Positions 1 to 36,922 of a DNA stretch of 36,922 bases are shown piece by piece. Origin of the DNA: Bacteroidaceae bacterium (GTDB lineage Bacteria > Bacteroidota > Bacteroidia > Bacteroidales > Bacteroidaceae). Made by a program: the position numbers and the translations under genes. The stretch spans positions 1 to 36,922 of the forward strand of contig JAGCXU010000135.1 of the NCBI GenBank assembly GCA_017961145.1, read 5' to 3'. Position 1 is the stretch's first letter; every line of letters starts with the position of its first letter. The notes beneath the pieces are model-generated. The model was not told the DNA's origin and did no database searches. It worked only from the letters and a program-made list of their open reading frames with translations.

Positions 1-417
1 ATCTATCTGAAGCAAGCTCGCAAGATTGCCATCTTCCTGCTGAACCACCCCCGTCTGCCTGCCGACGGAGTGCCTTATTGGGACTACGACGCGCCCGACA
101 TTCCGAATGCGAAGCGCGACGCCTCGGCCGCAGCCATCATGGCATCTGCCTTGATAGAACTGAGCCAGCTCGACAAGAGCAAAATGGCCCCGAAGTGGCT
201 GGCACTCGCCCAGAAGCAGCTTCGCACCCTCAGTTCGCCCGAATATCTGGCCGGGGAGGGGGAACAGGGCGGCTTTATCCTGAAGCATGGCGTGGGCCAC
301 ATGCCCGAGAAGCGCGAAGTGGACGTGCCCCTCACCTATGCCGACTATTACTATGTGGAGGCCCTGATGCGGCTGAAATTAGCTTACGGTTTACGGCTTA
401 CCGCTTACGGCTTATAG
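1..417 (+). CDS. GH88 unsaturated glucuronyl hydrolase, 3' end only
   Basis: The reading frame is open from base 1, so the gene begins outside the window and only about the last 138 residues are present. GH88 enzymes hydrate the 4,5-unsaturated uronic acid left by polysaccharide lyases on glycosaminoglycan or ulvan-type oligosaccharides. The stretch YWDYDAPDIPNAKRDASAAA (residues 27-46 of the visible part) fits the conserved C-terminal part of GH88, where the W/DAP..RDASA segment lies near the active-site cleft, and DYYYVEALMRL is the usual final helix. After that helix the protein ends in an odd tail, LAYGLRLTAYGL, encoded by an imperfect repeat of TTACGG units. The natural stop seems to have been lost and translation runs into repeat DNA. 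No second enzyme of the pathway is visible, so the substrate cannot be named. Confidence 0.8.
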   Translation: MYLKQARKIAIFLLNHPRLPADGVPYWDYDAPDIPNAKRDASAAAIMASALIELSQLDKSKMAPKWLALAQKQLRTLSSPEYLAGEGEQGGFILKHGVGHMPEKREVDVPLTYADYYYVEALMRLKLAYGLRLTAYGL

Positions 418-460
418 TATCTTTCCGTAAGCTCATATGCTTCTAAGCTCATAAGCCAAC

Positions 461-535
461 ATCTAGTGCGACGATGGCAAACATCTAGTGTGACGTTTGC
501 GATTTACTAGTGTGACGTTTGCATTTTTACTGTGC
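461..535 (+). repeat. Dispersed 3'-end hairpin repeat, copy A
   Basis: Tandem imperfect units built on CTAGTGTGACGTTTGC follow the GH88 stop. The segment GCAAAC...GTTTGC can fold into a hairpin. It aligns with a copy after sufS (10455-10540) and, inverted, with a copy after the DUF349 gene (35595-35716). Each copy lies just past the 3' end of a gene and points with it. A role in transcription ending or mRNA 3'-end stability is inference. Confidence 0.6.
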
Positions 536-578
536 CTCGTTTGGCATTTCAACAAGCCGTGTTTGTGATGGAAGCAAT

Positions 579-618
579 ATGTAACATGTATCGGTTACAA
601 AAAACACAGACTGTACCC
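579..618 (+). repeat. Left 40-bp direct repeat of the HIRAN/DUF3987 module
   Basis: This 40-bp segment (starting ATGTAACATGTA and containing AACACAGACTGTACCC) recurs at 3968-4007 with two mismatches by my alignment; bases 594-618 are identical to 3983-4007. The two copies bracket exactly the HIRAN and DUF3987 genes. Bases 579-592 also recur as a perfect 14-bp inverted copy at 712-725. Confidence 0.75.
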
Positions 619-631
619 CGAATCCTATAGT

Positions 632-672
632 CAATATTATTATATAATACGTAGTATTATATAATAATATTG
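632..672. repeat. Perfect 19-bp inverted repeat (AT-rich hairpin)
   Basis: CAATATTATTATATAATAC at 632-650, a GTA loop, and its exact reverse complement at 654-672. It lies in the 353-bp gap between the GH88 gene and the HIRAN gene, inside a second, outer inverted repeat (579-592 / 712-725). No T-tract follows, so it is not an ordinary terminator. It could be a protein-binding, recombination or replication structure. Confidence 0.8.
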
Positions 673-741
673 GAGTAGAAGTCCTAGGTATAGTCCCATT
701 TAAATGTAACAGATACATGTTACATTTACAATTATTTTTCG

Positions 742-749
742 TACCTTTG
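742..749 (+). promoter_or_regulatory. -7 box of the HIRAN gene promoter
   Basis: TACCTTTG matches the Bacteroidota -7 consensus TAnnTTTG and lies 21 bp before the ATG at 771. No good TTTG -33 is seen; the -33 zone falls in the inverted repeat ATGTAAC...GTTACAT (704-725), a possible operator. Confidence 0.6.
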
Positions 750-770
750 TCGGGACAATAATGTGAGACG

Positions 771-2060
771 ATGGAATTGACGGTTACAGGTATTCAGTTT
801 GCTTTGGCGCCAGACGAGCCCGACAGGAAGAAGCGTGTCAAGGTGACGGAGGCATTTCTGGCCGGATTGGAGAAGGGGCAGGAGGTCTTGTTGAAGGCAG
901 AGCCCATGAATCCGATTGATGCGAGTGCCGTTGCGGCTTTCCTGGATTACTCGCAAATCGGCTATCTCACTAAGGAGAGTGCAGTGAAGGTGGAGCCTCT
1001 GCTCGACGACAAGGGGCAGTGCAGGGCTGTCGTGAAGGATACCGACCATCACCTTGCCCTCTTCCTCACGATTCCCGATGTCCCCGAAGCAAAGCCGTCG
1101 CCTATTCTGCGCGAACGCACTTTGCCTCAGAGTCCGCTCGGCCTGAGTGTCCGTTTGGGTATTGCCAGCGATGAGAGCCGAGAGCAACTGATTGCGAGCA
1201 ATCTGGCCGAGATGGAGGTGACGAAGGAGAACATGCCCGAAATCCTTCATTTGGCTGAGCTCTACCTGCCTCTGATGAACTTGTCGATTTGCTACGAAGA
1301 TACGCTTTGGCTGACCGAAATAGACAGGAAACTGGACGATGCGAGGTCGAGATGGCAGGAGCTGGGCGTCGAGGTGGAAGATGTGGCCATGCTGTCGCGT
1401 ATATATGATAATGTACACGAGGCTGCGGGCGACTTGCACACCACGGCCACTCATGTTCCGGAGCGGATTTTCATGAACCACCTCGACCGTCTTCGCCAGG
1501 ACAAGGCCGTCACTCAGCCTTTCTTCAAGAAGTATTGCGACACCGTTTTGGACGGCAAGGATTTCTGCCTGGCAGACCGCAACAAGATGGCTGCGGAACA
1601 CGACCGCCTTCTCGGCTGGCTGAAGGGCATGAAATGGGACGAGCTGAGAGACCCCGACAACTTGCGGATGATGGGCTATCGGGTGAACTACCTCCGCCTC
1701 TCCCGTCAGGAAATCTACGACCTCTACAGCGTCCTGCTCCTCCTGGAGAAGCTGAAGTCGTGCTGCCAAAAAGCTGCCGCAAACAGCATCTTGATGTCGG
1801 AACACGCGATAGAGTATTGGAAACGGCTGGAAGAGCACGGATTTGTCGATGCGGAGTTCAAACTGACGAAAAGCACTACCCGCCAGCAAGCCATGCTCAT
1901 CGCCGACATCTTTGCCGAGCAGCTGGGCATAAGTTCCAAATGGAAGACTTTCGAACGCTTTTGGGGCATCAAGAACTTGGCTCAGGAGAAATACCATTAC
2001 CAAGAGACAGGCATCATTTCTTCGAGAGAGAGAGAAATAAACTCCATCTTTTTGGAATGA
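771..2060 (+). CDS. HIRAN-like domain protein of a DUF3987-associated module
   Basis: This encodes 429 residues. Residues about 1-100 look like a HIRAN domain: a TVTGIQFAL start, then EPMNPIDASAVAAFLDYSQIGYL, which matches the family pattern of a conserved E-x-x-N-x-x-D loop followed by IGYL. HIRAN domains bind DNA ends in helicases such as HLTF and also occur alone in bacterial mobile or repair contexts. The remaining 330 residues are mostly helical and I do not recognise them. There is no signal peptide, so the protein is cytoplasmic. A promoter -7 box precedes the ATG and a terminator follows at 2090-2132, so the gene is probably transcribed alone. Together with the next gene it sits between 40-bp direct repeats, which suggests a small mobile or accessory module. 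The function is unknown. The HIRAN assignment is by eye. Confidence 0.6.
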   Translation: MELTVTGIQFALAPDEPDRKKRVKVTEAFLAGLEKGQEVLLKAEPMNPIDASAVAAFLDYSQIGYLTKESAVKVEPLLDDKGQCRAVVKDTDHHLALFLTIPDVPEAKPSPILRERTLPQSPLGLSVRLGIASDESREQLIASNLAEMEVTKENMPEILHLAELYLPLMNLSICYEDTLWLTEIDRKLDDARSRWQELGVEVEDVAMLSRIYDNVHEAAGDLHTTATHVPERIFMNHLDRLRQDKAVTQPFFKKYCDTVLDGKDFCLADRNKMAAEHDRLLGWLKGMKWDELRDPDNLRMMGYRVNYLRLSRQEIYDLYSVLLLLEKLKSCCQKAAANSILMSEHAIEYWKRLEEHGFVDAEFKLTKSTTRQQAMLIADIFAEQLGISSKWKTFERFWGIKNLAQEKYHYQETGIISSREREINSIFLE

Positions 2061-2089
2061 TGTAACTGGCTGATTTTCAGCATAGTCTT

Positions 2090-2132
2090 CCCCTATATAG
2101 GAGCAACTATAGCCCCCGTATAGGGGATTTTT
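2090..2132 (+). terminator. Intrinsic terminator after the HIRAN gene
   Basis: CCCCTATA at 2090-2097 pairs with TATAGGGG at 2119-2126 and is followed by ATTTTTG. The hairpin lies just upstream of the next promoter and separates the two genes. Confidence 0.65.
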
Positions 2133-2147
2133 GTTTGCAAACTGTCG

Positions 2148-2155
2148 TACCTTTG
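2148..2155 (+). promoter_or_regulatory. -7 box of the DUF3987 gene promoter
   Basis: TACCTTTG within the string CTGTCGTACCTTTG. The same string precedes the HU gene (21661-21674). Both leaders later share GTTTGCAAA and ATTAACCTTAAAA just before the gene. Confidence 0.65.
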
Positions 2156-2234
2156 CACCAGCAATCGGGATACAAAGGCGCCTTGCATCTTCGTTTGCAA
2201 AACGAACATATTATTAACCTTAAAATATAGAAAC

Positions 2235-3980
2235 ATGAAAGAAATCAAAGTAAAAAGAAGGTACATCCTTCAAAAAGAAGGAGAACCCAAAGCACCTCCA
2301 CCAACTACAGCTATGGTGGAGACGGAAGAACCCCTAGAACAAAACCTGAAACGCTTCGACCTCTGCGTGGAAATGGCAGGACTGAAGCCGGAAGAGATGG
2401 ACATCTGGGGTGTCCACAACTGGCACTCCAACCTCATGGCCGTGCTCTCTGTCGGAGCAGGGAAACTGATGAGCCGGGAACAGTTCCGCGCTGTCGTTCG
2501 CAAACGATTGCCTAACTACGCAAAGACCGAAGACTGCGAGAAACTCATCGGCTACTTCTACGACAAGTACGATTCCGAGCGAGGGTACATGAGCGCCAAC
2601 CTGCGCGAAATCAATGCGAAGGCTCAGGCACCGATGGCCGAAGAAGACGAGGACGACCGGGAAATGGAGAAACTGCGCGAAGGCTGGAACCCACCACCCC
2701 TGCCCGAAAAGCTGCCACGACTCGTCCGACTGCTCGTCAAGCCCTTCCCCAAGCAGTACCATCCCATGCTCACCATCACGGCACTCGTCGTTCTGGGAGC
2801 CATCGCCAGCCACTATCGCAGCCTCTACCTCGACGGCCGAACCATCGCAGCCAACCTCTTCGCCGCCATCATAGCAGGCAGCGGAATGGGCAAGAGCTGG
2901 GTGAACGAACTCTTCGAAATGATGTGCAGACACACATTGCGCGACTGGGACAAGGCAGAGTGGCAAAAAGAACGCGAAAACAAGGAAGAACGCGACAGAA
3001 AAGCCAACGCAAAAGACCGCCCGCCAAAGTACCACCCCCGCTTCCGAATCATGGAGACAATGTCGAAGACATCATTCCTGGAAGTGCAGACCAATCTGGG
3101 CGAAAACGGCATGATGCTCTGCAACTACACAGAATCGGACGAGCTGGTCAACGCTACTCGCGCACAGTTCTCGAACATCTCCGTCCTGCTCAGAAAAGCT
3201 TGGGACTTGGCCATGCATCAGCAGTACTACATGAGCGACGCATCCTGCAACACCCAATGCCGACTTTGTGCTGCCATACTGCTGACGGGCACACCCATGT
3301 CGGTCCTGAACCGACTCTTCCAGGACACCGAGAACGGCATGATGCAACGCTTCATACCCATGATCATGCCACGACTGAAACGCACCTTCCGTCCACCCAC
3401 ACTCGTGCCCCTCTCAAAAGACGAGGAAGCCGAAAGGGACGGGCTGATCATGAGTCTCTGGCAAAAAGACCTCGCCCTGCAAGACAGTACGCAAATGCTC
3501 GAAATGCCCAAGGCACAAAAGGCCATCCAGATCTGGTACGACACCATCGAAGAGCGCTACAACAACGGAGAACTCTCCGAAGCCGAAGCCAACCTCTCGC
3601 ATCGAGTGGGACAGTTCATGCAGAGAGCGGCAATCCCCTTCGTGGCACTCTACGGCGAAGAGCAGAAAGAAGTGATAGAACTGATACGATGGCTCGGCAA
3701 CTTTGCCTACTACAACATCTGCCACCTCTTTGCCACTCGTGTCAACAAAGACATGAAAGAGTCGGAAGAAATGCTCCAGCAGCACATCGATGCTCGCCTC
3801 AAAGCAATGCCTCTTCTTAACAATCTGCCCGAAGTCTTCACCCTCAAGCAGTTCAAGGAAGAACGTATCCGCAAAGGACAAAGCGAAAACGTCAGGATGC
3901 TTCTGACACGCTATTGCAAAGTTGGCAGAATCGAACGAGTGAGCAGAGGCGTCTATCGGAAAGTAACATGTAACATGTAA
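2235..3980 (+). CDS. DUF3987-type P-loop protein (mobile-element helicase/primase-like)
   Basis: This encodes 581 residues. The middle carries a P-loop-like segment, AAIIAGSGMGKSWVNELFEMM, at about residue 211, placed after hydrophobic helices as in DUF3987 proteins. The N-terminal 140 residues (MKEIKVKRRYILQ...) resemble the short leader regions seen in Bacteroidales VirE-N/DUF3987 proteins. DUF3987 proteins are P-loop proteins of phages, plasmids and integrated elements, thought to act near replication or primase-like steps; no reaction is established. In Bacteroidales they are usually followed by HU, amidase and smalltalk genes. Here those partners are missing, and a similar HU/smalltalk set lies 18 kb away. 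The last four codons lie inside the right 40-bp direct repeat, so the repeat supplies the stop codon. A terminator follows at 4023-4060. Confidence 0.7.
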   Translation: MKEIKVKRRYILQKEGEPKAPPPTTAMVETEEPLEQNLKRFDLCVEMAGLKPEEMDIWGVHNWHSNLMAVLSVGAGKLMSREQFRAVVRKRLPNYAKTEDCEKLIGYFYDKYDSERGYMSANLREINAKAQAPMAEEDEDDREMEKLREGWNPPPLPEKLPRLVRLLVKPFPKQYHPMLTITALVVLGAIASHYRSLYLDGRTIAANLFAAIIAGSGMGKSWVNELFEMMCRHTLRDWDKAEWQKERENKEERDRKANAKDRPPKYHPRFRIMETMSKTSFLEVQTNLGENGMMLCNYTESDELVNATRAQFSNISVLLRKAWDLAMHQQYYMSDASCNTQCRLCAAILLTGTPMSVLNRLFQDTENGMMQRFIPMIMPRLKRTFRPPTLVPLSKDEEAERDGLIMSLWQKDLALQDSTQMLEMPKAQKAIQIWYDTIEERYNNGELSEAEANLSHRVGQFMQRAAIPFVALYGEEQKEVIELIRWLGNFAYYNICHLFATRVNKDMKESEEMLQQHIDARLKAMPLLNNLPEVFTLKQFKEERIRKGQSENVRMLLTRYCKVGRIERVSRGVYRKVTCNM

Positions 3981-4007
3981 CTGTTACAAAAAACACAGAC
4001 TGTACCC
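3968..4007 (+). repeat. Right 40-bp direct repeat of the HIRAN/DUF3987 module
   Basis: Near-identical to 579-618, with mismatches only at two positions near 3980 and 3982. It overlaps the last codons and stop of the DUF3987 gene. Such a pair could mark duplication or insertion of the module, or be a site on which its proteins act. Confidence 0.75.
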
Positions 4008-4022
4008 ACCCCCATCACTTGT

Positions 4023-4060
4023 GCGATAGCCTCTCTGCGAAGGGCGGCTATCGCCTTTTC
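4023..4060 (+). terminator. Intrinsic terminator after the DUF3987 gene
   Basis: GCGATAGCC (4023-4031) pairs perfectly with GGCTATCGC (4046-4054) and is followed by a TTTT run. A second small hairpin, TTCTGGC-TTT-GCCAGAA, follows at 4058-4074. Both separate the module from the suf promoter. Confidence 0.75.
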
Positions 4061-4105
4061 TGGCTTTGCCAGAATTTACTTACGATGAATTTTGAATTTA
4101 TAAAT

Positions 4106-4136
4106 TTTGAATTTTGAATTAAACATCGTACCTTTG
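4106..4136 (+). promoter_or_regulatory. Promoter of the suf operon
   Basis: TTTG (4106-4109), 19 bp, TACCTTTG (4129-4136), with sufB's ATG 20 bp downstream. It is embedded in a run of AATTTTGAATT units (4085-4120). I see no obvious IscR- or Fur-like operator. Confidence 0.75.
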
Positions 4137-4155
4137 CAGTCGCTAAGAAGATAGC

Positions 4156-5598
<1,443 letters not shown>

Positions 5599-5613
5599 AA
5601 TAACCTACGAACT

Positions 5614-7239
5614 ATGAAAGCCAAAATAACAAAAACAAGTCTTTCACTGGTAGCACTTCTTTCCGCTATTCCATGCATGTCAAAAGGCACTGACAAGCGT
5701 CCGAACATCCTTCTCATCATGGCCGACGACATGGGATACTCCGATATCGGCTGCTATGGAGGCGAGATTCCTACGCCCAACATAGATGCTTTGGCTGCAA
5801 ACGGGCTTCGTTTCACGCAATTTTACAACTGCGGACGCTCCTGTCCCACTAGAGCAAGCCTGCTCACAGGTCTCTACTCCCATCAGGCAGGCATCGGAGC
5901 AATGTCCGAAGACCCTGAGCTCAGGGAAGGGAAAGAGCCAGAACATCAAGGAGAACACGGCTATATGGGCTTCCTCAACCGCAATTGCGTGACGATGGCT
6001 GAGGTGCTTCGCGATGCAGGATACCACACATACATGACAGGCAAATGGCACGTCGGTATGCACGGAAAGGAGAAATGGCCGCTGCAACGAGGCTTCGAAC
6101 ATTTCTATGGCGTCTTGGCTGGTGCATCAAGCTATTTGCAGCCGAAAGGCGGACGCGGCTTGACGCTCGATAATACGAATCTGCCCACTCCAAGGCCTCC
6201 TTATTATACGACCGATGCCTTCACTGACCATGCCATCAGTTTCCTGGAACAGCAGACGGACGACAAGCCGTTCTTCCTCTACCTTGCCTACAATGCTCCC
6301 CATTGGCCTCTACAAGCTAAAGATGCCGATATCGAGAAGATGGTCGGACGCTATGCACAAGGCTGGCAGCAAACAAGGGAACAACGCAGACAGAGAATGG
6401 TGGAGATGGGACTTGTCAAGGACGAATGGGGACTGGCCGAATGGGAGTCCAGAACATGGAATCAGCTCAGCGAGCAAGAGCAGGACAACTCTGCCCTACG
6501 CATGTCAGTCTATGCTGCACAAGTACACTGCATGGATTATAACATTGGCCGCATCATTGACTATCTTCGCAACAAAGGACAGCTCGACAACACACTCGTC
6601 ATCTTCCTCTCCGACAATGGAGCCTGCGCTGAGCCGTACAGCGAGACAGGTTCTGGCACAATCGACGACATCAACAACCAGCAACACTGGTGGCAGCCGT
6701 CGTATGGCAAACCTTGGGCTATGGTGAGCAACACGCCCTATCGCAAGTACAAACGTCGTGCCTACGAAGGCGGCATAGCGGCTCCTCTCATTGTCTCTTG
6801 GCCAAAACAAACAAGCCAATATGCTTCCGAGCTAAGGGAGAACATCTGCCACGTCACAGACCTCATGGCAACCTTTGTTGATGTTGCTAAGACAGAATAC
6901 CCAAAGACCTATCACGGCGGTAACGAGATCATACCACTACAAGGTACAAGCCTCATACCTGCTTTCAGTCAACCCAACAAGACATTGCACGAATACATCT
7001 ATGGCGAACATGCTGACAACTGCTACGTCCGCCACGGCGAATGGAAAGCTGTACGCGATGAAGTGACCAACAAGTGGGAACTTTATCACATCCCCAGTGA
7101 TCGAACTGAACGTCACGACCTTGCAGAGAAGGAGCCTGAACGCTTGAAGCAACTCATAGGGAAGTGGGAAGAATGGGCAAACAGCCATCATGTCTTCCCT
7201 AAAGGCAAAGGCGGACGAGACACGAGACTGACTGAATAA
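5614..7239 (+). CDS. Exported Ser-type sulfatase (arylsulfatase family S1) inside the suf operon
   Basis: Sulfatases hydrolyse sulfate esters of carbohydrates or aryl compounds using a formylglycine made from Cys or Ser. This protein has 541 residues. A signal peptide (residues 1 to about 24) precedes the alkaline-phosphatase-fold core with NILLIMADDMGYSDIG, whose Asp pair binds Ca. The activation motif is RSCPTRASLLTG: aligned with the usual C/S-x-P-x-R, the modified residue is Ser76, so maturation should need the radical-SAM, 4Fe-4S enzyme anSME. TGKWHVG and FLSDNGA supply further active-site residues. It probably acts in the periplasm or on the surface. It is co-transcribed with the suf genes: 15 bp after sufB and 11 bp before sufC. 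I cannot tell the substrate. The placement is unusual, but a link through Fe-S supply to anSME is only a suggestion. Confidence 0.92.
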   Translation: MKAKITKTSLSLVALLSAIPCMSKGTDKRPNILLIMADDMGYSDIGCYGGEIPTPNIDALAANGLRFTQFYNCGRSCPTRASLLTGLYSHQAGIGAMSEDPELREGKEPEHQGEHGYMGFLNRNCVTMAEVLRDAGYHTYMTGKWHVGMHGKEKWPLQRGFEHFYGVLAGASSYLQPKGGRGLTLDNTNLPTPRPPYYTTDAFTDHAISFLEQQTDDKPFFLYLAYNAPHWPLQAKDADIEKMVGRYAQGWQQTREQRRQRMVEMGLVKDEWGLAEWESRTWNQLSEQEQDNSALRMSVYAAQVHCMDYNIGRIIDYLRNKGQLDNTLVIFLSDNGACAEPYSETGSGTIDDINNQQHWWQPSYGKPWAMVSNTPYRKYKRRAYEGGIAAPLIVSWPKQTSQYASELRENICHVTDLMATFVDVAKTEYPKTYHGGNEIIPLQGTSLIPAFSQPNKTLHEYIYGEHADNCYVRHGEWKAVRDEVTNKWELYHIPSDRTERHDLAEKEPERLKQLIGKWEEWANSHHVFPKGKGGRDTRLTE

Positions 7240-7250
7240 TATAGAACAAT

Positions 7251-8003
7251 ATGCTAAAGATAGAGAACCTACATGCCAGCATCAATGGCAAAGAGATACT
7301 GAAGGGCATCAGCCTGACCGTCAAAGATGGCGAGATACATGCCGTGATGGGACTCAATGGTGCAGGCAAAAGCACGCTCTCGAACGTTATCGTCGGGCAT
7401 CCTGCCTACGAGGTGACGCAAGGCAGTATCACTTTCAACGGAAAAGACTTGCTGTCGCTCAAGCCGGAAGAACGCGCCCACGAAGGCATCTTCCTGAGTT
7501 TCCAGCAACCGGTAGAGATACCAGGCGTCTCGATGGTCAATTTCATGCGTGCTGCCCTGAATGCCAAGCGCAAATATCAAGGTTTGGAACCCATTCCGGC
7601 AGGCGATTTCCTCAAACTCATGAGGGAGAAACGCTCGATTGTGGAGCTCGACAGCAAGCTTGCAAGCCGCAGCGTGAACGAAGGCTTCTCAGGTGGTGAG
7701 AAGAAGCGAAACGAAATCTTCCAAATGGCGATGCTCGAACCGAAACTCACCATCTTGGATGAAACGGACAGCGGACTCGATGTGGATGCGCTCAGGATAG
7801 TGGCCGAGGGCTTCAACAAGCTGCGTCGTCCAGATTCGAGTGCCATCGTCATCACACACTACCAACGTCTGCTCGACTATCTGAAACCTGATGTCGTGCA
7901 TGTGCTCATCGATGGCCGTATCGTCAAGACTGGTGGCCCAGAGCTTGCCATCGAGATAGAAAAACGAGGATTTGACTGGATAAAGGAGGAGATAGGATTG
8001 TGA
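7251..8003 (+). CDS. sufC: Fe-S assembly ATPase SufC
   Basis: SufC is the ABC-type ATPase of the SufBC2D complex; ATP binding drives opening of the SufB-SufD interface for cluster formation. The 250 residues match the family. Walker A is GLNGAGKST (residues 34-42), the signature is SGGEKKRNE (147-155), Walker B is LTILDETDSGLD (166-177), and the switch His lies in VITHYQ (His203). There is no membrane partner, as expected for SufC. The stop overlaps the GTG start of sufD by four bases, indicating translational coupling. It lies 11 bp downstream of the sulfatase gene that separates it from sufB. Confidence 0.97.
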   Translation: MLKIENLHASINGKEILKGISLTVKDGEIHAVMGLNGAGKSTLSNVIVGHPAYEVTQGSITFNGKDLLSLKPEERAHEGIFLSFQQPVEIPGVSMVNFMRAALNAKRKYQGLEPIPAGDFLKLMREKRSIVELDSKLASRSVNEGFSGGEKKRNEIFQMAMLEPKLTILDETDSGLDVDALRIVAEGFNKLRRPDSSAIVITHYQRLLDYLKPDVVHVLIDGRIVKTGGPELAIEIEKRGFDWIKEEIGL

Positions 8004-9217
8004 GTGCTGAAAAGCAATACATAGAATTCTTTGGCGAGGTGCGCGACACGATTGCCATTCGCAGTTGTGATGAGATGAATGCCCAGCGCGAAACTGCTTT
8101 GCAGACATTCTCCGCAAAGGGTTTTCCTTCGTCAAAAGTGGAAAGATACCGCTATGCAAAGGTCGATGCAGACTTTTCGCCCAACTATGGTATTGCGCTT
8201 ACGACCCTCACAGAACAACTTCCTCCCTACTGTTTCCGTATTGAAAATGCCGAACCTCGCGTACGCGCATTATATAATAAGGTAGCAGATAATGCCGATA
8301 GCATCGTGGCTCTCAACACAATGCTCTGTGTCGATACGCTCGTCGTACACGTTCCAAAAGGCATTCGTGTAGAGCATCCCATACAGATAAGCAACATCCT
8401 GAAGGGTGAACAAGACACGATGGTAAGCCGTCGAATCCTCATCGTAATGGACGAAATGGCAGAAGCCGACATTATTGTTACTGACCGAGCTGCCAGTCAA
8501 AGCCGTTTCCTGACGAATCAGGTCATTGAGGTCTTGATGGGCGATGGCTCGCATCTCAGCCTCTACGAAGTGGAGGAAACGCATCTGCTCTGCACTCGCT
8601 TCAACAGTGTTTTTGTGCAGCAAGGTAAGAACAGCAGTCTTCATCATACAAACTTGACGCTTTTCAACGGCCATACTCGCAATCGGCTTGATGTGAGATT
8701 GCAGGGCGAGGGAAGCGAAGTGACGGCTAACGGCTGCGTGATTGCCGACAAGATGCAACGCGTGGACAACAATACACTCATCGACCATCAAGCCCCTTCC
8801 TGCCAAAGCAACGAGCTCTACAAGTATGTGCTCGACGATAGCGCAGTTGGAGCTTTTGCAGGAAAAGTGTTGGTTCGCGAGGGAGCACAGAAGACGTCGA
8901 GCAAGGAAACGAACGCAAACCTTTGTGCCACGAGTTCTGCTCGCATGTTTACCCAGCCGATGCTCGAAATCTATGCCGACGATGTACAATGCAGTCACGG
9001 CAGTACTGTCGGCCAAATGGACGAAGCGGCCCTCTTCTACATGCGTCAAAGAGGCATCGACGAACGGGAGGCTCGCCTGCTGCTCAAGGCCGCTTTCATT
9101 ACTGAAGTCATCGAAACCATTCCCCTCGAATCGCTTCGCGACCGCCTGCATGTCTTGGTGGACAAGCGCTTGAGAGGTGAACTAAGCAAATGCGAAGGAT
9201 GCAAACTATGCCAATAA
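8000..9217 (+). CDS. sufD: Fe-S assembly protein SufD
   Basis: SufD partners SufB in the SufBC2D scaffold and supports iron entry. The 405-residue protein shows the C-terminal signature VQCSHGSTVGQMDEAALFYMRQRGI, whose His corresponds to E. coli SufD His360 at the cluster-forming interface. The start is GTG at 8000, overlapping the sufC stop (GTGA), the arrangement I favour because the next internal Met lies well inside the conserved N-terminal helical region. The C-terminus ends in KCEGCKLCQ, a CxxCxxC cluster that canonical E. coli SufD lacks. It might bind a metal or cluster, but I cannot tell how widespread it is in Bacteroidales. The stop codon overlaps the likely sufS start (TAATG). Confidence 0.95.
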   Translation: MSAEKQYIEFFGEVRDTIAIRSCDEMNAQRETALQTFSAKGFPSSKVERYRYAKVDADFSPNYGIALTTLTEQLPPYCFRIENAEPRVRALYNKVADNADSIVALNTMLCVDTLVVHVPKGIRVEHPIQISNILKGEQDTMVSRRILIVMDEMAEADIIVTDRAASQSRFLTNQVIEVLMGDGSHLSLYEVEETHLLCTRFNSVFVQQGKNSSLHHTNLTLFNGHTRNRLDVRLQGEGSEVTANGCVIADKMQRVDNNTLIDHQAPSCQSNELYKYVLDDSAVGAFAGKVLVREGAQKTSSKETNANLCATSSARMFTQPMLEIYADDVQCSHGSTVGQMDEAALFYMRQRGIDEREARLLLKAAFITEVIETIPLESLRDRLHVLVDKRLRGELSKCEGCKLCQ

Positions 9218-10422
9218 TGAGAAAAGAAGACTTCCCTATCCTCCAGAAGGTCATTTATGGAAAGTATCCTTTGGTCTATCTGGACAATGCTGCGACTACG
9301 CAAAAGCCGCGACAAGTCGTGGAGGCCATGACGGAGGAATACTACAACGTGAATGCCAACGTGCATCGTGGCGTGCATTTTCTCTCGCAACAAGCTACGG
9401 AACTGCACGAAGCTTCGCGAGAAACGGTACGCCAGTTCCTGAATGCACGAAGCACTTCTGAGATAATCTTCACTCGCGGAACGACTGAAAGCATCAATCT
9501 CGTAGCCTCTTGCTTTGGGCAAGCTTTCATGAAGGAGGGTGATGAAGTCATCTTGAGCGAGATGGAACATCACAGCAACATCGTTTCGTGGCAACTCTTG
9601 CAGGCTCGTTTGAACATTCGTCTTCGCATCATTCCCATTACAGACGACGGGCATCTCTGCATGGAAGAGTACGAGAAACTCTTCAACGAGCGCACTCGAA
9701 TCGTCAGCGTCACCCATGTAAGTAATGTCTTGGGAACAATCAATCCTGTTCGCGACATCATTCGAATTGCCCATGAACACGAGGTTCCCGTTCTCATAGA
9801 TGGTGCTCAGAGCACGCCTCACTTGAACATAGACGTGCAAGAACTCGATTGTGATTTCTTCGCTTTCAGTGGTCATAAGATTTACGGACCTACTGGCATT
9901 GGCGTGCTTTACGGCAAAGAGAAGTGGCTGGAGCGCATTCCGCCATATATGGGAGGCGGCGAGATGATAAAGAATGTCAGCTTCGAACGTACCACTTTCA
10001 ACGATTTGCCTTATAAGTTCGAAGCAGGAACGCCTGATTATATCGCTTCTACTGGCCTTGCAAAGGCGCTCGAATATGTCACCTCGATTGGCTTCGACAC
10101 CATCCAAGTCCACGAAAAAGACTTGACCAACTATGCCTTCGAGCGACTCATGGAAATAGAGGGGATGCACATCTACGGGCCAAAAGCAGAAGAGCACGAG
10201 GCCGTCATCTCCTTCCAGGTTGGCAATATCCACCATCTCGACATGGGAACTCTGCTCGACCGACTTGGCATAGCCGTTCGCACAGGTCACCATTGTGCAG
10301 AACCACTCATGCGTCGTTTGGGCATCGAAGGCACTTGCAGAGCCAGTTTTGCACTTTATAATACACGACAAGACATCGATGCTCTGGTGGAAGGCATACA
10401 GCGAGTCAGCAAGATGTTTTAG
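9217..10422 (+). CDS. sufS: Cysteine desulfurase SufS
   Basis: SufS is a PLP enzyme that takes sulfur from cysteine as a persulfide for the SUF scaffold. I choose the ATG at 9217 because it overlaps the sufD stop (TAATG) and gives the typical start MRKEDFPILQKVIYGKYPLVYLDNAATT; in-frame ATGs at 9190 and 9208 would lie inside sufD. This gives 401 residues, the normal length. The PLP lysine is in FSGHKIYGPTG, the persulfide-carrying Cys in RTGHHCAEPLM, and EMEHHSN supplies the PLP-stacking His. It is the last gene of the operon. No SufE or SufU follows in the window, so the sulfur acceptor must be encoded elsewhere. Confidence 0.96.
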   Translation: MRKEDFPILQKVIYGKYPLVYLDNAATTQKPRQVVEAMTEEYYNVNANVHRGVHFLSQQATELHEASRETVRQFLNARSTSEIIFTRGTTESINLVASCFGQAFMKEGDEVILSEMEHHSNIVSWQLLQARLNIRLRIIPITDDGHLCMEEYEKLFNERTRIVSVTHVSNVLGTINPVRDIIRIAHEHEVPVLIDGAQSTPHLNIDVQELDCDFFAFSGHKIYGPTGIGVLYGKEKWLERIPPYMGGGEMIKNVSFERTTFNDLPYKFEAGTPDYIASTGLAKALEYVTSIGFDTIQVHEKDLTNYAFERLMEIEGMHIYGPKAEEHEAVISFQVGNIHHLDMGTLLDRLGIAVRTGHHCAEPLMRRLGIEGTCRASFALYNTRQDIDALVEGIQRVSKMF

Positions 10423-10454
10423 GAGTGTCGGCAAACGACTGCAGTGAAGTTGTT

Positions 10455-10540
10455 CAACGTCAAACGTGATGATGGCAAACGTCAAACGTGACGTTTGCAT
10501 TTTACTAACGTGACGTTTGGCAACGACACTAGCCACGTTT
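10455..10540 (+). repeat. Dispersed 3'-end hairpin repeat, copy B, probable suf operon terminator
   Basis: It contains GCAAACGTC (10475-10483), a 6-nt loop and GACGTTTGC (10490-10498), a perfect 9-bp stem followed by ATTTTAC, then a second ACGTGACGTTTGG unit. It aligns with copy A (461-535) and inverted copy C (35595-35716). Its place 50 bp after the sufS stop suggests it ends suf transcription. Confidence 0.6.
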
Positions 10541-10542
10541 AG

Positions 10543-10580
10543 AAAAAGAGCGTGCCCCTCTGGAAAGAAGGACACGCTCC
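10543..10580 (-). terminator. Intrinsic terminator of pnp
   Basis: On the minus strand GAGCGTGTCC pairs with GGGCACGCTC (one mismatch or wobble) and is followed by TTTTT. It lies 37-74 bp past the pnp stop codon. Confidence 0.75.
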
Positions 10581-10616
10581 TGTTATTTATAGAACCTTTC
10601 GTTTCTTCTGGAACGA

Positions 10617-12866
10617 CTATTCTGCTGTGGGATCTTCGCCTTGTTCAGGACGTGGACGACGCTCTCCTCTCTCAGGACGTGGGCGACGTTCTCCCCTCTC
10701 AGGACGAGGTCTGCGCTCACGCTCGACATAACCTTCAGGCTTTTCGAGCAAGGCACGACGACTCAGTTTGAACTTGCCAGTCTTAGGATCGATTTCCAAG
10801 AGTTTCACCTGAAGTTTGTCGCCTTCCTTGATGCCTGCTTCCTCGACGGTCTCGAGGCGCTTCCAATCGATCTCGCTGATATGCAGAAGTCCGTCCTTAC
10901 CAGGCATGAACTCTACGAAGCAGCCGTAAGGCATGATGCTGCGAACTGTGCCTTCATAGACTTCGCCAATCTCTGGAACAGCTACGATGGACTTGATCTT
11001 CGCCATTGCCGCATCAATAACTTCCTTGTTGGGACCGCTCACCTGAATCTTGCCAACACCATCTTCTTCGTCGATAGTAATGGTTGCTCCAGTCTCTTCC
11101 TGCATGCCCTGAATGATCTTTCCGCCTGGGCCAATAACGGCTCCAATGAATTCCTTGGGGATAATCATCTGTTCGATGCGAGGAACGTGAGGCTTCAACT
11201 CTGGACGTGGCTTGTCGAGCGTCTTCATCATCTCAGCGAGGATGTGCTCACGACCTGCCTTTGCCTGCATGAGCGCCTTTTCGAGAATCTCGTAGGAGAG
11301 GCCGTCGCACTTGATGTCCATCTGTGTGGCAGTCAGACCATTAGGCGTGCCAGTTGTCTTGAAGTCCATGTCGCCAAGGTGATCCTCGTCGCCCAAGATG
11401 TCAGAGAGCACGGCATACTTGTCTTCGCCTGGGTTCTTGATGAGTCCCATAGCAATACCACTGACAGGAGCAGAAATGGGAACACCAGCATCCATGAGTG
11501 CCAGACAGCCTGCACAAGTGCTTGCCATCGAGCTGGAACCGTTGCTCTCCAGAATGTCGCTCACTACGCGAATCGTATAGGGGAAGTCCTTTGGCAGCTG
11601 ACCCTTCAGGCCGCGCCAAGCAAGATGGCCGTGACCAATCTCGCGACGACCTACGCCTCTCTGCGCCTTTGCCTCGCCTGTTGAGAAGGGAGGGAAGTTG
11701 TAGTGAAGCAGGAAACGCTGGTATTCGCGTACGAGCACATCGTCAACAAGTTTCTCGTCGAGCTTTGTGCCAAGCGTACAGGTAGCGAGAGACTGCGTCT
11801 CACCACGGGTAAAGATAGCACTTCCGTGAGGTCCGGGCAGTGGGCTAGCCTCGCACCAGATGGGACGAATATCGGTTGTCTTGCGACCATCAAGGCGAAT
11901 GCCTTCGTCCAAGATACAACGACGCATGGCATCTTTCTCGACATCATGATAGTAGCGGTCAATCAAGCCGTTCTTTTCCTCAAGTTCCTCGGCTGGCATA
12001 TCTGTGTGAGCCTCTGCATAAGCGGCTTTGAAGTCCTCGCGGATAGCCTCGAAAGCCTCTGCACGAGCATGCTTCTCAAGGCCCTGCTTGGTCACGTCGT
12101 AAGCCTTCTGATAACAAGCCTGCTTCACGGCTTCGCGGAGTTCGTCGTCGTTCACCTCGTGACAATACTCGCGCTTAACGTCCTTGCCGAGCTCTTTACT
12201 CAGTTCTTTCTGAAGGCGACACATAGGCTTGATGGCCTCGTGAGCAGCCTTGAGGGCAGCCAGAAGGTCAGATTCCTGAACCTCCTTCATCTCGCCTTCC
12301 ACCATCATGATGTTCTCTTCGGTTGCACCAACCATGAGGTCCATATCGGCCTCAGCAAGCTGCTGGAAGGTAGGATTGATGACAAACTCACCATTGATGC
12401 GAGCCACGCGAACCTCCGAAATAGGTCCTTCGAATGGGATATCACTGCAAGCCAATGCTGCAGAAGCGGCAAAGCCAGCCAGAGCATCAGGCATGTCCAC
12501 ACCGTCGGCAGAGAAGAGGATTACATTTACATACACCTCAGCATGATAGTTGCTGGGGAAAAGGGGGCGCAGAGCGCGGTCAACAAGGCGACAAGTCAGT
12601 ATCTCGTCGTCATTTGCCTTACCCTCACGCTTCGTGAAACCGCCAGGAAAACGACCTGCGGCAAAATACTTTTCTCTGTACTCAACCTGTAAGGGCATGA
12701 AATCTGTACCGGGAACGGCATCTTTGGCTGCGCAAACAGTGGCCAGGAGCATTGTGTTGTTCATGCGAAGCATCACGGAACCATCGGCTTGTTTGGCAAG
12801 TTTCCCGGTCTCGATGCTGATGGTTCTTCCATCAGGCAACTCGACTGTCTTTGTAATTACGTTCAT
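10617..12866 (-). CDS. pnp: Polyribonucleotide nucleotidyltransferase (PNPase)
   Basis: PNPase degrades RNA 3' to 5' by phosphorolysis as a cytoplasmic trimer. The 749 residues hold two RNase PH domains (about 1-230 and 310-550) separated by a helical linker. A KH domain ([19 protein letters not shown]) and an S1 domain ([19 protein letters not shown]...GLLHISEI) follow. The second RNase PH core has the family blocks FTRGETQSL and [12 protein letters not shown]. The C-terminus is a basic, disordered tail of three near-identical RRPRPERGE units, encoded by an obvious 27-bp tandem repeat at about 10635-10715. Such tails may help RNA or partner binding and can vary in repeat number. The gene has its own promoter (CAAAGGTA complement at 12923-12930) and terminator, and converges on the suf operon. 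Confidence 0.97.
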
Positions 12867-12922
12867 CTTGTTTTGTTTAACTTATTGTTTCCTTTACATC
12901 TAATATAATATAAAAAATCGCA

Positions 12923-12930
12923 CAAAGGTA
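12923..12930 (-). promoter_or_regulatory. -7 box of the pnp promoter
   Basis: Read on the minus strand this is TACCTTTG, 57 bp upstream of the pnp ATG, leaving an AT-rich leader. Immediately upstream of the promoter (12939-12960) is a short tandem run of GTGAAGA heptamers. I see no gene in 12867-13055. Confidence 0.6.
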
Positions 12931-13055
12931 AGAAAAAAAGTGAAGAGTGAAGAGTGAAAAGCGGAAAATTATTCGCTTTCCTGCTGATTTTCGTGCTTTT
13001 ATGCCACTTCAAGCACTTCGCCGCAGCCAGTTTTCCTCGAAATAGAATGATAAGG

Positions 13056-14009
13056 TCAGGCTTCCAGACACCGCCTGTCTATCAGATTGTTTGCTATGGC
13101 GTAAATGGTCAGACCGGCAAGAGAGTGTATCTGCAACTTGCGCGAGATGTTCCGTCTATGCGTAATAACTGTGTTGACAGATATGAAGAGGTGAGCCGCT
13201 ATCTCCTTATTCGACATCCCCTGAACAAGGCACACAATAATCTCCTTCTCTCTTTCCGATATGGATTCCGCGCTTTCGGCATTCTTTATCATAGATGAGA
13301 TCCTGACAGTGACGTCGTTTTCCTTTATCCTTCGCTCCAAGACACGAATGGCTGGAACAAACAGGACTTCCTCTACGTTGCTGTGATTGAGGAGCCACTC
13401 CTCGTTGTTATAGATGTCGTAGAGTGTTGCCGTGAGCTGATTGTTGGCAAGACCATTGTGCGGCAGGTACTTGATGATGATGTTCTTCAGTTCCTGGAAC
13501 TTGCCGGTCGTGTCGCTATGATGCTTCGAGAAGATATCGACATTGTAGCCTGATGTAGGTTCCCCTCGAAGCAACGCCTCAACATAAGGGAACAAAGTCT
13601 TCTCCTCGTACTTCATGTGGAGACGGATGTCGTGGGCATATTCGTCATAAAGGCGCAGTATCAAGGATGCGAGACCTTCGCCACGACAAAGCGACTCCTC
13701 GAGTTTCGTGCGGATAGAAGGCAGCTGGAAGTCAAGGAAATAACGATGCGAGGCTTGCAAATAGCCAAGCAAAGTCTTCACAGAAATCTTGTCGTCGGTC
13801 TCCTTTGGCGTATAACCATTAATGAGGAAATTGACGACCGTGAGGAAAGTGTAGCAGTCCACATCCTGCTCGCGACAAACCTCGCTGACCGTCTTGTCGC
13901 CGAAGCCAAGACGTATGCCAAAGGCACTCAAGCCCTGCAGCATGCTGTAGTTATCACTGATGAGGTCTATCATCTTGTCATCTGCCTCGTATAATTTCAT
14001 TCGTTTCAT
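13056..14009 (-). CDS. Hemerythrin-LuxR fusion regulator (Ric/YtfE-like sensor with HTH)
   Basis: The start is set at 14009: the TACCTTTG promoter box lies at 14032-14039, so a longer ORF start at 14060 would precede the mRNA, and GGAG stands before this ATG. The 317-residue protein has three parts. Residues 1-65 resemble the N-terminal domain of Ric/ScdA repair proteins. Residues about 80-225 are a hemerythrin-like helical bundle with likely di-iron ligands His88, His126, His131, Glu135/136, His163/164, His209 and Glu213/214. Residues about 248-310 are a LuxR-type HTH (SEREKEIIVCLVQGMSNKEIAAHLFISVNTVITHRRNI). Ric proteins repair Fe-S centres after nitric oxide or oxidant stress; fused to an HTH, the di-iron bundle probably senses O2, NO or redox state. 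It is divergent from the imelysin operon, which it may control. Confidence 0.85.
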   Translation of the reverse strand: MKRMKLYEADDKMIDLISDNYSMLQGLSAFGIRLGFGDKTVSEVCREQDVDCYTFLTVVNFLINGYTPKETDDKISVKTLLGYLQASHRYFLDFQLPSIRTKLEESLCRGEGLASLILRLYDEYAHDIRLHMKYEEKTLFPYVEALLRGEPTSGYNVDIFSKHHSDTTGKFQELKNIIIKYLPHNGLANNQLTATLYDIYNNEEWLLNHSNVEEVLFVPAIRVLERRIKENDVTVRISSMIKNAESAESISEREKEIIVCLVQGMSNKEIAAHLFISVNTVITHRRNISRKLQIHSLAGLTIYAIANNLIDRRCLEA

Positions 14010-14031
14010 AGAATAATCTCCATTTTGCCTG

Positions 14032-14039
14032 CAAAGGTA
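14032..14039 (-). promoter_or_regulatory. -7 box of the hemerythrin-LuxR gene promoter
   Basis: TACCTTTG on the minus strand, with ATTG about 20 bp upstream as an imperfect -33. The leader to the ATG at 14009 is short. The remaining divergent region to 14236 holds the promoter of the barrel-protein gene, which I cannot place securely (TACTTTTA at 14174 is a weak candidate). Confidence 0.65.
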
Positions 14040-14236
14040 CACATTTCCTTCGATATTCACAATCCCCTTTTGTAGGTAATTCCCTTTCCCTCATTCATAA
14101 TACATAATTATTATGCGGTATGCACATAATCACAACAAGGTAGATTTGACGACATGTTACGGGAAAGAACACTTACTTTTAGGTATTGCCTGCTATGCTG
14201 AAAGGAAGTACTTTTGCGCTCGAAAACAAACAAGAC

Positions 14237-15622
14237 ATGAGAACTTTATTATTAATAATCGTCTGCTTGCTGTCAACCGTCAGTCTGCTTGGACAAGACA
14301 AAGGAACAGATGCCACAACTGGTGCCTCGCAGCAAGTGGAGAAGAAAAAGAAGCTGACAGAAGTCCTGTCGCGTCTGCACATCGGAGGTTATGGCGAAGC
14401 CGTGATGACCCGTAACTTCTACAGCCAAAGTTTCAATCGTTACAAGAAGCCGGAAAACTACAGAACAGATAAGAGTCATGGTCGCTTTGACTTACCTCAC
14501 GTCTGTCTGAACATAGGATATGACTTTGGGAAAGGATGGAGCGTAGGTACCGAGATAGAGTTTGAACATGGAGGCAATGGGACGGCTGTAGAGATAGAGG
14601 CAGAAGAGGCAGGCGAATATGAGGCAGAAGTGGAAAAAGGCGGTGAAGTGAACATTGAGCAGTTCTGGATAAACAAAGCCTTTCTGCAAGGGATGCTCAA
14701 CATAAAGGCAGGAGAGATTATCGTGCCCGTCGGATATTCCAATGCCTATCACGAGCCGAATCAGTTCTTCACTGCTTATCGTCCTGAAGGTGAAGCAACC
14801 ATCTTTCCCAACACATGGCATCAGATCGGTCTCTCCCTTTGGGGAAGAATAAAGGAATGGCGCTACGAGGCACAGTTCCTCTCAGGCTTGAACTCCGAGA
14901 GCTTCACGGCAGAGAACTTCGTGCATTATGGGGCCACGAGTCCTTACGAGTTCAAGGTCGCCAACAACTTTGCAGGAGCTTTGCGCATAGACAACTATTC
15001 CGTGAATGGTCTTCGCATCGGCCTGAGCGGTTACTATGGTTACACTTTCCGCAACACCTTGCGGACGCCTGGCAGCAAGTACGAGGATGTGACGGGAGCG
15101 CTTGGCATTGTGGCTCTCGACTTCACATTCAATCGATGGAACTGGATCGTGAGAGGAAATGCAGACTATGCTCACTTCAGCGACGCTGACAAGATTTCCG
15201 CCTACAATCAGGCCAACTGGACTCACCACAAATATCAGGACGGCAACCCTCACCACTATACTAATATAGGTAGCAACGCCCTTGCATGCGGAATTGAGGC
15301 AGGTTATAATGTCTTCTCACAAATACATAAACTGAAACAGAAGGATGGGAAGTTCTACTTGTTCGGACGCTTCGAGCACTACAATACGATGGCTTCTGGC
15401 ACATACAAGTCGATGTACAAATACACGAAGAAATACCGCTTTGCTTTTGGCGTGAACTATTCTCCTATTAAACAAATCACCATAAAAGGAGAGTATTCTT
15501 ACCGCTTCTTCGAGAAACCAAACAATCACGGACTCACCTCTGACAGCCCACTCTACAAGCAACCTTACAACAATGAGCCAAGCATCAGCCTTGGCGTGAC
15601 TTATTGCGGGAAATTTCTATAA
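14237..15622 (+). CDS. Outer-membrane beta-barrel (porin-like) protein of the imelysin operon
   Basis: I start at 14237 because it gives a clean signal peptide, MRTLLLIIVCLLSTVSLLGQ; an upstream in-frame ATG at 14186 adds 17 residues that would bury it. The mature protein of about 440 residues alternates aromatic and polar residues, with many strands such as LHIGGYGEAVMTRNFYSQ and GRFDLPHVCLNIGYDFGKGW, and ends in an aromatic-rich strand, ISLGVTYCGKFL. This fits a phosphate-selective-porin-like barrel. An acidic insert (EIEAEEAGEYEAEVEKGGEV) near residue 120 may be a metal- or cation-attracting loop. It is 25 bp upstream of the imelysin gene, so it probably provides the outer-membrane route for whatever that system binds. 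The exact family cannot be fixed by eye. Confidence 0.7.
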   Translation: MRTLLLIIVCLLSTVSLLGQDKGTDATTGASQQVEKKKKLTEVLSRLHIGGYGEAVMTRNFYSQSFNRYKKPENYRTDKSHGRFDLPHVCLNIGYDFGKGWSVGTEIEFEHGGNGTAVEIEAEEAGEYEAEVEKGGEVNIEQFWINKAFLQGMLNIKAGEIIVPVGYSNAYHEPNQFFTAYRPEGEATIFPNTWHQIGLSLWGRIKEWRYEAQFLSGLNSESFTAENFVHYGATSPYEFKVANNFAGALRIDNYSVNGLRIGLSGYYGYTFRNTLRTPGSKYEDVTGALGIVALDFTFNRWNWIVRGNADYAHFSDADKISAYNQANWTHHKYQDGNPHHYTNIGSNALACGIEAGYNVFSQIHKLKQKDGKFYLFGRFEHYNTMASGTYKSMYKYTKKYRFAFGVNYSPIKQITIKGEYSYRFFEKPNNHGLTSDSPLYKQPYNNEPSISLGVTYCGKFL

Positions 15623-15647
15623 CAATCACAAACAAACATAAAATACA

Positions 15648-16844
15648 ATGAAAACAAAGAATCTTTTGAAGATGGCAGCCTTGGCTGCTTTCTTTTCCAC
15701 AAGTTTTGCTTCGTGCTCAAACGAAGACGATAACGACACAACTATTATTACAGGCACTCAAGCGGCGTTAGACAAGGCTTGCAAAGACTGGAAGACAGCC
15801 CGCGCCTCTTGGGAAAACTCCGAGGCTTTCCTGTTTGGAGCTGCAGATGTTTATTCTATTGACCCACATACCGACACGTGGCCTGTTGCAGCGAATGACC
15901 TTGCCGATGTCTTGCGCGACGCTACGGCTATGGCGAACCTCGATGACTTTATAAAGACTGCGAACTCGGGCATCTTGGGTTATCACGGCTTGGAGTATGT
16001 CCTCTTTCGTCAGGGACAGCCTCGCCAAATCAGTCAAATCACAAATCTCGAGTACAGTTACATCTGCGCAGTTGCAAAAGATTTATACAACGCAACGGCG
16101 ACGCTGGAAGCGGCGTGGGACGCTAAGGAAAGCAATGCCGAGCGCCATCAGATAGCTCTCACTTATGTGGCTACTCATAATGCCATCAATGACGATGGTT
16201 ATGGCGAAGGTTCGCTTGGCTCGTTCCGAAACTTCGGTAAGGCCTTCAAGACTCCTGGCACTGGCGATTGGGCAACGTCTCTCGATGCTACTCTTGAGAT
16301 AATTTCAGGCTGTCAGGACATCATAGGCGAGGTAGGCGATTCAAAGATTGGTCTGCCATATACCGGTGAAGATGCCACCTACATTGAGTCGCCTTATGCT
16401 TACAATTCCATTACGGACTTCTACGACAATATCGTTTCTTGCAAGAATGCCCTCTTCGGAGGGATGGGAGCAAGTGTTCCGAACGAGAAGTCGCTCATTT
16501 ACTTTTGTCGTAATGCCGGCAATGCGACGTTGGCCGGTCAAGCCAATTCTGTTGTAACGAAGCTTGAGGCCGCTCTGATGGCTATAAAGGCTATGAAGGC
16601 TCCTTTTGCTCTTTACTTTTCCGATTCATCATGCAAGGTTGCCATCGATGCCTTGGGCGAACTGGACGATGCTCTCGGCGCACTTTCCGAGACACTTGGC
16701 GGTTATTCGGGCAATACGATTGTCGAGGCACAATGTCAGGTCATAAACGAGAATTATGCTGATAATGTGGTGCTCGCTACCTATCGCATGCTGGCCGACA
16801 ACGCTGAGAATCTGTACAAATCTATTGTGAATATAAAGAACTGA
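15648..16844 (+). CDS. Imelysin family lipoprotein (peptidase M75-like)
   Basis: The protein has 398 residues. The N-terminus MKTKNLLKMAALAAFFSTSFASC carries a lipobox with Cys23. The imelysin signature GxHxxE is present as GYHGLEYVLF (Gly111, His113, Glu116). Imelysins resemble bacterial iron-uptake proteins such as EfeO/EfeM and IrpA; despite the M75 peptidase label, the conserved His/Glu set is thought to bind metal. The two helical-bundle halves of the family would cover residues 40-395. The gene is between a barrel-protein gene and a di-heme oxidoreductase gene (4-bp gap), a grouping also known for imelysin genes in Pseudomonas and other Bacteroidota. A role in periplasmic or surface iron handling is likely, but the ligand is not shown. 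Confidence 0.92.
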   Translation: MKTKNLLKMAALAAFFSTSFASCSNEDDNDTTIITGTQAALDKACKDWKTARASWENSEAFLFGAADVYSIDPHTDTWPVAANDLADVLRDATAMANLDDFIKTANSGILGYHGLEYVLFRQGQPRQISQITNLEYSYICAVAKDLYNATATLEAAWDAKESNAERHQIALTYVATHNAINDDGYGEGSLGSFRNFGKAFKTPGTGDWATSLDATLEIISGCQDIIGEVGDSKIGLPYTGEDATYIESPYAYNSITDFYDNIVSCKNALFGGMGASVPNEKSLIYFCRNAGNATLAGQANSVVTKLEAALMAIKAMKAPFALYFSDSSCKVAIDALGELDDALGALSETLGGYSGNTIVEAQCQVINENYADNVVLATYRMLADNAENLYKSIVNIKN

Positions 16845-16848
16845 AGCC

Positions 16849-18546
16849 ATGAACTACCTGAAACTTTTGCCTCTTCTCGCCCTTTTCCTCGTCGGATGTG
16901 AGGATGAAGGTCCTGCAACGCTCGTCACTTGGGACATCGGCGAACCGACAACATCTGACGACTCTGAAGATTATTATGCAGGAGGATTGCTTGGTACAAC
17001 CACGGTAAACACTGCTACGGCATACGAACAACCAACAAAAGCGGTGCAAGACGCGGGCATGATGACTGCGTTCAACGAAGGCGAATATCTCTTCGAAAAG
17101 GACTACAACACCAACACTGAGGGTGCCTTCCGAGGGCTCGGACCAGTGTATGTGCGACGAGGTTGCCTCTATTGTCACCCTGGCTATGGCCATGGAGCAC
17201 GGCAAACAGAGTATAAAGCCGACACGCACCGCAATGGATATCTGCTCGTCATCTACGACAAGACCACCAATGCCTACATCCGTTCCGTTGCAGGAATGCC
17301 GCAGACGGGTGCTGTCAAGCCCTTCAAGGCTCCTATAGACGAGAACCAGATCAAGATTGCGTGGAACGACTACACCGACGAGTGGGACAATCAGTTCCCC
17401 GATGGCGAGACCTACTCCCTCATCTATCCTGAGGTGACGATACCTTACACAGCCTATTACGCCCCCGTTGTCGTTCAACGTAGCGGCGTCGACATAGAGT
17501 TGTCGGAAGAAGAATACGACAACGAAGTGGGCGTCTTGTTGGAGTCCACGATAGGCATTTACGGAACAGGCCTCACTGATGCCATACCCGATGAGGACAT
17601 CACGGAACAATGGAAGGCAGAAGGCGAGTATTTCAACAGCATCGGTCGCACTGATGCACTTAACCCGGCTCTGTGGAACCAAGCTGCCAACACATGGAAC
17701 AGCTTCTACAGTAATACCATTCAGGGCGACGGCACAAAGTATGTTCGCCGCTATACTTATGCTCTTTCTCGTGGTCCTCTTCTCGATGCAGCAGGTGCCA
17801 ACGCCATTTGGAACATCACAAATGTCACACGTTCTGACCGTCGTTACCATTACCTCGACCTTGCCGGAAAGTACTATGCCACGAAAGCATCTGAAGACCC
17901 GGATGTTCAGGCGGGATTTGAGGAATACATCAATCGCATCGACCCCGCTCACGCGCATCCGGAATGGCACACAGGCAATCTTCAGCAGGACATCTACACT
18001 TACCTCACCAGCAAGTCACTCGATGCTGAGATGTCAGATGAGCAGTACAGAAGTCTAATGGTCTGGCATCGTGGCTTGGCAGTTCCTGCTGCACGAAACA
18101 CCGCCACAGAAGATTTCAGGCAGGGCAAGCGCTTGTTCTCACAGATAGGATGTGCTTCTTGCCATCGTCCATCGTGGCAGACGGGAAACGACCACTTACA
18201 AGACCCTGCCCGATTCTTTCTTTCGGACAACGACATGCCTCGCTATCCTAACCAGAAGATATGGCCTTACACGGACTTCGTTCAGCACCGTCTCTGGATG
18301 AAGAATGACATTCGCACAGGCTGGTGTCGCACAACGCCTTTGTGGGGACGAGGACTCGCAGCCAAATGCGGAAGTGGTGTGGAGAGGCTGCACGACTGCA
18401 GAGCGCGCAATGTCATAGAGGCCATCATGTGGCACGGATGCCGTTGGGAAGGCGGAACGAGCGACGCCTACCACTCCGTTCTTCAGTTCCGCGCACTCAG
18501 CAAGAAAGAACGCGACCAGGTTGTCTTCTTCATCGAATCGATATAA
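16849..18546 (+). CDS. Di-heme oxidoreductase lipoprotein (DUF1111 family)
   Basis: The protein has 565 residues. It begins with a lipoprotein signal, MNYLKLLPLLALFLVGC (Cys17), so it is anchored on the periplasmic side or surface. Two c-type heme motifs are present: CLYCH (residues 106-110) and CASCH (435-439). The C-terminal block LWGRGLAAKCGSG...RLHDCRARNVIEAIMWHGC is the typical end of the DUF1111/putative thiol oxidoreductase family, related to MauG/cytochrome c peroxidase folds. It needs a cytochrome c maturation system and heme. It starts 4 bp after the imelysin gene, so both are made together. A redox step on iron, for example oxidation or reduction of the imelysin-bound metal, is a reasonable guess. 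No enzyme activity is established for this branch. Confidence 0.9.
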   Translation: MNYLKLLPLLALFLVGCEDEGPATLVTWDIGEPTTSDDSEDYYAGGLLGTTTVNTATAYEQPTKAVQDAGMMTAFNEGEYLFEKDYNTNTEGAFRGLGPVYVRRGCLYCHPGYGHGARQTEYKADTHRNGYLLVIYDKTTNAYIRSVAGMPQTGAVKPFKAPIDENQIKIAWNDYTDEWDNQFPDGETYSLIYPEVTIPYTAYYAPVVVQRSGVDIELSEEEYDNEVGVLLESTIGIYGTGLTDAIPDEDITEQWKAEGEYFNSIGRTDALNPALWNQAANTWNSFYSNTIQGDGTKYVRRYTYALSRGPLLDAAGANAIWNITNVTRSDRRYHYLDLAGKYYATKASEDPDVQAGFEEYINRIDPAHAHPEWHTGNLQQDIYTYLTSKSLDAEMSDEQYRSLMVWHRGLAVPAARNTATEDFRQGKRLFSQIGCASCHRPSWQTGNDHLQDPARFFLSDNDMPRYPNQKIWPYTDFVQHRLWMKNDIRTGWCRTTPLWGRGLAAKCGSGVERLHDCRARNVIEAIMWHGCRWEGGTSDAYHSVLQFRALSKKERDQVVFFIESI

Positions 18547-18587
18547 GTTCAGGGGCTGACGACAAACAGAAAATAATTGGGATTTGT

Positions 18588-18618
18588 TTTGTATTGTTCT
18601 CGCTTCTTCGTACCTTTG
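18588..18618 (+). promoter_or_regulatory. Promoter of the thioredoxin-fold lipoprotein gene
   Basis: TTTG (18588-18591), 19 bp, TACCTTTG (18611-18618), with the ATG 24 bp further on. It separates this gene from the imelysin operon. Confidence 0.75.
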
Positions 18619-18641
18619 CACACGCTAAAGCACTAAATCGG

Positions 18642-19790
18642 ATGATGAAAAAGACACTATTCATACTTTTTGCACTCGTTCTGCTTTGCGGGTGCAAGCA
18701 GGAGAAAAAGTTCTGCATCGAGGGCAATATCAGCGGAGCTGACTCCCTGATGCTTTACCTGGAACACTTGACTCTGGGCGAGGGAGCAGTCGCTATCGAC
18801 AGTGTCCGGCTGAAGGGTGACGGCGCATTCCGTTTCGAGAAAGCCAGCGAGGGCAGTCCCGAATTCTATCGTCTTCGTATTGGCGGCAGCGGCATCAACC
18901 TCGCCATCGACAGTACAGAGACCGTTCGCATCAAAGCCGACCTGAAGAATATGTCGTTCGGCTACAAAGTGGAAGGGAGCGGAACTTGCGATACCATTCG
19001 ACTTCTTTGCCTGAAACTAGCTGATTTAGAGCGAAAAGCACGTCGCATCGCAGCCGACCGCAATTTCACCATCGAGGAGCGCGACAGCATGATTGACGGA
19101 CTTGTGGAGGCCTACAAAGCCGAGGTGAAACGCGATTTCCTGCACAACCGCTACGACAAATCTTATAGCTATTACGCTTGCTTCCAGACGCTTGGCCCAA
19201 GTCTCGTCTTCGACCCGATGCACAACAAGAGCGACCTGACCTGGATGCACGCTATCGCCAATGCCTGGAACGAGAAATACCCATCGAGTCCGCGCACCCA
19301 GAACCTCTGCAACATCGTCCAGGAATGCCGCCGCAGCCAAGCGAAACCGCAGCAGATCGTGCTCGACATAGACGGCGAGAAAGTGCGCGAACTGGGTATC
19401 ATCGACATGACCTTCCCCGACATCAACGGACAGGAGAGGACGCTCAGCGACCTTCGTGGAAACGTCGTTTTGCTCGATTTCACCGCATTCACCATAGACG
19501 GAAGCACGGAAAGAACCCTGCTCTTGCGCGAGATTTACGACAAGTATCACGACCGTGGCTTCGAAATCTATCAGGTCAGCCTCGACCCCAGCCAGCATCT
19601 CTGGAAACAACGCAGCGAAGCCCTGCCTTGGGTCAGCGTCTATTGCGAGGAAGGACTGGAAAGCGACATGCTGACGCTCTACAACGTCACACACCTGCCC
19701 AGCTATTTCCTGATTGATAGAAACTGCGATATGCAGGCACGATGGGAAGACATCCCCGACCTGGAGCAGGCCATCGAGGCACTACTGTAG
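18642..19790 (+). CDS. DUF4369/thioredoxin-fold lipoprotein lacking CxxC
   Basis: The 382-residue protein starts MMKKTLFILFALVLLCGC with a lipobox Cys at residue 18. Residues about 25-130 (FCIEGNISGADSLMLYLEHL...GEGAVAIDSVRLKGDGAFRF) match the DUF4369 domain often found before TlpA-like domains in Bacteroidota. The C-terminal part, DMTFPDINGQERTLSDLRGNVVLLDFTAFT, is an AhpC/TlpA-type thioredoxin fold, and THLPSYFLID supplies the cis-Pro loop. The place where TlpA proteins have WCxxC reads FTAFTIDGSTER, with no cysteine, so it cannot act as a normal thiol-disulfide oxidoreductase. It may be a binding or structural relative. It has its own promoter, and its 3' untranslated region is the left copy of the 72-bp inverted repeat. 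Confidence 0.85.
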   Translation: MMKKTLFILFALVLLCGCKQEKKFCIEGNISGADSLMLYLEHLTLGEGAVAIDSVRLKGDGAFRFEKASEGSPEFYRLRIGGSGINLAIDSTETVRIKADLKNMSFGYKVEGSGTCDTIRLLCLKLADLERKARRIAADRNFTIEERDSMIDGLVEAYKAEVKRDFLHNRYDKSYSYYACFQTLGPSLVFDPMHNKSDLTWMHAIANAWNEKYPSSPRTQNLCNIVQECRRSQAKPQQIVLDIDGEKVRELGIIDMTFPDINGQERTLSDLRGNVVLLDFTAFTIDGSTERTLLLREIYDKYHDRGFEIYQVSLDPSQHLWKQRSEALPWVSVYCEEGLESDMLTLYNVTHLPSYFLIDRNCDMQARWEDIPDLEQAIEALL

Positions 19791-19801
19791 GGGGGGAGTG
19801 T

Positions 19802-19873
19802 TCTCTCTCTATCTTACAAGTAAGATTTGTAAGATTTGTAAGACAAAATAAGGCGGCAGTTTCCTGTCGCCTT
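19802..19873 (+). repeat. Left 72-bp inverted repeat of the island, with terminator
   Basis: Bases 19802-19873 are, by my base-by-base comparison, the perfect reverse complement of 28147-28218. The repeat contains TTGTAAGAT units, the small palindrome CTTACAAGTAAG, and at 19850-19873 a hairpin, AAGGCGGCAG-TTTC-CTGTCGCCTT, that can end transcription of the lipoprotein gene upstream. No transposase is nearby. Confidence 0.9.
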
Positions 19874-19909
19874 TATTCGTTTATAGAGGTTTCTTATTTA
19901 ACTGCAATC

Positions 19910-21523
19910 TTACTGTTTTCGTACAGGACGGATGGGTCGTCCATAGAAGCGAGAAGAATAACGGTCTGTCCTTGGCTTGCCCCAAAAATACAAGGAGTAT
20001 GCGCAACGAGAGGTAGCTGGGTGGAGCGAACGTGACCAATAGCAGCCGAGGGTGCCTGCATAATCTGCTTGCCAGCCGCATTCGCCAGCGGCAGGCAGGA
20101 AAATACTATTGCCGTTGCTGTTACTCGTAATCAGACACCCTTTTACATCGTTCTGAGTCGTGTAAGATGAAGTTGTATTGTCGTCGTTTATTAGTTCATT
20201 CATTTGGTCGATACTCGGCATCTGCCAGCCCTTGCCCCAATTGACTGTGGCGGCATCATCCTCCGGCAATAGTTCTGCGAGACCATCCCCGATGAACGTG
20301 CCGTCGGCGTCATACCAGCAGGCCTCCGTCTGGCCGTCGTCAGTGGTGTACTTATTTATCTGCTCCCATATTTCTTGTCCATCGTTCATCCACTTGTAGT
20401 ACCACCATGAGTTGTAGCGCTTGGGTTCTGTCTCGCCCCATGCTAAGTAGTCGCCATACTCTTCGGGATTGTTCGCTCCTATGTTGCAAGTTGCCCAGAG
20501 TGTGCCCGAAGGCAAGCCGAGGTCAACCCAATCGTGTTCGATGGTCACTTGACATTCGGCATATACATCGCTGCCGTCTGTTGATTTGCAAGTTATGATG
20601 CAGAAGCCTTTACCTACAGCTGTCACCTTACCTGTCTGGTCAACGGTTGCCACGCTTGTTTTGCTACTCCTCCATGTTACAGCGGGGTTGCTTGCATCCG
20701 TGGGAAGTACGGTGGCTGTGAGGGTCTTCACCTCGTCTGGCTGAAGAATGACAGATGTCTCGCTCAAAACAATATTTGTGACAAGATTTGTAGGTGGTGT
20801 CTTCTGAACTCGAACAGGACGGATGCATCGGCCAGAGTCGCGGAAGCCAACACGGTTCAAATAGCATTCGTTTGAATCAAAACTTAGAACGTATGCACTT
20901 ACGCATTCGTACTTACTGAGTGTACGCGACCAATAGAGGCCGAGGTTGCCTGCTACTTTATAAACCTCGTTGTCACGATAGCCAGTAGCAGGCAGGAAAA
21001 TACTTCTGCCATTGCTCCAGCTTGTTATCTTCCTCCCGTCAACACCATTCACGGTTACCCATTCTGTTGATGTGTAGTCGCTATTGAACAGCTCATGAAT
21101 CTGAGCTTCACTCGGCATCTGCCATTTATTGCCCCAAAGTACGGTTGCGGCATCATCCTCCGGCTGAAGCGCGGTCAAGGTGTCTGTGTACTCGTTGTAG
21201 CCATTATTGGTGTTATATATACTTATAAAACTGTATTTCGTCAAAGAATATTGTGAGCCGTTGCAGTACTTGTAGGTGCTCCAGTTGTAGATGTCTTTAG
21301 TCTCTGTCTCGCCCCAGGCAAAGTAATCGCCATACTCTTCGGGACTATCCGCTCCTATGTTGCATGTTGCCCAAAGCGTGCCCGAGGGCAAGCCGAGGTC
21401 AACCCATTCGTATTTTTCGACAATTGGCTCATCCTCTTTAGGCACGTTATCCAGCTCCGACACGCTACATGATTGAATAAAAACCAGGAACAATAGGGCT
21501 ATAATTGAGTTTTTCTTTTTCAT
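19910..21523 (-). CDS. Lipoprotein with FISUMP - BIG2 - FISUMP domains
   Basis: The start at 21523 gives MKKKNSIIALLFLVFIQSC, a lipoprotein signal with Cys19; a longer frame to 21592 crosses the promoter box at 21553-21560. The protein has 537 residues. Two homologous domains begin WVDLGLPSGTLWATCNIGA (near residues 40 and 332) and end GRCIRPVR or GRPIRPVR. Each has AWGET, WQMPS and IFLPA blocks typical of the Fibrobacter succinogenes major paralogous domain. Between them lies an Ig-like BIG2 domain (LQPDEVKTLTATVLPTDASN...VTWRSSKTSVATV). The repeats are also close at DNA level (20430-20530 versus 21300-21410). Such proteins are surface-exposed in Bacteroidetes, with unknown ligands. It stands alone, divergent from the HU cassette, just inside the left inverted repeat. 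Confidence 0.88.
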   Translation of the reverse strand: MKKKNSIIALLFLVFIQSCSVSELDNVPKEDEPIVEKYEWVDLGLPSGTLWATCNIGADSPEEYGDYFAWGETETKDIYNWSTYKYCNGSQYSLTKYSFISIYNTNNGYNEYTDTLTALQPEDDAATVLWGNKWQMPSEAQIHELFNSDYTSTEWVTVNGVDGRKITSWSNGRSIFLPATGYRDNEVYKVAGNLGLYWSRTLSKYECVSAYVLSFDSNECYLNRVGFRDSGRCIRPVRVQKTPPTNLVTNIVLSETSVILQPDEVKTLTATVLPTDASNPAVTWRSSKTSVATVDQTGKVTAVGKGFCIITCKSTDGSDVYAECQVTIEHDWVDLGLPSGTLWATCNIGANNPEEYGDYLAWGETEPKRYNSWWYYKWMNDGQEIWEQINKYTTDDGQTEACWYDADGTFIGDGLAELLPEDDAATVNWGKGWQMPSIDQMNELINDDNTTSSYTTQNDVKGCLITSNSNGNSIFLPAAGECGWQADYAGTLGCYWSRSLHPATSRCAYSLYFWGKPRTDRYSSRFYGRPIRPVRKQ

Positions 21524-21552
21524 GATTTCTAGTTTATTTGTTTTTTTGTTTA

Positions 21553-21560
21553 CAAATTTA
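21553..21560 (-). promoter_or_regulatory. -7 box of the FISUMP lipoprotein gene
   Basis: On the minus strand TAAATTTG matches TAnnTTTG, about 30 bp upstream of the ATG at 21523. The -33 position reads TTGC, a weak match. Confidence 0.55.
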
Positions 21561-21666
21561 CGAAAAATAATCGATATTTGCAAGGGAATCACGAGAAAAA
21601 CACGCTTTATTGTTACTTATTGTTTCAAATTGTTTCAGCGTGTCTCAACACCAGTTTCGGCTGTCG

Positions 21667-21948
21667 TACCTTTGTGCTGGATTTAGGAATCCATCACGAG
21701 TCTGCTCATGCTCGGGATAGCAAATCCGCGGCTTGCTCTCCTCTCGCTTAATCGCAGACTTGTACTGTAATTAAGAAACATCACACGTGAAAGTGGCCAA
21801 TTTCACACGTGAAGCTTTAGCTCGACACCAGTCAAGTTTGCAAATTACAAACGAGAGAATTAACCTTAAAAATCTAACCAAACTGCCCAAGCCCCTGCTT
21901 GCAGTTCCCTCCCACTCGGGGGAGGGTTAGGGAGAGGGGTCGTACATT
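21667..21948 (+). promoter_or_regulatory. Promoter and long leader of the HU cassette
   Basis: TACCTTTG at 21667-21674 is followed by a 270-bp untranslated leader. The leader holds two TCACACGTGAA units (about 21783-21815), the shared string GTTTGCAAA...ATTAACCTTAAAA also seen before the DUF3987 gene, and a GC-rich repeat (21908-21942) whose GGGAGAGGGG lies close to the HU ATG and might act as a ribosome-binding site. I see no known riboswitch. Confidence 0.55.
21908..21942 (+). repeat. GC-rich CTCCC/GGGGAG repeat, copy 1
   Basis: CCCTCCCACTCGGGGGAGGG followed by a G-rich tail. One of at least five related copies in 21.9-23.2 kb, placed directly before the HU start codon. Confidence 0.6.
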
Positions 21949-22413
21949 ATGATTAACTACAGTATCGCAATCATGTCGTGCAAGCCTGGCACGAAGAAGA
22001 CGGAGCAGACTTACTCCACCAAAGCCTACGGAACCGCTCAGATTCACGAGAACCTCGATCTGGACGACTTCTGCAAGCACATTGCCGACCACAACTCGCC
22101 CTTCTCCAAGGGTACTGTGAAGGGCATCCTGACTGACGCAGTCGCTTGTCTGCGCGAACAGCTCCTTGCTGGCAACAAAGTCAGTCTGGGCGACCTTGGC
22201 TCTTTCCACGTAGAACTTGCTTGTGATGGTGCTGACACCACCGAGGAGTTCACCGCCCAGAAAATCAAGGATGTCAACGTGCGCTGGACGCCCGGACTGG
22301 AGTTCAAGAACCTCCGCAGCGTCGCCGAGTTCAACCTCGTACCCAGCCGAAAGGCCCAGGCCGAAGCCATCGAAGTGATCAGGAACGAAGAGACCATTCA
22401 GGGCCTCGAATAG
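21949..22413 (+). CDS. HU-family DNA-binding protein (HU_rel type)
   Basis: HU-like proteins bind and bend DNA as dimers. This 154-residue member has an N-terminal extension (INYSIAIMSCKPGTKKTEQTYSTKAYG) and a long C-terminal tail, as in the Bacteroidales HU_rel family. The central part SPFSKGTVKGILTDAVACLREQLLAGNKVSLGDLGSFHVEL matches the HU helical bundle and beta-arm base (GxLGxF-like GDLGSF). In Bacteroidales this subfamily commonly follows DUF3987/VirE-N genes and precedes a lysozyme- or amidase-like gene and a smalltalk gene. Here the P5-like and smalltalk genes follow, but the DUF3987 partner is not adjacent. GC-rich repeats flank it on both sides. What the cassette does is unknown. 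Confidence 0.88.
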   Translation: MINYSIAIMSCKPGTKKTEQTYSTKAYGTAQIHENLDLDDFCKHIADHNSPFSKGTVKGILTDAVACLREQLLAGNKVSLGDLGSFHVELACDGADTTEEFTAQKIKDVNVRWTPGLEFKNLRSVAEFNLVPSRKAQAEAIEVIRNEETIQGLE

Positions 22414-22416
22414 GCA

Positions 22417-22463
22417 ACCCCTCACCCCGAACCCTCTCCCGAGTGAGAGGGGGAAGGGGGGAG
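22417..22463 (+). repeat. GC-rich repeat, copy 2
   Basis: Between the HU stop and the P5-like start: CCCTCACCCCG..., then CCCTCTCCCGAGTGAGAGGG, a near palindrome, then GGGGAAGGGGGGAG. Related to the copies at 21908, 22588 and 23036. Confidence 0.6.
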
Positions 22464-22512
22464 AAAACTCAAAGACTCATTAACTTAGGAACTCAAAAAC
22501 TTCCACAATGCC

Positions 22513-22938
22513 ATGGAAACACTTGGAATCAGGAATAACAATCCTCTAAACATTCGCAAAGTTTCAGGTCAACGCTGGCAAGGCGAGGTACTCCCCCTCG
22601 GGGGAGACAGAAGGGGGTCTGGGTCTCCTTTTGTCCGCTTCGAAAGTATCGAATGGGGCATTCGCGCTGCTTTCGTTCTGCTTCGCACCTATTCCGCAAA
22701 GTACCATGCCAACTGTATTCGCGACATCATTTCTCGATGGGCACCTCCTTCGGAAAACGACACCGAAAAGTACATCAAGAATGTCTGTCTTTGGACCGGA
22801 TTGGGAGGCTTGCAGCGACTGACCGAAGAGGACTGGCCCAAACTTGTCCGAGCAATGGGAAGGCAAGAAATCGGAGTCCTGCTTGATCAAGAGACAATTA
22901 ACCGAGGTTACAAACTATTTAAAAACGAACAACCATGA
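22513..22938 (+). CDS. P5-like (phage structural/lytic) protein with an in-frame repeat insertion
   Basis: The 141-residue protein starts METLGIRNNNPLNIRKVSGQRWQGEV. It has the GxRNNNPxNIR opening, the W-x-G-E-V block and the IRAAFVLLRTYSAKY and ISRWAPPSENDTEKYI segments of the Bacteroidetes structural protein P5-like family, related to a phage PM2/PRD1-type lytic structural protein. It probably acts on the cell wall, or is a domesticated phage protein. Between GEV and FVRFES the protein has an extra loop, LPLGGDRRGSGSP, encoded by a copy of the GC-rich repeat (22588-22627) that was inserted without breaking the frame. The stop overlaps the smalltalk start (ATGA), so the two are coupled. Confidence 0.82.
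   Translation: METLGIRNNNPLNIRKVSGQRWQGEVLPLGGDRRGSGSPFVRFESIEWGIRAAFVLLRTYSAKYHANCIRDIISRWAPPSENDTEKYIKNVCLWTGLGGLQRLTEEDWPKLVRAMGRQEIGVLLDQETINRGYKLFKNEQP
22588..22627 (+). repeat. GC-rich repeat, copy 3, inside a coding region
   Basis: CTCCCCCTCGGGGGAGACAG followed by AAGGGGGTCTGGG, in frame within the P5-like gene, adding about a dozen residues where relatives have a short turn. Confidence 0.6.
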
Positions 22939-23033
22939 AAAAAGAAACTTGGAAATTCATCATTCAGACGATAGTCGCCATTCTGACGGCTATTCTGACC
23001 ACCTTGGGCGTAACATCCTGCATGGGCGTCTGA
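22935..23033 (+). CDS. Smalltalk protein, 32 residues
   Basis: This tiny ORF overlaps the end of the P5-like gene by four bases (ATGA). Its product begins MKKETWKFIIQTIVAILTAI and continues LTTLGVTSCMGV: a charged start, one hydrophobic segment (about residues 8-25) and a SCM end. This is the pattern of the Bacteroidales smalltalk protein, known as a very short conserved protein after HU and amidase-like genes. It is likely membrane-associated, perhaps a tiny lipoprotein, since TSC could serve as a weak lipobox. Its function is unknown; holin-like and toxin-like roles are possible given the lytic-like neighbour. GC-rich repeats begin 3 bp after the stop. Confidence 0.85.
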   Translation: MKKETWKFIIQTIVAILTAILTTLGVTSCMGV

Positions 23034-23035
23034 AC

Positions 23036-23157
23036 ACCTCCCCATAAAGGGGGCGACTGGGGTCTTTAGAGCAATGACTGAATGTCATTGCGGCCCCACA
23101 AAGGGGAGCAAGTTCCCACTTGCGACGGAGGCAGATGGGAGGGGGTCTTCCATTTCA
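23036..23157 (+). repeat. GC-rich repeat, copies 4 and 5, with hairpins
   Basis: Two related units, CTCCCCATAAAGGGGGCGAC...GGGGTCTT and CCCCACAAAGGGG...GGGGGTCTT. Unit one is followed by a perfect 8-bp-stem hairpin (GCAATGAC / GTCATTGC, 23071-23091), and unit two carries a 6-bp one (GCAAGT / ACTTGC, 23108-23123). This fills much of the 331-bp gap before the restriction locus. The rest of the gap, 23158-23270, shows nothing I recognise. Confidence 0.6.
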
Positions 23158-23273
23158 CAGCAGCCCTGACCGCAATCACAACCACAAGTTGTATCGGCAG
23201 AGGTCCCCTTCTAACAATGAGAACACTAAAGCGAGCTTAGACTCACTTTAGTTAATTTATATTAAAAATCACG

Positions 23274-23312
23274 CATATTATAGTATTCTAAGGGCATGCA
23301 TACTATGGTATG
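23274..23312 (+). promoter_or_regulatory. Two operator boxes upstream of the controller gene
   Basis: CATATTATAGTATT (23274-23287) and CATACTATGGTATG (23299-23312) share 11 of 14 bases and start 25 bp apart. The second is a near-perfect inverted repeat and its last base touches the -33 region. The reverse complement of the second, CATACCATAGTATG, nearly matches the box on the methyltransferase promoter (26097-26110). The arrangement suits activation by the C-like protein of its own operon. Confidence 0.7.
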
Positions 23313-23343
23313 TTGATAACTCGCTCTTATGTTCGTAAATTTG
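23312..23343 (+). promoter_or_regulatory. Promoter of the controller-nuclease operon
   Basis: GTTG (an imperfect -33, 23312-23315), 20 bp, TAAATTTG (23336-23343). Transcription should begin near 23350, which rules out upstream starts and places the first ATG at 23365. The weak -33 next to an operator suggests dependence on an activator. Confidence 0.65.
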
Positions 23344-23364
23344 CAGTATCAACAACCATTAAGT

Positions 23365-23577
23365 ATGGCAAAAAACATTTCGGAAACAATAGCCACAAAC
23401 CTTCGAAAATATCGAGAAGAACGGGGCCTATCTCAAGAAAAATTAGCATTTGACGCAGGGCTTCATCGGACCTATATTGGGATGATAGAGCGCTGTGAGA
23501 AAAATGTAACTGTGATTTGTTTAGAACGCATTGCAAATGCATTAAAAGTTGATATAACAGATTTAATCCATGAATGA
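23365..23577 (+). CDS. C-protein-like XRE-family controller of the restriction locus
   Basis: This is a 70-residue HTH protein with the layout of restriction-modification controller (C) proteins: LRKYREERGLSQEKLAFDAGLHRTYIGMIERCEKNVTVICLERIANALKV. GLHRTYI is the recognition-helix pattern common to C proteins. C proteins are small dimers that bind paired boxes, first activating their own operon and the restriction gene, and in some systems repressing the methyltransferase. Related 14-bp boxes upstream of this gene and on the methyltransferase start region fit that role. The ATG at 23365 is chosen because the promoter -7 box lies at 23336-23343. The stop overlaps the next gene by eight bases. 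Confidence 0.85.
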   Translation: MAKNISETIATNLRKYREERGLSQEKLAFDAGLHRTYIGMIERCEKNVTVICLERIANALKVDITDLIHE

Positions 23578-23986
23578 ATTTGAAAATTTAGAGTGTTTGT
23601 CACTCTGTAAACAATATAGATTACATTTTGAAGACGCTAATTTTTCTAAGGGCTACATCCCTCGAAAAATTCTGCTGGATTCTACTCGAAACATTCACTC
23701 ATACTTCGTTTTTTGCAAAATTGAAAACGAAACGATAACAAGTGCATATTGGGGGAAACAGAGTTTTCCCCAGTCGTTAAAATCAATGTTGTCTTTACAA
23801 TATTCTGATTTAGATAGACCACTATTTTTTGTTTTTCGAGACAATAATAATAATTATAAATCGATAGAAGGAAATGAAATTCGAGAAGCCATTCTTGAGC
23901 AACCATCCATGAATATTACAAACTATATTCTTGACAACTCTTATAATTTGTTCGATTTACTTATAAAAATAAAAAAAGAACTATAA
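23570..23986 (+). CDS. Unknown 138-residue protein of the restriction operon
   Basis: I do not recognise this protein. It overlaps the controller gene by eight bases and ends one base before the transglycosylase-like gene, so it is a translationally linked member of the operon. It has no signal peptide or membrane segment. The sequence alternates beta-like stretches (HSYFVFCKIENETITSAYWG; RPLFFVFRDNNNNYK) and helices, and ends in a lysine-rich helix, LFDLLIKIKKEL. Its low GC matches the rest of the locus. A subunit or accessory factor for the next two proteins is the simplest idea. It could equally be an immunity or specificity component. Confidence 0.75.
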   Translation: MNEFENLECLSLCKQYRLHFEDANFSKGYIPRKILLDSTRNIHSYFVFCKIENETITSAYWGKQSFPQSLKSMLSLQYSDLDRPLFFVFRDNNNNYKSIEGNEIREAILEQPSMNITNYILDNSYNLFDLLIKIKKEL

Positions 23987-23987
23987 G

Positions 23988-25253
23988 ATGCACAAATTTT
24001 ATCTTACAAACAATCTAGGGGGCGGTGGCACAAATGTGAGTCGCCTATATGACTATATAGAGTTGTTCAACTTGGATAATATTGGAATTCTGTTGAACTA
24101 CTATTATTTAAAAGGTCATTCTACACCTTCATTTGATTGTAAACTTATTTCTCAGATCGAAAAATATAAAGACATACAATCTTTTGTAACTTATTGTCGA
24201 GAATATTTTAGCAATAGGAGAACGACTTCTGCATCTTTTAGCAGTTCTACGACTAATTGCAGAATAAATGGGTATATATTGGATAATGGCTGCGGCAACT
24301 TTTTGCGCAATGTATTAGATGATGGTAAGTCACATACAGATATTGTATCCTTTGTAAAGCCCTTTCTTGATTTTGCGGAATCACTTCATTTTGATTTGTC
24401 CGTCGCATTAGATTTAGCAATGAAATATACATATAAAGCGAATGAAGTGAACAATCCCTCTTTCATGGCAAAATGGAAGTTGTTGGCAAATGATAACAAA
24501 TTGAACCTGTCTTTGTTATCTAAAGCACTAGAAGTCATGAAGGTGGCAAACTATAAGCACAAAATTCTTGCCCCATTACATGGATATGACTATCAATCAT
24601 TCTCAAATTATTACGATGAAATAGTCAAATTAGAGGGCCAACAGGAAGTAAACTTTGGCGGATTTGCTTTAGGTGGCATTGCAAATACTAAAGTTTTGGA
24701 TAATGATTTATGGAAAATTCCTAAAGGATTCTCACGTAATTTAAAATCTGCATATTTGTGTTCTAATCTTATAAAAACAATCAGAAATAAAACTGATAGA
24801 CACATTCATGTCCTCGGAGCAGGGAATATTTTTACATTGCCTTTTTTAATTCATGCTGGCGCAAACTCTTCTGACTGTCATTCGGCATGGCGACGTTCTT
24901 CCGATGGAGGAGTTAATCAGGCTAAAATACTAATTCCACTATTAGATAAAGATTTTCATTTTATCAATACACATAATTGCTTAGAATATGTGGTAGTAAG
25001 CGACGTGACTAGCGATTACAAGTTAAATTCCGGATTTAGTATAGAGAAAATAAAAAAACTTCTAAGATCTTCTAATAAGGAAGATTACTATTTCGGTGAA
25101 ATTATAATCTTTTATGAGGCAATAGTACAATATCAAATATTGATTGATTTCATAGAACAGCATCCAGATAATTATCTTAAACTACTATCAAATAGCCCAG
25201 ACACGACATTTAACAACGCTTACAATAAAATCATATCCGCTCTTAACCTATGA
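23988..25253 (+). CDS. tRNA-guanine transglycosylase/DpdA-superfamily-like protein in a restriction locus
   Basis: This 421-residue protein shows, in order, segments that look like the (beta/alpha)8 barrel of base-exchange transglycosylases. GYILDNGCGNF (Asp99) stands where TGT has DSGGFQ. HFDLSVALDLAMKY (about 134-147) stands where it has the FDEC segment. KILAPLHGYDYQSF (192-205) matches the QGG segment, FGGFALGGIA (223-232) the AVGGL segment, and HVLGAGNIFTLPFLIHAGANSSDCHSAWRRSSDGG (274-308) the region with the catalytic Asp (here Asp296). The zinc-binding CxCxxC of tRNA enzymes is not seen. DpdA proteins of this superfamily put 7-deazaguanine bases into DNA. Its place between a controller and a PD-(D/E)XK nuclease suggests a DNA role. 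The superfamily call is by motif only, and the reaction is inference. Its stop overlaps the nuclease ATG by four bases. Confidence 0.6.
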   Translation: MHKFYLTNNLGGGGTNVSRLYDYIELFNLDNIGILLNYYYLKGHSTPSFDCKLISQIEKYKDIQSFVTYCREYFSNRRTTSASFSSSTTNCRINGYILDNGCGNFLRNVLDDGKSHTDIVSFVKPFLDFAESLHFDLSVALDLAMKYTYKANEVNNPSFMAKWKLLANDNKLNLSLLSKALEVMKVANYKHKILAPLHGYDYQSFSNYYDEIVKLEGQQEVNFGGFALGGIANTKVLDNDLWKIPKGFSRNLKSAYLCSNLIKTIRNKTDRHIHVLGAGNIFTLPFLIHAGANSSDCHSAWRRSSDGGVNQAKILIPLLDKDFHFINTHNCLEYVVVSDVTSDYKLNSGFSIEKIKKLLRSSNKEDYYFGEIIIFYEAIVQYQILIDFIEQHPDNYLKLLSNSPDTTFNNAYNKIISALNL

Positions 25254-26059
25254 TAAGTAAAGATATAAGCCTTTATAAAGAGCTTGTTGCATTTTGCAAA
25301 AGCAACATGCAAGAGATTGAAAGTAAATTTGAAAGACATCTGGAATTCACTCCATTTCATGAAGAATGTTATGAGAAGATGTTTTTCAACAATCGACATG
25401 TAGGTGCACCAACTCCAGTTAAAGATTTAAAGGAACAAATACCAGAGCTGACGGAAGCATATAAAAAGGCTAGTGCATACTATCTAAACCCGCGTAACAA
25501 ATATAAGAAGGGCTATGATATACAGTTGGGACAATGGTATGAAAAAGCACTAACAATGTTCCTGAATACAAAAGGATATGAAGTAAGCAAAAAGGGATTT
25601 CCCTATCCAGACTTAATTGTCAAGGACAAGGCTGGCAATACTCTTGCATATTTTGAGTTAAAGTTTATAGAATCTCCCTTCTTACTTGCTAACAGAAAAA
25701 TACAAAATACTTATCCGTATAAATCGACCAGATATGACTATGAGGCATCTTTGACGCTTGATACTGGTGAAAAGATGGAAGGCCAAAGGGGAAAAATAGA
25801 GGAGATTGAGACACAAGGAATTCCTGTTCATTTTATTTGGTGGTTCGATTGTTTTCATATAAAGGGTATCTTTGCCATGCCTGCTCAGGAAGTCTTTGAC
25901 TTCTACGACCATGTTGGTAATTTGCATGAGAGGAAAACTCGTGAAGGAGATTTTGAAACCCACCAAGAAACGGGGAAAATATATCCACCTTTGCTTGAAA
26001 TGACCACATTCTCGGAGTATCTCGAATTATTGGAAACCATGAAGCAAAAATTATCTTGA
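25250..26059 (+). CDS. PD-(D/E)XK restriction endonuclease
   Basis: The 269-residue protein has GFPYPDLIVKDKAGNTLAYFELK, a clear PD-(D/E)XK motif: Pro120-Asp121, then Glu136-Leu-Lys138 on the next strand. The preceding helix, QLGQWYEKALTMFL, could carry the extra acidic residue Glu98. Such nucleases cut DNA with Mg. I cannot match it to a named restriction enzyme. It is the last gene of the controller operon (ATGA overlap with the transglycosylase-like gene), and two methyltransferases follow. This is what a type II-like system looks like, and expression through the C-like protein would delay cutting until methylation is in place. Confidence 0.82.
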   Translation: MISKDISLYKELVAFCKSNMQEIESKFERHLEFTPFHEECYEKMFFNNRHVGAPTPVKDLKEQIPELTEAYKKASAYYLNPRNKYKKGYDIQLGQWYEKALTMFLNTKGYEVSKKGFPYPDLIVKDKAGNTLAYFELKFIESPFLLANRKIQNTYPYKSTRYDYEASLTLDTGEKMEGQRGKIEEIETQGIPVHFIWWFDCFHIKGIFAMPAQEVFDFYDHVGNLHERKTREGDFETHQETGKIYPPLLEMTTFSEYLELLETMKQKLS

Positions 26060-26064
26060 TTTTA

Positions 26065-26110
26065 TTTGCAGTTTCAAAAATATCATCGTACATTTGCATA
26101 CCATAGTGTA
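26065..26110 (+). promoter_or_regulatory. Methyltransferase promoter with overlapping operator box
   Basis: TTTG (26065-26068), 20 bp, TACATTTG (26089-26096): a consensus Bacteroidota promoter. Immediately after it CATACCATAGTGTA (26097-26110) matches the reverse complement of the controller-promoter box in 12 of 14 bases. It covers the expected start of transcription, a position for repression by the C-like protein. Confidence 0.75.
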
Positions 26111-26130
26111 CAAAGAGCACAATAAGATGT

Positions 26131-26910
26131 ATGAATAAAATATTTAATCATAGCTGTGAGGATATGTTTGAGATTCCCGATAAATCGGTATCTCTAATGG
26201 TTACATCACCACCATACAACATTGATATCCAATATGGCCATAAGTGGGAGAATGGTAAGCAAGTTGAATCAAAAGGTGTTAAGTATTCCGATAATTTAGA
26301 AGAAAATGCCTATAGAGCCATGCTTTCTCGCGTTATCGAAGAAACTAAACGCGTTCTTAAAGATGATGGCCAAATATGGTTCAATATAAAAAATAGATAC
26401 GATAAGGGAGTTATCATTCCTCCGTTTTGGATAATGGATTTTTTCAAAGATATGTATTTGAAAAACATTATCATCTGGAATTTTGATTGGGGAGGAGCAA
26501 CAAGCAAGCGTTTTTGCTCTAGATATGAGTATGTATTCTTCTTCACAAAACAGAAAGAAAAATACACATTCAATTTGGACGATGTAAAAATACCAGCACT
26601 AAATTATCGACCTGATAGGTATAAAAGTCAACTGAAGAATCCAACAGATGTATGGAAGATATCAATGGTTAGCGGAAATTCCCCAGAGAGAACTGACCAC
26701 CCAGCTCAATACCCTGAAGAATTAATAGAGAGAATAATAAAGGTTGGAACTAATCCAGGAGACTTGGTCTTAGATCCGTTTATGGGAAGTGGTACAACCG
26801 CCGCAGTGGCAAAAAAATTAGGACGGCAATATGTCGGATATGAACTTGAGCCAGAATATATAAAGATAGCAGAGGAAAGACTTAAAAATGGAACGCCAAC
26901 ATTATTTTAA
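26131..26910 (+). CDS. Beta-class DNA methyltransferase 1 (N4-cytosine or N6-adenine)
   Basis: The 259-residue enzyme has catalytic motif IV, TSPPYN (residues 25-30), near the start and the AdoMet-binding motif I, LDPFMGSGTT (214-223), near the end: the beta-class order. It transfers a methyl group to an exocyclic amino group. SPPY is most often N4-cytosine, but N6-adenine enzymes with this motif exist. It starts 20 bp after the operator on its own promoter and overlaps the next methyltransferase by 23 bp. AT-rich like the rest of the locus. Together with the neighbour it probably protects the two strands of an asymmetric site, or two bases of one site. Confidence 0.92.
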   Translation: MNKIFNHSCEDMFEIPDKSVSLMVTSPPYNIDIQYGHKWENGKQVESKGVKYSDNLEENAYRAMLSRVIEETKRVLKDDGQIWFNIKNRYDKGVIIPPFWIMDFFKDMYLKNIIIWNFDWGGATSKRFCSRYEYVFFFTKQKEKYTFNLDDVKIPALNYRPDRYKSQLKNPTDVWKISMVSGNSPERTDHPAQYPEELIERIIKVGTNPGDLVLDPFMGSGTTAAVAKKLGRQYVGYELEPEYIKIAEERLKNGTPTLF

Positions 26911-27742
26911 TAAGAATCAACAAAATGTTTATCAAGTAAGGGATTGTTTTTTCTCTATTGCAGATTGCATAGAGACAATGTCACAAATGCCTGAAGGCAT
27001 CATAAATACAATCGTTACTTCACCCCCTTATAACCTAGACAAATCATATGGAGAATATAATGATAACCGCAGTTTCTCTGAGTGGGAGGAACTCATTGAG
27101 AAGGTTGCAAAAGAGGCGTATAGAGTGTTGGCTCCCAATGGTAGTTTCCTCCTAAATGTATCTCCAGTTCCAGAAAGCAAAACCAAAGAAATCATACCGC
27201 TTGATGCAATTGCATATTTCATCTTTAAGAAACAAGGGTATTTCTTGCGAAATAGTATTGTATGGCATTTCAACAATATGCAAAATTGTACAAACAGATT
27301 AAGTGGACGATGGGAAGCAATTCTTTGGTTTGTGAAAGATATTCAGAATTATAAATTCAATTTGGATGATATTAGGATACCTTATATAACAAAAAACGAT
27401 AAGAGGCTTGAAGGAGGCACAGGAAGAAATCCTACTGACACCTGGAATTATGATATTCCGCAAAGTGATTTTTGGTATTTCGATCGAGTCAATAATATGA
27501 CAAAGAACAAATTAGGAATAACCGAGCATCCATGCATCTATCCCACTCCTATGATAGAGCGTATTATAAAGATGACAACAGATAAAGGGGATATCGTTTT
27601 TGATCCATTCTTGGGGAGCGGGACTACTCTTATTGCAGCACAAAATCTTGGAAGAATAGGATTAGGCACGGAACTTGATGCAAAATACAAGGATATCATC
27701 ATCAAACGGGTAAATAACGAATCTATTTTGCCCATGTTCTAA
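26888..27742 (+). CDS. Beta-class DNA methyltransferase 2
   Basis: The 284-residue enzyme is a paralogue-like partner of the preceding one, with TSPPYN at 44-49 and FDPFLGSGTT at 238-247, again beta-class. The target-recognition region between the motifs (about 130-210) differs strongly from that of the first enzyme, so they likely methylate different bases. The ATG at 26888 lies inside the upstream gene (23-bp overlap) and gives a short leader before DCFFSIADCIETMSQMPEG, the usual opening of the family. A strong terminator follows at 27750. Confidence 0.92.
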   Translation: MERQHYFNKNQQNVYQVRDCFFSIADCIETMSQMPEGIINTIVTSPPYNLDKSYGEYNDNRSFSEWEELIEKVAKEAYRVLAPNGSFLLNVSPVPESKTKEIIPLDAIAYFIFKKQGYFLRNSIVWHFNNMQNCTNRLSGRWEAILWFVKDIQNYKFNLDDIRIPYITKNDKRLEGGTGRNPTDTWNYDIPQSDFWYFDRVNNMTKNKLGITEHPCIYPTPMIERIIKMTTDKGDIVFDPFLGSGTTLIAAQNLGRIGLGTELDAKYKDIIIKRVNNESILPMF

Positions 27743-27749
27743 AATGATT

Positions 27750-27774
27750 AAAGGCGGCAATTAGCCGCCTTTTC
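27750..27774 (+). terminator. Intrinsic terminator of the methyltransferase operon
   Basis: AAAGGCGGC, loop AATTA, GCCGCCTTT followed by more T, 7 bp after the stop codon. The stem sequence resembles that of the terminator in the 72-bp inverted repeats. Confidence 0.85.
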
Positions 27775-27799
27775 TTGTGACGCAATGACAATTGTGATT

Positions 27800-27911
27800 G
27801 AAAAAACAGAGAGCGAGTACGAATCGCTCTCTGCAGGTGGGAGTCTTCCTCCCTGCCATCAGTCAACCTTACATATATGAATGAAATCATCTTGTAAGGA
27901 TTTGGAGGATA
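27800..27911 (-). ncRNA. Candidate small RNA, minus strand
   Basis: Read on the minus strand: TTTG (27946-27949), 20 bp, GACCTTTG (27918-27925), one mismatch from consensus. A region of about 110 nt follows and ends in a perfect 10-bp stem (CAGAGAGCGA / TCGCTCTCTG) and TTTTTT (27801-27806). Between lie a stem CCTTACA/TGTAAGG (27867-27899) and a stem-loop GCA-GGGAG-GAAGA-CTCCC (27833-27856). No convincing ORF or start codon with a stop before the terminator is present. The family is unknown to me. Confidence 0.5.
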
Positions 27912-28064
27912 CGAGTGCAAAGGTCGGGCTTTTTTTAGAATCGACCAAACAAATCCCAAAAGAATCTTCCCAATGTGCTTCAAAACATAATTCCTGCAAC
28001 AAGTCAACAAAAGCAACAAAGTCAACAAATAAAGATCTTTGTGTTGAAAAACACACAGATTTAT

Positions 28065-28178
28065 TTTGTCAGCATGCAATATTGCCGTAACTTTGCAGCG
28101 TTAACAGAGGTGAGTAATCCCCCCTGATGTTCACAAACTAGTATTTAAGGCGACAGGAAACTGCCGCCTTATTTTGTC
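28065..28178 (+). ncRNA. Promoter with a 70-nt transcript to the right inverted repeat (candidate small RNA)
   Basis: TTTG (28065-28068), 19 bp, TAACTTTG (28088-28095) is a near-ideal promoter. Only about 70 bp downstream the terminator hairpin of the right inverted repeat (28147-28170, then ATTTTGTCTT) would stop it. No ORF lies between. It may be a small RNA, or a promoter orphaned by the rearrangement that placed the repeat. The rest of the 494-bp gap holds short CAACAAAG repeats (about 28000-28030). Confidence 0.4.
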
Positions 28179-28218
28179 TTACAAATCTTACAAATCTTAC
28201 TTGTAAGATAGAGAGAGA
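28147..28218 (-). repeat. Right 72-bp inverted repeat of the island, with terminator
   Basis: Exact reverse complement of 19802-19873. In minus-strand direction it lies in the 3' untranslated region of the DUF4833 gene, just as the left copy lies after the lipoprotein gene, so each copy is a downstream terminator for the gene outside the island. Confidence 0.9.
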
Positions 28219-28236
28219 TGTATATACCCTACCCTT

Positions 28237-28731
28237 CTACGGCGTGATACGTTCCTTGCGCTTCTCGCCCGTCTTGAGGTCTGTGCCTGAGATTTCGACG
28301 TACTCGCACTTGACATTAACTGGCGGCTTCATCTGGGCAAACATCTTCTGAAGAACAATCTCATGTCCGCCTACCTTGACGATGCCCACCCACTTGCCTT
28401 TGTGCTTGCAGAGGCGGATGTTCAGGTCTTTGTAAGCAGTCAGATGCACAACGGCCTCGTCCTCTTTGGCACTAATCACTTTGATGCCGAACGCCATCTT
28501 GCGGTCGAGGAAAGTGAGGTTCTCGATGCGTGTCTCGTGCCCCAGCACCCAATAGGCTTTGAGGGGTTCTTTCGCGGAAAGAGATCCTTTCTCGAGGTTG
28601 ATGTCGTAGCACACATAGTTGCTGTTGGTGCTCCGCTCGAAGATGAAAATATGCTCCTTGGGAATCGTGATTGCCTGCACGGAAAAGCAGAACAAAGAGC
28701 ACAGCAAGGTATAGAGTATGGAACGCTTCAT
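28237..28731 (-). CDS. DUF4833 family exported protein
   Basis: The start at 28731 gives MKRSILYTLLCSLFCFSVQA, a clean signal peptide; a TTG two codons upstream is less likely. The 164-residue protein shows the DUF4833 pattern: IFERSTNSNYVCYDINLEKGSL near residue 30, then PLKAYWVLGHETRIENLTFLDRKMAFGIKV and a C-terminal ISGTDLKTGEKRKERITP. It is exported to the periplasm; the function is unknown. It is the last gene of the minus-strand operon, 20 bp after the DUF5686 gene, and in Bacteroidales I expect it in lipid- or envelope-related clusters. The right 72-bp repeat forms its 3' end. Confidence 0.8.
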   Translation of the reverse strand: MKRSILYTLLCSLFCFSVQAITIPKEHIFIFERSTNSNYVCYDINLEKGSLSAKEPLKAYWVLGHETRIENLTFLDRKMAFGIKVISAKEDEAVVHLTAYKDLNIRLCKHKGKWVGIVKVGGHEIVLQKMFAQMKPPVNVKCEYVEISGTDLKTGEKRKERITP

Positions 28732-28750
28732 AGGCAAGCTTTTTTGAATA

Positions 28751-31285
28751 TTAGAAAGAGAATGTCAGATTGAAGCGGACACCATTCTTCTTGACTCCCG
28801 GATGATCCAGATAGTTGAGACGGCGAACATAGTCCACACCAAAGACCTTGAGAATGTTGCGAACGCCGACTGCCACCTCCATGTAGGGCTTGCTGGAATC
28901 GATGGCGTAGGAGCCTTCGGGGAACTGGTAGAGCATCGCGTCGTTGGTGCTGATGAAGGGGTTGTTCTTGTCCGTAAGCGTACCCCAAACACCTCGGAAT
29001 GCGAGGTATTCGCGCAGCTTGAGCTTCTTGAAGAGCGGGATGCGGTTGAATATCTTGCCGTTCATGTTCCACGAAACGGACCAGAACACGCGGCGGTCCA
29101 TGAAGAACTCCATGTTGCGAAGCATGTTGAGAGTACCCTCTTGCTCGACATAAGAGATACAAGTCGGAGGTGTGATGAGGAGCGGGAACGGAACTTTGTT
29201 CCACTGCATGGAGCCAGAAGCATACAGGTCGATTCGTCCCCAACTGCCCAACCACTGACGCTTGAAGACAGCAACCTCGGTCTGGTTGGAAGCATATTGG
29301 CCTCCCAGAATGCCCTTGAAGTCAATGGCGTGGCGAATGGTGAACTCAGGACGGTCCTTGTTGATGGGCCAACGGTCCTGCTTCGTATTGATGTAGGTCT
29401 GGCCCGGACAGAACTGCACGGCAGCATTCCACTCCGTAGTGCGCATTCGGAAGTCCTCCGTGCCATCGTTGACATGGATGAGGTGCAGGTCGCCGACCGG
29501 CCGATTGCTCTCGGCCACGATGTTGGTGGTGAAGTTCAGTCCGTAGTCCGTCTCCCAAACGAAGCCAAGTCGCTGCTTGTTCTGCTTGTAGAGCATTCTC
29601 ACCGTCTCGGTCTTGAAGTTGACAAAAAGGTTGTCCTTGCTGTTCTTCAGGAACTTGTCGGAAACGGAGGTGACATCGTAGGAACTCTCGAAGACTATCA
29701 TTCGCTGCGGGAACTCGAAGTAGGAGTTCTTCTTCTTGTTGAAGCAATAGGTAATCTGTCCGCCATAGTAGTTGCCACCAGACTTGAAGCCGTGCGTGTA
29801 GTGCCCCTCCATGAAGAGGTGCTTGTTGAAGGCAGCCGTCGTCTGACCGCCGACACGCAGACGGAATCCGTCGTAGAAGTTGTTCGAGAAGGTACTGATG
29901 ACGGGACCTATGTCGAACTTGCTGGGCTTGCCCGCTCTGGAAGTCTCGATGAAGTTCTCGAAGAGCGTCTTGACGACAAGCAGAGGGATGCGCATGTTCT
30001 TCGACTTCGACATGGCAGTCATGAAGTCACCCAGGCCACCCTCCTTCTGCGAGAGTTCTACAGCTCGGTACTTGTCCCAGAACTCCTCGTCCTGGTTGCG
30101 CGAGTCGGCCATTCGTTTCACCTTGCCCTGTCCCTTGAACAGATTCTTGTGGAGCGGGTCGAAACTATAGTCACTGAGTCGCGTATTGCGGACCACCAGA
30201 ACGCTCTTGCCGAGCAAGGTCATCTCGGCCCACATATCGTCGTTCGTCAGCGCCCATTCCTCGTTAGGAAGTTGGCTGTAAACCTGATCGATGTGGAGCG
30301 AACTGACGAAATTGACGTCGCTCTTCTTGGGAATGGAGAGGTGGCACTTCTTGACGTGAAGGGTGGAGTCCTTCAGGATGTAGATGTCGCCGTTGAAACC
30401 TATGTCTTGAGGATTGTTGGGTGTGAATGTGAGATGGTAGCACGAATCGCGGTCAACGAGAACCGTGTCCGTGATGTAGTACCTGTAGAAAGATGTAGCT
30501 CCTGCTCCGATAGGACTCAGGAAGGGGAACTTCAAGAGCTTGATGTAGTTGTCGTAGATGTCGACGTCCTGGAAGACTTCCTTCAGGGTTGTGTTGACCA
30601 TATCGCCAGTCGCAAAGAGCTGGTTCAGGCCGGTACTTTGCTCGCCGGTTATGATGTCCTTCTCTGTCTTCGGGTCTTTGCGATAGATGTGCTGGGTGAC
30701 TGTCTCGTCGAGAGAGATGGGCACAACCATCTTCTTGTTGTACGGGCTCAGCTCAGCTTGCTGCGTCCATTTCACCTTGCCCACGTCCGTACTGTCGAGC
30801 TCCTTGACCTTGTAGTCGTTCAGGGCCATCGAGAGCTTCTGGTACTTGTTGTACATGTAGTAGTCGTGGTTCTCGAGCTTGGTGCTCTTCTTCATCTCGA
30901 TGACACGCTTCATGAGCTCGATGGCAGGATTGTCCTTGCGGACATAGCGTGTTCTCTTCGCCTCAACAACGACTTCACCAAGTTGTTTTGTGTCGGGTTT
31001 GAGCTTGATGGTCAGACGGCTCGGAGTGGCCTTGGTGATGTTCACACTCTCGTCCTTGTAACCCATACAGGAGAAGGTGAGCGTGGCGCCATTAATGCGC
31101 GCAATGGAAAAGATGCCGTCTAAGTCGGCTATGGTAGAAACCTTGCGCTCCTTGTATGTTACGCCTGCAAGAGAAAGGCTGTCACCGGTGGAAGCATCGA
31201 GGATGACACCAGTTATCTTCTGTCCCAAAATATTCACAGAGAATGTCAGGAGCAAAACAAGGGTTGCAAAGAATTTTCTTGTCAT
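28751..31285 (-). CDS. DUF5686 outer-membrane protein with carboxypeptidase-regulatory-like domain
   Basis: I use the start at 31285 (MTRKFFATLVLLLTFSVNILGQ, a signal peptide, 7 bp after the upstream stop); an ATG at 31312 would overlap that gene and spoil the signal. The protein has 844 residues. Residues about 22-105 form a CarboxypepD_reg-like beta-sandwich (ITGVILDASTGDSLSLAGVTY...IFSIARINGATLTFSCMGY), as in TonB-linked outer-membrane proteins. The rest is the large DUF5686 region, rich in alternating barrel-like strands, ending VRFNLTFSF with a terminal Phe typical of outer-membrane barrels. It is not a SusC because there is no plug domain. It sits downstream of an acyl-carrier-protein/ketoacyl-synthase gene set, so it might place or export the lipid-like product. 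That is inference. Confidence 0.85.
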   Translation of the reverse strand: MTRKFFATLVLLLTFSVNILGQKITGVILDASTGDSLSLAGVTYKERKVSTIADLDGIFSIARINGATLTFSCMGYKDESVNITKATPSRLTIKLKPDTKQLGEVVVEAKRTRYVRKDNPAIELMKRVIEMKKSTKLENHDYYMYNKYQKLSMALNDYKVKELDSTDVGKVKWTQQAELSPYNKKMVVPISLDETVTQHIYRKDPKTEKDIITGEQSTGLNQLFATGDMVNTTLKEVFQDVDIYDNYIKLLKFPFLSPIGAGATSFYRYYITDTVLVDRDSCYHLTFTPNNPQDIGFNGDIYILKDSTLHVKKCHLSIPKKSDVNFVSSLHIDQVYSQLPNEEWALTNDDMWAEMTLLGKSVLVVRNTRLSDYSFDPLHKNLFKGQGKVKRMADSRNQDEEFWDKYRAVELSQKEGGLGDFMTAMSKSKNMRIPLLVVKTLFENFIETSRAGKPSKFDIGPVISTFSNNFYDGFRLRVGGQTTAAFNKHLFMEGHYTHGFKSGGNYYGGQITYCFNKKKNSYFEFPQRMIVFESSYDVTSVSDKFLKNSKDNLFVNFKTETVRMLYKQNKQRLGFVWETDYGLNFTTNIVAESNRPVGDLHLIHVNDGTEDFRMRTTEWNAAVQFCPGQTYINTKQDRWPINKDRPEFTIRHAIDFKGILGGQYASNQTEVAVFKRQWLGSWGRIDLYASGSMQWNKVPFPLLITPPTCISYVEQEGTLNMLRNMEFFMDRRVFWSVSWNMNGKIFNRIPLFKKLKLREYLAFRGVWGTLTDKNNPFISTNDAMLYQFPEGSYAIDSSKPYMEVAVGVRNILKVFGVDYVRRLNYLDHPGVKKNGVRFNLTFSF

Positions 31286-31292
31286 ATAATGT

Positions 31293-32699
31293 TTATTGTC
31301 TCGCGTTTTCATGTGTTATCTTGCTGCACGTCTCAAAAGCCGTCATTGTGACGCCCTCGATACCAGGCAGGATGATGCTCTGTCCTGTGAGCAATAGATT
31401 GGGTAGCGGAGTACCTACAGAGTGGAAACTGAGCATCGATGCACGGCAATCCTTGCGCAAACCGAAAGCTCCACCCTCAGGACTTCCCAGATAATCGCGA
31501 TAGGTAAGAGGTGTACTTGTATAGCATTGTTCCACCATATCGTGCAATCCTGGAATATATTGCTCCGCCAGTGCTATGCACTCTTCAGTCTTTTGTTGGC
31601 AAAATGCCTTATAATCGTCACCACGGTGACCGACTTTGGTTTCTGACCAGGCTTGGCATTCGTGCCAAGGCATGGGCGTTAGGAGGTCTATCTGTCGGAG
31701 TTTGTCCGAACCATCCTCCGGAACCCTTGCACTTATCATAACTCCCTTCACAGGGTCATTTTCTTCTGTCATTGTCCAAACGTTTGGCTTGTCATAGACA
31801 AAGACATTGTGGGCGAAATATCGTAAAGCATCAGGCTTGATGCAGAGTTGTGCTGTGAACATTCCGCAAGTATTCTCTCCTGATGTCATCCTTCTGCGGA
31901 AGGCCTTACGAACTGAGGGACAATCCTCAAGCAACTGGCAAAGCAGAGCTGGATGAATATCGGAGATATAATAATCTGCTTCGTAGGTCTGTCCGTCGGA
32001 ACAAGTGACACTTGTGATGCGACCTTCTTTTTCTGTTAGGCGAACCACCTTACTGTTCGTTCGCACTTCACCACCTGCTTCCTCAATAGTGCTGATGAGC
32101 TTGTTCACCAACAAATTGCCATCTCCTTTGAGTCGCCAACTGCTCTCAATATAGCTGGAACAAGTGTGGGCAAAGTTGAAAAGCGGAAGCGATTCTTTGC
32201 GAAGTTCAGTCTTCATGGCGGCAGCACTCACCACATTCAAAAGCAACTCGTCGGAAAAAGTCTCTTGCAAGTAATCGTAGGCACAGACATCCATGTCTTC
32301 AGCCGTGATGTTCTGCAAACGTTGGACATAGCTTTGGAGTGCTTCGCGCTGGTGTGGGAAGTCCTTTGCCAGTCCTTCGACGAATGCTTCGTAGCCTTGA
32401 TGGAAAGCGAAGTGTCGGCCACCTATGATGACGTGGTCGAAATCTTCATCCATTCGCTGCCAAGGGAGATCAAGAAGTCCGAGCTCTGCAAATGCTTTGT
32501 ACATCGTTTGCCCAGGAGCCAGACCACCCACATAGTGCAGTCCCGTATCGTAATGCAACCCGCCTCTGCGGAAACTTTGCATGCAGCCTCCAGGCTGATT
32601 GGAACCCTCAAGCACGAGCGCCTTGAGCCCACGCTTGGCGAGTAGTGCTCCGCACTCCAGTCCGCCCAGTCCGCTGCCGATAATCAGGACATCGTGCAT
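31293..32699 (-). CDS. FAD-dependent oxidoreductase of the CrtI/retinol saturase type
   Basis: The 468-residue protein begins MHDVLIIGSGLGGLECGALL, a Rossmann GxGxxG for FAD, followed by VLEGSNQPGGCMQSF, the second dinucleotide-binding block of phytoene desaturase and retinol saturase relatives. The C-terminal NLLLTGQSIILPGIEGVTMTAFETC is the closing FAD motif. Family members desaturate, saturate or isomerise long polyene or acyl chains. Its ATG abuts the ACP stop codon (TAAATG), and it lies with a ketoacyl synthase and an N-acyltransferase-like protein, so an ACP-bound or released acyl or polyene chain is the likely substrate. Confidence 0.88.
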   Translation of the reverse strand: MHDVLIIGSGLGGLECGALLAKRGLKALVLEGSNQPGGCMQSFRRGGLHYDTGLHYVGGLAPGQTMYKAFAELGLLDLPWQRMDEDFDHVIIGGRHFAFHQGYEAFVEGLAKDFPHQREALQSYVQRLQNITAEDMDVCAYDYLQETFSDELLLNVVSAAAMKTELRKESLPLFNFAHTCSSYIESSWRLKGDGNLLVNKLISTIEEAGGEVRTNSKVVRLTEKEGRITSVTCSDGQTYEADYYISDIHPALLCQLLEDCPSVRKAFRRRMTSGENTCGMFTAQLCIKPDALRYFAHNVFVYDKPNVWTMTEENDPVKGVMISARVPEDGSDKLRQIDLLTPMPWHECQAWSETKVGHRGDDYKAFCQQKTEECIALAEQYIPGLHDMVEQCYTSTPLTYRDYLGSPEGGAFGLRKDCRASMLSFHSVGTPLPNLLLTGQSIILPGIEGVTMTAFETCSKITHENARQ

Positions 32700-32942
32700 T
32701 TACTTCTGATGCTGCTCGATGTAGTCGTAGAGCTGAGCAAAGGTTTTGATTGTAGGGAGCTCTGCCTTAGAGATGAGCACACCATACTTGGTCTGTACGA
32801 TACCGATGAGGTCTACGAGACTCAGGCTGTCGAGTTCAAGTGTCTGGTAGATGGGAGCATCGGGAGTGATGGTAGCCTCGTCGATTTCAAACTCTTCTGC
32901 CAATTCGGCATTGATCTCAGCAATGATTTCTTCTCTTGTCAT
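32700..32942 (-). CDS. Acyl carrier protein
   Basis: The 80-residue protein has the phosphopantetheine site LELDSLSLVDL, with Ser39 in the DSL motif, and four helices of ACP size. It is a second, pathway-specific ACP, because the housekeeping acpP is normally beside fabF and fabD in another place. Neighbours are a ketoacyl synthase 37 bp upstream and an FAD oxidoreductase immediately downstream. It should carry the growing acyl chain of this operon. Needs a phosphopantetheinyl transferase from elsewhere. Confidence 0.93.
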   Translation of the reverse strand: MTREEIIAEINAELAEEFEIDEATITPDAPIYQTLELDSLSLVDLIGIVQTKYGVLISKAELPTIKTFAQLYDYIEQHQK

Positions 32943-32979
32943 TTTCTTTTGAATTGGTTATTGTTATAGATTATGTGTC

Positions 32980-34200
32980 TTATACATTCTTCACGATGAT
33001 GGTGGAGTTGGTACCACCGAAGCCGAAGCTGTTGGAAAGGAACATGTCGAAGTGTGTTTCCTTCGTTTCGGGCAGGACATTGATGCAGGCAGTCTCCTCA
33101 TCGGGCTTCTCGAAGTTGATATTGCCAGCGATGAATCCGTTCTTCATCATCAAGGTTGAATAGATGATTTCGCTGGCTCCAGCCATCCACATCTCGTGTC
33201 CTGTCTGGCTCTTAGTCGAGGTAACAGGAACTGTGCGTTCGCCAAAGAGTTGAGCGATAGCTTGTGCTTCACGACGGTCACCAATGACAGTGCTTGTGGC
33301 GTGAGCATTGATGTAACCTATCTGCTTGGGGTCAATGCCACCATTACGAAGGCAGAGCTCGAGCGAGCGAGCTGGTCCTGCTACATTGGGAGTCGAGATA
33401 TGATCGCCGTTGCCGGAGAAGCCCCAGCTAACTATCTCTGCGATAATGTTGGCTCCACGCTTTACTGCATGCTCATAGCTTTCCAGAATAACGGTTGCAC
33501 CACCACCGCTTGGAACGAGACCATCGCGGCTGGCATCGAAGGGACGGCTTGCTTTCTCAGGTTCGTCCTCTCGAATGGAGAAGGCTTGAATGCCGTCGAA
33601 GGAGGCTATGCCATACATGTTATTTTCTTCTGCACCACCACAAATGACGCAATCCTGCAAGCCTTGAGAGATGAGCAATGCTGCCAGACCTATACTCTGC
33701 GAACCTGATGCACAGGCTGCTGAAGCGGTAAGATTGATGCCGCGGAGCTTGAAGAGGCAAGCCAGATTCATGGTGATATTGGAGTTCATGCTCTGGAAGA
33801 TGGCTCCACTGCCACAAGCAACTGTGCTATTTGCCTGACGGAACTTGTCGAGGCTCTGCATTGTGGCTTCTGCTACGGAGTCGTTGCCATAGATGATTCC
33901 AACTTCGTGAGTGTTGAGATAGTCTTCATCGATGCCGGCATTATCGAGTGCCTGCTTGGTAGCGATATAGCCATACATTGCTTCTTCGGGCATGAAGTTG
34001 CGAAGGTTGCGAGGAACATATGGCTTGAGGTCGACTTTGGGGACATTGCCCACTAGTGCCGAACGAAAACCTGCGTCCTTGCGTTCCTGGCTGAAGATGA
34101 TGCCACTTTTGCCCTGATAGAGTGCGTCGCGCACTTCGTCGAGGCTTGTTCCAATGCAGGACCAAATGCCCATGCCTGTTATAACTACTCTATTTGCCAT
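32980..34200 (-). CDS. Beta-ketoacyl-ACP synthase, FabF-like
   Basis: The 406-residue KAS II-like enzyme has catalytic Cys163 in TASAACASGSQS, His300 in INAHATST, Lys330 and His335 in TSTKSQTGHEM, plus the C-terminal SFGFGGTNST loop. It condenses malonyl-ACP with acyl-ACP. FabF of the housekeeping pathway is usually linked to acpP and rnc; here it is linked to its own ACP, an oxidoreductase and a GNAT-like protein, so it is more likely dedicated to a specialised lipid or polyene. No ketoreductase, dehydratase or malonyltransferase is in the operon, so those steps must be supplied by the general fatty-acid pathway. Confidence 0.92.
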   Translation of the reverse strand: MANRVVITGMGIWSCIGTSLDEVRDALYQGKSGIIFSQERKDAGFRSALVGNVPKVDLKPYVPRNLRNFMPEEAMYGYIATKQALDNAGIDEDYLNTHEVGIIYGNDSVAEATMQSLDKFRQANSTVACGSGAIFQSMNSNITMNLACLFKLRGINLTASAACASGSQSIGLAALLISQGLQDCVICGGAEENNMYGIASFDGIQAFSIREDEPEKASRPFDASRDGLVPSGGGATVILESYEHAVKRGANIIAEIVSWGFSGNGDHISTPNVAGPARSLELCLRNGGIDPKQIGYINAHATSTVIGDRREAQAIAQLFGERTVPVTSTKSQTGHEMWMAGASEIIYSTLMMKNGFIAGNINFEKPDEETACINVLPETKETHFDMFLSNSFGFGGTNSTIIVKNV

Positions 34201-34229
34201 TCTTTTCTTATGTTGTTTACTTTTTTCTG

Positions 34230-35366
34230 TTATTGTATTTCCTTGCTGAAGCAGCGACGACGCTTATAGGTTGTCGGATTGAGCGCTTTCCATTGGGTAA
34301 GTACCTTGAGGTTGTCTTCCAGCATCGGCCCTGTCTCTGCACTACGGAATCCCTTTTCGTTGAAGACAGGGATGAGGTCTGCAAAGATGAGAGCGTTGAT
34401 GCCCAGCGCTTGCCATTCGGGATGGACGGCTATGAGGAGCAACTCTACTTCTTCCTCGTGCTTGAACTTGAGGGCGCGAAGCAAGTGATACCAACCTAGC
34501 GGAAGCATCTTTCCCTTTGACTTCTGGAGTGCTCTCGAGAGGTTTGGCATTGTGATGCTGCAGGCGATGAGGTTCCCATTTTCGTCCTCCACCATCGGTA
34601 ACATCTTGAGATCGAGCATCTTGATGTACTGCAAGACGAAAGCATCGGCTTCCTCGTCGGAATGAGGTGTATAGCCGAAGAGCTGACTGTAGGCTTCGTT
34701 GAGCAGTCGGAAGATTTTGCGTCCGTAGCCTTCTTTGAAGACTTCTCGAGGTGTGAGCTTCTTCACCTTTAGTCCGTACATCTCTTCCACGAGTTTCTGG
34801 ACGCGGGCAAAGCGGGCTGGAACTTCTTTCGGAATTTCTATTTTCACCTGAACCCAGTCCACTTCCTTGCCGTAGCCATGCTGAACCATATGCTTCGGAT
34901 AGTAGGCCGGATTGTAGATTGTGATGGCGGAACCCATCTTGTCGAAGTCCTCGATGAGCATTCCTTCCTTGTCGAAGTCTGAGATGCCGAGAGGGCCTTG
35001 CACGGAATCCATTCCTTTCGAGCGTCCCCAGTCCTCGACTGCTTTCAGGAGGGCTGCCGAGACATCTGTGTCGTCCACAAACTCGATCCAGCCGAAGCGG
35101 ACACACGAGCCCTTCCAGATTTCATTTGCCTTGCGGTTGATGATGCCGACGATGCGACCTACGGCTTCTCCTTTCTCGTCGTAAGCCACGAATGGAGCCA
35201 CTTCGCTATGCTGCAAACCTGGGTTGTGTTTAGGGTCGAACCAGTTTCGGACATCACCTTCCATATCAGGAACATAGCACGAATTGCCCTTGTAAATCTT
35301 CCAGGGAAGTTTCACAAAGTCATCCATTTGACGTTTTGTCTGAACGGCCTTAACGGTACATTTCAT
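34230..35366 (-). CDS. GNAT-like acyltransferase, first gene of the ACP operon
   Basis: Start at 35366 (MKCTVKAVQTKRQMDDFVKLPWKIYKG): the promoter box is at 35415-35422, so a start at 35417 is upstream of transcription. The 378-residue protein belongs to a Bacteroidota family of GNAT-fold proteins. VKLPWKIYKGNSCYVPDM opens it; VAYDEKGEAVGRIVGIINRKAN and LLIAVHPEWQALGINALIFADLI contain the GNAT-type AcCoA/acyl-binding strand and loop. It is not the OlsB/GlsB type. The C-terminus ends in a basic YKRRRCF segment. As first gene of an operon with ACP and ketoacyl synthase it may transfer an acyl chain to an amine. Substrate unknown. Confidence 0.75.
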   Translation of the reverse strand: MKCTVKAVQTKRQMDDFVKLPWKIYKGNSCYVPDMEGDVRNWFDPKHNPGLQHSEVAPFVAYDEKGEAVGRIVGIINRKANEIWKGSCVRFGWIEFVDDTDVSAALLKAVEDWGRSKGMDSVQGPLGISDFDKEGMLIEDFDKMGSAITIYNPAYYPKHMVQHGYGKEVDWVQVKIEIPKEVPARFARVQKLVEEMYGLKVKKLTPREVFKEGYGRKIFRLLNEAYSQLFGYTPHSDEEADAFVLQYIKMLDLKMLPMVEDENGNLIACSITMPNLSRALQKSKGKMLPLGWYHLLRALKFKHEEEVELLLIAVHPEWQALGINALIFADLIPVFNEKGFRSAETGPMLEDNLKVLTQWKALNPTTYKRRRCFSKEIQ

Positions 35367-35385
35367 ACTATTATTCCTTATATAC

Positions 35386-35422
35386 GTGCGCGCATAGTGC
35401 GCACTAATCGGCTGCAAAGGTA
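35386..35422 (-). promoter_or_regulatory. Promoter and 5'-end stem-loop of the ACP operon
   Basis: On the minus strand TACCTTTG (35415-35422) is followed about 10 bp later by GTGCGC-ACTATGC-GCGCAC (35386-35404), a hairpin at the very 5' end of the predicted mRNA. Such 5' stem-loops can protect mRNA from decay or affect translation; the start codon is at 35366. One promoter appears to serve the whole six-gene operon. Confidence 0.6.
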
Positions 35423-35475
35423 CAAATTTTTGGCCGAAATTGCACTATTTTGAACAATAAAAATGCTCCTTTGTT

Positions 35476-35504
35476 CTCTTTTTCGCAAGAGAAAAAGAGT
35501 TTTT
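35476..35504 (+). terminator. Hairpin with T-run in the 35367-35716 gap
   Basis: CTCTTTTTC (35476-35484), 6-nt loop, GAAAAAGAG (35491-35499), then TTTTT. It is terminator-shaped on the plus strand, but no plus-strand gene precedes it, so it may be incidental AT-rich structure. I see no gene in this 350-bp gap. Confidence 0.3.
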
Positions 35505-35594
35505 GGTCGTAAAAAGATGAAATAAAGGACACTGAAAAAGCAAATAACCTGCTAAGGAAGAAGATTCCAAAGCAGGTATTTGCAAAAGTTTGAC

Positions 35595-35716
35595 TAGTGT
35601 CGAAACAGGAGTTCGCGTGGGAAGATTCCAAACGTCACACGTGATAATTGCAAACGTCACGTTTGATAATCGCAATCGTCAAACGTGTAAATCGCCAACG
35701 TCACTAGCGACGTTTT
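35595..35716 (-). repeat. Dispersed 3'-end hairpin repeat, copy C
   Basis: Follows the DUF349 stop in the minus direction. It contains the palindrome CAAACGTGACGTTTG (minus strand) and several units resembling CGTGTGACGTTTG, related to copies A (461-535) and B (10455-10540). Confidence 0.6.
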
Positions 35717-36922
35717 CTAGTCTTCCGACATTTCCTCGTCGACGGCCCTAATCTTCTGAGCCAGAAGGTTGAGTTCGTCGCGAAGTTTCTCCACTTTCTT
35801 GTTCATCGCCTCAACAAGCGAGTTGCCCTTCTTGCTGCCAGCATTGAGGAAACCAATATTGTTCTCGTAGGTCTTGATCTCAGCCAGCATTCGTTCGTAG
35901 GCTCTTTGCATCTTCTGACGCTCATTGTCGAGCGAGTTCCCAGCATTCCCCACCTTTTCAGCAAGATTCTTGCGGAAGTTGTTCAGACGACGTTTTGCCT
36001 GGCTCACACCATAAGCGTCGTAGATCTTGTCGCAAAGTCCACGATACTCTTTATAGAGGGTTTCTTTGTCGCGGAAAGGAACGTGACCCACCTCGCTCCA
36101 TTGCTGCTGAAGCTCTTTTACCTTAGCGATAACGTTTTCTCCCTCAGTTTCAGCAAGTTCCTTAAGCTGGGCAATAATGCCAAGCTTCTGCTCCTTGTTG
36201 GCTTTTTCTTCGTTTCGGACATCGGCAGTAGCTAGCTGACGAGCCTCGAAGAAATGGTCGCAAGCAGCTGTGAAACGCTTCCAAAGGTCTTCGCTATACT
36301 TGCGAGGAACGGTTCCAATCTCTTTCCATTGCTTCTGCAGATTGATGAGAATATCGCCTGTAGAACGCCATTCTGTGCTCTCCATCAGGGATTCGGCTTT
36401 CTCCACGAGTTCCTTCTTCTTGGCTAGATTGCTGTTAAGTTCATCCTTGAGGCCTTTGAAGAAGGCATTCTTCTTCTCAAAGAAGGCGTCGCAACCTTGG
36501 CGGAAACGCTCGAAGATGGCTGTGTTCATCTTTTGAGGAGCAAAGCCTATCGTCTTCCACTCCGCTTGCAACTCTTTAATCTTCTGCGTGATACCATCCC
36601 AGTCGGCAAAGGTCTTGAGCCCTTCCGTCTCGAAAGCTTCGAGCTTCTCGCACAGAGCGGTCTTCTTCGTGAGGTTCTCTTCCTCGCGAGCCTTGAGGGC
36701 GTCGAAGTAAGCCTGATGTTTCTTATTGATAATGGTAGAGGCCTCCTTGAACTTTGCCCACACGTCTTCGCGGATTTCCTTAGCAACAGGACCAGTCTCC
36801 TTCCATTCCTGATGGAGGGTTTGCAACTGATTGAAAGCCTGCAGTATATCGGGGTTCTCGGCAAGAGCCTCAGCCTGCTGGATGAGACGCATCTTGGTCT
36901 CGAGGTTCTTCTTGAAGTCGTA
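35717..36922 (-). CDS. DUF349 domain protein, partial
   Basis: The frame stays open to the window edge (residues YDFKKNLETKMRLIQQAEAL precede an internal Met), so the N-terminal part is missing. About 400 residues are visible, made of at least four coiled-coil-like repeats of DUF349 with the motif (L)xxxWKE(I/T)GxVPRxxxExLWxxF: QEWKETGPVAKEIREDVWAKF, AEWKTIGFAPQKMNTAIFERF, KQWKEIGTVPRKYSEDLWKRF and QQWSEVGHVPFRDKETLYKEY. The C-terminus is an acidic coiled coil. DUF349 proteins are cytoplasmic and long; their role is unknown in Bacteroidetes. The hairpin repeat copy C follows the stop and may end transcription. Confidence 0.9.
   Translation of the reverse strand, partial: YDFKKNLETKMRLIQQAEALAENPDILQAFNQLQTLHQEWKETGPVAKEIREDVWAKFKEASTIINKKHQAYFDALKAREEENLTKKTALCEKLEAFETEGLKTFADWDGITQKIKELQAEWKTIGFAPQKMNTAIFERFRQGCDAFFEKKNAFFKGLKDELNSNLAKKKELVEKAESLMESTEWRSTGDILINLQKQWKEIGTVPRKYSEDLWKRFTAACDHFFEARQLATADVRNEEKANKEQKLGIIAQLKELAETEGENVIAKVKELQQQWSEVGHVPFRDKETLYKEYRGLCDKIYDAYGVSQAKRRLNNFRKNLAEKVGNAGNSLDNERQKMQRAYERMLAEIKTYENNIGFLNAGSKKGNSLVEAMNKKVEKLRDELNLLAQKIRAVDEEMSED

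Follow-up and report, generated by a model that had tools for sequence, protein, structure and literature searches.

What would a divergent relative of tRNA-guanine transglycosylases (TGTs) contribute to a compact restriction-modification system? The question is raised by a 421-aa protein encoded in a draft genome of the Bacteroidaceae (G000), within a stretch of 36,922 nucleotides here called the window. The original prediction described a TGT/DpdA-like gene embedded in a restriction-modification operon; the open reading frame (ORF) is present on the forward strand at its predicted place and length, and a controller, a putative nuclease, and two methyltransferases do surround it. The cassette consists of six forward-strand genes covering about 4.4 kb, flanked by a small gene that ends at 22938 and by a reverse-strand ORF at 28237. 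Its genes and candidate control elements are, in order:

23298..23318, forward strand: operator-like element, a near-palindrome GCATAC-N4-GTATGT upstream of the controller gene
23336..23343, forward strand: Bacteroides-type -7 box TAnnTTTG, predicted to serve the controller/138-aa/TGT/nuclease unit
23365..23577, forward strand: helix-turn-helix (HTH) controller, 70 aa (PADLOC Control_protein 1.3e-21; Pfam HTH_3 6.1e-13)
23570..23986, forward strand: 138-aa protein, conserved in all three loci found, function unassigned
23988..25253, forward strand: TGT/DpdA-superfamily protein, 421 aa, assigned by profile comparison with controls and by invariant catalytic positions
25250..26059, forward strand: putative PD-(D/E)XK nuclease, 269 aa, with E98, P120-D121, and E136-L-K138
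26089..26111, forward strand: -7 box and operator-like element ahead of the methyltransferase genes
26131..26910, forward strand: methyltransferase M1, PF01555 with TSPPY (Pfam 1.5e-60)
26888..27742, forward strand: methyltransferase M2, PF01555 with TSPPY (Pfam 4.2e-55), with relatives in the PDB

The controller start was placed at the ATG at 23365 after the relative in a second locus (L002), the mechanical ORF beginning at 23329. Fusion of the genes by overlaps had been predicted, and holds for the controller and 138-aa genes (23570-23577) and for the TGT-like and nuclease genes (25250-25253), but not between the 138-aa and TGT-like genes, which are separated by a 1-nt gap. The methyltransferase genes overlap each other at 26888-26910, and the first of them begins after a spacing of 71 nt from the nuclease gene. 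A scan of the six cassette proteins revealed no dpd gene, as predicted, and no que gene, and the NCBIfam DpdA model (NF041059) had no match in G000 or in the L002 genome. Elsewhere in the window, a secreted-looking protein (19910-21592, reverse strand) contains a DLGLPSGTLWATCNIGA-type segment twice, and a lipoprotein-like ORF with two CxxCH motifs (16849-18546, forward strand) possibly encodes a dihaem cytochrome.

All six genes recur in identical order in L002, a locus from a sheep-rectum metagenome-assembled genome (MAG) of the same family, flanked there by genes that, by the look of their translations, resemble alpha-galactosidase and CTP synthase. A third locus (L027, in genome G1301) has the order 138-aa gene, nuclease, TGT, M1, M2, and its upstream ORFs of at least 60 aa include no controller. 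The five-gene order whose conservation was to be checked is therefore kept in L002, whereas in L027 the TGT-like and nuclease genes are swapped; the 138-aa, TGT-like, and nuclease genes form one block ahead of M1 and M2 in all three loci, in two internal orders. Co-occurrence of the TGT-like gene with the nuclease and two methyltransferase genes, which the original prediction had named as its refutation test, was found in three of three loci, as was co-occurrence with the 138-aa gene, although these do not form an independent sample because all three were located via the TGT query. The genomic neighbors of the cassette differ between the three loci. The cassette is AT-rich in the window (34.6% GC vs 50.4% elsewhere in the window) and in L002 (33.2% vs 49.5% around it), which fits acquisition from elsewhere in these two cases; in L027 the values are 38.4% and 40.8%. 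Between the window and L002, amino-acid identities are 60-84% with dN of 0.10-0.36, and silent-site divergence has reached saturation in five genes and stands at a dS of 2.15 in the sixth; substitutions in all six genes are mostly silent.

The cassette is rare. In genome samples that overlap one another (relatives, family, order, and phylum sets), the TGT query matched 1 of 101 relatives of G000 (G000 itself) and 3 of 399 family genomes (G000, G1150, and G1301); among 200 relatives of G842 and 100 of G1301 it matched only G842 and G1301 themselves. G1150 and G842 were taken as one genome, that of L002, because coordinates and E-value are identical. Among 395 phylum and 393 order genomes the query returned G000 and one weak match each, which was discarded. 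The weak matches at L006 (E 1.4e-4) and L007 (E 5.1e-4) are false, no TGT-like ORF being present at either place; from their translations we take these to be an EcsC-like and an LptD-like protein. The nuclease query matched 1 of 393 order genomes, again G000, and a pattern scan of genome contigs returned L002 only. Searches of phage records and viral contigs turned up neither the TGT-like protein nor the nuclease, and the nuclease and 138-aa protein had no match among plasmids.

Kinship of the 421-aa protein with TGTs appears at the level of profiles. Direct searches returned nothing credible from Pfam, NCBIfam, PADLOC, PHROGs, or PDB sequences: the Pfam TGT family (PF01702) left the window protein unmatched at E-values up to 10 and gave no match to the three relatives either, and neither the NCBIfam TGT models nor NF041059 matched the 421-aa protein. 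When the window and L002 proteins were compared as a profile with a nine-member TGT profile, residues 180-307 aligned with a probability of 96.9% and a score of 80.7, against a top score of 22.2 in 60 column shuffles and 19.0 for the reversed query. Adding the third relative gave 97.3% and 86.5, with 29.7 as the top of 100 shuffles. As a further control, 98 ORF products of at least 250 aa (six frames, ten loci) were each compared singly with the nine-member profile. Seven of them are profile members, and the seven places after these are taken by the three cassette proteins (80.4, 79.0, and 71.6) and four DpdA-type proteins, namely an L012 protein annotated as DpdA (142.7), an L003 protein that exceeds the NCBIfam DpdA cut-off (74.6), and L004 and L005 proteins annotated as queuine tRNA-ribosyltransferase (72.3 and 66.6). 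One Nostoc ORF follows at 47.2, and all others score at most 29.1. By these measures the C-terminal half of the 421-aa protein belongs, above chance, with the TGT/DpdA superfamily, and the predicted kinship is borne out for that half only, the N-terminal half alone reaching a non-significant 0.2-0.3% probability against TGT. A match of profile A3 to an archaeosine TGT in the PDB (2.4e-17) was discounted because A3 includes three haloarchaeal TGTs, and PDB searches with profiles A2 and A6 alone gave no match. The Nostoc ORF, a plasmid-borne 274-aa product (L009 7929-8753; 87.1% against the TGT profile) encoded near a small TGT gene, is perhaps a further divergent TGT relative.

The nearest relatives are the small TGTs of haloarchaeal dpd-type clusters, a placement that is solid as far as sequence comparison goes. 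A tblastn search of 72,556 plasmids with the 421-aa protein returned three records, all haloarchaeal and annotated as tRNA-guanine transglycosylase (31-34% identity over residues 188-305, E 4e-3 to 8e-3), and these three TGTs match Pfam TGT at 3.9e-26 to 1.1e-30. In profile comparisons by set, haloarchaeal small TGTs reached 95.0-95.7%, ahead of cyanobacterial small TGTs at 67.2-88.0% (two of them singly low, at 4.9 and 11.6%), a pair of Haladaptatus proteins at 54.3-87.8%, and a set of five DpdA-type proteins at 39.9-40.5%. The three canonical tRNA TGTs stayed at noise level as a set (1.2-1.5%) and singly (0.2-4.7%). DpdA-type proteins taken singly ranged overall from 0.2 to 62.2%: two cyanobacterial DpdA proteins gave 47.6 and 62.2%, and phage 9g DpdA (0.2-0.5%), three haloarchaeal DpdA-type proteins (0.2-1.5%), and L015 were at noise level. 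Because several of these single comparisons are noise, kinship with DpdA itself is weaker than with the haloarchaeal small TGTs.

The nucleophile Asp and, at H198, a segment of HG(Y/F)D type are common to the haloarchaeal small TGTs (L003-L005) and the 421-aa protein; the haloarchaeal proteins differ in carrying a CxCxxC stretch. Their surroundings are also unlike the window cassette, since they adjoin DpdA, a 298-aa protein, and a BrxC/D-like ATPase, and their annotated stretches lack a nuclease or methyltransferase of the cassette's kind. One of these clusters also holds queC, folE, queE, and a queD-like gene. The trio of small TGT, 298-299-aa protein, and BrxC/D-like ATPase, adjoining a larger DpdA-type gene, lies at:

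L003 11539-14623
L004 11554-14638
L005 11539-14617

Two cyanobacterial plasmids that also carry an annotated DpdA encode a further, small TGT, whose gene has a helicase gene on either side (L011 5686-6609 and L012 5677-6624). The haloarchaeal 298-aa and ATPase neighbors and the cyanobacterial neighbors were compared with the nuclease and the 138-aa protein, and kinship was rejected.

The 421-aa protein retains candidate active-site positions in the order expected of a TGT. TGT numbering and residue roles (nucleophile, base-binding residues, Gln203) follow general usage for the family. D296 (SSDC) aligns with the TGT nucleophile (FDC or FDS), H198 aligns at the Gln203 position, which is His in the haloarchaeal proteins, G229 aligns with the first conserved glycine, and G230 corresponds to Ser in the haloarchaeal proteins. 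D99 and D142 align with the two base-binding aspartates. All six positions are invariant in the three relatives. Because the N-terminal half is non-significant alone, the assignment of D99 and D142 depends on the order of motifs, which 24 of 20,000 column shuffles reproduced. The TGT segments quoted originally are all present with slightly shifted numbering (ILDNGCGNF at 97-105, APLHGYDY at 195-202, FGGFALGGIA at 223-232, LGAGN at 276-280, and SSDCHSAWRRSSDGG at 294-308); D99 and D296 had been numbered correctly and both align with the TGT positions claimed for them, D99 within the non-significant half. The zinc site (CxCxxC...H) is missing, as had been noted, and its ligands are likewise missing from three cyanobacterial small TGTs that exceed the NCBIfam tgt_general cut-off.

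The partner genes place the cassette among restriction-modification systems. The nuclease has no family or PDB-sequence match, and because known families give no match its assignment is at motif level: the motif residues are invariant in the three relatives, and the signature arises in 27 of 20,000 column shuffles. The PDB relatives of M1 include CcrM, RsrI, and a cytosine-N4 methyltransferase. CcrM and RsrI, the adenine enzymes aligned with M1, carry DPPY where M1 has TSPPY, and an SPPY motif indicates N4-methylcytosine, which M1 and M2 probably produce. The presence of two methyltransferases suggests an asymmetric target site. The 138-aa protein, 60% identical to its L002 relative and 38% to its L027 relative, has no match in family databases. 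A methyltransferase beside a nuclease, as in Type II systems, is found here with two PF01555 enzymes and a nuclease recognized by motif only. We read the cassette as a mobile, compact, Type II-like restriction-modification system that includes, as a conserved additional subunit, a protein of the TGT/DpdA superfamily.

The layout of promoters and operators suggests on which side of this system the TGT-like protein acts. Within the first operator-like element, a 19-bp stretch (23300-23318, ATACTATGGTRTGTTGATA) is identical in L002 up to one R position and gave no match in 100 shuffles with up to three mismatches allowed. The distance from its start to the start of the -7 box, which has the Bacteroides -7 consensus TAnnTTTG (PMC4747536), is exactly 36 nt in both loci. 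Ahead of M1 the -7 box TACATTTG (26089-26096) runs into GCATACCATAGTGTAC (26096-26111), and in L002 (10110-10132) the same layout recurs, a -7 box leading straight into the related element GCATACTGTAGTATGC. The operator arms pair at 5/6 positions on the controller side and 4/6 on the M1 side in the window, and at 3/6 (at 7305) and 6/6 (ahead of M1) in L002. Since TAnnTTTG alone is not rare, occurring 15 times on the forward strand of the window and 14 times on that of L002, the regulatory argument draws on the spacing and elements that the two loci have in common. Scans for terminators and sigma-70 promoters gave nothing above chance. The argument is limited to two loci because L027 lacks the controller and its operator scan (5 found vs 3.8 expected) is not above chance. 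A precedent for paired operators is the Esp1396I controller protein, which binds operators ahead of both units (PMC3758141). Read from position alone, the first site here could activate and the second repress, in which case the TGT-like gene would fall in the late, cutting arm. The layout suggests that in the window and L002 the TGT-like gene is expressed with the nuclease and not with the methyltransferases, which makes simple self-marking a less likely role.

We hypothesize that the TGT-like protein acts on the cutting side, with the nuclease, by attacking or recognizing guanine in unmethylated DNA, which is the best of the explanations considered but is held tentatively and may well be wrong. 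The two methyltransferases would mark host DNA, each on one strand of an asymmetric site, probably as N4-methylcytosine, and the controller would turn on its own gene and those of the 138-aa protein, the TGT-like protein, and the nuclease late while damping the methyltransferases. The TGT-like protein and nuclease would then work together on unmethylated DNA: a target guanine would be flipped into a pocket around D99, D142, H198, and G229-G230, D296 would attack its glycosidic bond, and the base would be exchanged, excised, or tightly held, so that a substrate is made or presented for the nuclease to cut. This role is favored because two methyltransferases already mark and because the TGT-like gene adjoins, and is apparently co-expressed with, the nuclease gene. 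No QueC exceeds the cut-off in the L002 genome, which counts for a role in cutting, and base exchange with a host 7-deazaguanine would need the same residues, which counts against it.

That exchange is the basis of the strongest rival, a minimal Dpd in which the TGT-like protein would insert a 7-deazaguanine (preQ0 or a relative, taken from the host's queuosine pathway) into DNA, where it would either serve as a further self mark or tune the nuclease. We consider it rather unlikely, although catalytic and base-binding positions are retained, the nearest relatives adjoin DpdA in haloarchaeal clusters, one of them with the que-type genes listed above, and QueC exceeds the cut-off in G000 and G1301. 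The cassette lacks dpdB, dpdC, and que genes, no DpdA is present in G000 or G842, and the gene sits in the nuclease unit, whereas marking enzymes are expected early; moreover, QueC is not over the cut-off in G842, a draft genome that is 91% complete as G1150. G842 has a normal TGT, and the state of its QueC may reflect a missing gene, a draft gap, or precursor uptake.

A restriction glycosylase, in which the TGT-like protein excises or exchanges guanine at unmethylated sites and the nuclease cleaves the abasic or altered site, is a less probable proposal still. Two further readings, that the protein senses modified phage DNA or that it acts on RNA, rank lower. In the first of these, the barrel would no longer exchange bases but read modified phage guanines and recruit the nuclease as a Type IV-like arm on a Type II system; modification-dependent systems against 7-deazaguanine phages do exist (GrwAB; PMC12137116), and the TGT-like gene adjoins the nuclease gene in three of three loci. 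We regard sensing as doubtful, since a pure binder would not need catalytic positions that are all invariant in the three relatives and the methyltransferases would be superfluous. Classical TGTs act on tRNA, and the protein might correspondingly work as an abortive arm that modifies or damages the tRNA of an infected cell; this is improbable, given that canonical tRNA TGTs match at noise level vs 95% for the haloarchaeal small TGTs and that G000 and G842, both hosts tested, have a normal TGT of their own. Finally, the protein could be no TGT but a different barrel or fold whose motifs have converged, serving as specificity subunit of the nuclease; this would account for the lack of any direct Pfam, NCBIfam, or PDB match even with three relatives and for the non-significant N-terminal half, but the shuffle and 98-ORF controls speak against it and make it very improbable.

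The proposed action on the cutting side can be set against known systems. In the literature searched, TGT-superfamily enzymes in defense are base writers inside large systems (Dpd and BRC). Dpd likewise ties a TGT-superfamily protein to restriction, but it is large and multi-gene with its own deazaguanine handling (PMC6884629, PMC12839542), for which the cassette has no genes. BRC (BREX-related capture) has a TGT without DpdB or DpdC in a defense locus, but is built on PglZ, BrxC-like, STAND, and HerA/FtsK proteins (PMC12839542), none of which is present in the cassette. Controlled Type II systems of the Esp1396I type combine a controller, a nuclease, a methyltransferase, and operators ahead of both units, as in the window and L002; unlike them, the cassette has two more conserved genes, for the TGT-like and 138-aa proteins, lying between those of the controller and the nuclease, its operator sequence differs, and the L027 cassette has no controller. 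R.PabI and Brig1 provide a precedent for restriction or defense through attack on the glycosidic bond (PMC10273834), with other folds and other bases than those predicted for the TGT-like protein; the term transglycosylase does not occur in that review. Passages of PMC12839542, PMC6884629, PMC12137116, PMC12707154, and PMC10273834 describe no Type II restriction-modification system with a TGT subunit, and the original remark that no described system of such composition is known agrees with the literature searched, which left out important Dpd papers. Here the TGT-like protein is part of a restriction core of five genes, and its regulation in two loci would place it on the cutting side. If it acts on DNA, the cassette would be either the smallest 7-deazaguanine system or a case of a base-exchange active site turned restriction tool, and a TGT-type restriction glycosylase, if true, would be a new restriction chemistry apart from both the R.PabI fold and base-marking Dpd. 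The finding also draws attention to the little-studied small TGTs of haloarchaeal and cyanobacterial dpd-type clusters. Overall, the cassette looks like a restriction-modification system with a divergent TGT/DpdA component, and the retention of its gene set by two other genomes among different neighbors points to a mode of DNA attack or marking that has not been described before.
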